A stretch of 64,000 nt of DNA, from the NCBI RefSeq assembly GCF_900103215.1, contig NZ_FNGV01000015.1, positions 62,001-126,000 on the forward strand. The letters run 5' to 3'. Position numbers and translations under genes: made by a program. Origin of the DNA: Kriegella aquimaris (GTDB taxonomy: Bacteria; Bacteroidota; Bacteroidia; Flavobacteriales; Flavobacteriaceae). Within the stretch, counting starts at the first letter, position 1, and the number at the start of each line of letters is the position of its first letter. Below are positions 1-64,000 of this stretch, piece after piece. The notes under the pieces were generated by a model. That model made no database searches. It was not told where the DNA came from and worked only from the letters and a program-made list of their open reading frames with translations.

Positions 1-1241
<1,241 letters not shown>

Positions 1242-1484
1242 TTATAGGGAATCTTTCGGAAAATCTTTTTGAATTCTATATATCAAAGGCTCAAGACCAT
1301 TAATCTTTATCTCCAGCATCGCCTCTAATAAATTTCCCAACTTACCTTGTGGAAAGCCTTTCTGCTTAAACCAAATCAAATAGGGTTCGGGAAGGTCTAC
1401 CAAATAGCGGCCTTTAAATTTACCAAAAGGCATTCTATAATAAGCCAACTCAAGAAGCTTTCGTTTGTCCGGGGATATTTCCAT
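1242..1484 (-). CDS. DUF3820 family small protein
   Basis: An 80-residue protein that fits the DUF3820 family, whose function is not well established. The core motif is MPFGKFKGRYLVDLP followed by a conserved aromatic segment (YLIWFKQKGFP). The protein has no signal peptide and is probably cytoplasmic. A related GK(F/H)KG...D...W module is fused to the C-terminus of the DEDDh exonuclease at 40021-40797, which suggests a nucleic-acid-related role (inference). It lies 48 bases upstream of pyrG on the same strand and is divergent from the TIM-barrel gene starting at 1531. Confidence 0.85.
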   Translation of the reverse strand: MEISPDKRKLLELAYYRMPFGKFKGRYLVDLPEPYLIWFKQKGFPQGKLGNLLEAMLEIKINGLEPLIYRIQKDFPKDSL

Positions 1485-1530
1485 TTGTGGGTTTAAAAAT
1501 ATATCTTTAATCCCGATTATTCATCATATC

Positions 1531-2400
1531 ATGAAAAGAAGAACATTTATTGGAACATCGGCAGCAGCTTCAGTTGGCGTGCTAGCCTATAAAAATGGAA
1601 ATGCAATGCCGAATGCCGAAAGCGACACCTACAAGCTAAAAAACAATATCAATCATAGTGTTTGCAGGTGGTGCTATAAAGACATTCCAATGGAAGATTT
1701 TCTGAAGAACCTAAATGAATTAGGCATTAAAGCCATGGATCTTACCGGACCTGAAGATTGGCCATTAATGAAAAAATATGGTATCCACTCCTCTATGTGT
1801 TGGGGTGCCGGTTTTGGGATTGAGAAAGGATGGAACGACCTTAGCTTGCATGAAGAACTTATTGCCGATTACACCCAAATGATACCGAAAGTAGCGGAAG
1901 CCGGTTTTACCAACCTGATATGCTTTAGCGGAAACCGTAATGGAATGGATGATGCAATAGGATTAAAAAACTGTGCCGAAGGACTGAAAAAAATAATGCC
2001 AGTTGCTGAAAAACATGGCGTTGTGGTTCAAATGGAACTACTGAACTCTAAAGTAAACCACCCCGACTATATGTGTGACAAGAGCGACTGGGGCGTTGAA
2101 CTTTGCAAACAGATCGGATCTGAGAATTTTAAACTTCTATACGATATTTACCATATGCAGATTATGGAAGGGGATATTATTCGCAATATTCAAGACTTTA
2201 ATCAATATTTTGGACATTACCATACCGGAGGCAACCCAGGGCGGCATGAAATAGATGAAACGCAAGAGCTATTTTACCCTGCAATCATGCAGGCTATCTT
2301 GAAAACAGGTTATAAAGGTTATGTTGCTCAAGAGTTTGTACCTTCATGGGATGACCAGATTGCAGCTTTAAAACAAGGGGTCACTATTTGTGACGTGTAA
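1531..2400 (+). CDS. Hydroxypyruvate isomerase-like TIM-barrel protein with Tat signal
   Basis: A 289-residue protein of the xylose isomerase-like TIM-barrel superfamily, closest in character to hydroxypyruvate isomerases. The start at 1531 gives MKRRTFIGTSAAASVGVLA, a twin-arginine (RR-T-F) signal followed by a hydrophobic stretch, so export in folded form is likely. An upstream in-frame ATG at 1465 would add 22 residues before this signal and is rejected. The metal-binding acidic and histidine residues expected of the fold are plausible in the segments VQMELLNSKVNH, LLYDIYHMQ, GHYHTGGNPGRHEID and AQEFVP. The substrate is probably a small sugar or keto acid but is not determinable. The gene is convergent with the CHASE2 gene downstream. 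Confidence 0.82.
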   Translation: MKRRTFIGTSAAASVGVLAYKNGNAMPNAESDTYKLKNNINHSVCRWCYKDIPMEDFLKNLNELGIKAMDLTGPEDWPLMKKYGIHSSMCWGAGFGIEKGWNDLSLHEELIADYTQMIPKVAEAGFTNLICFSGNRNGMDDAIGLKNCAEGLKKIMPVAEKHGVVVQMELLNSKVNHPDYMCDKSDWGVELCKQIGSENFKLLYDIYHMQIMEGDIIRNIQDFNQYFGHYHTGGNPGRHEIDETQELFYPAIMQAILKTGYKGYVAQEFVPSWDDQIAALKQGVTICDV

Positions 2401-2450
2401 ACTAGTAAGCAATCTTGATTCTTTATAGAAAAAATCTATAGAATTGGAAG

Positions 2451-2465
2451 CTTAGATCTTCTAAG
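2451..2465. terminator. Weak inverted repeat between convergent genes
   Basis: CTTAGA, 3-base loop, TCTAAG lies between the convergent TIM-barrel and CHASE2 genes. The stem is short and A/T-rich, so a terminator role is only tentative. Confidence 0.25.
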
Positions 2466-2536
2466 TAATTCAAAGGAATTGCTTCTGGTACAATGGTCTG
2501 TGGCAAACTCGAATCCTTTCTGTTATCTGCCTTTTT

Positions 2537-3748
2537 TCAATTGGTCGATTTTCTTCTTCTACTCGTATTCTGCCCTATATTTAGTCTTCTTTTTATTCTC
2601 AGGTAATGAAAATGGCGGTTAACGACTATATTTTCCAAATAGAAGAAGATTCCCATGTAGGCCAAATTAAAGTTACTGTCGAAAATGGAATTGATTAATA
2701 TCGAAAAAAAAGACATGGCCAAAACATAGCTTGCCCCGCCCACAAGACCACCAAGCAGGGGATATTTAAATACCTTGCTTTCCACTTTACTCTGCTTCGT
2801 AATTACCAAAAAGGAGAAAAACAGAAAAATAAGCAAGAGACTAACCACCAACCAGAATGAAATTTTAGGGTACCCTTTCTCCAAGGCTAAAAAAGCATTC
2901 AATAATATCAAATGTGAAGGTGTCTTTGCATCATAGACTGTTTTCTTGAGGTTATTATAATAATCACCGATAATGATAATTTTATCCTTTGTGAGCTCGG
3001 CGAGATGGGCATCATCAAACAATAAAATATCGCCGAGATCAATTGGTCGGACTATATCATCATTTTTTACTTCGTATTCAGGCGTAAAATCGTTGAATAT
3101 TAGGGAGCCGTTCAATCGGCTAAAGAAAAACCCAGGATCTATCTTCTGGTCATATAAAGCTTCGTACATTATAAGCGGCATAGATTTTAAAACCGTATCG
3201 CCCGATTTCTCAAAAAGTCGATATTTGCTGAACGACCCCCCAGGCGTATAAATGGCATCCAAACCCAAATTAAGCCCTTTAAAGTCTAACAATACTTTAT
3301 TAATATCCTCTCCTTGCGCCACAACCATGTTCTTAGCATTCTGCATCGACGAAAGCAAATCTCTGTCATAGTCAGAAGGCTGATCGAACAACACGTTACA
3401 AACGATATAGCGATAATTGCGAAAACGCTCAATACGTTCAAAGAATCGGGCCAGTTTTTCCCTGTCCAAAATAGCAACATTACCTCTTTGTATACCTTCG
3501 AAATCAGCACCTCCCCAAACGTTTTCATAATGTGGCACCAACATTCTATCATAGCTGGTATTGATAATCAAAAATTCCTTTTTATAGCCTTCAGGTGTCC
3601 CAGATATTGATATATTCTTAACCAAAGGCCCAAGAAAGAAAAGTTTGCTGTTTTCGCCCGGAAGAATATGACTCTTTTGAAGCACAAAAAACAACAGCAG
3701 AGCGCCCAAGGTATTGATTGCGCAAAATTTGATTTGTTTTCTGTTCAT
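2537..3748 (-). CDS. CHASE2-type extracytoplasmic sensor membrane protein without output domain
   Basis: A 403-residue membrane protein. An N-terminal transmembrane helix (about residues 9-25) is followed by a long extracytoplasmic segment (about 30-290) with CHASE2-like features: early 'LIINTSYDRML', 'YRYIVCNVLFDQPSDYDRDLLSSM', and the late strand-turn 'KDKIIIIGDYYNN'. Three further helices follow at about 295-316, 331-354 and 362-380, then a basic tail. CHASE2 domains normally sense external signals for kinases, cyclases or CHAT proteins; here no cytoplasmic output domain is attached, so the signal must pass to a partner. The gene follows the secreted-protein gene (3754-4509) with a 5-base gap and is in the same operon. 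It stands opposite the TPR-CHAT gene. The family call is from motif recognition and overall topology. Confidence 0.72.
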   Translation of the reverse strand: MNRKQIKFCAINTLGALLLFFVLQKSHILPGENSKLFFLGPLVKNISISGTPEGYKKEFLIINTSYDRMLVPHYENVWGGADFEGIQRGNVAILDREKLARFFERIERFRNYRYIVCNVLFDQPSDYDRDLLSSMQNAKNMVVAQGEDINKVLLDFKGLNLGLDAIYTPGGSFSKYRLFEKSGDTVLKSMPLIMYEALYDQKIDPGFFFSRLNGSLIFNDFTPEYEVKNDDIVRPIDLGDILLFDDAHLAELTKDKIIIIGDYYNNLKKTVYDAKTPSHLILLNAFLALEKGYPKISFWLVVSLLLIFLFFSFLVITKQSKVESKVFKYPLLGGLVGGASYVLAMSFFSILINSIFDSNFNLAYMGIFFYLENIVVNRHFHYLRIKRRLNIGQNTSRRRKSTN

Positions 3749-3753
3749 TGTAA

Positions 3754-4509
3754 TTAATTCCTCCTGAAATCTGACAACTCAATATCAGACCCATAGCTCT
3801 CTTTTAGATACCCCATCAATTCAGCATCAATCTCCGATTCGGTTTTTCCTGTTGCTTCCAAAAGACCTTTGAGAAGCGTTAATTCATCTCTGACACTTTC
3901 AAAATCTGTAAAAACATAGGCCACACCCTTCATAATTTTGTCGGTACCCGAGGTAGCGTCATAAAAACCGATAGTACCATAAGACAGCATATCTGCACTG
4001 CCATCGCACCCTGCTTCCAAGATGTCATCGCCGATCAAAAGCATGCGCTCTTCATTTAATATGAGCTTTTTCCGCACTATATCTGCATCTTTTTTATATT
4101 TAAAAAAATAATAGGAATCGGCATCTTTTGGAACAAAAAAGACCTTCACTTTCTTGGGCCGCAGCAATTTTTTATTATCAACAAATAGGTATGAAAAGTT
4201 ATTATCTGCCCCACGGGTAGACGTGTATTCTTTTTGCGATAGGATGCTCTTTTTTCCTACAGATCGTGAAGGATGGCACAAGAACATATACTCTTCTTGA
4301 TCAATATTCCATAACCTGGCCATATCGTTCTTGGTGGAAAATTGAAAGCTATCTTTTGTAACAACCTTTAAGATATTCCCCCGCGAAACAGGTATGGAAT
4401 CAGGACCATAGGTAATTTGCCCTCTAACCTGAAACACCTGAAATTCATCTGCTTGTGAAAAAAGCGGCTGCATAACAAGTAAGAGCAAACAAATGACAAT
4501 CTTCATCAA
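3754..4509 (-). CDS. Exported protein of unknown function in the CHASE2/CHAT locus
   Basis: A 251-residue protein that I do not recognise. Residues 1-20 (MMKIVICLLLLVMQPLFSQA) form a clear Sec signal peptide with a cleavage site after FSQA, so it is periplasmic or surface-exposed. The first ~70 residues after cleavage (FQVRGQITYGPDSIPVSRGNIL...) look beta-rich and resemble a short sensor or SH3-like module, and the C-terminal ~60 residues look helical and acidic. No catalytic motif is evident. The start could be either of two adjacent ATGs. It is the first gene of a two-gene operon with the CHASE2 protein (5-base gap), 167 bases from the divergent TPR-CHAT gene. It may be an adaptor or a substrate of the CHAT domain (inference only). 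Confidence 0.75.
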   Translation of the reverse strand: MMKIVICLLLLVMQPLFSQADEFQVFQVRGQITYGPDSIPVSRGNILKVVTKDSFQFSTKNDMARLWNIDQEEYMFLCHPSRSVGKKSILSQKEYTSTRGADNNFSYLFVDNKKLLRPKKVKVFFVPKDADSYYFFKYKKDADIVRKKLILNEERMLLIGDDILEAGCDGSADMLSYGTIGFYDATSGTDKIMKGVAYVFTDFESVRDELTLLKGLLEATGKTESEIDAELMGYLKESYGSDIELSDFRRN

Positions 4510-4676
4510 ATATAAAATTCAAGTTATTTTCAATTGTTTTGAGGAAAGGGATTTCTTCATTTTAAAATTAGGATTTACATATCGTAAGCCTTCCTCGAAA
4601 TTCAACTAAAATGGAAAACTAAAATAAGATAATTATTGTAAGTTTAGTGAGTATTCTTTAACATCAGGCCAGAACA
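4510..4676. promoter_or_regulatory. Divergent promoter region of the CHASE2 and CHAT genes
   Basis: 167 A/T-rich bases separate the two oppositely directed transcription units. This must hold both promoters, but no convincing TTTG/TAnnTTTG pair or operator palindrome is visible. Confidence 0.4.
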
Positions 4677-7600
4677 ATGAAAGTATTTCTTTTTCTATTG
4701 ACCACTTCCATACATTTCGGATTATTTTCAATCGACCATTCTTCCAAAGATTTCCAAGAAAACCTTCTTATAACCGCTTCGACCGAAATTCGAACGGCAC
4801 AAACCCTTATTCAAGCCAAAAAATACGATGAGGCAATGACTTTGCTTGGTCAGATTAGAAAAAAGATTCAAGATTCCAAGCCACAAGAAACTTTTACGAT
4901 GTTGACATTACAGGCAATTAGCTTGGAAAATTCTATCTATTTGGAGCAAAAGGAATACGACAAAGGCATATCTTTTTTAAAATCTTCGTTCAATACACTT
5001 TTACAATCATCTTACGAAAACGAAAATTTCCCAATTCTTATTTTTAGCCAAGCTACGGGGATGCTACAGGGCTATGAAAGAGCAAAACGATACGAAGATG
5101 TACTCGCCATATATCAGTTTTTTGAAGAAAAGGGTACTTTAACAGGCCCTATAAAAGACCTATATCAATATCAAATAGCAGCTCTTAATTCAAGTATTAA
5201 AAAAAGACAGGAAAAAGAAAACAGAAAGGCCAATACGGCCACTACTGAAAAGACTTCACCAACTAGAACCGAAAACAGTACCGAAAATAAAGCCCTTGCA
5301 GCTACACTGTCATTACAAGAAGCGGTAGATTCCAATACCTTTTCAAAAGAAGATATACTTCGTATGGCCGAATACTCCCAAGACGAAGATACAGACGCCG
5401 ATATTGCCAAATTGTTGGCCCTGGCAGATTTAAAAGAAGAAATGGACACTAAAACCGACTTCACCAATAACGCGGCCCTTTTAGAAAAGCTACAACAAGT
5501 CGACCCCGATGGCGCGGATGAATTTAATGGGGAAATGAACCAAATCGCACAAAAAATAACAACCCTTTTGGGTATAGAAGACCTAAACGACCTCGATAAT
5601 CTATCAATTGGCGATATGAACTTGAATTTTGAGGCTATTCAACAAATGGCAGCCGAATCTGACCTCGACATTTCGATGGATAGCATAAAATATGCATGGA
5701 ACAACCTCAAAACAAACGACTCATTACTATACGATAAATTAAAGCGTACATCCCAGAAGAACCTGTCAGAAATGAACGATTCAAATACAACAGGTACATC
5801 AAGATTAATGGAAACCCATAATTTGTTCGGTGCAAACCTACGTTTGAAAGAATACGGTCTTGCCAAAAAAAATCTGGACGATTTTGCTTCCATTTACCAA
5901 AATCTACCTGAAATCGAAAGGGGAGACTATGACGAGAGTATCATCAACATCTCATACTGGAGCCTCTATTTTGCTCAAAAAAAGTATAGACAGGCATTAC
6001 CCTATGCCGTTAATTTGACAGAAAACAATAAAGGTATTGCCCATACCAATAGTGAGTACACTGTGGCCCTTACCTATTTTCAAATGAAAGAATTTCAGAA
6101 CGCCCAAAAATGGAGTGAAATAGCCATTACAAACCTAAAGGCGCAAGGCACAAAAAACAATAGCACCGATATACAACAAGCAAAAACCGTAAGAGCACAG
6201 TCACTCTTGGCACTTGAAAAGTACCAAGAGGCATTCAACAGTTTTGAATCACTCGAAATACAAACGCAAATAAACCCTAAGAGAGAACCTTCATTGCTAG
6301 ACTTATATTTCTCTCCCCTTTCGGGGATGGCGCTTGCATGTGAAAAAATGGGGCAAAGTGAAAAAGCGGATAAATATATGTCGCAATACATCAATACGGT
6401 TACAGATGAAGTATTTGAAAGAAACATGAATTCGTTAGTTCGCCCGGAGGAAAATGAGGAAAAATATATTTCAGACAATATCTTCTATTTTTTAAGTGAA
6501 CGGAAAAAAGAATCAGAAGAGGTCTTAGGGCTTGGATACAATACTGCATTACTGTTCAAAGAATTTCAATTGAACAGCGCCATGACCATGGCAGACAATT
6601 ACCTCGACACCAATGATCGTGAATTAAAAAAGCTGTTCTATGACTACCTCGAGGTTAAAGAAAAATCGAAAGATTTGAATAGTAGCAGCAGACAAAAAGA
6701 TTCATTGGCCGATTACGATCGGGCTTACGAAAAGATTTTGAAACAAAAGAATAAAGAGCAAATAGTTAAGTTATTTGACGTTTCAGACTTGAATTTTACA
6801 CATGTCAAGTCCCAACTTAAAGTTAGGGAAGCTGCTTTGGAATTCGTTTCCTACTCCCCCTATGCCTTCTCTGAAAATTCAGAAGCTATATTCTATGGAG
6901 TTTTTATACTTATGCAAAACGATACCCATCCTGAATTCATACCTTTATTTCAAGATACCGACCTAAAATCATTTTTGGAACCCACAGATAATATGGGTAG
7001 TACGTTGGCACAAACAGAATACATCTACAAAACCAATGCCACCCAATTATACCAGCTTATTTGGAAGCCCCTTGAGCAACACCTAAAAAATATCAAGACC
7101 CTGTTCTACGCACCGACCGGCATATTGCATTCGTTGTGTTTCGATGCGCTTTCGAGCAGTAATGGTAGCTTCTTATCCGATCAGTATCGGCTTATCAGAG
7201 TCGGAAGCACAAAAAATATTGCAAAAACAAGGGCCTCTTACCAACCCTATAATAAGGTGGCCCTATTAGGTGGAATAGACTACGATTACAACCTTTCTTC
7301 AGAAACCTCAACACGTGGTGGAAAAGAACGTTCGGGCGAATTTACGGCACTAGCCGGCACAGCCGAAGAAATAAATCTGTTGAACGATTTGGTTAAATCA
7401 CAAGGGCTCACCGCCATCATCAATTCTGAGCAAAATGCTACCGAAGAGCGACTTTATCATATCATTGAACAAGAACGACCCGATATTTTACATGTTGCCA
7501 CACATGCTTTTTATGTTAAATCCGTTGAAGAGGATATGTTTACGGCTTCAGAAAATGTTGGGTATGGCATTATAAAAGAAAACCAAGACCCCATGAATCG

Positions 7601-8006
7601 TTCCGGTTTGGCCCTTGCAGGCGCAAACCGGTTTTGGAAATCTGGGAACAAAGTTTCTAATCAATTGGAAGACGGTATCGTAACCGCCAATGAAATGGCC
7701 AACTTGAACTTGAGAAATGTAAAATTGGTGACCTTGTCCGCTTGCGAAACCGCTTTGGGACGTTCGTCGTCCAATGAAGGGGTTTTTGGCCTACAACGCG
7801 GACTTAAAATGGCAGGTGCTGAAAATCTACTGCTTTCCCTTTGGAAAGTCGACGATATGGTCACTAAGGAATATATGACCGCCTTCTACTCGTATCTGTT
7901 ACAAAAGAAACTATCAATGCAGGAGGCATATGCAAAAACAAGGGAAGATATTAAAAAAGCACATCCTGAGCCCTACTTTTGGGCCTCGTTCGTTTTGATT
8001 CAGTAA
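4677..8006 (+). CDS. TPR-CHAT domain protein (caspase-like), predicted exported
   Basis: A 1109-residue protein. The N-terminus MKVFLFLLTTSIHFGLFSID looks like a signal peptide. Residues ~25-700 are helical with TPR-like pairs (for example EIRTAQTLIQAKKYDEAMTLL, YAVNLTENNKGIAHTNSEYTVALTYF), interrupted by a low-complexity acidic stretch near 180-300. The C-terminal ~350 residues are a CHAT domain, a cysteine protease fold related to caspases and separase: ILHVATHAFY carries the catalytic His (His943, with His939 in the same motif) and LSACETALG carries Cys1023. The motifs LALAGAN, DGIVTANEM and the terminal YFWASFVLIQ are typical of the family. Both catalytic residues are intact, so protease activity is plausible. 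The gene is divergent from the CHASE2 operon. The target is unknown. Confidence 0.9.
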   Translation: MKVFLFLLTTSIHFGLFSIDHSSKDFQENLLITASTEIRTAQTLIQAKKYDEAMTLLGQIRKKIQDSKPQETFTMLTLQAISLENSIYLEQKEYDKGISFLKSSFNTLLQSSYENENFPILIFSQATGMLQGYERAKRYEDVLAIYQFFEEKGTLTGPIKDLYQYQIAALNSSIKKRQEKENRKANTATTEKTSPTRTENSTENKALAATLSLQEAVDSNTFSKEDILRMAEYSQDEDTDADIAKLLALADLKEEMDTKTDFTNNAALLEKLQQVDPDGADEFNGEMNQIAQKITTLLGIEDLNDLDNLSIGDMNLNFEAIQQMAAESDLDISMDSIKYAWNNLKTNDSLLYDKLKRTSQKNLSEMNDSNTTGTSRLMETHNLFGANLRLKEYGLAKKNLDDFASIYQNLPEIERGDYDESIINISYWSLYFAQKKYRQALPYAVNLTENNKGIAHTNSEYTVALTYFQMKEFQNAQKWSEIAITNLKAQGTKNNSTDIQQAKTVRAQSLLALEKYQEAFNSFESLEIQTQINPKREPSLLDLYFSPLSGMALACEKMGQSEKADKYMSQYINTVTDEVFERNMNSLVRPEENEEKYISDNIFYFLSERKKESEEVLGLGYNTALLFKEFQLNSAMTMADNYLDTNDRELKKLFYDYLEVKEKSKDLNSSSRQKDSLADYDRAYEKILKQKNKEQIVKLFDVSDLNFTHVKSQLKVREAALEFVSYSPYAFSENSEAIFYGVFILMQNDTHPEFIPLFQDTDLKSFLEPTDNMGSTLAQTEYIYKTNATQLYQLIWKPLEQHLKNIKTLFYAPTGILHSLCFDALSSSNGSFLSDQYRLIRVGSTKNIAKTRASYQPYNKVALLGGIDYDYNLSSETSTRGGKERSGEFTALAGTAEEINLLNDLVKSQGLTAIINSEQNATEERLYHIIEQERPDILHVATHAFYVKSVEEDMFTASENVGYGIIKENQDPMNRSGLALAGANRFWKSGNKVSNQLEDGIVTANEMANLNLRNVKLVTLSACETALGRSSSNEGVFGLQRGLKMAGAENLLLSLWKVDDMVTKEYMTAFYSYLLQKKLSMQEAYAKTREDIKKAHPEPYFWASFVLIQ

Positions 8007-8075
8007 CAACATTAGGGGAATAGTCGAACTATCTTACTTTAAAATTAGAATATAGTCGATTCAACAACCCGAAAA

Positions 8076-8864
8076 TTAAAACAAGGGATCTAAATCGTCA
8101 TCATCTTCCATATCATCCAAGTCATCTTCCTCCACCAAATCGTCCGGAACATCGTCATTATCATCCATAAAATCATCGATCAACATCCCTTTGAAGTCTA
8201 AAAAATTTGGAGCGGCCACAAATAACAATCCGAACCCTCCTAAAAAACGATACAACAGTGAGGCACGCCGCATTTTTTCTTCTGATGCCTTGATACGCGC
8301 TCTGATAAATTCTTCAAGTTCTGTGCGCATTGCCTCCGCTCCCTGATTCTCGACCATACCAGCTAGCCGTTTTTCCGTGACCGTATTTACGAACGATTCC
8401 AAAGAACCTTCCTTTAATTCTTCCAACAAACCCTCAAGTGCCGAAATATGTTCTTGAATCAATTCTATTTTTGATGGAACTTGTTCAAATACAATATCAA
8501 GTATCTTATCCGATTGTTCAACTAGTGAATAGTGAGCAACTATTTCCACCTTATTTTCCTTTTCAAATTTCAAGAAAGTACTGGGCTTCCCCTCAAAATA
8601 ATAATTGGTAATAACGTTGAGCGTTTTAAGGGTTGGCTTGTGAACTTCTTTAATGGTCAATTGTGTTTGTTGCTTTAATTGTTCCCTTAAGTCAAATGCT
8701 CTTTGAATAGTGCGCTGATGGATGGTTTCCCTATCGAGGGTGCCTTCGGTTGCAATTTTCAAATAGATATTATCATCCTCCTTATAGACATCATCTTTTA
8801 GAACCTGATCCATGAGGTAAATAAATGCTGGAATATGTGCTCTAGAAAATTTCCATTTTGACAT
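8076..8864 (-). CDS. Unknown protein with C-terminal acidic tail
   Basis: A 262-residue protein I do not recognise. The start is set at 8864 (MSKWKFSRAHIPAFIYLMDQVL) because the 44 residues before it in the long frame are low quality and overlap promoter elements. The N-terminal two thirds is a charged alpha/beta region with strands such as TLKTLNVITNYYF; the middle is helical (possible coiled coil, SKIELIQEHISALEGLLEELKEGSLE); a hydrophobic segment SLLYRFLGGFGLLFVAAPNFL at about 210-230 may insert in a membrane; the last ~35 residues are almost entirely Asp/Glu. It is convergent with the CHAT gene, 69 bases away, but belongs to a separate transcript. Its function is unknown. Confidence 0.75.
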   Translation of the reverse strand: MSKWKFSRAHIPAFIYLMDQVLKDDVYKEDDNIYLKIATEGTLDRETIHQRTIQRAFDLREQLKQQTQLTIKEVHKPTLKTLNVITNYYFEGKPSTFLKFEKENKVEIVAHYSLVEQSDKILDIVFEQVPSKIELIQEHISALEGLLEELKEGSLESFVNTVTEKRLAGMVENQGAEAMRTELEEFIRARIKASEEKMRRASLLYRFLGGFGLLFVAAPNFLDFKGMLIDDFMDDNDDVPDDLVEEDDLDDMEDDDDLDPLF

Positions 8865-8877
8865 ATCCAAAAATATG

Positions 8878-8911
8878 TAAAAATATACTGCTTTTAACCT
8901 GTAAAGACAAA
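8878..8911 (-). promoter_or_regulatory. Putative promoter of the acidic-tailed protein gene
   Basis: On the minus strand TTTG (8908-8911), exactly 20 bases, then TATATTTT (8880-8887), seven of eight positions of TAnnTTTG. This fits the Bacteroidota promoter well. A second TATTTTTG lies at 8868-8875, only 3 bases before the start codon. Confidence 0.5.
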
Positions 8912-8914
8912 AGG

Positions 8915-8942
8915 CATGACTTGACATGACTTGACATGTCAA
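8915..8942. promoter_or_regulatory. Tandem repeat plus perfect palindrome, candidate operator
   Basis: CATGACTTGA is repeated twice (8915-8924, 8925-8934). It runs into the perfect 12-base palindrome TTGACATGTCAA (8931-8942). The site sits about 20 bases upstream of the -33 element of the minus-strand gene and between two divergent genes, where an activator or repressor would bind. Confidence 0.4.
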
Positions 8943-9061
8943 ATGTAACGGTGCATTTCGATGCAACTTGCGGTATGATTCAGAAACAAATATCACATTG
9001 GATCATACATGAGAGGCCTCTCATTTTTTAACGGAATTAATAACACTTAAATCCTAAGAAG

Positions 9062-9226
9062 ATGAGACTCAAGTTTATCAAATTAGTAATCGCAGTTGTA
9101 TTGTTAAATGTAATTTTCGTTTCATGTGAAAAGGTTGAAGAAGCAGTCATCTATGATGAGTTGGAGCTACTTTTACCCAAGGCACATGACGAGGATGCGG
9201 ACACAGAAATGGAACCGAACATCTAG
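9062..9226 (+). CDS. 54-residue lipoprotein
   Basis: A very short gene missed by length cut-offs. It encodes a 54-residue precursor: a hydrophobic signal (LVIAVVLLNVIFVSC) with the lipid cysteine at residue 22, then a 32-residue mature part rich in Glu/Asp. The acidic residues right after the cysteine (CEKVEE) resemble the lipoprotein export signal that sends Bacteroidota lipoproteins to the cell surface. It has its own strong terminator 9 bases downstream, which supports a real, single-gene transcript. Function unknown. Confidence 0.7.
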   Translation: MRLKFIKLVIAVVLLNVIFVSCEKVEEAVIYDELELLLPKAHDEDADTEMEPNI

Positions 9227-9234
9227 TTTCATAC

Positions 9235-9280
9235 AACCCTGAACGTTCTAATAGCGTTCAGGGTTATTTTTAGTTCTTTT
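9235..9280 (+). terminator. Rho-independent terminator after the small lipoprotein gene
   Basis: An 11-base-pair perfect stem, AACCCTGAACG (9235-9245) with CGTTCAGGGTT (9255-9265), a 9-base loop and a following T-rich run. It ends the transcript of the 54-residue lipoprotein. Confidence 0.85.
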
Positions 9281-9336
9281 TTTAAGATGTTGTGCCTATC
9301 ACATCGAAATTCTTCTATCTGTTTTAAGATTTCAAT

Positions 9337-9981
9337 CTATAAGGCACCTTCCCTATTGGCATTTTTGTAACTCACATAGATTGAGATTAAATTTACCGTA
9401 TTTCTCGCATCCAATTTTTGTGTGCAATTTTTTATATGGGTTTCTACCGTACGGATACTGATATAGAGTTTGTCCGCAATTTCTTTCTGGGTAAGCCCCT
9501 GCGCCAAAAGCTCTACAATTTCCTTTTCCCTTTTTGAAATTTCCATCCATCGCCCGATTTCGAGCATCGCCTTGATATTTTTGTCAGCATAAGTATTTCC
9601 TTCGGCCACGGTTTCGATAGCTTCCAAGGTCTCACCTACGCCCAGCTTCTTATCAAGATAGCCTTGCACCCCTATTTCTGAAAACAAGATTTCGTAACTG
9701 TCGATCTTAGCTTGCTGTGTAAGTACGATAATCTTTACCAATGGGTAATTTTCCTTAACTTTTCTAGCGATGGTAAATCCATCAAAATGGGTAGACTCAA
9801 AATTAAGGTCCAATATCAAAATATCTATGTCCGTTTCAGACAATCGTACTAAAGTCTCTTGGTAATCATGGGCTACGAAAACCGCCGATATCTTTTCTGG
9901 ATACTGTAGCAGAAGTTGCTGTAGACCTTGCGAGAAAATGACCGAATCTTCGGCAATAAGAATTTTTAAAGGTTTGTCCAT
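9337..9981 (-). CDS. NarL/LuxR-family response regulator
   Basis: A 214-residue DNA-binding response regulator. Receiver domain at residues ~5-125: acidic pair E11/D12, phosphoacceptor Asp58 in LILDLNF, Thr/Lys switch residues in VLTQQAK. LuxR-type helix-turn-helix at ~146-205 (SKREKEIVELLAQGLTQKEIA, then TVETHIKN). It is phosphorylated by the histidine kinase encoded 9 bases upstream in the same operon. The probable targets are the divergent small exported proteins starting at 12138 and its own promoter (inference from the inverted repeat at 12060-12075). Confidence 0.93.
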   Translation of the reverse strand: MDKPLKILIAEDSVIFSQGLQQLLLQYPEKISAVFVAHDYQETLVRLSETDIDILILDLNFESTHFDGFTIARKVKENYPLVKIIVLTQQAKIDSYEILFSEIGVQGYLDKKLGVGETLEAIETVAEGNTYADKNIKAMLEIGRWMEISKREKEIVELLAQGLTQKEIADKLYISIRTVETHIKNCTQKLDARNTVNLISIYVSYKNANREGAL

Positions 9982-9990
9982 AGTTTTATA

Positions 9991-11994
9991 CTAAATGGGG
10001 AAACTAAATTTCACCTCGGTTCCTCCGTTTACTTTTTGAATACTGCTATGCCCACCCAACAGCTCTGCTCTTTGTTTTATGTTCAATAATCCAATACCAT
10101 TTTTGGCGCTATCGTCAAGCCCCATACCGTTATCTTTTATTCTAAACTGCAAAATCTTATTGCCGATGACCTCACAATCGATATCTAGTTGTGTAGCTTG
10201 GGCATGTTTGGCTACATTATGCAATACTTCAAGCAATATGCTATAGATGTGATTCTGAACCTCAAAATCCAAATCGTTCAAAACTGGGGGTAGCTCTTGC
10301 TCAAGTTGCACTTCAATCTTTCTATACAATTGGAATTCTGCCAGCTGCGATTTTATAATGGCGGTAAATGGACGCCCCTTAGCCATCATTTCTAAAGGAA
10401 ACAACCTATGGGAGACCTTTCTTACTTGGTCATTGACTACTTCTATATCGGAAGCTATGTTCTCGGCTAGAACATTTTGATCTGAAGCCCGCGGCATGGC
10501 CAACACCTTTAATCGAAGCCCGTTAAAATTTGCAGCTACGATATCGTGAAGGTCCCTAGCTATTCTTTTTTTTATAGTTTCCTGACCTTGATATATAGCC
10601 TCCAATTTTTCTATTTTAAGCGCCTGTTCCTTTGCTTTTTGTTTCTGGGCATAAACGTAATAACTTATAGTCAGCAACAGCACCACAAGTCCTAAAAAGG
10701 CGAGCATCCAATTCTTATTAAGAAGATTCCCTCTTTGTTGCTCCAACAACAACAGATTATTTTGATTGGCAAGGGAAAGTTGAAGGTTTTCATTGACCTT
10801 TTTTTCATAGGCAAAACGAGATTGCATGGTCTGTATAATCTCCGTGCGTTCTAAATCGTAAACATTTTCAAAAAGTTCAGAATACCTTTTTTGATAATCG
10901 GAGGCCAATCTATAGGCTCCGACTCTCCGCTGATAGGTGACTTGATTCTTATAATAATCCAACAAAACCAATTGATTGGAAATATGGGGAAGAAAACTTG
11001 CAACCGAATCTAAATAGACCTTTGCCGATTTGAGATTACCCTGTATGAGCCTAAGATCGGCCATACCATTGTAACTATACATTACGGCTGCCGTGTCATT
11101 CTTTTTTTTCTTGTAATAAATTGATAATTCAAAATTTTCCCTAGCCAAATCGTTCCGCCCCTTTGATTTGTATAAGTTGGCAAGATTATATAGAATTTTA
11201 CCATAGTTTACATTGTCGGACTCTAATAAATTGAGGGCCTGGGTGTAATAAACGATGGCAGAGTCTTGCTGTCCCAAATTTTTATAAACGATGGCCAGAT
11301 TATTATAGTAGCTTGATTTTTCATCTTCTCCATTGTTTAAATTCCCCAATTCCAGAGCCTGTTTGTGGAAATCCAAGGCCTGATCATAGTTTTTCAAGTG
11401 GTTATGGATGTTTCCTATAGCACTAGAAACCTTGGCCAACTGTCGCGAGTCGTTCAAATCGGAAAAACCTGTATGTGCCAACAGCAATAATTCCAAGGCC
11501 TTATCATAAAGCTGGTTGTTCTTATAAACCGTACCGGCACTGAGGTAAGCATTATAGGTAGAGGCATCGTATTCCAAGTTTTGGTACAAGGCAATACTCT
11601 TTTCCAAATAAGGCAATATATTGCCTTGTTTCGGCAATTTTCTTTTTAATAGATAAAGATTATAGTAGGTATCGGCAGCTGTTTTAGTAGTACTATCAAG
11701 CTGCAGACTTTTCCTGTAACTTTCTTCGGCTCTTTCAAACTCCTTTTTAAGATAATGATAGACTCCGATTTTCTTATGTAAATCGGCTAGGGCCATTGTA
11801 TCGTCAATAACAGCTGCCAAAGCCAATGCTTGTTGATAATTGTCAAAGGCCTGCTCTTTATGATTGTCCCTCAGCAAGCTGTCTCCTTGTTCCATTAGTA
11901 CATCAATTTCCGATAACCCATCGGTTATTTGTGCATTAATGTTCAGGTTACATAGGAAAAAAATCAAAAAAACATGTATTTGCAATTTTCGCAT
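9991..11994 (-). CDS. TPR-containing sensor histidine kinase (HisKA_3 type)
   Basis: A 667-residue membrane kinase. The start at 11994 (MRKLQIHVFLIFFLCNLNINAQ) gives a signal peptide; a longer frame from 12084 adds 30 residues and overlaps the promoter region, so it is rejected. Residues ~25-390 carry TPR repeats that lie outside the cytoplasm, followed by a coiled coil, one transmembrane helix (MLAFLGLVVLLLTISYYVYA) and a HisKA_3 dimerisation domain with the phosphoacceptor His483 in ARDLHDIVAANF. A HATPase_c domain with the N-box (EVLHNVAKHA) and G-box (DNGMGLDD, GIGLLNIKQRAELLGG) ends the protein. It pairs with the response regulator 9 bases downstream. The signal sensed by the TPRs is unknown. 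Confidence 0.92.
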   Translation of the reverse strand: MRKLQIHVFLIFFLCNLNINAQITDGLSEIDVLMEQGDSLLRDNHKEQAFDNYQQALALAAVIDDTMALADLHKKIGVYHYLKKEFERAEESYRKSLQLDSTTKTAADTYYNLYLLKRKLPKQGNILPYLEKSIALYQNLEYDASTYNAYLSAGTVYKNNQLYDKALELLLLAHTGFSDLNDSRQLAKVSSAIGNIHNHLKNYDQALDFHKQALELGNLNNGEDEKSSYYNNLAIVYKNLGQQDSAIVYYTQALNLLESDNVNYGKILYNLANLYKSKGRNDLARENFELSIYYKKKKNDTAAVMYSYNGMADLRLIQGNLKSAKVYLDSVASFLPHISNQLVLLDYYKNQVTYQRRVGAYRLASDYQKRYSELFENVYDLERTEIIQTMQSRFAYEKKVNENLQLSLANQNNLLLLEQQRGNLLNKNWMLAFLGLVVLLLTISYYVYAQKQKAKEQALKIEKLEAIYQGQETIKKRIARDLHDIVAANFNGLRLKVLAMPRASDQNVLAENIASDIEVVNDQVRKVSHRLFPLEMMAKGRPFTAIIKSQLAEFQLYRKIEVQLEQELPPVLNDLDFEVQNHIYSILLEVLHNVAKHAQATQLDIDCEVIGNKILQFRIKDNGMGLDDSAKNGIGLLNIKQRAELLGGHSSIQKVNGGTEVKFSFPI

Positions 11995-12059
11995 TGAAAG
12001 GCTTTTGAGGTTTCTAAGGTAGAAAAATATTGGTGTCAAAAAATAAAGCCCCCCCAAAT

Positions 12060-12075
12060 TACGGGAATACCCGTA
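12060..12075. promoter_or_regulatory. Inverted repeat in the divergent two-component/lipoprotein promoter region
   Basis: TACGGG, AATA, CCCGTA: a 6-base-pair inverted repeat with a 4-base spacer. It lies 66 bases upstream of the kinase gene and 63 bases upstream of the divergent gene at 12138. NarL-type regulators bind short inverted repeats of this size, so it is a candidate binding site of the response regulator (inference). Confidence 0.45.
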
Positions 12076-12137
12076 TTGACCCAAAAAAGGATAAGCCCTT
12101 ATTTTACCGATAGAATGTTGAACCTAAATGAGCCAAA

Positions 12138-12686
12138 ATGAAAACATTAAAAAACACACTACCCATTATCGTATTCTTGTGCTGCAGTCTCCTTATTGCT
12201 CAAAATACCGGTAGGAGCGAAACTGGAGATAAAGAACAGGAGAAAAAGACCATAAAGGAAGTCGATCAAATAAACAAAGCATCTGCAGAGATCAATGAAG
12301 TCTCGGAAAACACATCAGAAGCAGTCAAAAGTACTGTAGAGAACACCAAGGAAACAGCAAAGGCCATCGGTTCGCTTTTCGGTAGTGGAAACAAAGAAAA
12401 GAAAGACAAAGATACCCCAGATGTGGTAGTCATCATTCACAACGTCACTTATGATGATGATAATCTCAATGCACTCTATGAGAAAATCTCAAAAGCAAAA
12501 AACGTAAAAAAAGCATCAAAGAATTTCAGCGGAGAGACCGCGACAATAAATTTATCAAGTAAAGAAAACGCAGATGCCTTATGGCAAAGCGTTCCTAAAC
12601 CGGTACGAAGTGCTTTTAAGATGATAACCATGGGTGAAAGCAGCATAACGGTACAACTTGCCGGAACTTCCTTTGAAGAAGAATAA
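12138..12686 (+). CDS. Exported protein, coiled-coil plus ferredoxin-like C-terminal domain
   Basis: A 182-residue protein of unknown function. It has a Sec signal peptide (about residues 1-21, cleavage after LLIAQ), then a Lys/Glu-rich helical segment (~25-75), and a compact C-terminal domain (~95-178) that alternates strand, helix, strand (DVVVIIHNVTYDD, LNALYEKISKAKNV, TATINLSSK, ALWQSVPKPVRSAF, SSITVQLA). This pattern suggests a ferredoxin-like fold (inference). It is the first gene of a five-gene plus-strand block of exported proteins, divergent from the histidine kinase, and is the most likely direct target of that system. Confidence 0.75.
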   Translation: MKTLKNTLPIIVFLCCSLLIAQNTGRSETGDKEQEKKTIKEVDQINKASAEINEVSENTSEAVKSTVENTKETAKAIGSLFGSGNKEKKDKDTPDVVVIIHNVTYDDDNLNALYEKISKAKNVKKASKNFSGETATINLSSKENADALWQSVPKPVRSAFKMITMGESSITVQLAGTSFEEE

Positions 12687-12722
12687 TGTTTCATCCAAAA
12701 AACAACAATTTAAAAACTCACT

Positions 12723-13379
12723 ATGAGAAATAAAACATTGAAGCACTACCTATTTATGGTTGTTTTAATACTGGTGGTAAACATTGGTTGTACCCCCAAC
12801 GGTATCGATACGCCATTCGACAACCTTGTTAAAGATGAAGTCAAGGATGACCAATTGGATAACGGAAATGATGGCGAAAATGAAGACGACAAGGGGGAGC
12901 AAGAAATCAACTCCTCTCTAACAGCCAAAGTCAACGGAAACGATTTTAAGACTACAACGGTGCTTCAACAATACATTGCAGGTGCCTCGGTAAGTGTAAA
13001 TGAAAATTTCTACGGGATTGGGGTAATCGCCCTAGACGTAAAACTTGATATACGCAAACCAAGGTCTATATATTTATTCATGTATGGTGAAGATTTCAAT
13101 GCATTAAAAGCTGGCACCTCTTTCACCACTGTAACCAATATTGTAATTCCTGAAAATGGTGGTGCCTTTGCGATTTATAGCGAGGATCCCGACACTAAGG
13201 TAGAAGACGATGAAATTTCTACAGAGATAGTGGAATCGATCAGCATAAAAATAACCGCTTTGGACAAAGTAAACTATTTAATTTCAGGTGAGTTCAGTTA
13301 TACGGCTATCGACGAAGACACCAATAAAAAGTATATCATCACCGATGGTAAGTTTGAAGATATGAAATACGAAAATTGA
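12723..13379 (+). CDS. Lipoprotein, possibly DUF6252-like
   Basis: A 218-residue lipoprotein. The signal peptide ends in VNIGC with the lipid cysteine at about residue 23. An acidic, low-complexity linker (EVKDDQLDNGNDGENEDDKG) follows. The rest is beta-rich and begins with LTAKVNGNDFKTTTV, a pattern I associate with DUF6252-type Bacteroidota lipoproteins. The linker suggests that the folded part is held off the membrane, probably on the cell surface. Second gene of the block beginning at 12138 (36-base gap). Function unknown. Confidence 0.75.
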   Translation: MRNKTLKHYLFMVVLILVVNIGCTPNGIDTPFDNLVKDEVKDDQLDNGNDGENEDDKGEQEINSSLTAKVNGNDFKTTTVLQQYIAGASVSVNENFYGIGVIALDVKLDIRKPRSIYLFMYGEDFNALKAGTSFTTVTNIVIPENGGAFAIYSEDPDTKVEDDEISTEIVESISIKITALDKVNYLISGEFSYTAIDEDTNKKYIITDGKFEDMKYEN

Positions 13380-13420
13380 ACCAAAAAAATAAACCATATA
13401 AATTTGTTAACCAATAAGTT

Positions 13421-13672
13421 ATGAGAAAATCTATTTTGATTGCGGCTGTTTTGTCCCTATTTGTTTTTACCGATTGCTCTAAAGCGAAAGAGGCCGTGGA
13501 TACATTGAACAGCTTAGAGTGCTTAAGAAAAGTTCAGGAAATTAATGACAATGATGACCTCACCTGCTCCCAGACCATTGCGGAACTCGAAAAGCTGGAA
13601 CGAAACTGCGGAGCTTTTGACCAAGAAACGCTAGAAAGCATTGCGCTGGCCAAATCAGTCTGTGAAGATTAA
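13421..13672 (+). CDS. Small cysteine-containing lipoprotein
   Basis: An 83-residue precursor. The hydrophobic signal ends in FVFTDC with Cys at residue 19; Asp in the -1 position is unusual for a lipobox, so lipid attachment is likely but not certain. The mature part is helical and has four further cysteines (LECLRK, LTCSQT, RNCGAF, SVCED), enough for two disulfides in the periplasm. Third gene of the exported block. Not recognised as a named family. Confidence 0.72.
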   Translation: MRKSILIAAVLSLFVFTDCSKAKEAVDTLNSLECLRKVQEINDNDDLTCSQTIAELEKLERNCGAFDQETLESIALAKSVCED

Positions 13673-13729
13673 AATTCATCATTTTAAAACCAATTACACC
13701 CAAAGAAACATTATTTAGAAACGACTATT

Positions 13730-14266
13730 ATGAAAAAATTATTTTTTTACACGACGCTTATCCTTCTTCTGGTCCCTTCATTCATGATGGCCCAAGAATT
13801 CAATAAAGGCACCAATGTTATCAATGCCGGTATAGGCATCGGTGGTAATTTCAATTACGGCAATTTTGGCACCTCATCGCAAGGTCTGGGCTTAAATGTG
13901 AGCTACGAACGTGGTGTATGGGAAATAGGAGGCCCAGGTGTTATCAGTCTTGGCGGATATTTTGGTACCAAAACCTATAAATATGACTATTTCGGAGGGA
14001 ATGAAAAGTGGACCTACACCATTATCGGTGTACGGGGAGCTTACCATTACAATGGTCTAGAAGTAGAAAACCTCGATGTCTATGGGGGAGCCATGCTATC
14101 TTTTAATATCGTTTCGTATGACGGAAATAGCGGTGGTTTAAACAACAGGCCTAGTGGAACCGTTTTTGTAGGTGGTCGCTGGTTTTTCGGAGAAAACTTT
14201 GCTGTATTTGCTGAAGGCGGGTACGGAGTCGCCTTTCTTTCGCTAGGTGTTTCATTTCGATTTTAA
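13730..14266 (+). CDS. Small outer-membrane beta-barrel protein
   Basis: A 178-residue exported protein. The signal peptide MKKLFFYTTLILLLVPSFMMAQ is followed by alternating hydrophobic/aromatic strands rich in glycine (INAGIGIGGNFNYGNFG, GLNVSYERGVWEIGG, IGVRGAYHYNGLEVENLDVYGGAM) and ends on an aromatic residue (GVSFRF), as outer-membrane barrels do. About eight strands fit the length. It may be the outer-membrane part of the exported set encoded from 12138 to 14833. Confidence 0.8.
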   Translation: MKKLFFYTTLILLLVPSFMMAQEFNKGTNVINAGIGIGGNFNYGNFGTSSQGLGLNVSYERGVWEIGGPGVISLGGYFGTKTYKYDYFGGNEKWTYTIIGVRGAYHYNGLEVENLDVYGGAMLSFNIVSYDGNSGGLNNRPSGTVFVGGRWFFGENFAVFAEGGYGVAFLSLGVSFRF

Positions 14267-14287
14267 TACGTTGCAGAACAAAGACCT

Positions 14288-14833
14288 ATGAAACATTTTC
14301 AAAATCACCTAGTTATTATATTGCTTTGTTTAATTTCAGTAAGCTGTAACCATCATGATAACGAGGTTGAAACACCTTCAAAAACCAGAGGGGAAGGTAC
14401 AATTCTATTATCCGGCGACGATACAACGGTTGTGGGTAAAACCTTGATTGTCGGAGACGTCGTTTACGGGAGGGACGACCTGACGGGAATAAAGGAATCT
14501 ATAGCTATTGTGAACAAAGGAGCCAAGATTTCGGAGGAACGTGCCACCGGCGGAACAGCCAACCCTGAGAATCTCAGTTCCATAATTACTGATGACAAAG
14601 ACAATGGTTTCGTCATTGTTGTGGGCGCTGGGGCCGTTTCCATGGCAATTCTGGTAGATGGAACGCCTTATCGTTATGGGTGCATCTCAGAAGGGAGCAC
14701 AACTACATTTTCCAATTGCGATTCATTTGATTTCGATATTTCTGAAAAAAAGATGATTTTTAGTGATACCGCAGTTAAAAATACAGAAACAGGCACCTTG
14801 TTAACCTTAGACGGAACGGTCACTTGGGAGTGA
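14288..14833 (+). CDS. Lipoprotein of unknown function
   Basis: A 181-residue lipoprotein. The signal ends in LISVSC with the lipid cysteine at about residue 20, followed by NHHDNEVE. The mature part is beta-rich with many Gly/Thr/Asp and a possible disulfide pair (YGCISEGS, FSNCDSF). Last gene of the plus-strand block, 21 bases after the barrel gene, and convergent with the DUF922 gene. I do not recognise the family. Confidence 0.75.
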   Translation: MKHFQNHLVIILLCLISVSCNHHDNEVETPSKTRGEGTILLSGDDTTVVGKTLIVGDVVYGRDDLTGIKESIAIVNKGAKISEERATGGTANPENLSSIITDDKDNGFVIVVGAGAVSMAILVDGTPYRYGCISEGSTTTFSNCDSFDFDISEKKMIFSDTAVKNTETGTLLTLDGTVTWE

Positions 14834-14853
14834 CACCTCTTTTGAATTAAATA

Positions 14854-15390
14854 TCAATAACCATTGACAAGGGCCTCGGCAATCATCTTGTTCCAAAAAC
14901 GTTGTTTTTGCAAGTCTCTAGAGAAATTGGTCTCATGATCGTAACGGTTTTGAAACTGTCCCAATTCCCTATTTATCTGCGTAGCAATTGCTTTTATTTC
15001 TGACTTTATATTTTCTGTAAACTTCGTTTCGGCAAGTCTTTCTTGCAGCTTTCGAGCATAAAGTTCAGAGATATCAAAATGAAGTTGTTCGTGGCCCAAT
15101 ATAATAGAATCACACAATTCTGGACGGTACCATGATTTTTGAGGATAAAAATAGGTCACCACGCTAATCGTAAGTTGTGGAGCAGCTATAGTTCCAGAGG
15201 TCGAAAATTCATAAGATATTCCCGAAGCCGTTGTAGCCGCCGCCCAGGCTGTGGTAAAAGGCTTTCCCTTAAAATCGGTCCAAGCCAATTTTCTTTCCGA
15301 ACTCCAAGGAATAATTTCTTCCTCCTGCGAAAAGACAAGACCAACTGAAAAAGTGCAAATAAAATAAAGAATGTATCTTATAGTTCCCAT
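14854..15390 (-). CDS. DUF922 family exported putative metalloprotease
   Basis: A 178-residue exported protein of the DUF922 family. A signal peptide (MGTIRYILYFICTFSVGLVFSQ) is followed by the family core WSSERKLAWTDFKGKP and a zinc-protease-like motif HEQLHFDISE (His100, Glu101, His104). The HExxH arrangement suggests a periplasmic peptidase, though family activity is not established here. The start overlaps the end of the OsmC gene by 13 bases, so it is the last gene of the guaA operon. Confidence 0.85.
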   Translation of the reverse strand: MGTIRYILYFICTFSVGLVFSQEEEIIPWSSERKLAWTDFKGKPFTTAWAAATTASGISYEFSTSGTIAAPQLTISVVTYFYPQKSWYRPELCDSIILGHEQLHFDISELYARKLQERLAETKFTENIKSEIKAIATQINRELGQFQNRYDHETNFSRDLQKQRFWNKMIAEALVNGY

Positions 15391-15782
15391 TTGAAGGAAA
15401 TCACTTTTTCAATATCGGGATGCAAACTTTGATGCACTGGGCAGGTATTGGCCGTGTGCTCCAATATCTTCTGGTTCTTTTCAGAAATACCAGAGGGCAA
15501 ACTTAATTTTACCTCAATCTTCGAAATTCGCCTAGGTGCTTCCGCCATGTACTTGGTTACCTCCGCAGTTGAATCGGTCAAATCAATATTAAGTCCCTTT
15601 GCCTTTATCCCCATAACCGTAAGCATACAACTAGCAAGGCCCGTGGCCACTGTATCGGTAGGCGAAAAGGCTTCGCCCAAACCATTGTTATCAACTGGCG
15701 CATCGGTAATAAAAGTATTCCCTGAACGCAAATGTTCACATCTAGTTCTTAAATTCCCTGTATAAGTTACTCTTGAAGTCAT
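15378..15782 (-). CDS. OsmC family peroxidase-like protein
   Basis: A 134-residue OsmC/Ohr-type protein. These reduce organic and fatty acid hydroperoxides with a redox-active cysteine pair. Both are visible: Cys52 in GLASCMLTVMG and Cys114 in ANTCPVHQSL. Typical early features (GEAFSPTDTVATGLASC) are present and the length is normal. Cytoplasmic. It is 2 bases from the LysM-PBP gene and overlaps the DUF922 gene, which makes a four-gene operon with guaA. Confidence 0.92.
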   Translation of the reverse strand: MTSRVTYTGNLRTRCEHLRSGNTFITDAPVDNNGLGEAFSPTDTVATGLASCMLTVMGIKAKGLNIDLTDSTAEVTKYMAEAPRRISKIEVKLSLPSGISEKNQKILEHTANTCPVHQSLHPDIEKVISFKWEL

Positions 15783-15784
15783 TG

Positions 15785-17983
15785 TTACATTTTCACCTCT
15801 TTGATGAGCATATCGTCAAGAGACATGATATAGGTAGACTGATTGAAATAACCAGAGGTATTATCTTTCTTATAAGAGAACTTGTTCCCCGCATATTCCG
15901 TTTCGCCAATCTCTTGTGAAACCTGCATCAAGTCACTCTTGTAGGCCAATTTCAATAATAAATCGTAGGTAATATCAAATCCACGTACAGCGTACCGATC
16001 CGGATAATCTCCGAACCGTTGGCGATACCGCTTGACAAATCCGTTATTGCCTGGTTCTTTATAAACTGAAGGGTAAGTGAAATGCAGATTTGACAAGTGC
16101 GAATTCGATATCACATCATTGTCAAAAGCCTTATTCTTGTTGGTCGTGAACATACGCATTTTAACCTTTACCCCATTTGTATCGGTAGGGTCTAACAAAG
16201 CATTTTGAAATGAATTTAGAATAGAGGTCACACTTGACACCAGTTTGAAATTATCGGTCTCTACAAAGACCCAATTATCGGTTTCCTCGGATACTAGTGA
16301 TTTCAATTTTTCGATGTTAATGCCTATATTCTTCTCTTCTTCTTTAACTACAGCAACTTTAGCTTGGGGAAATTTCTCCAAAATGGCCATTCTTTCAGTA
16401 ACATGGTCAGAATCTGCAATGATTATAATATTCTGATCTTCTACTACACCATCCATATAATTCAACATATCTTCACGAAGAATGTCATCTGATGTATAAG
16501 AAAAGAAAACGTTGTTGAGGCTTAAGTCACTCGTAGCAGGTATAGGGGCAATTACCGGAACCTGATATCTTGAAGCCTGAATAGCCACTTCCTTCAAAGA
16601 AGGAAGGTCTAGAGGCCCCACAATGGCATTTATTTGCGAAAGATTTTGTTGACGCAATATTTCCTTGGTCTTCGCCAAGTTCAATTGGTTGTCGAAAGTC
16701 TTCACTTCTACAGAAATACCCAACGATGCCAATGAATCAAGCGCTATCAGGGCACCAGAGTAGAGACCTAAGCTGAGCTTTGCATCTACCCTTGCCTCTA
16801 AAGACTTTTGAGCATTCTCTTTGTTGGCGACATCGATTCTATCTAATCGAAAAGGTAGCAGAAACATAAGCTTTGGAGTATTGGTACGATCAATGCTATC
16901 CAGCAGATTTATCTTATCGAGTACCAATGCATTTTTCACCTCAAAGTCACCTGTTTGGTCTTTTGGTAATTTTAATACCATACCTGCCTTTAAGCCGCCT
17001 TCGAGATCCGGATTCAACAATAGTAAATCCTTATAGCTAATCCCTAATTTACGGGTCAACGAGAATTCGGTTTGCTTTGGTTTTACCTCGTAAAAGATAA
17101 AATTATCGGTATTTATGTCCTGCGCATCCAATTTTTGCTGTGGAATACGAATAACCATACCTTCTTTCAACCCCTGTCGCTGCTGTATCTCAGGATTTAA
17201 TCGAACTATTTCATCAGATTTTACGCCAAATTTCTTCTCTAACTGATAAAAGTTCATCTTCGGTGGCACCGTATACGACATATACAGTTGCGTTTCTTGC
17301 TTTTCAACCGTACTCCCCGCAATTATGGGCATTTTTAGTTCTTGGCCCTCCCTTAAATAATCGGATGATTTTGAAAGGTCAGGATTCAATAACAACAGAC
17401 TGTCAATGGTAATCCCGTGTTTATTCGCTATACTCCAACGGGTCTCTTTGGGTAATACTTTGTACATCGTAAAATCATCCTCATTAACAGAGCCTTCGGC
17501 ATTATGAGCATTTTTAAACTTCGGTATTTTAAGAAGCATTTTCCTTTTCAATTGACTGGAATACAGTTGCCGGTTATATTTCTTAATATCGTCTTCTGAA
17601 ATATTAAAACGCTTTGCAATTCCATACAACGTTTCTCTCTTTTTTACGCGATAAGAGGTAAAACCATAGGGTTTTTCACCATTCTCCGTTTGCCCACTAA
17701 CTGTCTCCTTCTGCTTAACGACGGTACTGTTCGTGGTTTTTTGTTCTGTAACACCTGAACTCTTAGGAATGACCAAAATCGTATTCGCTTTTAGGCTTTG
17801 TCCCTCCCTAATTTCTTTATTATAAGTAAGAATAGCTGCTTGGGTGACCTTATATTGTTTAGCGATAGCCTCTAATGTTTCTCCACTTTTTACCGCATGG
17901 GTAGAAAATTTCTGTGCAGTAGCCTTGCAGCCGGCGAAGACCAACAACAATACCACAACTGTAATCTTTAAAAATTGTTTCAT
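15785..17983 (-). CDS. LysM repeat and periplasmic-binding (PBP1-like) lipoprotein
   Basis: A 732-residue envelope lipoprotein. The lipobox is VFAGC (Cys19). Five LysM-type peptidoglycan-binding repeats follow in the first ~350 residues (for example HAVKSGETLEAIAKQYKV, YRVKKRETLYGIAKRFNI, YKVLPKETRWSIANKHGI). The rest (~370-732) is a type I periplasmic-binding/LivJ-like domain (FLLPFRLDRID, INAIVGPLDLPSLKEVAIQ, VPVIAPIPATSD). It probably anchors to the cell wall and binds a ligand or partner there. The ATG lies 1 base after the guaA stop codon, so the two are translationally coupled, an odd partner for a purine enzyme. Confidence 0.9.
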   Translation of the reverse strand: MKQFLKITVVVLLLVFAGCKATAQKFSTHAVKSGETLEAIAKQYKVTQAAILTYNKEIREGQSLKANTILVIPKSSGVTEQKTTNSTVVKQKETVSGQTENGEKPYGFTSYRVKKRETLYGIAKRFNISEDDIKKYNRQLYSSQLKRKMLLKIPKFKNAHNAEGSVNEDDFTMYKVLPKETRWSIANKHGITIDSLLLLNPDLSKSSDYLREGQELKMPIIAGSTVEKQETQLYMSYTVPPKMNFYQLEKKFGVKSDEIVRLNPEIQQRQGLKEGMVIRIPQQKLDAQDINTDNFIFYEVKPKQTEFSLTRKLGISYKDLLLLNPDLEGGLKAGMVLKLPKDQTGDFEVKNALVLDKINLLDSIDRTNTPKLMFLLPFRLDRIDVANKENAQKSLEARVDAKLSLGLYSGALIALDSLASLGISVEVKTFDNQLNLAKTKEILRQQNLSQINAIVGPLDLPSLKEVAIQASRYQVPVIAPIPATSDLSLNNVFFSYTSDDILREDMLNYMDGVVEDQNIIIIADSDHVTERMAILEKFPQAKVAVVKEEEKNIGINIEKLKSLVSEETDNWVFVETDNFKLVSSVTSILNSFQNALLDPTDTNGVKVKMRMFTTNKNKAFDNDVISNSHLSNLHFTYPSVYKEPGNNGFVKRYRQRFGDYPDRYAVRGFDITYDLLLKLAYKSDLMQVSQEIGETEYAGNKFSYKKDNTSGYFNQSTYIMSLDDMLIKEVKM

Positions 17984-17984
17984 A

Positions 17985-19517
17985 TCATTCCCATTCTATG
18001 GTTGCTGGAGGCTTAGAGCTAATGTCGTACACCACTCTATTGACCCCAGGTACTTTATTTATAATATCGTTAGACGTTTTTTGTAAAAATTCATAAGGCA
18101 AATTTACCCAATCGGCAGTCATTCCATCGGTACTCTCAACCGCACGTAAGGCCACACATTTTTCATAGGTACGCTCATCCCCCATAACTCCTACACTATT
18201 TACGGGCAAAAGCATAGCTCCGGCCTGCCAAACACTATCATATAATCCCCAATCGCGCAGTCCGTCAATAAAAATGGCATCCACTTCTTGCAAAATGGCC
18301 ACTTTTTCCCTTGTTATATCACCTAAGATACGAATGGCCAGCCCAGGACCCGGAAATGGGTGTCGGCCTAACCTATCATCTGAAATAGCCATGCTAGCAC
18401 CAACCCTACGTACCTCATCTTTAAACAACATTTTCAATGGTTCTACCACCTTTAATTTCATAAAATCCGGAAGTCCGCCTACATTGTGATGACTTTTTAT
18501 AGTTGCCGATGGCCCGCCTGTAGCCGATACCGATTCAATTACATCAGGATAAATCGTACCCTGTGCCAACCATTTGGCATCTTCTACCAAATGCGATTCG
18601 TCATCGAAGACCTCAACAAATACCCTGCCGATAATCTTACGTTTCTTCTCGGGATCGCTTTCTCCGGCCAATGCATCCAAAAAACGTGCCGAAGCATCAA
18701 CGCCTTTTACATTAAGCCCCATACCTTCGTATTGCTTCAATACATCTTCAAACTCGTTCTTTCGCAACAACCCGTTGTTCACAAAAATACAATGCAAATG
18801 TTTACCGATCGCTTTGTGCAACAGCACCGCTGCCACCGTTGAATCAACACCACCGGATAAGCCCAATATGACCTTGTCCGTTCCAATCTTTTTCTTCAAT
18901 TCTGCCACTGTCGTTTCAACAAAAGCATCAGGCGTCCACGTTTGTTTTAATCCGGCAATGTTCACCAGAAAATTCTCCAACAATGTCTTTCCATCAGTAG
19001 TATGATAAACTTCTGGATGAAATTGAATACCATAGGTATTCTCATTTTTAATTTTATAAGCAGCATTTTCTACATCATTCGTACTTGCAAGAACTACTGC
19101 ATTTTCTGGAAGCTTCTGTATCGTATCACTATGACTCATCCACACTTGACTACCCTCGGAAATCGAATGAAAAAAAGCTTCCTCCCCCTTAATATACGAT
19201 AAGTTCGCCCTTCCGTATTCCCTAGTATTGGAGGGCGCTACGTTACCCCCGTGGAAATGGGCAAGATATTGAGCCCCATAACAAACTGCCAATAAGGGCA
19301 TTTTACCCCTTATACCCGACAAATCTGGATGTGGTGCATCATCGGCTCTAACCGAAAAAGGTGAGCCTGAAAGGATTACCGCGCCAAATGACGAGAGGTC
19401 TTTGGGCACTTTGTTATAAGGTTTTATTTCACAGAAAATATTGAGTTCCCGAACGCGTCTTGCGATAAGTTGGGTATACTGGGAACCAAAATCTAAAATC
19501 AGGACATTGTTTTGCAT
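17985..19517 (-). CDS. guaA: GMP synthase (glutamine-hydrolysing)
   Basis: Converts XMP to GMP with ATP and glutamine. 510 residues, normal length. The start is 19517 ([21 protein letters not shown]); five residues of upstream frame are excluded. The class I glutaminase domain has Cys79 ([13 protein letters not shown]) and the HPEVYHT histidine. The ATP-pyrophosphatase loop is [12 protein letters not shown], and the C-terminal dimerisation domain ends in KPPATIEWE. First gene of the operon with the LysM-PBP, OsmC and DUF922 genes. A TATTTTTG box (19521-19528) is only 3 bases before the start, so the transcript may be nearly leaderless. Confidence 0.97.
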
Positions 19518-19952
19518 GGGCAAAAATAGCAATTTGAAAATTTTGGAAAAGGTTCTTTTGAGGATAATTAAAATATAAAATGAACATGTTGTTAAAAAAG
19601 CACTTATAAAAGAGTATCAACACTTCAATAAAACAGTGAAATACATGTTTCTCTTTCAAATCTTACGAGGTTTCATGCTAATTTCGAAAAAACCAATATA
19701 TATAAACAAAAAAGTAAGATAACAGAACCTAAACTACTGGTTAACATTTGAATATATCTATTCCTACAAATCAAAGAAATTGGATTGTAAAGCCCTAAAA
19801 ACGCTCTTTTACTATCATTTTCGCATTACATGAATTTCAAAACACCTTAACGGTCATTAAATAACTTCTGCTGCACAGAGCTATCAAAAAAACTATTGGA
19901 AATGGTTTGAAGTTATGATTTTTTGGAATAAGAATGGAGAAAAAATTCCATT

Positions 19953-19986
19953 AAAAAAGCCCTGGTATGAACACCAGGGCTTTTAA
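19953..19986 (-). terminator. Orphan terminator hairpin
   Basis: AAAAGCCCTGGT pairs with ACCAGGGCTTTT in a 12-base-pair stem. In the minus direction it is followed by TTTTTT, in the plus direction by TTTT. No gene ends here in either direction: guaA starts 435 bases to the left and the oxidase-family gene starts 340 bases to the right. It therefore implies an unannotated transcript or an attenuator in a long guaA leader. Confidence 0.7.
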
Positions 19987-20060
19987 TCAAAATCAAAAAA
20001 CCAACCTAAACACATGAATCTTTATAACTAGCTCAAATTAAAATCTTGTTTAAAAAACTC

Positions 20061-20090
20061 CATCCTGACGAATTGGGGTGAATCAGGATG
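20061..20090. repeat. Inverted repeat in the non-coding region
   Basis: CATCCTGA (20061-20068) and TCAGGATG (20083-20090) form an 8-base-pair stem with a 14-base loop. It could be the body of a small RNA ending at the minus-direction terminator 19953-19986. Confidence 0.45.
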
Positions 20091-20267
20091 AAGTGTAACA
20101 ATTCTTATTTCACAGTAATTTGTTTATAAAACAACCTTGGAGGAAAATACCCTACCCTGAAAAATAACTTTTTTTTGATTTCTATATCACTAATTCATAA
20201 TCCACTTATTTCATGATGTTTACGTTTATAAAAAAGTTTTCTTTCTGAAATCAAGATTAATTAAATC

Positions 20268-20279
20268 CAGACTAGTCTG
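20268..20279. promoter_or_regulatory. Perfect 12-base palindrome upstream of the oxidase-family gene
   Basis: CAGACTAGTCTG is a perfect palindrome 50 bases before the ATG at 20330. It is about 22 bases upstream of TAACTTTA (20302-20309), a possible -7 box, so it would overlap the -33 region, a typical repressor position. Confidence 0.35.
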
Positions 20280-20329
20280 ATGTTTTATCGCAAGTTTCAT
20301 TTAACTTTAGTTAGACAATACATTCGAAA

Positions 20330-20875
20330 ATGACCCAAGAAATTTTTAAGGAAATTAAAGAAGAGTTAAACGAGGCGATTAGTGGGCAAAAACATCCCTT
20401 TCGATTTTGCACTTTAGGAACCGTTGGTCTGGAGAACATAGCACGGCTGCGTACCGTGGTACTTCGTAACGTGGACACTAATCTGCAATTGACTTTTTAT
20501 ACCGATACCCGTTCGAAAAAAATAGTACACATCAAAGAAAACAAAAAAGTAAGCTTACTTTTTTATCACCCCGAAAAACTGATACAAATACGAATAGAGG
20601 GCTTGGCTACCATTGTAAAAGACCGCATGATCCTAGAAAAAAATTGGAAGGATGTCGGTAGTGCCAACCGAAAGGATTATAAGACGAAGACGGCACCAGG
20701 GTCAGGCATTTCAGACCCTAGTCAGATAGAGTACCTTGAAGATTCCCATTATTTCTGCATGGTAGCCGTTGAACCTTTTAAAATCGAATACTTAAAATTG
20801 CAACAACCGCACCACTTGAGGGTACGATTTTCAAAAGAAAATGCCGCTTGGGACAGTGAGTTTTTAGTCCCTTAG
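20330..20875 (+). CDS. Pyridoxamine 5'-phosphate oxidase-family flavoprotein
   Basis: A 181-residue cytoplasmic protein of the split-barrel FMN-binding superfamily that includes pyridoxamine phosphate oxidase. Visible features are LRTVVLRNVD and the strand-turn LTFYTDTRSKKIVHIKEN, where family members bind FMN phosphate, and a C-terminal VEPFKIEYLKL. It lacks the length and C-terminal motif of true PdxH, so the substrate is uncertain. It stands alone and is convergent with the decarboxylase. Confidence 0.82.
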   Translation: MTQEIFKEIKEELNEAISGQKHPFRFCTLGTVGLENIARLRTVVLRNVDTNLQLTFYTDTRSKKIVHIKENKKVSLLFYHPEKLIQIRIEGLATIVKDRMILEKNWKDVGSANRKDYKTKTAPGSGISDPSQIEYLEDSHYFCMVAVEPFKIEYLKLQQPHHLRVRFSKENAAWDSEFLVP

Positions 20876-20900
20876 CATCAGTCTACAGAGAACCTGTTAT

Positions 20901-22271
20901 CTATTCCATAGACTCCAGAATTGCGCGAATATCTTGCTCCGTAGTATCAGGATTAATGAAACAAAATCGGGCCACGGTTTCATAACTCGAGCCTTGTTTC
21001 CATTTGGTGGGGGTCACCAAGGCAAAACCTTCACGGTGATTTTTGTACGTCCAATTGCGATAATCTTCAGGAAACCAGCCTATTCTCCTAAACAGCACAC
21101 ATGACAGACTGGGCTTGCGCACAAGTTCTACAAGAGAGTTTTCCGTGATGATTCGACCTGCCAAATTTGCCAAATCAATACCTTGTTCGACCGCCCATTT
21201 ATATTTATCGGTACCATGCATTGCCAAGGAAAACCACAAAGGCATACCGCGCAGGCGCCGTGTCAACTGTATTTGATAATCCGACGGATTAAAGCCTTGA
21301 GCCCCTTCATCCTTAAAAATATCTAGATAAGAACCTTCTTGGGCATGAGCATCTTTCGCCTGCTCAGGGTTCTTATAGATTACCGCACCACAGTCATAAG
21401 GTGAGAATAACCATTTATGGGGGTCAATGGTAATACTGTCGGCCCTTTCGATACCATTAAAAAGATGCCTTACGGAATCAGCTGCCAAGGCACCGCCTCC
21501 ATAAGCTGCATCTACATGAAACCACAATTTTTCCTTTTCACATATTTGGGCAATACCCGAAAGGTCATCAATAATACCCGCATTAGTAGTACCTCCCGTG
21601 GCTACGACCGCAAAAAGTCGTTTCCGTTGGTGGGGGTTCAGTCCATCTATTTTCTCCTGAAGTGCCGATTTTGACATAAGGTCTTCCGTTTCTACCAAAA
21701 GTAAGTCCACATCGATTACTTTAGCCATGGTCTTGATGGAGGAATGAGCACCTATCGAAGTAATAATAAGTCCCTTCTCGTTCAAATTTTCAGAATGCTT
21801 CCGCCATTGTTCCCTGGCAGTGACCAACGCTGATAAGTTCGCCGCAGTGCCGCCGCTGGTGAAGACTCCAAAAGCTCCTTCAGGCAGTTGTGTAAGGGAA
21901 ACCAACCACTTCATGGCCTCGTTTTCACAGAAAATACCTCCTGCACCTTCCATCCAATAAGCACCGTGAATACTAGATGCCGAAGTGACCAAATCGAACA
22001 TAATTGCGGCACGGGTCGGAGCTGCGGGTACAAAAGCCAAGTGCCTAGGGTGATCTATTGGCACCGTGGCCTTGACGAGTACATCTTTGAACAATTCAAA
22101 CGCGCGTTCACCTCCAATACCTTTATCGGTAACTGTCTCACCGACCAATTTTCGTAGCTCTTCCTCCTTTTTTGGTCTACCTAATTCAGGAGAAGTAGCC
22201 GTAATTCTTCCAATGGCATATTTCATGACATCCAAAGTCATTTCAACCAACTCGATATCTATATTATGCAT
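20901..22271 (-). CDS. PLP-dependent aromatic/L-amino-acid decarboxylase family protein
   Basis: A 456-residue group II pyridoxal-phosphate decarboxylase. The PLP lysine is Lys286 in TIDPHKWLFSP; the stacking histidine His176 (GAHSSIKTM) and the pyridine-binding Asp254 (FHVDAAYGG) are in place, as is the phosphate-contact TSGGTAANLS. Members decarboxylate aromatic amino acids, glutamate or diaminobutyrate; the sequence does not let me pick one. Cytoplasmic, single gene. Length is normal. Confidence 0.92.
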   Translation of the reverse strand: MHNIDIELVEMTLDVMKYAIGRITATSPELGRPKKEEELRKLVGETVTDKGIGGERAFELFKDVLVKATVPIDHPRHLAFVPAAPTRAAIMFDLVTSASSIHGAYWMEGAGGIFCENEAMKWLVSLTQLPEGAFGVFTSGGTAANLSALVTAREQWRKHSENLNEKGLIITSIGAHSSIKTMAKVIDVDLLLVETEDLMSKSALQEKIDGLNPHQRKRLFAVVATGGTTNAGIIDDLSGIAQICEKEKLWFHVDAAYGGGALAADSVRHLFNGIERADSITIDPHKWLFSPYDCGAVIYKNPEQAKDAHAQEGSYLDIFKDEGAQGFNPSDYQIQLTRRLRGMPLWFSLAMHGTDKYKWAVEQGIDLANLAGRIITENSLVELVRKPSLSCVLFRRIGWFPEDYRNWTYKNHREGFALVTPTKWKQGSSYETVARFCFINPDTTEQDIRAILESME

Positions 22272-22346
22272 ATAATACGGTTTATAATGGACTCAGCTTT
22301 ACCTACCCGCCAAGACACCCAAGTAAAATACTTCAAAAGTAAGTGT

Positions 22347-23957
22347 TTAGTCCTTTAAAACAACAAATTCCAGTTGTAGTGGCTGCAGCGCTTGGATCAA
22401 CATAGGGATAAGATCCTCCCCATATTCCAGAAACAATTCGGAAAAATTAAGAATACGTTCTTGTAAATTTTTATTCGGAAAAAGTTCGTTCTGAATTTCG
22501 GTCATTCGACTCACCTGATCTTCCAACTTCCGCTTTTGGGCTTTTAACAATCGTTTTTCTAGGTGGTCCAATCCCTTTTTTTGCTTGATTTCTTGGGCCT
22601 TTACGGCACCTAAAAACGATTTATCGGTCAGCTCTGCTAATTCGTAGAGCGTCTTAAATTGTTGGTCTAACAATGCTTTCTGTGGAGAAAAATCGATATC
22701 GATGTTAGAAATTTCCCTTATTTTTTTATTGATGAAGCTATTTTGATCAAGAAAGAGATCTTTGGACGAAAGATTCATCTTTTTCAATTTTTTATCTTGC
22801 TTAGTAGTAATGACCAAAACAGAGTTGCGAAGCAGAAGAATGGGAAAAGGAACCCCCATTGCCTCAAAGGTCGACTTTAGCTCAAGCCAATAAGCGATTT
22901 CGCCACCGCCACCGATATAACAGAGATTAGGCAGTATAACTTCTTGGTACAAAGGTCTTGCGATTACGTTGGGTGAAAACCTTTCAGGATGTGCATCAAC
23001 TTCTTTCAGCAAGTCTTCTTTGGAAAAAACAATGCCCTCCCCTTTTTCAGGAGTTACATGAAACTTGCCATTACTTTCAACAATTCGTTCTCTGACACCC
23101 GCTGCCAAATAGAAATAATTGATTTCCCTCGGATTAACTTGAATACCGTATTTCGCATCAAGACTTTCTAAATCTGAAATAGTTTCAGTGACCTTTTCAA
23201 ACGAAACCTGCTCGAATATATCTTTTTTAGCATATGGTTTCAGCAATTCTTTAAGCCCCTTATCATCACCATCTAATATTACCAAGCCGTAAGAGCTAAA
23301 AAGTTCATTGACTAAATATCGGGTTGCATCGGTCAAATTATCATGTTTCAAATAGGCATCGGAAAACCATTTCTTTAAGGTTTCGGCATTCCCATTACTT
23401 CCGATTTCATTGGCGAAAGCGGTATAAACTTCCTGAAGACCTTGAGTGTCAAGTCGACCTACGGCCCCTGAAGACTCCCTATTCCATTGTAATTTTTTTG
23501 TCTTAAAATTAAAATAGTTGATTTCTTCGAAATCATGATCTTCGGTAGCCATCCAGTACACTGGCACAAAATCATATTTGGGATATTCCCTTTTTAACTG
23601 TTTGGTAAGATTGATCGTAGATACAATCTTATATAAAAAGTATAACGGCCCAGTAAACAAGTTCAATTGGTGCCCGGTGGTTACCGTAAAAGTAATCGGC
23701 TCCTTTAGTCGCTTAATATTACTCCCCGTTGGCTCACTTACCTTTATGCCTTCGTATTGTTTTTGCAAGGCATCGTAAAGAACTTCACGATGTGCTTGAG
23801 GAAAGTCCAATGCTTTTTCTTCAATCTGTCCACTAAAATTCTCTAAAGAAGAGAACCTATTATAAAAAGAAAGAATCGATGCTTTTTCATCGATATAGTC
23901 ACTGATCAGCTTTGAAAAGTAGCCGGTTTTCGCAATGGGGAGACAGTCAATATCCAT
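22347..23957 (-). CDS. bshC: Bacillithiol synthase (cysteine-adding enzyme)
   Basis: BshC adds cysteine to glucosaminyl-malate in the last step of bacillithiol synthesis. 536 residues, normal length. Family features include the N-terminal YIDEKASILSFYNRFSSLENF, TFTVTTGHQLNLFTGPLYFLYKI with the GHQ nucleotide-site motif, VYWMATEDHDFEEIN, and a C-terminal coiled coil around 450-500. Bacteroidota use bacillithiol as their main thiol, so the gene fits. bshA and bshB are not in the window. Confidence 0.95.
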   Translation of the reverse strand: MDIDCLPIAKTGYFSKLISDYIDEKASILSFYNRFSSLENFSGQIEEKALDFPQAHREVLYDALQKQYEGIKVSEPTGSNIKRLKEPITFTVTTGHQLNLFTGPLYFLYKIVSTINLTKQLKREYPKYDFVPVYWMATEDHDFEEINYFNFKTKKLQWNRESSGAVGRLDTQGLQEVYTAFANEIGSNGNAETLKKWFSDAYLKHDNLTDATRYLVNELFSSYGLVILDGDDKGLKELLKPYAKKDIFEQVSFEKVTETISDLESLDAKYGIQVNPREINYFYLAAGVRERIVESNGKFHVTPEKGEGIVFSKEDLLKEVDAHPERFSPNVIARPLYQEVILPNLCYIGGGGEIAYWLELKSTFEAMGVPFPILLLRNSVLVITTKQDKKLKKMNLSSKDLFLDQNSFINKKIREISNIDIDFSPQKALLDQQFKTLYELAELTDKSFLGAVKAQEIKQKKGLDHLEKRLLKAQKRKLEDQVSRMTEIQNELFPNKNLQERILNFSELFLEYGEDLIPMLIQALQPLQLEFVVLKD

Positions 23958-24127
23958 ATAAGTTATAAAAATCGGAGTAAATATAAAACTCTTGATTTTC
24001 TCAATTCCTAAAAATACGTTAATTACCTTGCCCTTAGCTATTGAAGGGCCACCAAAAGCTTACTTTTTGATTCAAAGTTCGTTCAATAATCCATAGATTT
24101 GAACGTTATCAACCGAAACTCTCTTTC

Positions 24128-26593
24128 ATGAAGTGGATACTGCTCCCAATGATGTTGCTTATTTCACTGACTAGCACTGCCCAGCAAGCACTACAGTCTC
24201 CTTCCGAATTTCTGGGATATGAACTCGGAACCCAATTTACGCGTCATCATGAAGTAGTAGACTATTTTAAACAGCTATCTGAAGCACGACCCGACCAAGT
24301 TGTGTTTATCGAATATGGGAAGACCTACGAACGAAGACCACTGTTTATCGTTTATTTCTCTAGTGCCGACAATATTAAAAATATAGAAAAAATTAGGCAA
24401 ACACACCTTAAAAGTATCAGAGGTGAGAACAACTCTGAAAAAGCCATTGTTTGGTTAAGTTATAATGTACATGGTAATGAAGCTTCAAGTACTGAAGCTT
24501 CGATGCAAACCATATTCGAACTATTGACCAACAAATCGGAATATCTTAAAAACACCGTTGTCGTCATGGATCCTTGCAGCAACCCTGATGGTCGGGATAG
24601 GTATGTGAACTGGTATAACCAATATAAGAATACACCTAATAATATCGACCCTGAGAGCAAAGAGCATCAGGAAGGTTGGTGGAATGGCCGTAGCAACCAC
24701 TATATGTTCGACCTTAATCGAGATTGGGCCTGGTTAACACAATTGGAGAGCCAACAACGCCTAAACATTTATAACCAATGGTTGCCCCATGTACATGTTG
24801 ATTTTCATGAGCAAGGAGTAGACAGTCCGTATTACTTCGCCCCTGCCGCAGAACCTTTTCACGAAGTGATTACAGATTTTCAACGTAATTTTCAAGTTAC
24901 CATAGGTAAAAACCATGCAAAATATTTTGATGCCAATGGTTGGTTCTACTTCACCAAAGAAGTTTACGACTTGCTCTACCCGAGTTACGGTGATACGTAC
25001 CCCACCTATAATGGCAGCATTGGCATGACTTATGAACAAGGTGGTGGGGGTCGTGCCGGTTTAGGTATTATTAACGGACTAGGCGATACTTTGACTTTAA
25101 ACGATAGGATAGAGCACCATCGCATCACAGGCCTTTCAACATTAGAGGTGGTTGCCAAGAACACTAAGACATTGAACGAGGAGTTCGTTAAATTCCACCA
25201 AGACAAAAATTATAAGTACAAAAGTTATGTGCTAAAAGGAAATAACGACAATACAGATGCCTTACGCCGTCTGTTAGAGCAACATCAAATTGAGTATGGC
25301 AAAGCCACTCAAACAAACATCAAAGGGTTCGATTATGACTCAGGAAAATCGGGAAATTTCAAGATTGACACAACGCATGTAGTCATATCGACGAACCAAC
25401 CCAAAGGCACTTTGGTAAAAGTCCTGTTCGAACCTAACGCCAAATTAAGCGACTCGCTTACCTATGATATTACAGCATGGTCTTTACCTTATGCTTACGG
25501 ATTAAATGCCATAGCTTCAGAAACCAATATAGCCTCTAGGCCTTTTTATAATCGCACGGTTGTCCAAGAAAAAAAATCAAATCTATCTAATGATACTTAT
25601 GCCTTTTTAGCAAAATGGAAAAGTATTAAAGATGCACAGTTTCTTGCTGAATTGTTAAAGGAAGATATTCGCGTACGTTACACTAAAGAACCTTTTGTAT
25701 TGGACAACCAAACCTATGACCGTGGAAGCCTGATCATAACTCGGGCCGACAACGTGAATAAATCAGACTTTGTAAAGCGTTTGAACGACATTAGCAATAA
25801 GCATAGAATTGTTCTGACCCCTACACGTACTGGTTTTGTTGATAAAGGAAAGGATTTTGGGTCTAAGAATGTAAAAGCCATAAAACCTGTAAAAATTGCG
25901 GTACTCTCAGAAAAACCAACAAGTTCACTGCATTTTGGAGAAATTTGGCACTTTTTTGAACAACAACTGAATTATCCGATAACGGTACTCGATAGTGACA
26001 ACTTACTACAGACAGACCTTACGAAATATGATGTTTTGATTTTCCCAGGAGGTGACGGCTATAAAGAATTTTTAGACAAGGATGAACTCGAAAATCTTAC
26101 CAATTGGATTAAAAATGGGGGTAAACTTGTAGCCATGGGGGGTGCTCTAAAAGGGTTATCAGATCAAAAAGCATTTTCCCTAAAAAAAAAAATAGTTAAA
26201 AGTGATAGTATTATCAATATGACATCGTTCGATATTAGTCAAAGGGAAGGTATTAAGAATCTGATTACGGGTGCAATATTTAAAACGGCTGTAGATAAAA
26301 CCCATCCCCTAGCTTTTGGATATGATAAAACGTACTTCACCCTTAAAATGGGCAATGATGCTTATCAATATCTTGAAAATGGAAGTGTTGTCTATTTAGA
26401 AAAAAAAGATAGAAATCCCGTGGCCGGATTTGCCGGTAGTACTGCAATGGAAAAAATAGGGGAAACACTTGTCTTTGGCGTTGAGCGCCATGGTAATGGA
26501 CAGATAGTTTATATGGTGGATAATCCCTTATTTCGAGGGTTTTGGGAAAATGGCAAGCTCTTCTTTGCAAATGCATTATTCTTGGTCGACTAG
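24128..26593 (+). CDS. Exported M14-family zinc carboxypeptidase with C-terminal GATase1-like domain
   Basis: An 821-residue secreted metallopeptidase. The signal peptide MKWILLPMMLLISLTSTAQQ is clear. The M14 peptidase domain spans ~30-370: zinc ligands His115 and Glu118 in NVHGNEASSTE, the third ligand His in HVDFHEQG, and a catalytic glutamate in MTYEQGGGG. After a beta-rich middle part (~380-590) comes a GATase1/DJ-1-like domain (KIAVLSEKPTSSLHFGEIWHF, DVLIFPGGDGYKEF). It probably digests peptides in the periplasm or outside the cell. Single gene with convergent neighbour. Confidence 0.92.
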   Translation: MKWILLPMMLLISLTSTAQQALQSPSEFLGYELGTQFTRHHEVVDYFKQLSEARPDQVVFIEYGKTYERRPLFIVYFSSADNIKNIEKIRQTHLKSIRGENNSEKAIVWLSYNVHGNEASSTEASMQTIFELLTNKSEYLKNTVVVMDPCSNPDGRDRYVNWYNQYKNTPNNIDPESKEHQEGWWNGRSNHYMFDLNRDWAWLTQLESQQRLNIYNQWLPHVHVDFHEQGVDSPYYFAPAAEPFHEVITDFQRNFQVTIGKNHAKYFDANGWFYFTKEVYDLLYPSYGDTYPTYNGSIGMTYEQGGGGRAGLGIINGLGDTLTLNDRIEHHRITGLSTLEVVAKNTKTLNEEFVKFHQDKNYKYKSYVLKGNNDNTDALRRLLEQHQIEYGKATQTNIKGFDYDSGKSGNFKIDTTHVVISTNQPKGTLVKVLFEPNAKLSDSLTYDITAWSLPYAYGLNAIASETNIASRPFYNRTVVQEKKSNLSNDTYAFLAKWKSIKDAQFLAELLKEDIRVRYTKEPFVLDNQTYDRGSLIITRADNVNKSDFVKRLNDISNKHRIVLTPTRTGFVDKGKDFGSKNVKAIKPVKIAVLSEKPTSSLHFGEIWHFFEQQLNYPITVLDSDNLLQTDLTKYDVLIFPGGDGYKEFLDKDELENLTNWIKNGGKLVAMGGALKGLSDQKAFSLKKKIVKSDSIINMTSFDISQREGIKNLITGAIFKTAVDKTHPLAFGYDKTYFTLKMGNDAYQYLENGSVVYLEKKDRNPVAGFAGSTAMEKIGETLVFGVERHGNGQIVYMVDNPLFRGFWENGKLFFANALFLVD

Positions 26594-26668
26594 AAATGTA
26601 CGGCCGCATTCTTCACCCCTTAATGGTTTTTGGGGCCGAGTTACAAGAAATATTAGTATAGCCCCATT

Positions 26669-26686
26669 TGGCTTTGTAAAAAGCCA
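26669..26686. terminator. Possible bidirectional terminator between convergent genes
   Basis: TGGCTTT (26669-26675), 4-base loop, AAAGCCA (26680-26686), between the M14 peptidase and the gluconolactonase-like gene. The stem is 7 base pairs; T-tracts are short, so support is moderate. Confidence 0.35.
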
Positions 26687-26699
26687 CTAATAAAACCAC

Positions 26700-27695
26700 C
26701 TACTTCAAGGCGACTTTAAGAAGATAATCGTCTGCGGTCAAATACAACGTTTTCTCATCGGACGTAAAAGCACAATTCGCCGTGGCCTGGCCCGTATGTA
26801 TTCTTGCAATCGGCTCGCCCGTTTTATTAAAAATCCAGAGACCACCCGGCCCCGTTGCAAACAAATAGCCCTTACTGTGCATTTTCATTCCATCGGGAAG
26901 GCCTTGTTGACCTTCTTGACCTACTAGGTCCGTTACGTCATAAAAAAGTTTTTTATCACTTATTTTACCGGGTGATACTACATTATACTGATACCACACC
27001 GCATGTTCGGGATCCGAAACGGCGACGTATAATTCTGTGTTATCCGGCGAAAAACAAATGCCGTTCGGCCGGGTCAAGGTATCGACCAAAACAAGTTCTC
27101 CGGAAGTCAACAAACAATAAACTCCTTGAAAATCGAGCTCTTTTTTAGGATCATCCATCCGTTTTGGAAGCCCATAGGGAGGGTCTGTAAAGTACAAATT
27201 ACCCTTTAAGTCAAAGACTCCGTCATTAGGACTATTGAATCTTTTATTTTTATAATGCGAAACCAAAACTTCATAATTAGGTTTGGGTGCATTCAATGGC
27301 GCATCCATCTTAGCAATTCTTCGCTCTCCATGCTGCAGCAGTATCAATTCACCTTTCTTGTTCAAAAGCAACCCATTCGAACCAGGCTCTTCCCCCGTAA
27401 AATTCTCGCCCATATAACCTGAAGGGCTCAGGTATTCTGTAATCTTTCCCTGAACATCTAGTTTAAAAACTTTATTATTGGGTATATCGGAAAACAACAA
27501 ATAATTGCCTTCGGCTACCCACAAGGGGCCTTCCGTCCATGCAAATCCACTTCCGACAGTCACTATTTCCGCATCTTCGTCTATAATTTGCAAAGCCTCA
27601 TTATCTAAAATTTCAACGGAAAATTGATGCTCTTCTTGGCATGATGCCGTCAAATGCAAAACGGCGATTAAAAAGCTTAGAAATATTTTATTCAT
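26700..27695 (-). CDS. SMP-30/gluconolactonase-family lipoprotein
   Basis: A 331-residue six-bladed beta-propeller of the SMP-30/gluconolactonase family, which hydrolyses sugar lactones. The start at 27695 gives MNKIFLSFLIAVLHLTASC with the lipid cysteine at residue 19 followed by QEEHQ; a longer start 18 bases upstream lacks support. Family motifs: WTEGPLWVAEGNYLLFSD, NSPNDGVFDLKGNLYFTDPPYG (metal-binding Asn/Asp), RPNGICFSPDNTELYV, LPDGMKMHSKGYLFATGPGG. It lies 53 bases after gntP, so lactone hydrolysis at the cell surface and uptake of the sugar acid may be linked. Confidence 0.9.
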   Translation of the reverse strand: MNKIFLSFLIAVLHLTASCQEEHQFSVEILDNEALQIIDEDAEIVTVGSGFAWTEGPLWVAEGNYLLFSDIPNNKVFKLDVQGKITEYLSPSGYMGENFTGEEPGSNGLLLNKKGELILLQHGERRIAKMDAPLNAPKPNYEVLVSHYKNKRFNSPNDGVFDLKGNLYFTDPPYGLPKRMDDPKKELDFQGVYCLLTSGELVLVDTLTRPNGICFSPDNTELYVAVSDPEHAVWYQYNVVSPGKISDKKLFYDVTDLVGQEGQQGLPDGMKMHSKGYLFATGPGGLWIFNKTGEPIARIHTGQATANCAFTSDEKTLYLTADDYLLKVALK

Positions 27696-27748
27696 AATCT
27701 TATATTTAGTCATGCTTCAATTGTTGATGAAATCTCAAAACATCATCG

Positions 27749-29071
27749 CTATCCTAAAATCTGGGAAATACAAAATATAACGGTTATGGCCGTAACACCA
27801 AAAATCAAGGTACCAACCGTCTGAACTTGATTTCCTTGCTTTACATCCATACCGGTCAACTGTGTCAACACCCAAAAGAAACTATCATTGGCGTGGGATA
27901 CAACCGTAGAGCCAGCACCTATTGCCAAGACCGTAAGAGTTTTAGAGAAATCGGCATCAAGCCCTAAAGCAGGCATCATGGGAGCAACAATTGATGCCGT
28001 CGTAATAAGGGCAACGGTTGAAGACCCCTGAGTGGTCTTGAGACAGGCCGCCAACAAGAAAGGAAAAAACAAACCTATCGACATCTCGGAAAAACTTGCC
28101 GTGATCAAGTCGGCAATTCCAGAATTCTGAAGCATTGCCCCAAAAATACCTCCTGCACCCGTAATCAAGATAATCGGTGCCGCAATGCGAACGGAATCAC
28201 CCAACCATCCCGTAGCCGAATAAACTTTTTCATCTAACTTTTTCGGTAATAATAATGATAGTGCAATACCAACGAGAAGTGCAATAACAGGAGTTCCAAA
28301 AAAGGAGATTACTGGATACAACGCCGATGATTGCATATTCAATTCGGGATAATCAAAAATAGATTTCGTTACGATAAGAATTATGGGTACCACAATGGCT
28401 AAAAGCGACAACCATAATTTTGGTTTATGAAGCTCATTTCGTTCGACCTCCAAGTGAATAGGAAGATCTATGCGAGCCGCAATCTTTGTTGCAAAAAAGT
28501 AACAAGTCACCAATGATAATATACTTACGATCAACCCCCACATGATAACACTCCCAAGCTCCGCTCCCAATATACCGGCAGCGGCTATCGGTCCCGGAGT
28601 CGGTGGAACCATGACGTGTGTGGCCGTAAGGCCTAAAGCCAGTGCTGCGGTGGTACCCGCGTAAGAAACTTTTGCCTTTTGAGACAAAGCCTTGTTCAAT
28701 GAATTCATAATGATAAAAGCGCTATCGGCAAATACCGGAATCGACAATAAATAACCGGTAAGCATCATGGCCAAATGAATAGATTTCTCACCGATGAGTT
28801 GCAACATACGTGTAGCAATAACCATTGCTCCCCCAGATTTTTCCAATACAGTGCCTATGGCTACACCAAAGAAAATTATCAGACCTATTTTTCCCATGAT
28901 ACTTCCGAAGCCGTCGTTGACCGAAGCGATAATCTGGTTAACCTCCATTCCCGTTATAAAACCATATGCTATGGCGGCCAAAAGCAAAACAAAAAATGGA
29001 TGAATTTTCCATTTGACAATACCCACAATAATGAATGCCAGGGCTAATACTAATGCAATTACGTAAATCAT
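27749..29071 (-). CDS. GntP-family gluconate:H+ symporter
   Basis: A 440-residue inner-membrane transporter with about 12-14 hydrophobic helices. Members of the GntP family import gluconate, glycerate or related sugar acids with protons. Family motifs are seen: GAMVIATRMLQLIG, LSIPVFADSAFIIM, ATHVMVPPTPGPIAAAGILGA, TTQGSSTVALITTASI and SHANDSFFWVLTQLTGM. The start is a plain ATG. It is the first gene of a two-gene unit with the gluconolactonase-like lipoprotein, consistent with sugar-acid utilisation. Confidence 0.93.
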   Translation of the reverse strand: MIYVIALVLALAFIIVGIVKWKIHPFFVLLLAAIAYGFITGMEVNQIIASVNDGFGSIMGKIGLIIFFGVAIGTVLEKSGGAMVIATRMLQLIGEKSIHLAMMLTGYLLSIPVFADSAFIIMNSLNKALSQKAKVSYAGTTAALALGLTATHVMVPPTPGPIAAAGILGAELGSVIMWGLIVSILSLVTCYFFATKIAARIDLPIHLEVERNELHKPKLWLSLLAIVVPIILIVTKSIFDYPELNMQSSALYPVISFFGTPVIALLVGIALSLLLPKKLDEKVYSATGWLGDSVRIAAPIILITGAGGIFGAMLQNSGIADLITASFSEMSIGLFFPFLLAACLKTTQGSSTVALITTASIVAPMMPALGLDADFSKTLTVLAIGAGSTVVSHANDSFFWVLTQLTGMDVKQGNQVQTVGTLIFGVTAITVIFCISQILG

Positions 29072-29516
29072 AGTTTGGTTGTTATTTGTTTAAAGATATC
29101 GCTATTTGAAATAAAGTCCATTATAAAATCTAGTCGCTCTATCTAAGTTCATTAGTAAAACCTAGTTTTCATATACGCTTGATCAATGTATGTTTAATTA
29201 TTTATAAAAATAGACATGAAATCCATAATCACAAATATATAATTTATCATACATCATACAAATTTTAAAATGAGAACCTGTACCACTGATAATTTCATAC
29301 AAATTATGAGGTAGTAACTACGTCTAAATTTTACGATTCAATCAGCTGTAGCTCTCTTTTAAAACTTACTTTTCTATATTTTTTTTATAAAACTCTAATT
29401 CATAACAAAAACTAAAATATTTCTTTGAACTGGTCCTTAATCACTCAAGATTACGGACTGGAATTCCCAGTAGACCTTTATAGGTAAGAACTTCTTTAAT
29501 ACTTAAAAGCAAGTCA
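29072..29516. other. 445-base A/T-rich divergent intergenic region
   Basis: Separates gntP (minus) from the collagen-like lipoprotein gene (plus). It must contain both promoters. Near gntP the minus strand reads TATCTTTA, close to the TAnnTTTG consensus, 20 bases before the start. No gene, hairpin or repeat of note was seen otherwise. Confidence 0.5.
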
Positions 29517-30314
29517 ATGAAAAATATATACTTGAGAACAATTTTACTTTTTGCCTTAGCATTATTTTTAACAAACTGCACCCCTGAAGATGGCATTGAT
29601 GGAATCAACGGAATAAATGGTACTGATGTGATAGCAGGGGTTGATGGAACAGATGGAGAAAATGGATCCGACGGTGCTGACAACGAAAATGGGGCTAACG
29701 GAATTGATGGAGAGAATGGTGCTGATGGTGTTGACGGCGAAGATGGCGTTAATGGGATTGATGGCGAAAATGGTCTAGGTTTTGATGAATTGACAAAATA
29801 TGGTAGTATTACTATGACTTTGGACGGTACAAGGTTAGATGATGTAGCTTTTACCGATACAGCAGTATTTAAATTCACACCGGTTAATAACTACCATACC
29901 TCTTCTTTGGTAAGTACAGATCTCTCTGAACTAGAATTCACTTTATTGCGCTTTATAAGTGCCCCTGATGATGTTTTTCAATCAAGCCTTTTAAATTTAG
30001 GGCTTACGGTAATCGATGCCGGGGAAGAAACACAAGCCTTTGAATTTGATTTGGGTATAAATCAATATGCGGTTATTTCAGATGACAACAAATTCTTTTC
30101 AGTAAATCAGAACTTCTCGGAAGATGGAATTGGTATAACAAATTTTGTCATTTCGGAATACAGTTTTAATGAAACAACAAACCACCTTACATTTTCATTC
30201 GCTTTTGATGTAGACGGTGCAAACAATGTGACCACCAATAATCTTTCAGTTTCTGGTGAAGTAGATGTAATCGTTTTAAAGGGACTAGACATTCCCGACC
30301 CATGGGGCTGTTAA
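29517..30314 (+). CDS. Lipoprotein with collagen-like Gly-X-Y repeats
   Basis: A 265-residue lipoprotein. The signal peptide ends in LFLTNC (Cys21) followed by TPEDG. Residues ~24-82 are Gly-X-Y triplets with mostly Asp, Asn, Ile and Glu (GIDGINGINGTD, GADGVDGEDGVNGIDG); the first few triplets are interrupted. The globular rest (~85-265) is beta-rich and of unknown function. Bacterial collagen-like stretches can trimerise and hold a C-terminal domain away from the cell, so a surface stalk protein is likely (inference). Single gene, convergent with rimO. Confidence 0.85.
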   Translation: MKNIYLRTILLFALALFLTNCTPEDGIDGINGINGTDVIAGVDGTDGENGSDGADNENGANGIDGENGADGVDGEDGVNGIDGENGLGFDELTKYGSITMTLDGTRLDDVAFTDTAVFKFTPVNNYHTSSLVSTDLSELEFTLLRFISAPDDVFQSSLLNLGLTVIDAGEETQAFEFDLGINQYAVISDDNKFFSVNQNFSEDGIGITNFVISEYSFNETTNHLTFSFAFDVDGANNVTTNNLSVSGEVDVIVLKGLDIPDPWGC

Positions 30315-30454
30315 TCGTACCAATGGGGGTCCGGCATAAAGAACAATCTCACGGTAATGCAAAGAACTAACAACTAAAAACCTGTTGACTAAATTTGTGT
30401 CACAGATTTTTTATGCACGGCAGGCATTGCACAAAATGGACTAGGTTTAAAATT

Positions 30455-31759
30455 CTAAAGCACTGGTGAACCGTAAAGGTCGAAGTCGGCGGCCTCATTT
30501 ATTTTGATGTCGACAAATTCCCCCTGTTTCAGGTAATGTTGGGCAGCATCAATCAATACTTCATTATCAACGTCAGGCGAATCAAACTCGGTACGAGCTA
30601 CAAAGTAATTGCCCTCTTTTCGGTCGACAATGCATCGAAATGTCTTCCCGATTTTTTGCTGATTCAGTTCCCAAGAAATTTGAGATTGAATCTCCATAAT
30701 TTCGTTGGCACGCTCCTGTTTGACTTCTTCGGGCACATCATCTTCCAAAGAATAGGCGTGCGTATTCTCTTCGTGACTATAGGTAAAACATCCTAGACGT
30801 TCAAATCGCATCTTCTCGACCCAATTTTTCAGGGTTTGAAAATCTGCCTCCGTTTCGCCAGGATACCCAACTATCAATGTGGTACGAATGGCCATTTCAG
30901 GAACCGCCGCCCTAAAATCGTGTAGTAATTTGGTCGTTTTTGCTTCCGTAGTACCGCGACGCATACTTTTGAGAATAGGGTCTGCGATATGTTGCAAGGG
31001 AATATCTAAATAATTACAAATTTTAGATTCCTGTTTCATAACGTCCAGTACATCCATTGGAAAACCCGTGGGGAATGCGTAATGCAATCGAATCCATTCA
31101 ATTCCCTCTACCTTTACCAACGCTTTAAGCAGTTCGGCCAGATTTCTCTTCTTGTATAAATCTAACCCATAATACGTTAGATCTTGTGCAATCAATATCA
31201 ATTCTTTGACCCCTTTGGCGGCCAGTTTCTCTGATTCGGCAACCAATTCATCAATTGGTTTGCTCCGATGCTTGCCGCGCATTATCGGTATAGCACAGAA
31301 AGAACAGGGTCGGTCACAACCTTCTGCAATCTTTAGATACGCATAATTTTTAGGTGTAGTCGTCAAGCGCTCACCAATAAGTTCATGCTTATAATCGGCT
31401 CCCAATGCTTTTAACAGATTTGGAAGTTCACTAGTGCCAAAATATTCGTCTACATTAGGAATTTCCTTTTGTAAATCAGGTTTATAGCGTTCGCTCAAAC
31501 ATCCGGTTACAAAAACCTTGTCGACCTGCCCCACTTCTTTTTGTTGTACATATTCCAGAATCGTGTTCACACTCTCCTCCTTGGCATTGGCAATGAATCC
31601 GCAGGTGTTGATAACAACGATGTTTCCTTCCTCTTGATGCACCACCTCTTTATTGTTTGCACGCAACTGCCCCATCAACACTTCCGAATCATAAACATTC
31701 TTCGAGCAGCCGAGAGTGACAACATTAATCTTGTTCTTTTTTATGGATTTTGTACGCAT
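30455..31759 (-). CDS. rimO: Ribosomal protein S12 methylthiotransferase
   Basis: RimO adds a methylthio group to the conserved aspartate of ribosomal protein S12. 434 residues, normal. The N-terminal UPF0004 domain starts VVTLGCSKNVYDSEVLMGQL with cluster cysteines also in NTCGFI and TGCLSERY; the radical-SAM cluster motif is CDRPCSFC; and the TRAM domain ends the protein (KEGNYFVARTEFDSPDVDNE). A TATTTTTG -7 box precedes it. In flavobacteria rimO typically lies near ftsY, as here. Confidence 0.97.
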   Translation of the reverse strand: MRTKSIKKNKINVVTLGCSKNVYDSEVLMGQLRANNKEVVHQEEGNIVVINTCGFIANAKEESVNTILEYVQQKEVGQVDKVFVTGCLSERYKPDLQKEIPNVDEYFGTSELPNLLKALGADYKHELIGERLTTTPKNYAYLKIAEGCDRPCSFCAIPIMRGKHRSKPIDELVAESEKLAAKGVKELILIAQDLTYYGLDLYKKRNLAELLKALVKVEGIEWIRLHYAFPTGFPMDVLDVMKQESKICNYLDIPLQHIADPILKSMRRGTTEAKTTKLLHDFRAAVPEMAIRTTLIVGYPGETEADFQTLKNWVEKMRFERLGCFTYSHEENTHAYSLEDDVPEEVKQERANEIMEIQSQISWELNQQKIGKTFRCIVDRKEGNYFVARTEFDSPDVDNEVLIDAAQHYLKQGEFVDIKINEAADFDLYGSPVL

Positions 31760-31776
31760 ATCTTTTTAATGGGATG

Positions 31777-31784
31777 CAAAAATA
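31777..31784 (-). promoter_or_regulatory. Putative -7 box of rimO
   Basis: Minus-strand TATTTTTG, a perfect TAnnTTTG match, 17 bases upstream of the rimO start. No -33 element is obvious. Confidence 0.4.
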
Positions 31785-31877
31785 CAACTTGATGAAAGAA
31801 CTATCCTCTTTTAAGACGAATTCTTCCATTATACCGTTAAACCTTTGCAACACGTTGATGTCCAACACAGAAAAAAT

Positions 31878-32987
31878 ATGATGACAAGACCCCAAATTAT
31901 AGCTTTAACCTCATTATTGTTTTTTATATTGATAGGATGTTCCACCGATTCAATGGACAAAGATTCGGTCGATGATGGCCTTATGACTGAAGGCGAGGAA
32001 TTATATTTTCCACCTTTAAATTCCGATGATTGGGAAACCATTTCCTATGAAAGCTTAGGATGGAACGAGGCAGCGACACCATCACTTTTCACTTTTTTGG
32101 AAGAAAACAGTACCGATGCGTTTCTTATACTTAAAAATGGACGCATAGCGGAGGAAAAGTATTTTGGCGATTTTGATAAAAATAAAAATCACACCTGGAA
32201 TTCCGCCGCAAAAACTTTGACCTCACTAACAGTAGGTATCGCCCAAGAAGAGGGGTTTCTATCTGTCGATAACCCATCATCCGATTACATGGGATCCGGT
32301 TGGTCATCATTAACTTCTGAGAATGAACTTAAAATTACAGTTAGAAATCACTTAACGATGACCACGGGCTTAGACTATACCGTTACCAACAACTTTTGTA
32401 CAGACAAAGAGTGCCTTATTTATAAAAATGAACCGGACAGCTTCTGGTACTACCACAATGCCACGTATACCTTATTGGACAAGATTATATCGGGTGCCGT
32501 AGCACAAGACTTCGAAGCTTATTTCAACAGTAAAATGCGTGATAAAATCGGTATGCAGGGATCTTGGATCAAGGTCGGTTATAACAATCTTTACTTCAGC
32601 ACGGCAAGAAGCATGGCCCGATTTGGCTTGCTTAATCTCAACAAGGGAAAATGGGAAGAGGAAACCCTATTATCAGATATGGACTATTTTACCGCAATGA
32701 CATCGACCTCTCAAGAATTAAATAAGTCGTATGGCTACCTATGGTGGCTAAATGGGCAAGACAATTTCAGACTGCCCGAGTCGGAAGCACAGCTTCAAGG
32801 AAAACTGATACCTGCCGCGCCCGATGACCTTATTGCCGGTCTTGGGGCAGCGGATCAAAAACTATACGTTGTCCCAAGTATTGATTTGGTCATTGTTCGT
32901 ATGGGAGGTGCTGCGAATTCAGCAGCATTAGGCCCCACATCGTTCGACAACGCACTTTGGGAGAAAATCAATGCTATAATTAATTAA
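31878..32987 (+). CDS. Serine hydrolase of the beta-lactamase/penicillin-binding family, lipoprotein
   Basis: A 369-residue lipoprotein. The start is set at 31878 (MMTRPQIIALTSLLFFILIGC, Cys21); an upstream ATG at 31845 adds 11 hydrophilic residues that spoil the signal. The class C beta-lactamase-like fold is shown by the SxxK motif S109-A-A-K112 (HTWNSAAKTL) and the YxN-type motif in YYHNATYTLLDKII. Members act as D-ala-D-ala peptidases or esterases; true antibiotic hydrolysis should not be assumed. Single gene between rimO and the membrane pair. Confidence 0.88.
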   Translation: MMTRPQIIALTSLLFFILIGCSTDSMDKDSVDDGLMTEGEELYFPPLNSDDWETISYESLGWNEAATPSLFTFLEENSTDAFLILKNGRIAEEKYFGDFDKNKNHTWNSAAKTLTSLTVGIAQEEGFLSVDNPSSDYMGSGWSSLTSENELKITVRNHLTMTTGLDYTVTNNFCTDKECLIYKNEPDSFWYYHNATYTLLDKIISGAVAQDFEAYFNSKMRDKIGMQGSWIKVGYNNLYFSTARSMARFGLLNLNKGKWEEETLLSDMDYFTAMTSTSQELNKSYGYLWWLNGQDNFRLPESEAQLQGKLIPAAPDDLIAGLGAADQKLYVVPSIDLVIVRMGGAANSAALGPTSFDNALWEKINAIIN

Positions 32988-32993
32988 GGGCAG

Positions 32994-33863
32994 CTATAGG
33001 AACCCTAAAACCCAAAGAACATTATTCCCTATAGCCAAAATGGCGTAAAGCAAAAAAGTGACTTTAAAAAAGCGCTTGATTACCGTAAAATTATCGGGAC
33101 ACATTAATAGCCCCATAAACAACAGTGTTGCGGCAAATTCGAATTCTGATACGACCAAACCAATTGAACCGACAAAAACAAGCAGAAAAACTAGGGTAAA
33201 CTTTTGTTTTGAAAAAAAAGCGAACAAAAACGTCAGTAAAAATTCCATACCAATTATAGAATAGACGAAAAGCTGCTTCAGTGCCAAAAAAGGCAATATA
33301 CCTGGATCTAAAATTATTCCATCGACAGCTGAAGGCTCTTTCAGTAAAAAATCTGAAATTTTTGCTCCATTCTGAGTCAAGGTTTCATTTATATCAGGCA
33401 TAGCACCACTTATCAATATTGGTTGAAAAAAGTCTCCAGAGAGTAAACGAAGCGCAACAAAATCTCCATTCAAAAAATTAGGGTTTAACAACTTGTGAAC
33501 TGTCGCCATGCCCATAACAATTACAAAAATCCATCGTAGGTTGTCTTTGAAAAGACGTTCTTCCTCCATATATAACACCAAAAGAGAAAGAAAAAAGAAC
33601 AAAAATAAATGATTGGGCGCATTATACCATTTAAAGTAAATTCCTCCGAAAATACTCAATAAATAAATCACCTTTAAAAGTGGTGTTCGGTAGACAGAAA
33701 TTTTATTTAAAAGAGATATGTCTATAACCTCTGGTAAGGATAAGAATAGACCTAATACCAATTGGGTAAGCGCTAAAGCTATTCCAGAGCGAAATTCGAC
33801 CACGTTTACAATCAAGAGCATTAAATACCCTAGTACCAAGGTCTTTCTGAATTCACTCTTCAT
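32994..33863 (-). CDS. Polytopic membrane protein, unknown
   Basis: A 289-residue inner-membrane protein with about eight hydrophobic helices (for example VIYLLSIFGGIYF, HLFLFFFLSLLVLYM, LRWIFVIVMGMATVHKLL, LLTFLFAFFSKQKFTLVFLLVFVGSIGLV). The motif VHKLLNPNFLNGDF is reminiscent of HTTM/gamma-carboxylase-like membrane families, but the similarity is too weak for a firm call. Its start overlaps the stop of the upstream 133-residue gene by 11 bases, so the two form a translationally coupled pair. Confidence 0.75.
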   Translation of the reverse strand: MKSEFRKTLVLGYLMLLIVNVVEFRSGIALALTQLVLGLFLSLPEVIDISLLNKISVYRTPLLKVIYLLSIFGGIYFKWYNAPNHLFLFFFLSLLVLYMEEERLFKDNLRWIFVIVMGMATVHKLLNPNFLNGDFVALRLLSGDFFQPILISGAMPDINETLTQNGAKISDFLLKEPSAVDGIILDPGILPFLALKQLFVYSIIGMEFLLTFLFAFFSKQKFTLVFLLVFVGSIGLVVSEFEFAATLLFMGLLMCPDNFTVIKRFFKVTFLLYAILAIGNNVLWVLGFL

Positions 33864-34254
33864 AACTATTTACTAAAACTTGGTTCAATTTTAATGACTC
33901 TGACGTAAAATTTAACCGCCAAGCCTCAACTTTGAAGTGCCCTTTATTTGTATGCTTGAAATAGGCGTGTAACTTTTTAAGATTATTGGTACTAGGATAG
34001 CTTCGACATTTCAGAACTAATTGCCTAAATTTTGCGTTCGTACTGAAAAGTTTGGTTTTTCGTGCTAAAACCTTGTTATCATCTATTTGAAACCAGACGA
34101 AATAGCTATCAGGATGGTAGTCAGAATACATACCGTAGCCACCTAGTTTCCATGGATTTAAATCACCGAACTTTGTGAAACCCATTTGAAAAAGAGCCCA
34201 AATCAATACGATAAGAGGCACCCCATATTTTTTTGTAAATACTGCGATCTTCAA
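33853..34254 (-). CDS. Small single-helix membrane protein, partner of the polytopic protein
   Basis: A 133-residue protein. One N-terminal helix (YGVPLIVLIWALFQMGF), then a soluble part with the striking segment NPWKLGGYGMYSDYHPDSYFVWF. The rest is basic and helical. I do not recognise the family. The overlap with the downstream eight-helix gene suggests that the two proteins form one complex. Confidence 0.72.
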   Translation of the reverse strand: MKIAVFTKKYGVPLIVLIWALFQMGFTKFGDLNPWKLGGYGMYSDYHPDSYFVWFQIDDNKVLARKTKLFSTNAKFRQLVLKCRSYPSTNNLKKLHAYFKHTNKGHFKVEAWRLNFTSESLKLNQVLVNSYEE

Positions 34255-34329
34255 GTGGAAGAATATTTGGATTCATTTTTATTTAAGCACCCTTACATCA
34301 TATTCAAACATCTTGTTTTTATATGAACT

Positions 34330-35292
34330 TCAATTTTTGGTACTAAAGAAAGAATCAACAAACTCATGTTTATTGAAAACCTGAAGATCCTCTATATCCT
34401 CACCTACTCCAATGTATCTCACAGGAATCTGAAACTGATCCGAAATTCCGATGACCACACCACCTTTCGCCGTACCGTCAAGCTTGGTAACGGCCAGTGA
34501 GGTGACTTCAGTAGCTTTGGTGAACTGCTTAGCCTGCTCAAAAGCATTTTGACCTGTAGAACCATCAAGCACCAATAACACGTCGTGTGGTGTATCAGCG
34601 ACCACCTTTTGCATCACTCTTTTCACCTTACTTAACTCGTTCATCAAATTGACCTTGTTGTGCAACCGGCCGGCGGTATCGATTATCACCACATCGGCAT
34701 TTTGTGTTACTGCAGAGGTTAAGGTATCAAAAGCCACCGAGGCGGGATCACTACCCATTTTTTGTTTTACAATGGGTACACCTACTCGATCGGCCCAAAC
34801 CTGCAGTTGGTCAATAGCCGCAGCACGAAAAGTATCGGCGGCACCGAGAACCACTTTTAACCCCTGAGCCTTGAATTGGTATGCCAATTTGCCGATAGTG
34901 GTAGTTTTGCCAACACCGTTCACACCTACTACCATAATCACATAGGGTTTCTTGTCCCTAGGAATACTGAATTCAGTTGCATCACCAATATTGGTTTCAG
35001 AAAGAAGTCCTGAAATTTCTTCGCGGAGAATATTGTTCAGTTCATCGGTACCCATGTATTTATCACGGGATACCCTTGCTTCAATACGCTCAATAATCTT
35101 TAGCGTCGTGTCGACCCCCACATCGGAAGAAACCAATACTTCTTCCAAATTATCGAGCACATCATCGTCAACTTTTGATTTGCCTGCAACGGCTTTTCCT
35201 AATTTTGAAAAAAAACTGGTCTTGGTTTTTTCTAAACCCTTGTCCAACGTTTCTTTTTTCTTCGAAGAAAAAATATTCTTGAATAAGCTCAT
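34330..35292 (-). CDS. ftsY: Signal recognition particle receptor
   Basis: FtsY docks ribosome-SRP complexes at the membrane for co-translational insertion. 320 residues; the N-terminal acidic A domain found in E. coli is short here, as in other Bacteroidota. The GTPase has GVNGVGKTTTIGKLA, DTFRAAAIDQL, DTAGRLHNK, and TKLDGTAKGG. It is downstream of rpmB-rpmG-DUF4295 in a typical flavobacterial gene order. Confidence 0.97.
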   Translation of the reverse strand: MSLFKNIFSSKKKETLDKGLEKTKTSFFSKLGKAVAGKSKVDDDVLDNLEEVLVSSDVGVDTTLKIIERIEARVSRDKYMGTDELNNILREEISGLLSETNIGDATEFSIPRDKKPYVIMVVGVNGVGKTTTIGKLAYQFKAQGLKVVLGAADTFRAAAIDQLQVWADRVGVPIVKQKMGSDPASVAFDTLTSAVTQNADVVIIDTAGRLHNKVNLMNELSKVKRVMQKVVADTPHDVLLVLDGSTGQNAFEQAKQFTKATEVTSLAVTKLDGTAKGGVVIGISDQFQIPVRYIGVGEDIEDLQVFNKHEFVDSFFSTKN

Positions 35293-35334
35293 AAGTTCTA
35301 CTGAAATATTTACCCAAAGATATAAAAATAAAAA

Positions 35335-35359
35335 AGCCGCTTTCCAATGGAAAGCGGCT
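35335..35359 (-). terminator. Terminator-like hairpin between DUF4295 gene and ftsY
   Basis: AGCCGCTTTCC (35335-35345) pairs with GGAAAGCGGCT (35349-35359), 11 perfect base pairs with a 3-base loop. On the minus strand it is followed by TTTTTATTTTTATA. It probably ends the ribosomal-protein transcript and limits read-through into ftsY. Confidence 0.85.
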
Positions 35360-35383
35360 CAATAAAATTTTCTAACAAGTTTG

Positions 35384-35536
35384 TTATTTCTTAGATAACC
35401 ACTCGTTCACGACTTCAGGCGTCATAACAGATTCTTGAAAAGTGTAAGCCCCTGTTTTAGGTGATTTTACCATTTTAATGGCCTTTGTCAATCTTTTTGA
35501 GCTTGTCTGTAAACTCGCTACGGTCTTTTTTGCCAT
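35384..35536 (-). CDS. DUF4295 small basic protein
   Basis: A 50-residue basic protein below common length cut-offs, starting MAKKTVASLQTSSKRLTKAI and ending VVNEWLSKK. It fits DUF4295, a family found in Bacteroidota directly after rpmG and presumed to be ribosome-associated (role not established). It is 40 bases downstream of rpmG and is followed by a strong terminator. Confidence 0.92.
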   Translation of the reverse strand: MAKKTVASLQTSSKRLTKAIKMVKSPKTGAYTFQESVMTPEVVNEWLSKK

Positions 35537-35576
35537 GACTAATTAAATTTTATGTCATTTTCGCGAAAGCGAAAAT

Positions 35577-35759
35577 CTATTTGATTTCTTTATGAACTGT
35601 CATTCTCCTTAAGATGGGATTGTATTTTTTAATCTCAATCCGTTCTGGAGTATTCTTCTTATTCTTTGTGGTAATATACCTTGAAGTTCCCGGTTGCCCC
35701 GATTCTTTATGTTCGGTGCATTCTAAAATTACCTGAACTCTATTGCCTTTCTTTGCCAT
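35577..35759 (-). CDS. rpmG: 50S ribosomal protein L33
   Basis: L33 of the large ribosomal subunit, 60 residues. Features are [46 protein letters not shown]. The zinc-binding CXXC pairs are absent, so this is the zinc-independent form. It follows rpmB by 20 bases. Confidence 0.96.
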
Positions 35760-35779
35760 TGCTAACTAAATTTTAAGGA

Positions 35780-36016
35780 TTATTTTAAAAACCCTTGCGC
35801 TTTTGCTTCTTTCAGCACAGCTGAAATTCCCTTTTTGTTGATTGTTTTCAACGCTCTAGTAGAAATCTTAAGGGTAACCCATCGATCTTCTTCCGGAATG
35901 TAAAAACGTTTTTTAGAAAGATTTACATTAAATCTTCTTCTAGTCTTATTGATTGAGAAAGAAACATTGTTTCCGAACATAGCTCTCTTTCCAGTAATTT
36001 CACACACTTTTGACAT
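35780..36016 (-). CDS. rpmB: 50S ribosomal protein L28
   Basis: L28 of the large ribosomal subunit, 78 residues. The conserved start is MSKVCEITGKRAMFGNNVSFSINKTRRRF and the basic C-terminus is typical. First gene of the rpmB-rpmG-DUF4295 operon, behind the best promoter in the window. Confidence 0.97.
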   Translation of the reverse strand: MSKVCEITGKRAMFGNNVSFSINKTRRRFNVNLSKKRFYIPEEDRWVTLKISTRALKTINKKGISAVLKEAKAQGFLK

Positions 36017-36045
36017 CGCGTTGTCTTTTTCTTTTAAACAGGCTG

Positions 36046-36077
36046 CAAATTTATATCATTTTTACGGGACGGACAAA
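36046..36077 (-). promoter_or_regulatory. Promoter of the rpmB operon
   Basis: On the minus strand TTTG (36074-36077), exactly 20 bases, then TAAATTTG (36046-36053): a complete match to the Bacteroidota TTTG/TAnnTTTG consensus, 30 bases before the rpmB start. Confidence 0.7.
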
Positions 36078-36084
36078 AATTACT

Positions 36085-37332
36085 TCAGATTTTTGTAATT
36101 TCTTTTTGAAGTAATTCCAAGGCCTTGTTTACAGCCTTCTGAATGATCTTCTCCCGATGGTTGCCCATATTGAATTCTTCGGCAAATACGCCGTTCGGAG
36201 ATGCAATCGCGATGAAAACCGTACCTATTTCAGCATCTGAGTCTCCTTTTGTCGGCCCTGCGTTTCCCGTTGTAGCAATGGCGAAATCTGATTTCAAAAG
36301 GCGCTTTACATTTTCTGCCATGGCTTTTGCCACTTCCGCACTCACCACGGAGTGCTTTTCTATCAGACTTTCGGGAACGCGAAGCACTTCGATCTTTGTT
36401 TGGGTAGCGTAGCTTACCACACTCCCCTTAAAATAAGCTGAAGCTCCTGCAATTGCCGTAAGTTGTTCAGCAATCTTTCCACCGGTACAACTTTCTGCCG
36501 TCGCCAAAGTCATTTTTTTCGAAGTTAGTAACTTGGCAACAACCTCCTCGAGTGTTTCCTCATTCTCTATTCCAAAGATAAACTCTCCGATCAAGGGATA
36601 TAATTTTTTGATTTCCTCTTCGACCCTAGCCACAATTTTGTCACGATCCACACCTTTTGCGGTTAACCGAAGACGTACTTTTCCCAAATTAGGCAAATAG
36701 GCCAGTTTTATATACAACGGCAATTCATTTTCCCAAATCGCTATACGTTCGGCCAGGGAACTCTCCCCAATTCCGTAAGTAAGTAAGGTTCTATGGATGA
36801 TAAACGGTCTTTCGAACCGCGCTACTATTCGAGGAATAACTTCATTAGTTATTAAATTCTTCATCTCAAAGGGAACACCGGGAAGCGATACGTAAACCAC
36901 ACCATCACGCTCTATCCACATACCCGGTGCAGTACCAAAGGGGTTGTGAATTACCGATGCTTTGGAAAGCACCAACGCTTGTTGCCGATTCATATCGGAA
37001 ATAGGCGTCCCGATATATTTGGCAAATAAGGTCTCTACATGTGCCAACACAATTAAGTCTTCTACAAGTATATCATCGAAGAACGAACACAGGGTATGTT
37101 TGGTAATGTCATCTTTGGTCGGCCCCAGCCCACCAGTAATAATGACCACCTTCACCCGTTTTTGGGCATCATGAAGCGCTTCAAGAATATGTTCGCGGTT
37201 ATCTTGAACTGAGGTCATTTGATACACGGAAACCCCAATCTTGTTTAATTCCTTGGCAATATAAGATGAATTTGTATCAATGATTTGGCCGATGAGAATC
37301 TCATCACCAATAGTAATAATCTCAGCAAGCAT
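36085..37332 (-). CDS. cinA: CinA family protein (competence/damage-inducible; nicotinamide nucleotide amidohydrolase)
   Basis: 415 residues. The N-terminal molybdopterin-binding-like (COG1058) domain has [22 protein letters not shown] and [16 protein letters not shown]; the C-terminal PncC-type domain (about 260-412) has [18 protein letters not shown] and ATTGNAGPT, where PncC deamidates nicotinamide mononucleotide. Its ATG overlaps the HPt stop codon (TAATG), so translation is coupled to the HPt gene, an unexpected partner. Confidence 0.93.
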
Positions 37333-37670
37333 TATAAATCGAAGTCTTTCTTTAGCTCAGATACCACTTGATTGATATCTTTTTTAAGAATTGGAAATAC
37401 AGACTCAATCTCTGAGACATTGGCAGAATTCTTCCCTAAAGTTTCAATTTCAAGGGCAATGGCCCGCGTCTGTTCCATACCCAACAAATCAACATTGGGC
37501 TTTATTTTATGGGCCAACTGGTAGACCTGTTCGAGGTTTTTATTTTCTAGGGCAACTTCTAAAGCTTCTAGGTCTGTGGGAACCTCTTCTAAAAACACCG
37601 AAATGACCGAAGTAATGAAATCTTCATCCCCCTCCGCCATCTCATTTATCTTATCAAGATTATATATCAT
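37332..37670 (-). CDS. HPt (histidine phosphotransfer) domain protein
   Basis: A 112-residue single-domain HPt protein. The phosphoacceptor is the His in [16 protein letters not shown]. The preceding helix ([25 protein letters not shown]) is typical. Such proteins relay phosphate between a hybrid kinase and a response regulator, but no partner kinase is adjacent. TAATG overlaps tie it to the FAH-family gene before it and to cinA after it. Confidence 0.9.
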
Positions 37671-38281
37671 TACTTTATTTTTAAGGAAAAAAGTTCTTTT
37701 CCTTCTAATACCCCCGAAAGATAGTCATTTACACTAATTTTACCAACACCCGCAGGAGTTCCTGTAAAAATAATATCACCTTTCTTGAGCATAAAATACC
37801 GTGACACGTAGGAAATCAGCTCATCCATCTTCCAAAGCATCAGGCCCGTATTTCCCTTTTGAACCTCTATTCCATTTTTGAACAACGAAAAATCAAGGTC
37901 ATTGAGATCTTTAAAATCAGATTTAGGCAACCATTTTCCGATTACCGCAGCGCCATCAAAACCCTTAGCCTTTTCCCAGGGTAGTCCTTTTTCCTTCAAT
38001 TTAGACTGTAGGTCACGTGCGGTGAAATCGATACCCAAACCAACTTCATCATAGTATTTATGGGCAAAACGTTCTTCTATATGTTTTCCCACTTTTTTTA
38101 TTTTCAACAATACCTCTACCTCGTAATGCACATCATTTGAAAATTCGGGAATGTAAAAATCTTGCTCTTTTGGAAGCACTGCCGAATCAGGTTTAATAAA
38201 AACTACCGGATCGCTCGGCCGCTCATTGGCCAATTCTTTAATATGGTCCGTATAATTGCGCCCAATGCAAATTATTTTCAT
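37670..38281 (-). CDS. Fumarylacetoacetate hydrolase-family protein
   Basis: A 203-residue FAH-family enzyme, short form. The start is 38281 (MKIICIGRNYTDHIKELANERP); the longer frame from 38338 adds unsupported residues. Visible features: PVVFIKPDSAVL, VHYEVEVLLKIKKVG with the metal-binding Glu pair, LGIDFTARDLQ, FTGTPAGVGKI. Members hydrolyse or decarboxylate acylpyruvates and oxaloacetate; the substrate is not determinable. First of the three coupled genes FAH-HPt-cinA. Confidence 0.9.
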   Translation of the reverse strand: MKIICIGRNYTDHIKELANERPSDPVVFIKPDSAVLPKEQDFYIPEFSNDVHYEVEVLLKIKKVGKHIEERFAHKYYDEVGLGIDFTARDLQSKLKEKGLPWEKAKGFDGAAVIGKWLPKSDFKDLNDLDFSLFKNGIEVQKGNTGLMLWKMDELISYVSRYFMLKKGDIIFTGTPAGVGKISVNDYLSGVLEGKELFSLKIK

Positions 38282-38385
38282 AAAAGATTTTTTTGGTTTT
38301 GAATTCCGAAAAAATTCTACAACCATTCGTAACGGCAAAATTAGTCTTTAGTTTAGAATTTTTCGACCAATCAAAGTGAAATCAC

Positions 38386-39810
38386 CTATTCTGTCTTTTT
38401 CAATGAATACAAGTACAACTGGCTTGGTTCAGGCCATGGTTTAGATCTAGGTCGATCAAAGTTACGATTCAAGGTTTCCCATTTTAACATATACCTCACT
38501 TCCCTTTCGTTATCATCGCCAATATCACTGGTGGTCTGCACCTGCAAGCCGGGAAAACTGCCTTCAATTTTCAAATCTGAACCAAAAGGTTGTGGTTTTA
38601 GCACTTTACCGATACGCTCAAAATCATCGTTCAGTAAAATCGTACCGTTCCCATATTTTATATGCCAGTAATCGATTTGGTAGTTTCCATCATCACGTTT
38701 GGTAAAATCTTTTATACGAACCTCAGTATTGATACTGCCGTTTCCTGAAAAATACCAGCGATAATCCCAATCGGTTACCTGAGTATACATCCATTTGTGA
38801 GCGTTCAATCGTGCCGTATAAAACTGAAGATTACCCTCCGCATCATACTTATGATAGGCAAATACAGGCCTATTTTTATCATCTAAACAAAGTTTTGCCG
38901 CTAAATTAATTATACCTCCCTTTACCGGAATGGGATCGACAATCAATTGTTTTTGATCTAAAGTAGCCGGCAATTCAATTTTTTCACCAAAAGCATTGAA
39001 CCAATTTTTTAAATCGGGACTCTTCATATAAGAAAGGTCATGATTGGTCGAACAATCGGGAGTGTCGCGCCACACCCAATAAACATGATACCACCCGTCT
39101 TTCATAATCGTAGGTTGCGTTTGATAGGCGTTCATCAATCCCTGCCCATCGGTCAAAGGAACGTCGAGCATTCTAGACCAATCTTTGTTTTCACAGGAAT
39201 AAATATTATAAATCTCATTTCCGTTGCCACTTCCACCATCGCGATAGTGAAAAAGTAATTCGCCCTCTTTCGTATTCATAAAATGGGGATAAGTGCATCG
39301 CTTTTCGTTACTACCCACCAATGTCATTTGTTGAACCAGTGTGGAGATATCATTCGGTTTTGTGCTTTTGAAATACGTAATCGGATTGACATGCATGTTG
39401 CCGGAAAGGTGAATGTAGCCTTCTTTGTCGATTCCCAATGTGACCGAATTGTGACTATCCCAACCTAAAACGGTGCTAGTACCACCTTTAGTTTTACGAG
39501 AAGTTGCGGGTAACACGTGCAACTGGAATTTATCATCATCAAGATTGCGCTGGCCAACCACCATATTACGATTGGCATTGTAGTAGGCAATATATTGTCT
39601 ATTATCATGAGTATATAAACAGAAACCGACAGGGTGACCCGCCCACACGCTATCGATAGCAATAATCTGGTGTACGGACTCCGTATTCTTGGTTTCATCG
39701 ATAACAATCTCTTGCCCCAAAATTTTTAAAGGAGATACAAAGAGCGAGGCAAATACAATTAAAAGAAGGTACGTTTGTGGTTTCAAAAGGATGTATTTAA
39801 GATTAATCAT
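38386..39810 (-). CDS. Exported BNR_4-family protein, possible polysaccharide lyase
   Basis: A 474-residue exported protein. A hydrophobic signal (LLLIVFASLFVSPLKILGQ) ends near residue 33. The rest is a beta-propeller of the BNR_4 type: WAGHPVGFCLYTHDNRQYIAYY, GWDSHNSVTLGIDKEGYIHLSGNMHVNPITYFKS, LFHYRDGGSGNGNEIYNIYS, WYHVYWVWRDTPDCSTNHDLSYM. Some BNR_4 proteins in families PL24/PL25 cleave ulvan; the HN motif near residue 120 and the later Tyr/Arg-rich strand match that picture but are not proof. It is not inside a PUL with SusC/SusD; a single gene. Confidence 0.82.
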   Translation of the reverse strand: MINLKYILLKPQTYLLLIVFASLFVSPLKILGQEIVIDETKNTESVHQIIAIDSVWAGHPVGFCLYTHDNRQYIAYYNANRNMVVGQRNLDDDKFQLHVLPATSRKTKGGTSTVLGWDSHNSVTLGIDKEGYIHLSGNMHVNPITYFKSTKPNDISTLVQQMTLVGSNEKRCTYPHFMNTKEGELLFHYRDGGSGNGNEIYNIYSCENKDWSRMLDVPLTDGQGLMNAYQTQPTIMKDGWYHVYWVWRDTPDCSTNHDLSYMKSPDLKNWFNAFGEKIELPATLDQKQLIVDPIPVKGGIINLAAKLCLDDKNRPVFAYHKYDAEGNLQFYTARLNAHKWMYTQVTDWDYRWYFSGNGSINTEVRIKDFTKRDDGNYQIDYWHIKYGNGTILLNDDFERIGKVLKPQPFGSDLKIEGSFPGLQVQTTSDIGDDNEREVRYMLKWETLNRNFDRPRSKPWPEPSQLYLYSLKKTE

Positions 39811-40020
39811 GGCTCACGGCAATAGCCTCATGGACACACCCTTAAAAGTCATATAAAAATATCAAGAACACAAGCATCTCAATTCAAAAGTTTATGATGC
39901 TTGACAAAGCACTCCTTTTTAATGAAGAATGAGGAAGTAATTGAATGGAAGAATCTTACCCTATAGGTTCGTTCCACCGACCTACTCATTTAAAAGCAGC
40001 AAAGGCAAGGCACCCTTTCT

Positions 40021-40797
40021 TTAATTCAACTTATTATTTAGTCTGCTAAGTTTTATCTGCGTTAACACTTTTTTGGTGTACAGCGGAAAGTCGGCATTGA
40101 GAATCCACCCAAAATACCCAGGTTCGTTATCCAATACATCGAGTACTTTTTTACCCTTATGTTTTCCGAAGGCAAATATTTCTTCGTCATCTTCATCATA
40201 ACCCAAAAACCCAGCGAAATCGGCAAAGCGTCGGTGCGTAGAAAATTCAGCTAATTTTTTCACGTTGTTTTCAAGTTCAGGATAGCGATCGAGCTGCGAA
40301 AGCAAGACTTCGTATGTCGCTTTCGTATCTGCCGCTGCACTATGGGCATCGGTCAAATCTTTATCGCAATAAAACTTATAAGCTGCTCCCAAAGTACGTT
40401 TCTCCATTTTGTGAAAAATGGTCTGAACATCGACCGCAACCGTATTCTTCATATCAAAATCAATATTCGCCCGTAACATTTCTTCAGCTAGAAGGGGAAT
40501 ATCGAAGCGATCGGAATTGAAACCTCCCAAATCACTATCTTTAATCATGGCATGAACTTCTTTGGCAAGCTCTGAAAAAGTAGGTTCATTGGCTACTTGC
40601 TCATTGGATATTCCGTGCACGGCCACCACATCATCAGGAATCGGCATTTCAGGGTTCACCAACCACGTCTTACTTTCCTTATTACCATTTGGGAAAATTT
40701 TCAGAATCGAAATCTCGACAATTCTGTCTTTGGCGACATTGGTTCCTGTCGTTTCCAAATCAAAAAAACAAATGGGTCTTGTGAGTTTTAATTCCAT
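40021..40797 (-). CDS. DEDDh 3'-5' exonuclease with ExoX-C-like domain
   Basis: A 258-residue nuclease related to the DNA polymerase III epsilon subunit. DEDDh motifs: FDLETTGTNVAKDR (Asp, Glu), GGFNSDRFDIPLL (Asp), and DAHSAAADTKATYEVL (His and Asp). The C-terminal ~60 residues (FAFGKHKGKKVLDVLDNEPGYFGWIL) match the ExoX C-terminal type module and resemble the free-standing DUF3820 protein at 1242-1484. Role probably DNA or RNA end trimming. A TATATTTG box (40817-40824) lies 19 bases upstream. Confidence 0.92.
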   Translation of the reverse strand: MELKLTRPICFFDLETTGTNVAKDRIVEISILKIFPNGNKESKTWLVNPEMPIPDDVVAVHGISNEQVANEPTFSELAKEVHAMIKDSDLGGFNSDRFDIPLLAEEMLRANIDFDMKNTVAVDVQTIFHKMEKRTLGAAYKFYCDKDLTDAHSAAADTKATYEVLLSQLDRYPELENNVKKLAEFSTHRRFADFAGFLGYDEDDEEIFAFGKHKGKKVLDVLDNEPGYFGWILNADFPLYTKKVLTQIKLSRLNNKLN

Positions 40798-40816
40798 GAT
40801 TTTGGGCTTGTTTTTA

Positions 40817-40824
40817 CAAATATA
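40817..40824 (-). promoter_or_regulatory. Putative -7 box of the exonuclease gene
   Basis: Minus-strand TATATTTG matches TAnnTTTG perfectly and lies 19 bases before the start codon. No -33 TTTG is found at the right distance. Confidence 0.4.
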
Positions 40825-40857
40825 GGCCTAAATAAAATATCCCTTGACACCCTTTGT

Positions 40858-42111
40858 CTACAATCTGGTATTGATAATATTATTGAACGCAGAACCGAAT
40901 GTATAGCTCAAACCTACACTTAGACCGGTTACAAAACTTGTAGCAATTTGCTTCTGTTGTAACAACACATCTTCTAGAGACGCATCACCTGCCGGCAGGT
41001 TTATTTGATCTTGGATCAATTTCATATTACCGGAAAACCGAACGGCTAATCCTTTGAGCACCCGAAGTGAAACTGAGCAGTCGAACTGTACCCTATTCTT
41101 TGAAAAATCACTTAAAAAAGTAGATGCTATCAATCGCGAATACATATTGCCCCATGGTTGCCGAAACCGTGCCTGAACATCCAATGAATGGCTAAACAAG
41201 GTTTCGGTGTCTTCACCGAATATAGTGGTCTCAATGTAATCATTATGAACAAGCCCGATTTTATAGGCCAATGTAATCTCACGTCGCAAAACCTCACGAT
41301 ATGGGAAAATATTATATTCCAGGGCCGGCGTCATTCGAAGTGCCAAATCAAGATTGGTATACGTATCATATCGTGCACTTCCAAAAATACCTACCGACCA
41401 ATGATCCGTAAGGCTCCGAACAATACTTCCGTTACCAAAATATCGTTTTCGTTTGCTTATAAATTCTTCATCATCCTGTACAAACTTACTGTTCGCCTGA
41501 CTGATTTCAATATCTGCCCTGATACGCCACTTTTCAGTTACTCGGTCACTTACAAAACCCGCTTCGTATCGAAATGAGTTTCTGCTCGACTCTTTATTCA
41601 TTCGTGCCTCGCCCCGCACCTCGAACAACCAGTTGTTCCAAGGATCTTCAAAATCAATATCTTGGCGTTTTGCGAGACCTTCATCTGTAATTCTATAGAC
41701 AACTTTGTCGGCCAAATCCGATGCCGCCACGTATTTCAACAATCCTGATTTTATGGTCTTCACCAATCCCTTACGGATATCATCAGCGGTCATGTTCGAG
41801 TTGGTATCGTACGACTGCTCATTAACAATATCTGCAAAACTATCTGTACCGATGTAATCCAATTTATAGGTTCGCCCTCCGCTACCATTAGCAATATCGT
41901 ATATAAACAGCTTTACATTCGCTAGGGCCTGATCCCGAACATGGGAGGCAAAATTTATTTCCTGACGGATATAGCTCCGTTCACAATTACAATCTACAAA
42001 AAGCTTTATAGATTCTTTTTGTTCAACATCTTCTTGAGAGAAACCAATACTAACGAATAAAAAAAAGATATAAAGAAGAAATGACCTTGTGGTTTCAAGG
42101 ATGTTTTTCAT
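40858..42111 (-). CDS. Outer-membrane beta-barrel protein, unknown
   Basis: A 417-residue exported protein. The start at 42111 gives MKNILETTRSFLLYIFFLFVSIGFSQ, a signal peptide; the earlier ATG at 42156 is rejected. Residues ~25-150 form a soluble domain (KLFVDCNCERSYIRQEINFASHVRD) and the rest reads as amphipathic strands (WLFEVRGEARMN, WRIRADIEISQANSKF, WSVGIFGSARYDTYTNL, ITLAYKIGLVHNDYIETT), ending in GLSVGLSYTFG. A DUF481-like barrel is possible. The Cys-Asn-Cys near the mature N-terminus is unusual for an outer-membrane protein. Confidence 0.8.
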   Translation of the reverse strand: MKNILETTRSFLLYIFFLFVSIGFSQEDVEQKESIKLFVDCNCERSYIRQEINFASHVRDQALANVKLFIYDIANGSGGRTYKLDYIGTDSFADIVNEQSYDTNSNMTADDIRKGLVKTIKSGLLKYVAASDLADKVVYRITDEGLAKRQDIDFEDPWNNWLFEVRGEARMNKESSRNSFRYEAGFVSDRVTEKWRIRADIEISQANSKFVQDDEEFISKRKRYFGNGSIVRSLTDHWSVGIFGSARYDTYTNLDLALRMTPALEYNIFPYREVLRREITLAYKIGLVHNDYIETTIFGEDTETLFSHSLDVQARFRQPWGNMYSRLIASTFLSDFSKNRVQFDCSVSLRVLKGLAVRFSGNMKLIQDQINLPAGDASLEDVLLQQKQIATSFVTGLSVGLSYTFGSAFNNIINTRL

Positions 42112-42325
42112 TAAGAATAGTGTTTGGTGATTGGCATTTGAATTACGAAGATCCAAATATAGGGGTTGAACTAAGGAAAAACTATTCTTTTGCGAAAATA
42201 TAGATCATAAAATACGGATTATTAGCGCGCTATCGGAAAAGTCACCAACCCTTCAAAGAAAAATCATCAACCCATTACTACAAAATATGAGATTGTTAAA
42301 CTTGGAGTTAAAAAAGTTTAATCGG

Positions 42326-43690
42326 CTATACTTCGCGATTGAGATCCCATGATTCTAAATAATCGGCAACCGCTTTCACAAACATACTGCCCAATGCACC
42401 ATTCACCACACGATGATCATAGCTATGCGACAGGTACATTTTACTACGGATCCCAATGAAATCACCATCTTCGGTCTCTATCACGGACGGCATTTTGCGA
42501 ATGGCCCCCAAAGCCAAGATACCAACTTGAGGCTGATTGATAATTGGCGTTCCGAAAACACTACCAAACGTACCTACGTTGGTAACTGTATAGGTACCAT
42601 CTTGCACCTCGTCAGGTTTTAATTGATTGTTGCGTGCTCGATTGGCAAGGTCATTAACAACTTTGGCCATACCCACAAGATTCAACTGATCGGCATTTTT
42701 GATAACAGGAACAATAAGGTTACCGTCGGACAAGGCCGCCGCCATTCCTATATTAATGTTCTTTTTCTTTATGACCCGGTCTCCGTCGACCGAAATATTC
42801 ATCAGAGGGTATTTCTTTAATGCCTTCGCCACTGCTTCCATAAAAATGGGTGTGAAGGTCAACTTCTCCCCTTCTTGTTGTTCGAAGGAGTTTTTCATTT
42901 TATTTCGCCAATTCACGATATTGGTGACATCGACCTCAATAAAGCTCTGTACGTGAGCGGAGGTAGAAACACTATCTACCATGTGCTTGGCAATCAACTT
43001 GCCCATACGGGTCATTTCAATTACCTCATCTCCACCAGAAACTTGAACCCTTGAAACCGGTTCCTTTTCTTGACCCGTAGCCAAAGCTACTTTTTGTATC
43101 ACCTTACTCTCCTTTGTATCGGAAGTACCTGTTTGAACTATTTTGGCCGACTTTCTATTTTCCAAATAAGCTAAAATATCATTCTTTGTAACGCGTCCCT
43201 CATTACCAGTGCCCGAAATGGCATCCAACTCTTTTATTGTTATACCTTCTTCTTTGGCAATATTCTTGACCAACGGAGAATAGAACCGATCAGAAGTTTC
43301 TGAACTAGGGCTTCCTTGGGGTTTACTTACAGTTTCTTTAGCGATAGCAACGCTATCTTCCAATTCTGAAACGATTTCTTGATGGTTTCCTATTTCTTCA
43401 TGCCCCTTCGCAATAGTGGCCACTCCGTTCTCACTCGGTGAGTTCGACCCGTTAAGTTCGATAATGGCCACAATGTCTCCCACCTTTACAATATCATCAA
43501 CGTCAAAAAGCTTTTCTACCAAAACACCTTCTACCTCACTAGGCACCTCTGAATCGACCTTGTCGGTAGCAATCTCAAAAACCGCTTCATCCATCTCTAT
43601 AGTGTCACCAACATCTTTAAGCCATGTGGTCAATGTCGCTTCTGCTACACTTTCCCCCATTCTCGGTAATTTTAGTTCAAACTTTGACAT
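42326..43690 (-). CDS. 2-oxo acid dehydrogenase E2 component (dihydrolipoamide acyltransferase)
   Basis: A 454-residue E2 subunit. The lipoyl domain (1-80) has the lipoylated Lys44 in EIATDKVDSEVP. An E3/E1-binding domain lies near 137-180 (SPLVKNIAKEEGITIKELDAISGTGNEGRVTKNDIL), and the catalytic acyltransferase domain at the C-terminus ends HSYDHRVVNGALGSMFVKAVADYLE with the active-site His. Likely part of the branched-chain or 2-oxoglutarate complex; the E1 and E3 genes are not adjacent, so the substrate cannot be set. Its promoter is well supported. Confidence 0.92.
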   Translation of the reverse strand: MSKFELKLPRMGESVAEATLTTWLKDVGDTIEMDEAVFEIATDKVDSEVPSEVEGVLVEKLFDVDDIVKVGDIVAIIELNGSNSPSENGVATIAKGHEEIGNHQEIVSELEDSVAIAKETVSKPQGSPSSETSDRFYSPLVKNIAKEEGITIKELDAISGTGNEGRVTKNDILAYLENRKSAKIVQTGTSDTKESKVIQKVALATGQEKEPVSRVQVSGGDEVIEMTRMGKLIAKHMVDSVSTSAHVQSFIEVDVTNIVNWRNKMKNSFEQQEGEKLTFTPIFMEAVAKALKKYPLMNISVDGDRVIKKKNINIGMAAALSDGNLIVPVIKNADQLNLVGMAKVVNDLANRARNNQLKPDEVQDGTYTVTNVGTFGSVFGTPIINQPQVGILALGAIRKMPSVIETEDGDFIGIRSKMYLSHSYDHRVVNGALGSMFVKAVADYLESWDLNREV

Positions 43691-43726
43691 AATTTTAGTC
43701 TATCTATTTTTAGGACGGCTATCTTA

Positions 43727-43757
43727 CAAAAATAAAGAAAAAACGACCTTGTATCAA
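43727..43757 (-). promoter_or_regulatory. Promoter of the E2 gene
   Basis: Minus-strand TTG (43755-43757), exactly 20 bases, then TATTTTTG (43727-43734): a good Bacteroidota-type promoter, 37 bases before the E2 start. Confidence 0.6.
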
Positions 43758-43779
43758 CATTATAATTATCAGCCCAGTC

Positions 43780-44400
43780 TTAATTCGCTTTTAACGACGC
43801 TTCGAATGGAATACGGTTTAATATACTTCTTCCCAAGGTAACCTCGTCAGCATACTCCAATTCATCGCCAACAGCGATACCCCGCGCAATGGTAGTAGTA
43901 CTTACACCCAAGCCCTCCAATTGTTTATAAATATAGAAATTGGTGGTATCACCTTCCATGGTTGAGCTCAAAGCAAAAATAAGTTCTTTTACTTCTCCGT
44001 TTTTCGCTTTATGCACTAATGATGTTATGGTCAAGTCTTGTGGCCCAACACCTTCCATAGGGGATATTTTCCCCCCAAGCACATGATACAAGCCTCTATA
44101 TTGTCCTGTATTCTCAATGGCCATTACGTCTCTTATATCTTCAACCACACAGACAAGTGTTGCATCCCTTTTGGGATTAATGCAGATTTCACAAAGTTCT
44201 GTATCTGAAATATTATGACAATTGTTGCAGAACTTCACCGTGTTTCGAAGGTCTTGCAATGCCAAGGCCAATTTATCAGTTCGACCTTTCGGTTGTTTCA
44301 ATAAATGTAACACCAGGCGTAAAGCCGTGCGTTTTCCTATCCCAGGCAACTGAGACATCTCATATACCGCATTTTCCAGTAGTTTCGAAGAAAAATCCAT
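43780..44400 (-). CDS. recR: Recombination mediator RecR
   Basis: RecR works with RecF/RecO to load RecA at gaps. 206 residues, normal. The helix-hairpin-helix [19 protein letters not shown], the four-cysteine zinc site [16 protein letters not shown] and the Toprim segment [28 protein letters not shown] are all present. TAATTTTG (44406-44413) sits only 5 bases before the start codon. Confidence 0.97.
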
Positions 44401-44516
44401 GAGTACAAAATTACAATTTTATAGCTGCAATGCACATGATTCGAAATATCATTTCTGAGAGTGCATTTTAAAATTCGCATAAAAGGCAAAATAAAATGGG
44501 GTCCCTATAAAAACTA

Positions 44517-44547
44517 AGAAGCTGCCATTAGAGCAATGGCAGCTTCT
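44517..44547 (-). terminator. Terminator after the susC-susD operon
   Basis: AGAAGCTGCCATT (44517-44529) and AATGGCAGCTTCT (44535-44547): 13 perfect base pairs, 5-base loop. On the minus strand the stem is followed by TAGTTTTTATA. It lies 105 bases downstream of susD, before recR. Confidence 0.85.
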
Positions 44548-44651
44548 CAAAATTAACCAAGTAACAAATAGGTTCTTATTCCTATTTCTTTTAATTCAAA
44601 TGTTGTCAAACTTCATTTTTCAGGTCAGTTTTAACAACACTATTTATAACC

Positions 44652-46190
44652 CTAGTAGCCGGGGTTCTGTGGTGTTAAGTTAGGGTTGTTGATCATTTCT
44701 TGCTCAGGCAAAGGAAACAATAAATGTTTCTCTTGTAGCGCCTGATCGGAACTTAGATTTACATGACCAACAAAATCATCAAAACCTCCCGTTTCACTAT
44801 TATAAACTTTTTTAAGCCTAACCATATCGAACCATGTAATCTGCTCGTATGCCAATTCGTGCCATCGTTCTTGCAAAACGGCATCACGGAAAGAAGCAGT
44901 GTCAAAAGCGCCTAATGCAGGAGTTGTCAATTGAGCCCTGTCACGAATTCTAGTCAAGGCATCGACAGCTGCTTGATTAGGGCCACCGGCCTCATTCTGA
45001 GCCTCGGCATAAATCAATAAAACTTCCGCAAAACGTATGATAGGCATGTTGAGATTATCTTTAGCCGTACCAGGCACACCCAAAGTACCGTTTGCAGTGA
45101 CATTAAAATGTTTGAAAATGTACGGAGCACCCAAATCGAAAAGTTCTCCGGAACCATTAAGGTAATAACTGCTATAGAACCAACCTTCACGATCGACTGC
45201 CCTTAGGTCTCCATCTTCGTACGAATTGTAAAATTCGATTTCAGGTACTGTACTCCCTGTTCCTGAAGGCCCTCTGTAGGTTACAGGCTGAAAATTGGGA
45301 AACATATTCCCCATTGGATTTCCGGCCACTTCATCATTGTATTGCAAACTAAAAATGTGCTCAACGGTATTCCCCAAGTTTTCATCATGTACTTCGCCAT
45401 AAGTATCGAATAAATCGATAGGTCCGGCATTGTCGATAACTTCTTTGGCTTTGCTAGCTGCATCGGCATACCGTGCCGTTTCATTAAGAGGGTTACCGGC
45501 CATAGTCAAATAAACTTTGGCCAACAATGATTTTACTGCTGATTGGGAAACTCTTCCACTATCATCCGTCCATGCCAAACCGGCACTTTCAGCTTCCAAC
45601 AAATCGGCAACGATTAAATCGTAAACTTCTTTTTGCGGTGTACGTACAGGAGAAAAATCTTCTGAAGTGGCACTTTGAGACATTGTTATCAAAGGCACAT
45701 CACCCCATAATCGTACGGCATAAAAATAGGCCCAAGCCCGAAAAAATCGTGCTTCACCCAAAACCTTGGCTTTTTCCGTTTCATCCATTTCGATATCCGG
45801 AACGTTATCAAGTACCAAATTTGCATTTGCTACGACCCTATAAACACCTCTCCACCAATTTCTTATGTGAAGTGTATTGGCATCATAAGACAAGGAATAC
45901 AAGTTGTTCAAATCTGAATTTTGTGCCGTCTGGGTAGTTGATGTTCCCGTTACCGCCTCTAAAAGCTGCCAGTTTGATGAAAAAATACCCGCACCATCAC
46001 CTACAAACCGTGCATCGGCATAAACAGCCGCAACTGCTGATTCAGCATGTTTCGCCGTCGTATAGAAACTGTCGGGCGTTAAATTCGAGGGGTCAGATTC
46101 GTCTAAGAAATCAGAGCAACCCACTGCCGCGAGCAATACCAGCGAACAGAGATAAAATTTGCCTATATGTTTTATTATATGAATTTTCAT
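44652..46190 (-). CDS. SusD/RagB-family nutrient-binding lipoprotein
   Basis: 512 residues. The lipobox is AAVGC (Cys25), followed by SDFLDESDPSNLTPDSFYTT, the usual SusD start. TPR-like helices (AESAVAAVYADARFV, ARFFRAWAYFYAVRLWGDVPLI) and the C-terminal PIIRFAEVLLIYAEAQNE are typical. It caps the SusC barrel encoded 25 bases upstream and binds glycans or peptides on the cell surface. No glycoside hydrolase or regulator is next to it, so the substrate is unknown. Confidence 0.96.
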   Translation of the reverse strand: MKIHIIKHIGKFYLCSLVLLAAVGCSDFLDESDPSNLTPDSFYTTAKHAESAVAAVYADARFVGDGAGIFSSNWQLLEAVTGTSTTQTAQNSDLNNLYSLSYDANTLHIRNWWRGVYRVVANANLVLDNVPDIEMDETEKAKVLGEARFFRAWAYFYAVRLWGDVPLITMSQSATSEDFSPVRTPQKEVYDLIVADLLEAESAGLAWTDDSGRVSQSAVKSLLAKVYLTMAGNPLNETARYADAASKAKEVIDNAGPIDLFDTYGEVHDENLGNTVEHIFSLQYNDEVAGNPMGNMFPNFQPVTYRGPSGTGSTVPEIEFYNSYEDGDLRAVDREGWFYSSYYLNGSGELFDLGAPYIFKHFNVTANGTLGVPGTAKDNLNMPIIRFAEVLLIYAEAQNEAGGPNQAAVDALTRIRDRAQLTTPALGAFDTASFRDAVLQERWHELAYEQITWFDMVRLKKVYNSETGGFDDFVGHVNLSSDQALQEKHLLFPLPEQEMINNPNLTPQNPGY

Positions 46191-46215
46191 AATGTTTTAT
46201 TTAAAATTTGACTAA

Positions 46216-49200
46216 TTACAGGCCGACTTGTAGACCAATTACAAACGTTGTTGATTTTGGATATTCGTGCCACTTCATTCCCTGTGAGAAAACATTATTA
46301 CCCTCACCACCACGAATAGGCGTAACTTCTGGGTCTCCGATCAATTCATCGTCGACCAATAAAAAGAAGTTCTGGGCAGAAGCGTACAATCGCAATTTGT
46401 TCAAGTGCAAATTATCCAACAAACTTTGCTCAAAGGTATACCCAAGCATAAGGTTTCTACCACGAACAAAAGAACCATCCTTAACCCAATGTGAATCAAC
46501 ATTGGTAACGTAACCCGCCCTTGTATCACGTACTTGGGCAATCATTGTATTTTGGTTGTCAGGTGTCCATGCATTCAAAACAGTGGCATAGCTATTGGCA
46601 AGTGCCTGACGGTCTTCACTCGAATGAAGGTTCATATCCATCACATCATTGCCCCAAGAGTATTGTAGCTCCAATGTAAGATCCACGTTTTTATAGGACA
46701 CATAGTTGGTAAAAGTTCCCCAAGCCGTTGGATAGCCGTTACCGATGATAGATCGATCTTCATCATTTATAATTTTGTCTCCGTTAAAATCCTTGTACTT
46801 GATATCGCCCGGAAGAATAGTAAGACCGTTTCGATAACTTACAAAACTAGCAGCTTCCGCCGCTTCATCAGTACCCCAAGTTCCTAAACGAGTAAGCCCC
46901 CAAAAGGCACCTACGGGCTCACCGATTCTAATAATACTGGTTTCATTGGTGATACCTGGCCCACCTACACCGAATATATCAGAGGGCGTGGCCAAAGAAA
47001 GCACTTTGTTTCGGTTCATTGAAATATTGAATGTTGAATTCCAAGTGACGTTGGCCGTGGCTATATTCTTCGTAGAAAGTCCAAATTCAAAACCCTTATT
47101 TTCCATTGACCCCACGTTTCTTCGTATGGTCGCATAACCACTCGACTGTGGTACGGGTGCATCCAATAACATATCTGTAGTCTTTCTGTAATAATAATCA
47201 GCTTCCAAGCTTATTCTATTATCGAAAAGTCCCAATTCCAATCCAACGTCATACTGTGCTGTCTTCTCCCATTTCAAATTCGGATTTGCCAGACGATTCA
47301 AGCCTGTACCTCCTACACGGTTATCACCCCAAATAGTAGCATAATTTGAACTTAAAAGCGATAGAGAGGAATAGGGAGGAATTTCAGAGTTCCCCGTAAC
47401 CCCATAACTGGTTCGTAGTTTTAAGTTGGAAATTAAACTGTTATCTACAAGAAAGTCCTCATCGGAAATTCTCCATGCAACCGCTGCGGAAGGAAAAAAG
47501 GAAAACTTATTGTTGTCACCAAATTTGGAAGAACCATCGGCCCTACCCGTAACCGTGAACAAATATTTACCATAAAGGTTATAATTCAACCTTCCGAAAT
47601 AAGAATTCAACGCTTCCCTGTCGGCGAATGATTGTACCGCAATATTATCAGATCCAGCACCGAGGTTGTTGAATTTAAAGAAATCGGTAGGAAAGTTTCG
47701 CGAATCTGCGTTGACAAAGAACTGATTAGACTGTTGCCAAGATAAACCCAATAAGGCAGTGAACGAATTGTTTTCATTGATTTCCTTATTATAGGTCAAG
47801 TAGTTCTCAATCGACCAAAATGTCTGCTTCTCATTACTTGATTGTGCTCTGGCTACCGCATTGTTATCAAGTACGCTATTACGAAATTCATTATTCTCTT
47901 GGGTCAGCACATTGGCACCTATTACCGTTCGCATTTCCAATCCTTCCATAAAAGTGATATTCGAATAAAAACTACCTGCAGTAGTCTGTGTATTCAGAAT
48001 GTACTCGTTATTCTCCAGCCAGTTGACCGAGTTTCGGGTACCTTCCGCAAAAGGGTAATCCCGGTTATTGGCATACAGACCTTCCAACGGACCCCCTGTG
48101 TGTTTAACAGGATAGAACGGATAATCTTCCACCATTCTACGCGGTACTTGGTCATTAGTATCGGCCAAATTCTCAGTTTGATTGTTATAACTTAAAGATC
48201 CACCAATTTTTAACCACGGTTTGATTTGATCATCGATTGAAAATCGTCCGGAATAGCGCTTCAAGTAGGTATTTTTCAAAAGACCCTGATCGTCTCTAAT
48301 TCCAAGTGAAATCGCATAGGTGGTTCTTTCATTACCCCCTGAAAAACCTAACTGATGGTTTTGAGACAATCTGTGTTGTGTAACTTCCTTTGACCAATCG
48401 GTATCGTAGATGGCCCTACCATCGCTATCAAAAAGATATGCCACATTAGGGTTAGCTCTTTTAAGCCTAGGCTCGTACTGGGCATATTCACCGGCCGCCC
48501 AACCTTCAGGGTCGAATTTCTCAGTATTTTCCCAAGAAAGTTGCTCAATCATGGCATATTGCTCTGAATTCAGAACTTTCGCCTTGTTGGGGCCAAATTG
48601 ATTGACACTATATTCTACATCATAGGTAATTCTACCTTGTCCGGCCCGGCCTCTTTTGGTGGTAACCAAAATAACCCCGTTCGCACCTCTTGCACCATAA
48701 ATTGCGGTGGAAGATGCATCTTTAAGTACCTCGATCGAAACTACATCGTTCGGGTTTAAGTAATCTATCGCTGAACTAAAGTTAGCTTGATTACCTTGAG
48801 GCAACTGCACCCCATCTATGACATATAGCGGGTTGTTCGAAGAGTTTATTGAACTAAAACCCCTAACCCTGATATTCGATTTACCACCCGGGCGTCCCGA
48901 GTTGGTATTTACCTGAACCCCGGCAATTTTACCCGATAGGGCTTGGTTCAACGAAGTAGCAGGTCGTTCTTGGAGTTGATCCGCATCTACTTGGCCGACG
49001 GCCCCTGTAAGATCCGATTTTTTCTGGCTACCATAACCGATCAAAACCACTTCTTCAAGTTGGCTTGCATCTTCTTCCATGGTTACGTTCACGGTCGAAT
49101 TACCATTTACCGCTACTTGCAAGGTTTTGTAGCCCAAATAACTAAAGACCAAGGTAGCACTGTTGTTCACATTATCCAATGTGTAATTACCGTCAAAATC

Positions 49201-49359
49201 AGTTTGCGTACCGTTTGTAGTTCCCTTAACCAATACGTTTGCACCTGATAGTGGTCCCATTCCGTCAGAAACGTTTCCGGATACTGTTTGTGCTTTTACC
49301 TGTGAGAAGCATAGAAATGCGCCCATAAGCAAACAGCTTTTCAATAGAGTGTTCTTCAT
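46216..49359 (-). CDS. SusC/RagA-family TonB-linked outer-membrane receptor
   Basis: A 1047-residue TonB-dependent transporter. The start at 49359 (MKNTLLKSCLLMGAFLCFSQVKAQ) gives a signal peptide; a longer frame from 49410 is rejected. A carboxypeptidase-regulatory-like domain (TVSGNVSDGMGPLSGANVLVKGT) is followed by the plug domain (VVLIGYGSQKKSDLTGAVGQVDADQL, then IRVRGFSSINSSNNPLYVIDGVQ) and a barrel of ~22 strands ending VIGLQVGL. There is no N-terminal FecR-signalling domain. It forms a transporter pair with the downstream SusD and imports an unknown polymer. Confidence 0.96.
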   Translation of the reverse strand: MKNTLLKSCLLMGAFLCFSQVKAQTVSGNVSDGMGPLSGANVLVKGTTNGTQTDFDGNYTLDNVNNSATLVFSYLGYKTLQVAVNGNSTVNVTMEEDASQLEEVVLIGYGSQKKSDLTGAVGQVDADQLQERPATSLNQALSGKIAGVQVNTNSGRPGGKSNIRVRGFSSINSSNNPLYVIDGVQLPQGNQANFSSAIDYLNPNDVVSIEVLKDASSTAIYGARGANGVILVTTKRGRAGQGRITYDVEYSVNQFGPNKAKVLNSEQYAMIEQLSWENTEKFDPEGWAAGEYAQYEPRLKRANPNVAYLFDSDGRAIYDTDWSKEVTQHRLSQNHQLGFSGGNERTTYAISLGIRDDQGLLKNTYLKRYSGRFSIDDQIKPWLKIGGSLSYNNQTENLADTNDQVPRRMVEDYPFYPVKHTGGPLEGLYANNRDYPFAEGTRNSVNWLENNEYILNTQTTAGSFYSNITFMEGLEMRTVIGANVLTQENNEFRNSVLDNNAVARAQSSNEKQTFWSIENYLTYNKEINENNSFTALLGLSWQQSNQFFVNADSRNFPTDFFKFNNLGAGSDNIAVQSFADREALNSYFGRLNYNLYGKYLFTVTGRADGSSKFGDNNKFSFFPSAAVAWRISDEDFLVDNSLISNLKLRTSYGVTGNSEIPPYSSLSLLSSNYATIWGDNRVGGTGLNRLANPNLKWEKTAQYDVGLELGLFDNRISLEADYYYRKTTDMLLDAPVPQSSGYATIRRNVGSMENKGFEFGLSTKNIATANVTWNSTFNISMNRNKVLSLATPSDIFGVGGPGITNETSIIRIGEPVGAFWGLTRLGTWGTDEAAEAASFVSYRNGLTILPGDIKYKDFNGDKIINDEDRSIIGNGYPTAWGTFTNYVSYKNVDLTLELQYSWGNDVMDMNLHSSEDRQALANSYATVLNAWTPDNQNTMIAQVRDTRAGYVTNVDSHWVKDGSFVRGRNLMLGYTFEQSLLDNLHLNKLRLYASAQNFFLLVDDELIGDPEVTPIRGGEGNNVFSQGMKWHEYPKSTTFVIGLQVGL

Positions 49360-49522
49360 AATATATGTGTTGTTAGTTGACCGATAAATGTAGTATTTTA
49401 CCTTTAGCACCTCATGAAATTTCCGTTAAAGAATTGTTAATATTGTAAGAAATAACAGTGTTGCCGCCTACTCATATTTGTGTGAAAAGTTTTTGTACTT
49501 TGCGGTTTCAAACCGACTTTTT

Positions 49523-50989
49523 ATGACATCGACCAATATACTTTTGCTCATTGGAGGCTACTTTCTACTGCTGATTTTAATTTCCTATTTCACGGGCAAA
49601 AACGATTCAAATGAAGATTTCTTCAAAGCCGGAAATCAATCACCGTGGTATTTGGTCGCCTTTGGAATGATCGGGGCTTCACTTTCCGGGGTAACCTTCA
49701 TTTCTGTTCCCGGGTGGGTTGCCGATTCGCAGTTCAGTTACATGCAGGTCGTCTTCGGGTATCTGGTCGGGTATTTTGTTATCGCTTATATCTTGATGCC
49801 CATCTACTACCGTTTCAACGTAACCTCGATCTATGAATACTTGGCACAACGCTTCGGGGTTGTCAGTTATAAGGTAGGCGCAATCTCCTTTTTTATATCA
49901 CGGGTCTTGGGCGCATCATTTAGATTATTTCTCGTAGCTATCGTACTTCAACAATTCGTATTCGATGATCTGGGCATTCGTTTTGAAGTCACGGTCACAC
50001 TTTCTATACTACTCATTTGGGTCTATACCTTTAGAGGGGGGATAAAAACCATTGTCTGGACTGACACGCTACAAACCCTTTTTATGCTTTTATCGGTTGG
50101 ATTTTCTATTTATTTCATCAATCAAAAACTAGATTGGAGTCTCTCTGAGTTCTTGGCATCCGATGAATTGGCAGAATACAATAAAATCTTATTCACCGAT
50201 GATTTCTTCGATAAGAACTATTTTATCAAATCTTTTTTGGGTGGTATGTTCATCACCATATGTATGACGGGCCTTGATCAAGATATGATGCAAAAGAACC
50301 TCACTTGCAGATCGCTAAAAGATGCACAAAAGAATATGGTATCATTCAGTCTGGTGCTTGTAGTCGTCAATTTTGCCTTTCTACTTCTGGGAGCTTTGCT
50401 CTTTATCTATTCAAATAAATTCGATGTGGCAATGCCCCTAATGGACGGCACACCTAAATCTGATTTACTTTTCCCTGAAATAGCTTTGAACAGCGGACTT
50501 GATATGATTGTAGCCATAACATTTATGTTGGGGCTTATTGCCGCCGCTTACAGCAGTGCCGACAGCGCACTTACTTCATTGACCACTTCTTTCTGTGTTG
50601 ATTTTTTAGGAATTGAAAAGAAACCCCAGAACATTCAGAAGAAAATACGCAAACGCACACATATTGGCATGAGTTTGCTTTTGATTATTGTAGTCATCGC
50701 TTTTAAGTATATTCTCGACAGAAACGTTATTGATGGTCTACTTACCGTTGCCACATATACGTATGGACCATTACTCGGACTTTTTGCCTTTGGAATATTG
50801 ACAAAATACCAAGTTCGCGATAAATATGTTTGGATTGTCGCTCTAATATCGGTCGCAAGCATTGTGCTAATGGCCAACATTCCTGTTGAAACTTTTGGAG
50901 GGTATCAGGTAGGATACGAGCTTTTACCTATTAACGGACTACTCACTTTTTTCGGATTATGGTTAATCAGACAGAGAAAAACGATTTAA
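49523..50989 (+). CDS. Sodium:solute symporter (SSS family)
   Basis: A 488-residue inner-membrane transporter with about 13 helices. The start at 49523 ([25 protein letters not shown]) is chosen over 49478, which adds 15 non-hydrophobic residues. Family features: [98 protein letters not shown]. It may take up the product of the divergent susC-susD system (inference). Confidence 0.93.
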
Positions 50990-51001
50990 TGAGGTACAAA
51001 A

Positions 51002-51016
51002 GCCTCAGCTTGAGGC
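51002..51016. terminator. Possible terminator between the symporter and CoA-binding protein genes
   Basis: GCCTCA, GCT, TGAGGC: a GC-rich 6-base-pair stem followed on the plus strand by CCAAAAGTTTTT. It lies between convergent genes. Confidence 0.4.
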
Positions 51017-51079
51017 CCAAAAGTTTTTCAATCAGGGTTAAATGGCTATGGGAATTTTCCTCAGGAAATACACTAAAAA

Positions 51080-51439
51080 TCAGTACTGGTTTGTAGCCAA
51101 TAAAACCAGTGTACAAGCCACCTCCACGGCTATTCCATTGTTTTTAAGTATTTTATAAAATTCTTCATTTTCAGTTCCAGGGTTGAAAATAACGCGTTTT
51201 GGTCTCAATTTTACAATATCATCGTAATAATCGGGTTGCCGAGCCGAATTAATATATAAAGTAATGGTATGTATATTTTGAAAACCGCTTAAATTTGTCT
51301 TTATTTGAACTCCGTCAATTTCACCAGTTTTTAAACCAAATGCTTTTGTCTCAATGTTATGGTTCAATAGGCGTTTTACAGCCAAGTTACTATAGCGGTT
51401 CGATTTTAGTGAAGCTCCGAAGACCAGAGTTTTTCGCAT
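51080..51439 (-). CDS. CoA-binding (YccU-like) domain protein
   Basis: A 119-residue Rossmann-type protein of the CoA-binding family, starting RKTLVFGASLKSNRYSNLAVKRLL with the nucleotide-binding loop. Also seen are TLYINSARQPDYYDDIVKLRPKRVIFNPGTENEEF. Members bind CoA and their role is unclear. Single gene, cytoplasmic. Confidence 0.88.
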   Translation of the reverse strand: MRKTLVFGASLKSNRYSNLAVKRLLNHNIETKAFGLKTGEIDGVQIKTNLSGFQNIHTITLYINSARQPDYYDDIVKLRPKRVIFNPGTENEEFYKILKNNGIAVEVACTLVLLATNQY

Positions 51440-51595
51440 AAGGGGAGAAATTGTGTTAAAGTTTAGTGAAGACTGTTATTATTTCAAACAAATTACGTCT
51501 ATTATATATGGGCACTCATTTAATAATATGGTCATTGATAAAGTTGTATGTTTATAGTTAATGGTTAGTGTTTAGTATAGCGGCATCAATGACAG

Positions 51596-51622
51596 AAACC
51601 CTGGCGGAAACGTCAGGGTTTT
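51596..51622. terminator. Terminator-like hairpin downstream of fabH
   Basis: AAACCCTGGCG, GAAA, CGTCAGGGTTT: 11 base pairs (one G-U) with a stable GAAA tetraloop. The plus-strand side continues TTTTGTGTTTTT, the minus-strand side TTTCTGTC. It lies 31 bases past the fabH stop. Confidence 0.65.
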
Positions 51623-51652
51623 GTGTTTTTATAACTTTTCCAATATTCAAAA

Positions 51653-52660
51653 TTACCATCTAATAATAGCGCTTGCCCAGGTAAAGCCACTTCCAAAGGC
51701 TGCTAAAACTACTAAGTCACCGTCGTTGACCATGCCAGCTTCCCACGCCTCCGTAAGTGCAATGGGTATAGAAGCCGCCGTAGTATTACCGTATTTCATA
51801 ATATTGTTGAAAACCTGATTATCCCCCAACCTGAACTTCTTTTGAATAAACTGGGATATTCTGAGGTTAGCCTGATGCGGTATCAACATATCGATATCGG
51901 AAGGAGTCAAATTATTTTTCGTTAAACCTTCCATAATCACTTCACTGAAACGCACGACCGCATTTTTAAAGACAAACTGTCCGTTCATATGGGGCAAATA
52001 CGATTCATCATTCGGATTATTATCAGCAATAATATCATTCACCCACCGCTTACCCATACCTGGGGCGATTAGTGCAAGTTCTTCGGCATGTTGTCCCTCA
52101 GAATGCAGATGCGTTGATAAAATTCCTTTACTAGTATCTTCTTCCCTACTCAAAACTGCAGCTCCAGCACCATCACCGAAGATTACGGAAACTCCTCTAC
52201 CCCTAGTGGTCATATCCAAACCATGGGAATGCACTTCAGAGCCAATGACCAAGATATTCTTATACATGCCGGTCTTAATATATTGATCAGCAACGGATAG
52301 AGCATAAACGAAACCCGAACATTGGTTTCTAACATCTAGCGCTCCTACAGTCTTTATTCCCAAATCTCGTTGTACCAAAACTCCCGGACCAGGGAAATAG
52401 TAATCAGGGCTCAAGGTCGCAAAAACGATGAAATCAATGTCATCTTTATCGATACCGGAACGCTCAATAGCAATTTTTGCCGCCTTGACTCCCATAGTCG
52501 TAGTGGTATCTTCGCCTTTCACAACGTAACGGCGCTCTTTGATTCCGGTACGCTCCTGAATCCAAGCATCGTTGGTGTCCATTATTTTAGACAGATCATC
52601 ATTAGTGACCACTTTTTCAGGCACATAGTACCCTAATCCTATTATTTTTGAATTATACAT
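51653..52660 (-). CDS. fabH: 3-oxoacyl-ACP synthase III
   Basis: FabH condenses acetyl-CoA (or a branched acyl-CoA) with malonyl-ACP to start fatty acid synthesis. 335 residues. The catalytic Cys114 is in RNQCSGFVYALS, the His in LIPHQANLRI and the Asn in KYGNTTAASIP. A FabH-like family member rather than a chalcone synthase. It stands apart from the plsX/rpmF context found in other bacteria, so it may be a second copy (inference). Confidence 0.92.
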   Translation of the reverse strand: MYNSKIIGLGYYVPEKVVTNDDLSKIMDTNDAWIQERTGIKERRYVVKGEDTTTTMGVKAAKIAIERSGIDKDDIDFIVFATLSPDYYFPGPGVLVQRDLGIKTVGALDVRNQCSGFVYALSVADQYIKTGMYKNILVIGSEVHSHGLDMTTRGRGVSVIFGDGAGAAVLSREEDTSKGILSTHLHSEGQHAEELALIAPGMGKRWVNDIIADNNPNDESYLPHMNGQFVFKNAVVRFSEVIMEGLTKNNLTPSDIDMLIPHQANLRISQFIQKKFRLGDNQVFNNIMKYGNTTAASIPIALTEAWEAGMVNDGDLVVLAAFGSGFTWASAIIRW

Positions 52661-52812
52661 GTCTAGCTATTTAGTTTATGAAGCCGTCTGATTGTTTCCA
52701 ATACAAGGTAGTAAATGCTAATTTTTAATCAATATAGCCAAAACAAAAGCCTCTTGAAAATTAGTGCTACCTTTTTTCGATAATTGATTAAAAATAGGAA
52801 GAAGGACGGAAA

Positions 52813-54123
52813 TTATTCTCGGTATTTCTTAAAATTATTGATGTGCACTTGTGCTTTCAAATCATGGAGCAGGTTAAATAGACCGAAGAAAGTTCGATTC
52901 ATATATAAGAAATGTTTTGAACCCCGATTACCGTTCATTTTTCTAATCTCGGTATCTTTCGCAAACCGATCGCTTAGATTGGCTATTTTATTCCAAAAAT
53001 CATCGGCGCCAAAATCAAAAACTTCTGCGTTTAGCGGCTCGGTGAAAAGCGTCAACATTTCTTTGAACATGGCCGTGAAAAATTCTAATTCCTTAGGAGA
53101 ATCCGTTGGTGTTAAAATTTCCAGGTCATACATTTTAGCCGTAAAAAGTTCTTTGCTCTGAATAACTACCTTTTTGGCCAACTCGAAATAGGGTATGTAA
53201 AATTCATCGGGAATTTCTTTTATACAACCAAAATCGATAGCAATAAGACTTTGTTCCTTGCTGACCAAAAAATTACCGGGGTGTGGATCGGCATGAACCT
53301 TTCTTAAAACATGAATTTGAAACATGTAGAAATCCCAAAGCGTTTGACCCAACTTATTCCCTACTTCCTGAGAAAAATTAGTTTTGGCGAAATCGCTTAA
53401 ATGGGTACCATTCATCCAATCCATAGTAATTATTCGCTCGCTAGACAATTCATTATAATACTCAGGAAATTCTAAATATTCGATAGCGGCACATGCTTTC
53501 GTAATTTCTTTGCTCTGTTCAATTTCCAGAAAATAATTGGTTTCCTCAAGTAGTTTATTTTCTACCTCTTTGAAGTATTTGTCAGCGTCTTTACCTTTTA
53601 TATTGAACATTTTTAAGGCTATCGGCTTCACCAATGCCAAATCGCTACTGATACTTTCTGCTACACCGGGGTACTGTATTTTAACTGCCAGATTTTTACC
53701 ATCTTTGGTCGCTTTGTGGACTTGACCGATACTAGCGGCATTTACACTATCTTTTTGAAAAGAATCAAATACTTCTTCAGGATATTTACCCAAATATTTT
53801 TTGAATGTTTTTCGCACAAGAGGAGCAGACAAAGGGGGAACCGAGAACTGTGATAACGAAAATTTATCTACATAAGCCTTCGGAAGCATATTTTTCTCCA
53901 TGCTCAGCATTTGAGCTACCTTCAAAGCACTGCCTTTTAGTTCTTTTAACCCGTCATAAATATCTTCTGCGTTATCTTCATTAAGTTGATCCTTGGTCAA
54001 CTCAGAGTTTACCAACTTTTTTCCATAGTATTTTACGTAATTACCTCCAATTTTAACCCCCGTTTTCACAAGTTGACTAGCGCGTTCAATCTTTCCCGTT
54101 GGGATTTTATCTAAAGTCTTCAT
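52813..54123 (-). CDS. ABC1/UbiB-family atypical kinase
   Basis: A 436-residue ABC1-type kinase-like protein. The family ALNAASIGQVH-type loop is VNAASIGQVHKATKDG with the catalytic lysine in LAVKIQYPG; the catalytic loop is VHADPHPGNFLV and the metal loop AIDFGCIKE. The family KxGQ motif is replaced by KVAQ (SALKVAQMLS). Members affect quinone and lipid metabolism in membranes. A 19-base gap follows the TetR-like gene, so the two form an operon. Confidence 0.9.
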   Translation of the reverse strand: MKTLDKIPTGKIERASQLVKTGVKIGGNYVKYYGKKLVNSELTKDQLNEDNAEDIYDGLKELKGSALKVAQMLSMEKNMLPKAYVDKFSLSQFSVPPLSAPLVRKTFKKYLGKYPEEVFDSFQKDSVNAASIGQVHKATKDGKNLAVKIQYPGVAESISSDLALVKPIALKMFNIKGKDADKYFKEVENKLLEETNYFLEIEQSKEITKACAAIEYLEFPEYYNELSSERIITMDWMNGTHLSDFAKTNFSQEVGNKLGQTLWDFYMFQIHVLRKVHADPHPGNFLVSKEQSLIAIDFGCIKEIPDEFYIPYFELAKKVVIQSKELFTAKMYDLEILTPTDSPKELEFFTAMFKEMLTLFTEPLNAEVFDFGADDFWNKIANLSDRFAKDTEIRKMNGNRGSKHFLYMNRTFFGLFNLLHDLKAQVHINNFKKYRE

Positions 54124-54142
54124 AGAACTTTATTGCTGTGGG

Positions 54143-54802
54143 TTAGGCCATTTTTTCTTTAAAAAGGAATTTTCCGAAATCGATGATATTATCTAATGGC
54201 GTATTCTCAAAAACATCAAAAACAGTATTCACCGATTTCTCAATGGCAATATCAGTTTTTTCAAAACCTGCAGAATCGTCATCCATCCAAAATTTTAATA
54301 TAAACAGTAATTGCAACCAAGCTCCTTCAGAAAACAATCTTGGATTGTGTTTGGTTATTTTGAGAGACTTTTCGGCATTACCTTCCACGATGAGCTCTGA
54401 GGCAAAAGCCTTAAAATGCTTCCTTAAACCTTTCAGCTGCTCCATTTTCTTTAAAAGACTTTTGTCATTTTCTAAAGTAAAAAGTACATAACTTCTGTTT
54501 AAAGTAAGAAGCTCAAAAAAAGAATAATAAAAAGTCAGTAATTTATCTTTGTTCGAAAAAGAATCATACTCTTTATTACTGGTGAGCAAATTTTTAGTGT
54601 GCAAAAAAAACTTCGTCCAAATAGACTTTTGAACTCCGGCTATAGATCCAAAATTTTCATAAAATACAGCTTCATCAATACCCTTGTCGTTACAAAACTT
54701 ATAAACTGATTTGGGTACAACTTCATTTTCAAGAACATAATCCATATACATGGATATAATCGTATCGTCCGTTACTTTTTTCGATTTTACTTTTGTTGCC
54801 AT
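54143..54802 (-). CDS. TetR-like regulator, weak DNA-binding domain
   Basis: A 219-residue protein paired with the ABC1 kinase. The start at 54802 (MATKVKSKKVTDDTIISMYMDY) is chosen over one 36 bases upstream. Residues ~15-65 resemble a TetR N-terminal three-helix fold (KSVYKFCNDKGIDEAVFYENFGS), but the recognition helix is divergent. The C-terminal ~150 residues are all-helical like TetR ligand domains. The gene is first in an operon with the ABC1 kinase, so it may regulate it. Confidence 0.72.
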   Translation of the reverse strand: MATKVKSKKVTDDTIISMYMDYVLENEVVPKSVYKFCNDKGIDEAVFYENFGSIAGVQKSIWTKFFLHTKNLLTSNKEYDSFSNKDKLLTFYYSFFELLTLNRSYVLFTLENDKSLLKKMEQLKGLRKHFKAFASELIVEGNAEKSLKITKHNPRLFSEGAWLQLLFILKFWMDDDSAGFEKTDIAIEKSVNTVFDVFENTPLDNIIDFGKFLFKEKMA

Positions 54803-55154
54803 TTCTTTACAATTTTGTTGCTTATACAAATTTACCAATAAGGAAATAAAAACGTGCCCTTTTAGAAGAACACGTTCTTAAAACACCAACCAATAAAATT
54901 GTCAATCAAACTTTCTTTTTCAATAGTCAAATTAATCCCTATCAATACCATAAAGATACAATTTGTTTAACTATTTATAATATAAATTAAACAAATTTTA
55001 ACTTAGTTTACTTCGAGTCATAAAAAAGTACTTTTAAGATGCCAGTTTGTCATTAACACTAAGTCTGGTATTTTTTTTGACTGATACCATGCAAAAAGAG
55101 GGCTCAATTCCTTTTTTAATTTAAGTAGAATCCAAAATATAAATTTATAGAACT
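54803..55154. other. 352-base divergent promoter region of the TetR-like gene and htpG
   Basis: On the minus strand a -7 box TAAATTTG (54827-54834) precedes the TetR-like gene. An inverted repeat AAGAAC-AC-GTTCTT lies at 54867-54880 and an AAAAGTACTTTT palindrome at 55024-55035. No gene was seen. The htpG promoter is in the right half but is not resolved. Confidence 0.5.
54867..54880. promoter_or_regulatory. Candidate operator of the TetR-like protein
   Basis: AAGAAC, AC, GTTCTT is a 14-base inverted repeat about 33 bases upstream of the -7 box of the TetR-like/ABC1 kinase operon. TetR proteins often bind such sites to regulate themselves, so it is a candidate; it slightly precedes the -33 position. 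Confidence 0.35.
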
Positions 55155-57044
55155 ATGGCTACAGGTAAAATCAATGTTTCAGTAGAAAACATTTTTCCAC
55201 TCATTAAGAAGTTTTTATATAGCGACCATGAGATATTCTTAAGGGAGCTAATCTCAAACGCAACAGATGCCACACTGAAATTAAAGCATCTAACTTCCAT
55301 TGGCGAGGCCAAAGTCGAATACGGAAATCCTAGAATAGAGGTAAAAATCGATAAGGAAGGTAAAAAGATACATGTAATCGACCAAGGTATCGGCATGACC
55401 GAGGAAGAGGTTAAAAAATATATCAATGAGGTAGCCTTTTCGGGTGCGGAAGAATTTTTGGACAAGTACAAAGATTCTGGAAAAGATTCCGGAATTATAG
55501 GGCATTTCGGACTTGGTTTCTATTCCGCTTTTATGGTGGCCGACAAAGTCGAGATCATTTCAAAAAGCTTTAAAGATGAGCCCGCGATTCACTGGACCTG
55601 TGATGGTTCGCCTGAATTCGACTTAAAAAAGGGTAAGAAGAAAGATAGAGGTACAGAAATCATATTGCATATTGCCGAAGATTCTACTGAATTTCTTGAA
55701 GATAGTAGAATCGACACCTTATTGAACAAGTATAACAAGTTTATGCCCGTGCCCATCAAATTTGGCACAAAAACAGAAACGCTTCCTAAACCAGAGGGTG
55801 CTAAGGAAGAAGACCCTGCGCCTACCCAAGAGGTCGATAACATTATTAATAATCCAAATCCAGCATGGACAAAGCAACCTGCCGATCTTGAAAACGAAGA
55901 TTATAAGAACTTTTATCGGGAGTTATACCCCATGCAGTTCGAAGAGCCTTTGTTCCATATTCATTTGAACGTCGACTACCCGTTCAACCTTACAGGTATT
56001 CTTTATTTTCCAAGATTGACAAATGACCTGAATGTTCAAAAAGACAAAATTCAGCTCTATCAAAATCAAGTATTCGTTACCGATAATGTTGAAGGTATCG
56101 TACCAGAGTTCTTGACAATGTTGCGTGGGGTAATTGATTCACCCGATATTCCATTGAACGTTTCACGTTCTTATCTACAGGCCGATGGGGCCGTAAAGAA
56201 AATATCGAGCTATATCACTAGAAAGGTGGCCGATAAATTGAGTTCGTTGTTCAAAAACAATCGCGAAGATTTTGAAAAGAAATGGAACGATATCAAAATC
56301 GTAATTGAATACGGTATGTTGTCCGAAGAAAAATTCTTTGAAAAAGCTGACAAATTTGCCTTGTACCCAACAGTAGATGGCAATTACTTTACGTTTGAGG
56401 AGTTACAGGAAAAAATTAAAGGCAACCAGACCGATAAAGACGATAAATTGGTCATATTGTATGCATCTGACAAAGAAGCACAACACAGTTACATCGAAGC
56501 GGCCAAGGCCAAAGGTTTCGAGGTATTGTTGATGGACTCCCCTATTATAGGTCACTTAATGCAAAAGTTGGAAACATCAAAAGAGAAAATTTCTTTTGCA
56601 CGTGTAGACGCCGACCATTTGGATAACCTTATCAAAAAGGAGGATGCACAAATCTCGAAGCTATCCGATGAAGAAAAGGAAACTTTGAAAAAGAATCTCG
56701 AAGAGGTAATCGAAAACAAAAGCTACACCATTCAGTTGGAAGCCATGGATAGCAATGCTTCGCCATTTATTATCACCGAGCCGGAATTCTTGAGGCGAAT
56801 GAAAGAAATGCAACAAACCGGCGGAGGCGGTGGTATGTTCGGTATGGGCAGCATGCCAGAAATGTACAACCTCATCGTGAACACCAATCATGAACTCGTA
56901 GGTGAAATACTTAATACCAAGACGGCCAAAAAACGGGAACGTTTGATCAATCAGTCTTTAGACCTTGCGCGTTTGTCAAAAGGGTTACTAAAAGGTGAAG
57001 AACTAACAAACTTTATCAAGCGTAGCTACGAAATGGTGAAATAA
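55155..57044 (+). CDS. htpG: Molecular chaperone HtpG (Hsp90)
   Basis: Bacterial Hsp90, an ATP-dependent homodimeric chaperone. 629 residues, normal. The ATP-binding domain has FLRELISNATDATLKL, VIDQGIGMTEEEV and GHFGLGFYSAFMVADKVEI; the middle domain and the Met/Gly-rich C-terminal segment (GGGGGMFGMGSMPEMYNL) are present. Single gene with its own terminator. Cytoplasmic. Confidence 0.97.
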   Translation: MATGKINVSVENIFPLIKKFLYSDHEIFLRELISNATDATLKLKHLTSIGEAKVEYGNPRIEVKIDKEGKKIHVIDQGIGMTEEEVKKYINEVAFSGAEEFLDKYKDSGKDSGIIGHFGLGFYSAFMVADKVEIISKSFKDEPAIHWTCDGSPEFDLKKGKKKDRGTEIILHIAEDSTEFLEDSRIDTLLNKYNKFMPVPIKFGTKTETLPKPEGAKEEDPAPTQEVDNIINNPNPAWTKQPADLENEDYKNFYRELYPMQFEEPLFHIHLNVDYPFNLTGILYFPRLTNDLNVQKDKIQLYQNQVFVTDNVEGIVPEFLTMLRGVIDSPDIPLNVSRSYLQADGAVKKISSYITRKVADKLSSLFKNNREDFEKKWNDIKIVIEYGMLSEEKFFEKADKFALYPTVDGNYFTFEELQEKIKGNQTDKDDKLVILYASDKEAQHSYIEAAKAKGFEVLLMDSPIIGHLMQKLETSKEKISFARVDADHLDNLIKKEDAQISKLSDEEKETLKKNLEEVIENKSYTIQLEAMDSNASPFIITEPEFLRRMKEMQQTGGGGGMFGMGSMPEMYNLIVNTNHELVGEILNTKTAKKRERLINQSLDLARLSKGLLKGEELTNFIKRSYEMVK

Positions 57045-57066
57045 ACCGATTCAAATTATGAACATT

Positions 57067-57104
57067 AAAGAAAACCGCGCCATTCAAATGGCGCGGTTTT
57101 CTTT
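57067..57104. terminator. Strong terminator after htpG
   Basis: AAAGAAAACCGCGCCAT (57067-57083) and ATGGCGCGGTTTTCTTT (57088-57104): 17 perfect base pairs with a 4-base loop. The T-tract is within the descending arm. Confidence 0.85.
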
Positions 57105-57207
57105 AATTCAGCCCGTTCGACTTGCGTTTAAACCGATAGTGTCAACCTCGGTTTCGATATCGCTCCTCTTTTAGCATAAGAATACTATTCTTTGTTCTTC
57201 AAAGACC

Positions 57208-57215
57208 TATTTTTG
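57208..57215 (+). promoter_or_regulatory. Putative -7 box of the tamB operon
   Basis: TATTTTTG matches TAnnTTTG perfectly. It lies inside the long open frame that begins at 57192, which rules out that start and supports translation from 57231 or 57246. Confidence 0.45.
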
Positions 57216-57245
57216 AACTCGGAACGTGACATGGTTTACCGAGGT

Positions 57246-60200
57246 ATGGAGAAGAAGCGAAAAAAATATCGGAATTTAAGGCGAATAGCCCGAGTGCTTC
57301 TTGTGATATTGTTTCTTTTTGTTGGACTTATTCTTTTTATAAGAAGTCCTTGGGGGCAAGATATCATTGTTTCAAAAGTCACCAATTACGTATCAGAAAA
57401 GACCAAGACCAAAGTGGAAATAAAGCGTCTTTTCATAACGTTTTCCGGTGCAATTTCTTTAGAGGGCCTATACCTTGAAGATAAAAAGGGAGATACCCTT
57501 ATTTTCTCCAATGCTTTAGAAGCCGATCTTCCCATCTTTCCCATTTTATTTCAAAACGAACTTCATCTAAAATCGCTCGATTGGAGTGGGGTTACCGCAA
57601 ATGTCATCCGAAGCGAAAACGCTGAGACCTTCAATTTTAATTTTTTATTGGATGCCCTCGTATCTCAAGATTCTACTGCAGTCCAAAGTGAAAACACGTC
57701 AATGGCCATCAGTCTGGGGTCGTTAAATTTTTCCGATTTTAAGATTAAATATAATGATGCCTATTTGGGAATTGATAGCGACCTTAAATTGGGAAAACTA
57801 GATGTTGATGCCAATCAGGTCGACTTAGAACAGCTGCGATTTTCGATAGAGAACCTGAAACTAACCGATACCAAAATCAACTATAAGCAAACCAAACCTT
57901 TTATAACCAAAAAAGATACTACGGAAACAGGTCTGCCGTATTTATCTATTGCCAACCTCGAAATTAAAAATGTAATGGCTAACTATCAGTCTGTCCCTGA
58001 TAAAGTTTACGCCGATGCCAACATTGGTCATTTTCTTTTGCTGTTACCGAAAGCTAATCTCGAAAACAATATTTTTGAAATCGACCAGATAGCTCTCGAA
58101 GATTCCGATTTTGACCTACGGATGGAAGAACAACAGCCGCTGGCAAAGGACTCCATTAGCATTTCCAGTACAGCATCAATATCCTTTGAATGGCGCGAAT
58201 ATCAAATCGATGCAGCCCGAATTAGTTTACAAAACAACACCTTCAATTATCGATTAGGAAACAACAGCCCCACCGATGATGAGTTCAACCCAAAGGCCAT
58301 CTCAATCTCCGGTCTGGTTTTAGAATCAGATAAAATGGTTTATCGTCCAAAAACGGCAACTATTGAACTAGACGAATTAAGTTTTAGGGAGCGGAGCGGA
58401 TTTCAATTAAAACATTTAGCCTTTGATGCCAATGTGGAGGATAATAAATCATCATTTTCTCATCTGGAAATAAAAACAAACAACAGTACGTTGTCTGGCG
58501 AACTAGATTTAAAATATGCCTCTTTTGACAAATTGATGAAAAATCCGGAAGAAACAATTGTTGCGTTGAATGTTCCCAACCTCAACTTGGCACTAGAAGA
58601 CGCCTTTGTTTTCCAACCTGGTTTAGCAAAGAATGAATATATTAAAAAGGCAACGAAAAAACCCTTTCTTGGCCATGCCACTGCTAATGGCACACTTAGT
58701 TCCATTCAAATACCAGAATTGAATATGACATGGGGCGAGGGTACTTCTCTCATGATTAAAGGCAGGCTCGACAATATCACCGCAATAGACTCACTCTTCT
58801 TTGACCTTACTACAATAAAAGTAACTTCGCAACGTGACGATTTGCTTCAGTTTGTTTCTGAGAAAGAACTCGGCATAGAAATACCACAAACTGTTTTGGT
58901 CGAAGCAAGTGGAAAAGGGAGCTTCGAAAATTTCAGCACCGATGCATTGATGAAAATTCCAGAGGGTACCGTTCAACTCAGTGGAAATTTCAAAAATCAA
59001 GAGCAACCCAAATTTGATGGCACCCTAAAAGTTGATAGTCTGCATCTAGAAAAACTTTTGAAAAACGAACAGCTTGGTGCCATTTCCTTTACGATGAATC
59101 TCTCAGGAAATGGAAATAACCTGAACACCCTTAATGCGCAGATCTCATCAAAATTTAACCAACTGGAATTCAATAACTACGACTTTTCAACTCTTTCCCT
59201 TAACGGATCTATTGCACAAGGTAAGGGAACTATCGATTTACGTTTTAAAGACAAGAATTTAAACTTAAATGCCAATACTTACCTTAACCTTGATTCGCTA
59301 AACTCAAAAATAAAATTGTCGTTAGATGTTATTGGTGCCGATTTATATGCTCTGGGTATCACAAAGAATAATATAAAGGTCGGGGGCAAAGTGAATGCAG
59401 ATTTCACAGGAAATACAGATGATTATAAGCTAAATGCCGGCGTATATGAAGGTCTCGCCGTTATGAATGGTGAACAATATCGTATAGATGCCATCGAAAT
59501 ATCGACAAAAATTAGCAAAGACAGCACCGATTTAAAGATTAACAGTGATTTTTTGAAAGGGGCATTACAATCCAATGCGGCACCAGCCCAAATAAGTACA
59601 GCGCTACAGAACCAATTTAGAAACTACTTTGCCAAGAGTGATTCAATTTCCAGTACCGAAGCAGTTAACCCTGTACGCTTAAAAATGAATTTATCGTTGC
59701 AGCCTGTCCCTGTTTTGACTGAAGTTTTTTTTAGCGGGATAGAACAATTGGATTCGATTACGATGCAGGCAGATTTTGATGCTTCCACCAAAAATTTGTC
59801 CGCTAAATTATTTCTACCCTTGGCCAAATACAACGGTAGTTCAATAGACAGTCTTTCTTTTGCGGCGACGGGCGATTCGACCAACCTAAATTTCAGTACC
59901 GGCTTTAATGCCTTGGTAACCGGACCCATCCGCATAAAAAAAACGACTTTAGAAGGACAATTAAAAAGCCAAGAACTTCTATTGGATTTCAATTCGTTCG
60001 ACGACGATGAAAAATTAATGCATATCGCCTCTGAGATGAACTTGGCCAAAGACACGATTGGTTTGCACATCAACCCATCCCAGCTCATTTTCAACAAAAA
60101 GGAATGGAACATTCCACAAAATAATGCTATTAAGTTAGGTGAAAACTTTCTGGAACTTAAGAACATGGCATTAAGCAGAGATGAACAGAAACTAACCTTT

Positions 60201-62276
60201 AGCAATGCAGTAGCCGATATAAAAAAGGAACATGTGGGCCTTATATTTGAAAATTTCAAACTGCAGACTTTTTTAAGTTATCTAAACCCAGATGAAAACC
60301 TAGTTTCAGGTATGGTTCAAGGAAATTTGGTAGTAGAAAATCCGTTCGAGGCCCCGGGCATCATCGCCGATTTTAGAATTGACGAATTAGGAGTGCTACA
60401 AAACTCTTTGGGAAATCTATCGCTAAATGCAATATCTAAAGGACTGACGGAATATGACTTCGACCTATCGGTGAAAGAAGGTGCGTTAGATTTAGATTTG
60501 ACCGGCGATTATAGTGCCGCCGAAACAGGTGCTAAATTGGATCTCGACCTGAATTTGAATGCATTGGAACTAAAAGCAATAGAGGGTTTTTCAAAAGATG
60601 CCATTAAAGAGTCCCATGGCTATATTTCAGGAAATATCAAAGTTTCAGGTACAACTACTGACCCACAGTATGATGGCAACCTTGCTTTTAACGAAACTGA
60701 TTTTAAAGTAACCGCATTAAATGCTATTCTCAAAATTAACGATGAAACATTGCGAATAAACAACTCGGGACTTTACCTTGAAAACTTTTCTATCCGTGAT
60801 GCCAATGAAAGTGCATTTACTATGGATGGAACGATTTTGACCGAGGAGTTGACAAATCCGGAATTCGAACTTTCTTTACAAGCAGAAAAATTTCAGCTCC
60901 TTAATTCCACCAAAGAAGATAACGAGCTATTCTATGGTGAAGCAAGCATAGATGCAGATGTTACGATCAAAGGAAGTTTGAACCTTCCGAAAATCGACGG
61001 AAGGCTTAAAGTTAGAAAAGTTACTGAAGTCACCTATGTAGTGCCAGAATCACAATTGGATGTTGAAGAGCGAGATGGTGTCGTCATCTTTGTAAATAGA
61101 GCGAACCCCGATGCCATTCTAACCCGAAAAGACCAAGAAGAGACCCCTGCTTTTTTCAGGGGAATCGATGTTTCGACCATATTGGAAATTGCCGACGACG
61201 CAGTTTTCCATATCATTATAGATGAGCGAACCGGAGATAATTTACAAGTCTCTGGCGATGCGGCCCTAAACCTGAATGTTGCCCCAAATGGGAATATCAG
61301 TTTGACCGGGCGCTATGAACTGAATTCAGGGCACTACGAGACAAGCCTTTATAATCTGGTCAAAAGAAAATTTGAGATCAACCCAGGCAGTACGATTACA
61401 TGGTTGGGCGACCCCACCGATGCGAAGTTAGATGTTACGGCTATTTACAATGTAGAAACATCGGCAGCACCTCTTATGGCCTCGGTTACCTCTGGTGAAG
61501 ATATCAGTGTCACGAGTAAATATCGTCAGGTACTACCCTTTTTGGTTTATTTGAATGTCGATGGAGAACTATTGGAACCGAAATTATCTTTTAAGCTTGA
61601 CATGCCCGAAGATGAACAAGGTTCATTGAGCGGCGCGGTCTATGGTCAGGTGCAACAATTGAACGAGCAAGAATCTGAATTGAACAAGCAGGTATTTTCA
61701 CTATTGGCATTAAATCGTTTCTTTCCAGATTCCGGCAGTGATGGCAGTAGTGGCGGAACAGTGGCGTTGGCGCGGGACAATGTGAACAAAGTACTCTCGA
61801 CCGAACTCAATACTTTTTCGGACAAGATGCTGGGTAAAACAGGATTTGAGCTTGACTTTGATCTTGACAGTTTCACCGATTACCAAGGAGATAGTCCACA
61901 AGACAGAACACAACTTAATATAAATGCGAAGAAAAAGCTTTTTGACGACCGATTAATCGTTACAGCGGGAAGTGCAGTAGATGTAGAAGGAAGTGCGGCC
62001 GCAGGCCAGGAAGAAACGCCCATAATCGGTAATGTCAGTTTAGAATATTTATTGACCCAAGACGGACGATATCGATTAAAAGGTTTCCGTAAAAATGAAT
62101 ATCAAAATATTATAGACGGACAACTGATTGTTACCGGCATCGCATTAATTTTCAATCGCGAATTCAATGCGTTCAGTCAATTATTCAATCCGTTAAAAAG
62201 TAATACATTAGAGAATAAAGATACTAAAAAGGAAGCAACCCAAGAGACCAAGTCAAGCGGGAAAAAGGAAAACTAA
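57246..62276 (+). CDS. tamB: Translocation and assembly module protein TamB (DUF490)
   Basis: An inner-membrane-anchored, periplasm-spanning AsmA-like protein involved in outer-membrane assembly and lipid transport. 1676 residues. One N-terminal helix (RVLLVILFLFVGLILFI) with RSPWGQDIIVSKVTNYVSEKT, then an extended beta-rich groove, and the C-terminal DUF490 domain (RFFPDSG, FELDFDLDSFTDYQGD, VTAGSAVDVEGSAA, LIFNREFNAFSQLF). The start is 57246 or 57231; the frame's first ATG at 57192 is upstream of the -7 box. It is followed after 1 base by the TamA-like gene, the usual order in this phylum. Confidence 0.93.
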   Translation: MEKKRKKYRNLRRIARVLLVILFLFVGLILFIRSPWGQDIIVSKVTNYVSEKTKTKVEIKRLFITFSGAISLEGLYLEDKKGDTLIFSNALEADLPIFPILFQNELHLKSLDWSGVTANVIRSENAETFNFNFLLDALVSQDSTAVQSENTSMAISLGSLNFSDFKIKYNDAYLGIDSDLKLGKLDVDANQVDLEQLRFSIENLKLTDTKINYKQTKPFITKKDTTETGLPYLSIANLEIKNVMANYQSVPDKVYADANIGHFLLLLPKANLENNIFEIDQIALEDSDFDLRMEEQQPLAKDSISISSTASISFEWREYQIDAARISLQNNTFNYRLGNNSPTDDEFNPKAISISGLVLESDKMVYRPKTATIELDELSFRERSGFQLKHLAFDANVEDNKSSFSHLEIKTNNSTLSGELDLKYASFDKLMKNPEETIVALNVPNLNLALEDAFVFQPGLAKNEYIKKATKKPFLGHATANGTLSSIQIPELNMTWGEGTSLMIKGRLDNITAIDSLFFDLTTIKVTSQRDDLLQFVSEKELGIEIPQTVLVEASGKGSFENFSTDALMKIPEGTVQLSGNFKNQEQPKFDGTLKVDSLHLEKLLKNEQLGAISFTMNLSGNGNNLNTLNAQISSKFNQLEFNNYDFSTLSLNGSIAQGKGTIDLRFKDKNLNLNANTYLNLDSLNSKIKLSLDVIGADLYALGITKNNIKVGGKVNADFTGNTDDYKLNAGVYEGLAVMNGEQYRIDAIEISTKISKDSTDLKINSDFLKGALQSNAAPAQISTALQNQFRNYFAKSDSISSTEAVNPVRLKMNLSLQPVPVLTEVFFSGIEQLDSITMQADFDASTKNLSAKLFLPLAKYNGSSIDSLSFAATGDSTNLNFSTGFNALVTGPIRIKKTTLEGQLKSQELLLDFNSFDDDEKLMHIASEMNLAKDTIGLHINPSQLIFNKKEWNIPQNNAIKLGENFLELKNMALSRDEQKLTFSNAVADIKKEHVGLIFENFKLQTFLSYLNPDENLVSGMVQGNLVVENPFEAPGIIADFRIDELGVLQNSLGNLSLNAISKGLTEYDFDLSVKEGALDLDLTGDYSAAETGAKLDLDLNLNALELKAIEGFSKDAIKESHGYISGNIKVSGTTTDPQYDGNLAFNETDFKVTALNAILKINDETLRINNSGLYLENFSIRDANESAFTMDGTILTEELTNPEFELSLQAEKFQLLNSTKEDNELFYGEASIDADVTIKGSLNLPKIDGRLKVRKVTEVTYVVPESQLDVEERDGVVIFVNRANPDAILTRKDQEETPAFFRGIDVSTILEIADDAVFHIIIDERTGDNLQVSGDAALNLNVAPNGNISLTGRYELNSGHYETSLYNLVKRKFEINPGSTITWLGDPTDAKLDVTAIYNVETSAAPLMASVTSGEDISVTSKYRQVLPFLVYLNVDGELLEPKLSFKLDMPEDEQGSLSGAVYGQVQQLNEQESELNKQVFSLLALNRFFPDSGSDGSSGGTVALARDNVNKVLSTELNTFSDKMLGKTGFELDFDLDSFTDYQGDSPQDRTQLNINAKKKLFDDRLIVTAGSAVDVEGSAAAGQEETPIIGNVSLEYLLTQDGRYRLKGFRKNEYQNIIDGQLIVTGIALIFNREFNAFSQLFNPLKSNTLENKDTKKEATQETKSSGKKEN

Positions 62277-62277
62277 A

Positions 62278-64000
62278 TTGAAGAAGATTAGTAAATATCG
62301 ACATATTTTAATGATATCACTTGCCTTAGTGTTAGGGTCTTGTGGTGTACAAAAGTTTATACCAGAGGGAGAAGTTCTATATACTGGCGCCGAAATACAT
62401 ACAAGTACAAAAAAGGATGTCAAAAATTTAAAGAAAATAAAAGCCGAGTTGAACACCCTACTTCGACCTGAGCCCAATTCACAAATTTTGGGCATGCGTC
62501 TAGGCCTATACTACCATTATAAATCTCAAAAGAAAAATCCCGGCTTTTTAAACAAATGGTTGAACAAAAAGTTTGGTGAAGAACCGGTATACTTTTCCGA
62601 GGTCGATCAAGAGCGAGTTGAAAAATTGATACTGAACCGATTAGATAACAACGGATTTTTCTACAGCAAAGTGGTATCGAAAATTGATAGCACCCAAAAG
62701 TTTGCAGGGGTCGCATATGAAGTTGATATAATAAGGCCTTATGAAATCGGAACTTATCAGATAGAAAAAGACACTTTGCCCATTTATAAGGCCATTCAAG
62801 AAACGTTAACGAAAACGGCACTAAAACCGGGCGACCGTTTTGACCTTTCGCTAATGAAATTTGAAAGAGAGCGAATCGATAATGATTTGAAACAACGTGG
62901 CTACTACAATTTCAACCCCGATTTTTTAATTTTTGAGGCTGACACCAATCGTTATGACACCAAAAAGATAGACTTGTTCCTTAGACTCAAAAAACAGACG
63001 CCCCCTAAGTCCATAATTCCATACACCATAGATTCTATAACGGTCTACCCCAATTATACGGTTGAGGATACCATTGTTTCCAATGAAAGAATTATTATTG
63101 AAGATATAGGTTTTGTTCAAGACGAGGAGTTCTTTGATCCCCGACAATTGAAACCCTATATTCTTTTCAAAAAAGGACAAAAATACAATGCGCGAACAGC
63201 ACGGCTAACAAGCAATCGACTATCATCGATAGGAAGTTATAAATACGTCAATATCCAATTTACAGAAAAAGATACCACCACTAAAGATGGCGCCGGATCG
63301 CTATATGCCGACATCTACCTTTCACCATTGACCAAACGATCTATCAGGGCCGAATTGCAAGCGGTAACCAAATCAAATGGACTTGCCGGACCCGGAATTT
63401 CAGCGACCTACAGCAACCGAAATCTTTTTCAAAGTGGGGAGACTTTTAGCATCACCGGCGATTTCTCGTATGCGACACAGCTTTCTGGAGGGAACAACTC
63501 AGGGCTCAGTAGTATAGCAGGTGGATTGAAAACAGATTTGGTTATACCGAGATTGGTTCCTTTTTCGACTAGTATGTTCAAATATGCCGTACCAAAAACC
63601 AAAATCAGCTTGGGAGGTGATATTTTAAAAAGAAGCCAATTGTATACGCTCACTTCTTTTAATACCTCGTTTGGGTATACATGGAATGCGAACAAGTATG
63701 TCTATCACGAACTCAACCCCATCAGCATCAATTATGTAAACCTCGCCGATACCACCGAGGAATTTGAGACCATATTGGATAACAACCCCTTTTTACAGCT
63801 GAGTTTTGAGCAGCAGTTCATCGCCGGTTTGAATTATACGTTTACCTACAACGAGCTTGTAGATAATAAAAAAACCTTTCCCATTTATGTGTCGACCAGT
63901 TTCGATATTTCTGGAAACACCTTAGGGTTGCTCAGCGGAAATAGGAAAACTGTTTTTGGTTTGGAATATGCGCAATATGCTAAAGCTGATATCGATTTTC
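62278..64000 (+). CDS. TamA/BamA-type outer-membrane assembly protein, C-terminus cut by window edge
   Basis: 574 codons are visible before the edge. I choose the TTG at 62278, one base after the tamB stop, because it gives KKISKYRHILMISLALVLGSCG with a basic n-region and lipid cysteine; the ATG at 62311 would give a very short n-region. POTRA domains follow (~30-360; KPGDRFDLSLMKFERERIDNDLKQRGYYNF, VNIQFTEKD). The beta-barrel begins near residue 360 (RSIRAELQAVTKSNGLAGPGISATYSNRNLFQSGETFSITGDF). It partners TamB in envelope biogenesis. Confidence 0.9.
   Translation, partial: MKKISKYRHILMISLALVLGSCGVQKFIPEGEVLYTGAEIHTSTKKDVKNLKKIKAELNTLLRPEPNSQILGMRLGLYYHYKSQKKNPGFLNKWLNKKFGEEPVYFSEVDQERVEKLILNRLDNNGFFYSKVVSKIDSTQKFAGVAYEVDIIRPYEIGTYQIEKDTLPIYKAIQETLTKTALKPGDRFDLSLMKFERERIDNDLKQRGYYNFNPDFLIFEADTNRYDTKKIDLFLRLKKQTPPKSIIPYTIDSITVYPNYTVEDTIVSNERIIIEDIGFVQDEEFFDPRQLKPYILFKKGQKYNARTARLTSNRLSSIGSYKYVNIQFTEKDTTTKDGAGSLYADIYLSPLTKRSIRAELQAVTKSNGLAGPGISATYSNRNLFQSGETFSITGDFSYATQLSGGNNSGLSSIAGGLKTDLVIPRLVPFSTSMFKYAVPKTKISLGGDILKRSQLYTLTSFNTSFGYTWNANKYVYHELNPISINYVNLADTTEEFETILDNNPFLQLSFEQQFIAGLNYTFTYNELVDNKKTFPIYVSTSFDISGNTLGLLSGNRKTVFGLEYAQYAKADIDF

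Follow-up and report, generated by a model that had tools for sequence, protein, structure and literature searches.

A conserved gene neighbourhood encoding a caspase-fold protease, a small protein and a CHASE2 membrane protein, predicted to act outside the inner membrane, in Kriegella aquimaris

Organization of the locus

The window, a stretch of 64,000 nucleotides of Kriegella aquimaris (contig NZ_FNGV01000015.1, positions 62,001 to 126,000), contains three neighbouring genes that encode a CHASE2 protein (2537..3748, minus strand), a small exported protein of 251 aa (3754..4509, minus strand; here called SEC) and an exported TPR-CHAT protein of 1109 aa (4677..8006, plus strand). All three open reading frames described in the original prediction were confirmed at these positions, and its observation holds. 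SEC lies 5 bp upstream of the CHASE2 gene on the same strand, and the CHAT gene is divergent from this pair across an intergenic region of 167 bp (4510..4676). Signal peptides were judged by hydropathy and by eye rather than by SignalP, and export is a prediction for each of these proteins.

The CHASE2 protein, of 403 aa, matched Pfam PF05226 at residues 92-313 with 28.4 bits against a cut-off of 26.3 (E 1.5e-6) when the whole protein was scanned, although a six-frame search of the genome gave 23.3 bits, which is below the cut-off. Both relatives scanned with the same model also fell below it, one of them (genome G042) with 14.1 bits and the other (genome G062) with no match. By hydropathy only, hydrophobic segments at residues 6-22, 300-316, 331-347 and 360-376 agree with the N-terminal transmembrane segment, extracytoplasmic domain and three C-terminal transmembrane segments of CHASE2 receptors. 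No cytoplasmic output domain was found, since no second domain was matched and only a basic tail of 27 residues follows the last segment. The 1109-aa protein matched PF12770 (CHAT) with 194 bits against a cut-off of 24, together with weak TPRs and a signal-like N-terminus, and it retains THAF at 942 and SACE at 1021, that is, the predicted catalytic residues His943 and Cys1023. A sequence search of the PDB returned no match for CHASE2 and CHAT at E <= 1 and 0.01.

SEC has an N-terminal signal-like hydrophobic stretch, no Pfam match and one NCBIfam match of 11.9 bits, far below its cut-off, and belongs to an unnamed family. Its TTG start at 4509 is followed directly by an ATG at 4506, so the protein may be 250 aa long. 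Two AlphaFold models of SEC proteins, built from four-row alignments, were poor (pLDDT 56 and 59) and matched no solved fold at E <= 0.001, and the best sequence match in the PDB had an E value of 0.27. The predicted architecture is an N-terminal beta domain, a low-confidence linker and a C-terminal helical pair. The N-terminal pattern (G-x-V ... G-D-x-L ... D-x-L-x-F) looks FecR-like by eye, however 6 of 6 SEC members had no Pfam match, FecR (PF04773) included, and an hhalign comparison against one FecR protein only aligned 30 columns and was not significant (probability 0.6%, P 0.09). A profile comparison with the DUF928-like partners of cyanobacterial CHASE2 was likewise not significant (hhalign probability 0.2%, E 0.25).

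Further genes near the three were also compared with the G062 locus. A 306-aa protein with an acidic tail (8076..8996, minus strand) has a weakly similar counterpart beside CHASE2 in G062 (25 bits, 20%, from a single comparison), and a LuxR-type response regulator and a TPR histidine kinase (9337..12084, minus strand) have counterparts in the same neighbourhood of that genome, as does a lipoprotein gene. The link of the 306-aa protein and of the two-component genes to the module is uncertain. TPR kinases are common, and the shared response regulator, kinase and lipoprotein genes were not counted as parts of it.

Conservation of the neighbourhood in other genomes

In order to determine whether the neighbourhood is conserved, relatives were searched with CHASE2 alone, which gave 16 other genomes. 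Of these, 14 have a caspase-fold protease within three genes of the CHASE2(-SEC) genes, and 11 have a clear SEC relative; the two without a protease next door are G621 and G1430. The trio recurs in distant Bacteroidota with either of two caspase-like enzymes: in two loci (the window and G062, which is another genus) the protease is CHAT, while C14 caspases take its place in 13 of 15 protease-bearing loci. SEC-C14 pairs are present, among others, in Pedobacter foliorum, which carries the trio, and in genomes G042 and G1336. The CHAT domain is therefore not the defining part, and the unit is CHASE2, SEC and some caspase-fold protease. A wide scan of contigs with a two-row CHASE2 query gave three loci, all of genomes already in the set or found again later. 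The subfamily is sporadic, as 8 of 397 genomes of the family had any match at E <= 0.01, and only the genome itself and G062 had strong ones.

With an assumed per-genome chance of 0.01-0.05, the probability of adjacency in 14 of 16 genomes is 1e-26 to 7e-17, and for 5 of 6 families, taking one genome each, it is 6e-10 to 2e-6. The G062 locus has the identical divergent layout at 23-38% identity, with SEC and CHASE2 overlapping by 14 bp. The two CHAT proteins share 34% identity over 802 columns, and the window CHAT is closer to that of G062 (406 bits) than to its best paralogue in its own genome (208 bits), while the two CHASE2 proteins form a 100/100 clade. In comparison, the four other CHAT genes of this genome have no CHASE2 or SEC match in their stretches of 17-19 kb. 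No SEC relative was found in the phage or plasmid collections, and no relative of the CHASE2 of one further locus (L031) was found in plasmids. Of four plasmid CHAT loci inspected at first, one had CHASE2 near.

A conserved arginine in the SEC linker

The most conserved residue of the poorly predicted linker of SEC is an Arg, aligned in 11 of 12 clear SEC proteins. In the window it lies in a conserved S-T-R-G motif (residues 97-100; 4210..4221, minus strand), with a candidate cleavage site after Arg99. The pattern [STH][STM]R[GS] was present within residues 61-140 of 11 of the 12 clear SEC proteins, against a mean of 0.11 and a maximum of 2 in 2000 shuffles, and S104 and R106 (numbering of the SEC of locus L035) are the only columns conserved in 10 of 12 or better between residues 70 and 191. 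The ten-residue blocks that hold the motif have mean pLDDT values of 27 (residues 91-100 of the window SEC) and 26, the lowest of the two models. The pattern was chosen after the alignment was seen, and six of the twelve SEC proteins come from one family. In genome G729 the counted match is a nearby TSRS, whereas the aligned site reads HTRG just outside the counted stretch, and the four divergent proteins in the SEC position match neither pattern. The one clear SEC without the motif comes from G621, which at first appeared to lack a caspase, but this correlation was disproved by a C14 gene about 31 kb away on the same contig. The rest of that genome was searched with Pfam models only, and counts from the PF00656 genome search are lower bounds, because it also missed C14 genes next to CHASE2 in G042 and in four other genomes (G531, G1434, G1389 and G1321).

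Characterised C14 proteases other than animal caspases cut after Arg or Lys (PMC5756287), which is the residue type at the conserved position, although only one prokaryotic C14 enzyme had been characterised according to that review. CHAT specificity is not known to be basic, as Craspases cut at A|S, L|D or M|K (PMC11106740).

Interpretation of the module

The three genes look like a real but uncharacterised envelope signalling module, which would be made up of an exported caspase-fold protease (CHAT here, C14 in most relatives), an exported adaptor or substrate (SEC) and a CHASE2 inner-membrane receptor without its own output domain. The sequence data show that the three genes recur together, that the predicted compartments agree, that the protease type is exchanged and that SEC has one near-invariant Arg in a poorly predicted linker. 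The remainder of the model, including proteolytic activity, cleavage, binding and signalling, is inferred from sequence alone. In this view, the variable front part of the protease (TPR, or WD40 elsewhere) would detect a stimulus outside the inner membrane, and the protease would then cut SEC after the Arg (Ser-Thr-Arg|Gly in the window), separating the N-terminal beta domain from the C-terminal part. The altered SEC would act on the periplasmic CHASE2 domain, which would pass the signal inward through its membrane segments and short cytoplasmic tail to a partner that remains to be identified. We regard this reading as tentative, with a probability of about 0.4, and the direction, with the protease first and CHASE2 last, is its least certain step. 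That direction rests on tandem protease arrays beside one CHASE2-SEC pair, in which the C14 domain is more alike than the front part in 14 of 14 pairs (for example 95% against 53%, and 76% against 34%), and on an Ignavibacteriales contig (locus L085) where a WD40-C14 gene precedes a CHASE2 gene that carries a cytoplasmic cyclase. However, catalytic domains are often better conserved than repeat regions anyway, so the array comparison is weak support.

The original prediction had proposed that the sensor triggers the CHAT protease in the periplasm, possibly on the small secreted protein, and this interpretation is partly supported. The locus is conserved as one unit and all three proteins appear exported or membrane-bound, so that neither of the two outcomes named beforehand as refuting it, a neighbourhood not conserved in related genomes or proteins in different compartments, came true. 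The idea of the small secreted protein as substrate gains indirect support from the conserved Arg motif, but that CHASE2 is the trigger of the protease is not supported, as the tandem arrays and the CHASE2-cyclase locus lean towards the reverse order without proving it.

The order of the original prediction, in the form that CHASE2, with SEC as its ligand-binding partner, senses the stimulus and switches on a periplasmic protease that cuts other envelope proteins, and with the Arg motif as a docking or structural element, seems unlikely but keeps some support. CHASE2 is described as an extracellular sensory domain (PMC5192318, PMC2853523), a LysM-FecR protein is paired with a CHASE2 kinase in Burkholderiales, and since CHASE2 has no output domain here its output could be the neighbouring protease. 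In addition to the weak evidence of the variable front parts and to the cyclase-bearing CHASE2, the position of the Arg motif in the least confident part of the models speaks against it. It is less likely still that SEC is an inhibitor or bait, which holds the protease inactive through the Arg linker as a pseudo-substrate and is destroyed on activation, freeing the protease, while CHASE2 anchors the complex at the membrane. The conserved linker, and the fact that the secreted partner stays next to CHASE2 while proteases are exchanged, would fit this possibility, however one SEC per locus faces up to four protease genes (loci L053 and L031), and one inhibitor family would have to fit both CHAT and C14 clefts.

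A conflict or cell-death system, in which envelope damage or a phage or toxin at the surface triggers the exported protease to kill or lyse the cell, is about as unlikely. Caspase-fold proteases and CHASE2 occur in predicted conflict systems (PMC8195603), and the variable front parts and sporadic distribution suit one. In contrast, the three window proteins match no PADLOC model at E <= 0.01, the two C14 proteases scanned match only a generic caspase model, the phage and plasmid collections held no SEC relative, and a killing substrate outside the cytoplasm is not evident. Chance adjacency of unrelated genes is very unlikely; the two relatives without an adjacent protease are in its favour, but it is contradicted by the 14 of 16 genomes that have one and by the probabilities given above.

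In its furthest form, which is doubtful but not excluded, the module would be a proteolytic relay outside the inner membrane that works like a protease-activated receptor. Several exported caspase-fold proteases with different detecting front parts would converge on one SEC and cut it after a single conserved Arg, the cut form would activate an output-less CHASE2 receptor, and CHAT and C14 proteases would be interchangeable in the cutting role. To our knowledge, bacterial caspase-like proteases are mostly discussed for cytoplasmic cell death and CRISPR immunity, and what CHASE2 recognises was stated to be unknown in 2016 (PMC5192318). A conserved set that pairs predicted exported caspase-fold proteases with a CHASE2 receptor, and with a neighbour carrying a concrete candidate cleavage site, makes both questions testable, and the exchange of CHAT for C14 would also show that the two families can do the same job.

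Comparison with known systems

The BiofilmReg operon of Burkholderia, which consists of a response regulator, a LysM-FecR protein and a CHASE2 histidine kinase (PMC5192318), also pairs an exported protein with a CHASE2 membrane receptor, but CHASE2 there carries PAS and kinase domains, there is no protease, and SEC is FecR-like only by eye. Craspase, the type III-E CRISPR system with its substrate Csx30 (PMC11106740), also has a TPR-CHAT protease, which cuts a dedicated partner protein into two, but it is RNA-activated. Craspase is cytoplasmic and is not known to include CHASE2, and the export signal of the window protein argues against a gRAMP (Cas7-11) partner. At the Ignavibacteriales locus, a small signal-bearing protein lies between the caspase gene and the downstream CHASE2 gene, although CHASE2 there has a guanylate cyclase output and the small protein is DUF4384-like (16.7 bits, below the cut-off of 27).

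A link between caspase-fold proteases and CHASE2 is already known from cyanobacteria. The CHASE2-fused metacaspase of Trichodesmium (PMC3501461, PMC2853523) combines a C14 caspase with CHASE2 in one protein with a predicted cytoplasmic caspase, and no SEC is mentioned in the descriptions we consulted. The closest known systems are, together with the FecR and CHASE2-kinase operons of the BiofilmReg type, the EACC2-caspase systems, which have variable C-terminal domains such as CHASE2 (Kaur et al. 2021, PMC8195603). Of 18 matching records of cyanobacterial plasmid CHASE2 loci, which we assume to be EACC2 systems, 10 were inspected, and in 7 of them a protein of 222-255 aa directly follows the CHASE2 gene, with CHAT or TPR genes around in most. 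SEC does not match these small cyanobacterial proteins in the profile comparison given above, and DUF1822, annotated beside CHASE2 in 5 of the 10 loci, was absent, as was an ECF sigma gene, from the seven proteins at 1465-12084 of the window scanned with Pfam. In the EACC2-caspase systems EACC2 and the protease domain are fused to CHASE2 in one protein on the cytoplasmic side, whereas in the window CHASE2 stands alone and the protease is encoded by a separate gene and is predicted to be exported.

The three-gene locus in Kriegella aquimaris

All three genes of the original prediction were present where it had placed them, and its observation was thus confirmed. The CHASE2 protein passed the Pfam cut-off (28.4 against 26.3 bits), and the CHAT protein passed it by far (194 against 24 bits), with His943 and Cys1023 both present, while the 251-aa protein, whose family we call SEC, had no Pfam match. 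SEC and CHASE2 genes are 5 bp apart on the minus strand, and the CHAT gene is divergent across 167 bp. Hydropathy analysis gave one N-terminal and three C-terminal segments for CHASE2, with a 27-residue tail, and signal-like N-termini for SEC and CHAT. Of five CHAT matches in the genome, which has one CHASE2 match, the four others had no CHASE2 or SEC match in the 17-19 kb around them. Three of the five CHAT genes, on other contigs of this genome (loci L010, 7315-11531; L011, 7576-11623; L012, 3888-8613), instead lie beside a sigma-70-like (ECF-type) gene and a TPR protein, representing a second recurrent CHAT setting. Sigma70_r2 scored 26.6 and 27.6 bits in two of them, above the cut-off of 24, and 18.0 bits, below it, in the third.

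Conservation of the gene neighbourhood

In order to examine whether the neighbourhood is conserved, genomes were searched with the CHASE2 protein or its alignments, so that any protease found nearby would not be built into the search. Matches at E <= 1e-5 came from 17 genomes, K. aquimaris included: G042 among 60 relatives, G062 among 397 genomes of the family, G531, G621 and G729 among 395 of the phylum, ten more among 250 of the order of G531, and G1506 among 149 of the class of G621, these being our labels for the genomes. A search of 195 genomes of the class of G729 gave only G729 itself, and a search of 395 genomes of the order gave G042 again and no new strong match; the samples overlap. 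Weaker matches were dropped, namely six genomes of the family search (E 1e-3 to 8e-3), G053 in the phylum search, and G053, G047 and G827 in the order search. Gene maps of 19 kb per locus showed a caspase-fold protease within three genes of the CHASE2(-SEC) genes in 15 of 17 loci, the window included: CHAT in two (window and G062) and C14 in 13. In G729 the protease is the third gene from SEC. Of the two remaining loci, G621 has a protease gene about 31 kb away on the same contig, and G1430 has none in 19 kb. SEC had 12 clear members, six of which were used to build the profile and six of which were found independently at 80-193 bits. Two further proteins scored 13-15 bits (G1240, G1384), two exported proteins without detectable similarity were found in the same place (G1332, G1393), and none was found in G1430. 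Loci L035 and L055 belong to the same genome, recorded as Pedobacter foliorum, and were counted once. The record of locus L034 (NZ_JAAFZB010000096.1) is titled Flavihumibacter soli, but the matching contig in G531 is placed in the family that holds the Pedobacter genome, and its SEC is 57% identical to that of Pedobacter foliorum, indicating a possibly mislabelled genome.

Under an assumed chance of 0.01-0.05 per genome that a protease lies that close, 14 of 16 relatives has P between 1e-26 and 7e-17, and 5 of 6 families, with one genome each, between 6e-10 and 2e-6. Additionally, as read from the coordinates, 13 of the 27 C14 matches over the cut-off in a profile search of the genomes lie within 10 kb of the CHASE2 gene, although that search missed several divergent C14 genes. 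The window CHAT is closer to the G062 CHAT (406 bits) than to its best paralogue in its own genome (208 bits). Across 99 kb of the K. aquimaris contig and 57 kb of G062, the matching genes were the trio, a response regulator, a TPR kinase, a lipoprotein, and two hits outside the cluster. The response regulator, TPR kinase and lipoprotein gene, and perhaps an acidic-tailed protein, accompany the trio in both genomes of the family although rearranged (window 8076-13379 and locus L022 3843-8761). In the CHASE2 tree, in which 7 of 14 inner branches are unresolved, the two CHAT-linked proteins form a 100/100 clade, so that one exchange between CHAT and C14 suffices.

Predicted compartment and catalytic residues

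Of 27 protease genes in these loci, leaving out the L055 duplicates of L035, 21 had a hydrophobic N-terminal segment above our hydropathy threshold. The six others include one fragment at the end of a locus and some whose N-termini look like signal peptides by eye, for example the G062 CHAT. Catalytic His-Gly was matched by pattern in 26 of 28 C14 rows and the Cys motif in 22 of 28, three L055 duplicates included; the row from locus L063, missed by both patterns, has both by eye. The genes of 573-574 aa in L035 and L057 lack the Cys pattern and may be altered or inactive. Six CHASE2 proteins (L031, L035, L053, L054, L056 and L057) share a conserved short C-terminal tail with a pattern like LRETYFNFK after the last membrane segment, which is a possible docking site for a cytoplasmic partner.

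A conserved Arg motif in SEC

An alignment of the 12 clear SEC members showed few conserved columns: an N-terminal block, a C-terminal Tyr-Gly, and, between residues 70 and 191 (L035 numbering), only Ser104 (10 of 12) and Arg106 (11 of 12) at 10 of 12 or better. The pattern [STH][STM]R[GS] occurs within residues 61-140 of 11 of 12 members, against a mean of 0.11 and at most 2 in 2000 shuffles, and the stricter [ST][ST]R[GS] occurs in 10 of 12, against a mean of 0.085. In G729 both counts rest on a nearby TSRS, since the aligned site is HTRG at 141, just outside the counted stretch. The pattern was chosen after the fact, and six of the twelve sequences come from one family, but the aligned Arg holds in four other families (window and G062, G042, G729, G1506). 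G621 is a plain exception. The motif lies in the part of the SEC models with the lowest confidence, which, with four-row alignments, may also mean only lack of information. Since the characterised C14 enzymes other than animal caspases cut after Arg or Lys, though only one of them was prokaryotic (PMC5756287), we propose the motif as a candidate cleavage site. For CHAT this proposal is weaker, as Craspases cut at unlike sites (PMC11106740). By eye, three divergent proteins in the SEC position have VSRG (G1332), THKG (G1240) and ESKG (G1393), to which we give little weight.

Possible direction of signalling

In five loci with tandem protease genes, the catalytic domain was more conserved than the front part in 14 of 14 pairs. 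This fits several detectors sharing one target but is also common for enzymes, and two of the comparisons rest on only 94-100 aligned front-part columns. Arrays of three to four C14 genes lie upstream of CHASE2 in L053 (570-9060), L031 (10419-18943) and L035 (3029-9004), with catalytic domains 41-98% alike and in each pair more alike than the front parts, suggesting gene conversion or recombination in some. On the G621 contig C109, about 31 kb from its CHASE2-SEC pair, a WD40-C14 gene, a small signal-bearing DUF4384-like protein and a CHASE2-guanylate cyclase (PF05226 96.6 bits, PF00211 98.1 bits) lie in a row (locus L085, 8670-17257), with a FecR-domain gene (42.8 bits) about 3 kb upstream on the other strand. 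The WD40-C14 gene was assigned to C14 by our own profile (282 bits), and its frame is interrupted near its start. The CHASE2 of this caspase locus has a clear inward, cytoplasmic output.

Together these observations lean towards an order of protease, exported partner and then CHASE2, against the original prediction that the CHASE2 sensor triggers the protease. The interpretation given in the original prediction was only partly supported. The small exported protein, which it had named as a possible target of the protease, remains a candidate substrate, now with a named site. The recurrence of the genes, the exchange of protease class and the SEC motif are shown by sequence comparison, whereas the order of events, export and any cleavage of SEC are inferred, and the mechanism is unproven. 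We conclude that the trio is a conserved envelope module, in which the protease class is exchangeable.

Comparison with known systems

Literature searches combining CHASE2 with CHAT, caspases, FecR, DUF1822 or periplasmic proteases, and the CHAT domain with periplasmic caspases, DUF928 with CHAT and FecR with metacaspases, gave no paper whose listing or text describes this trio, although most subscription papers fell outside their reach, and the module is thus undescribed as far as we could search. Metacaspase operons are listed in PMC3501461, the operon section of which does not mention CHASE2 neighbours. SEC is not detectably related to the DUF928-like proteins found beside CHASE2 in cyanobacterial plasmids, where CHASE2 matches lie in 18 records, of which ten loci were inspected. 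In 7 of these 10, a 222-255 aa protein directly follows the CHASE2 gene (L066/L068, L077, L078, L079, L080, L083 and L084). Of six such proteins scanned, three gave DUF928 scores of 17-23 bits, all below the cut-off of 26. The three CHASE2 proteins scanned carry an N-terminal CHAT-like domain, with scores of 23.6 bits, just below the cut-off of 24, and of 43.6 and 36.9 bits. In comparison, EACC2-caspase proteins have been described with CHASE2 among their variable domains, and with DUF1822 and ECF sigma neighbours (PMC8195603).
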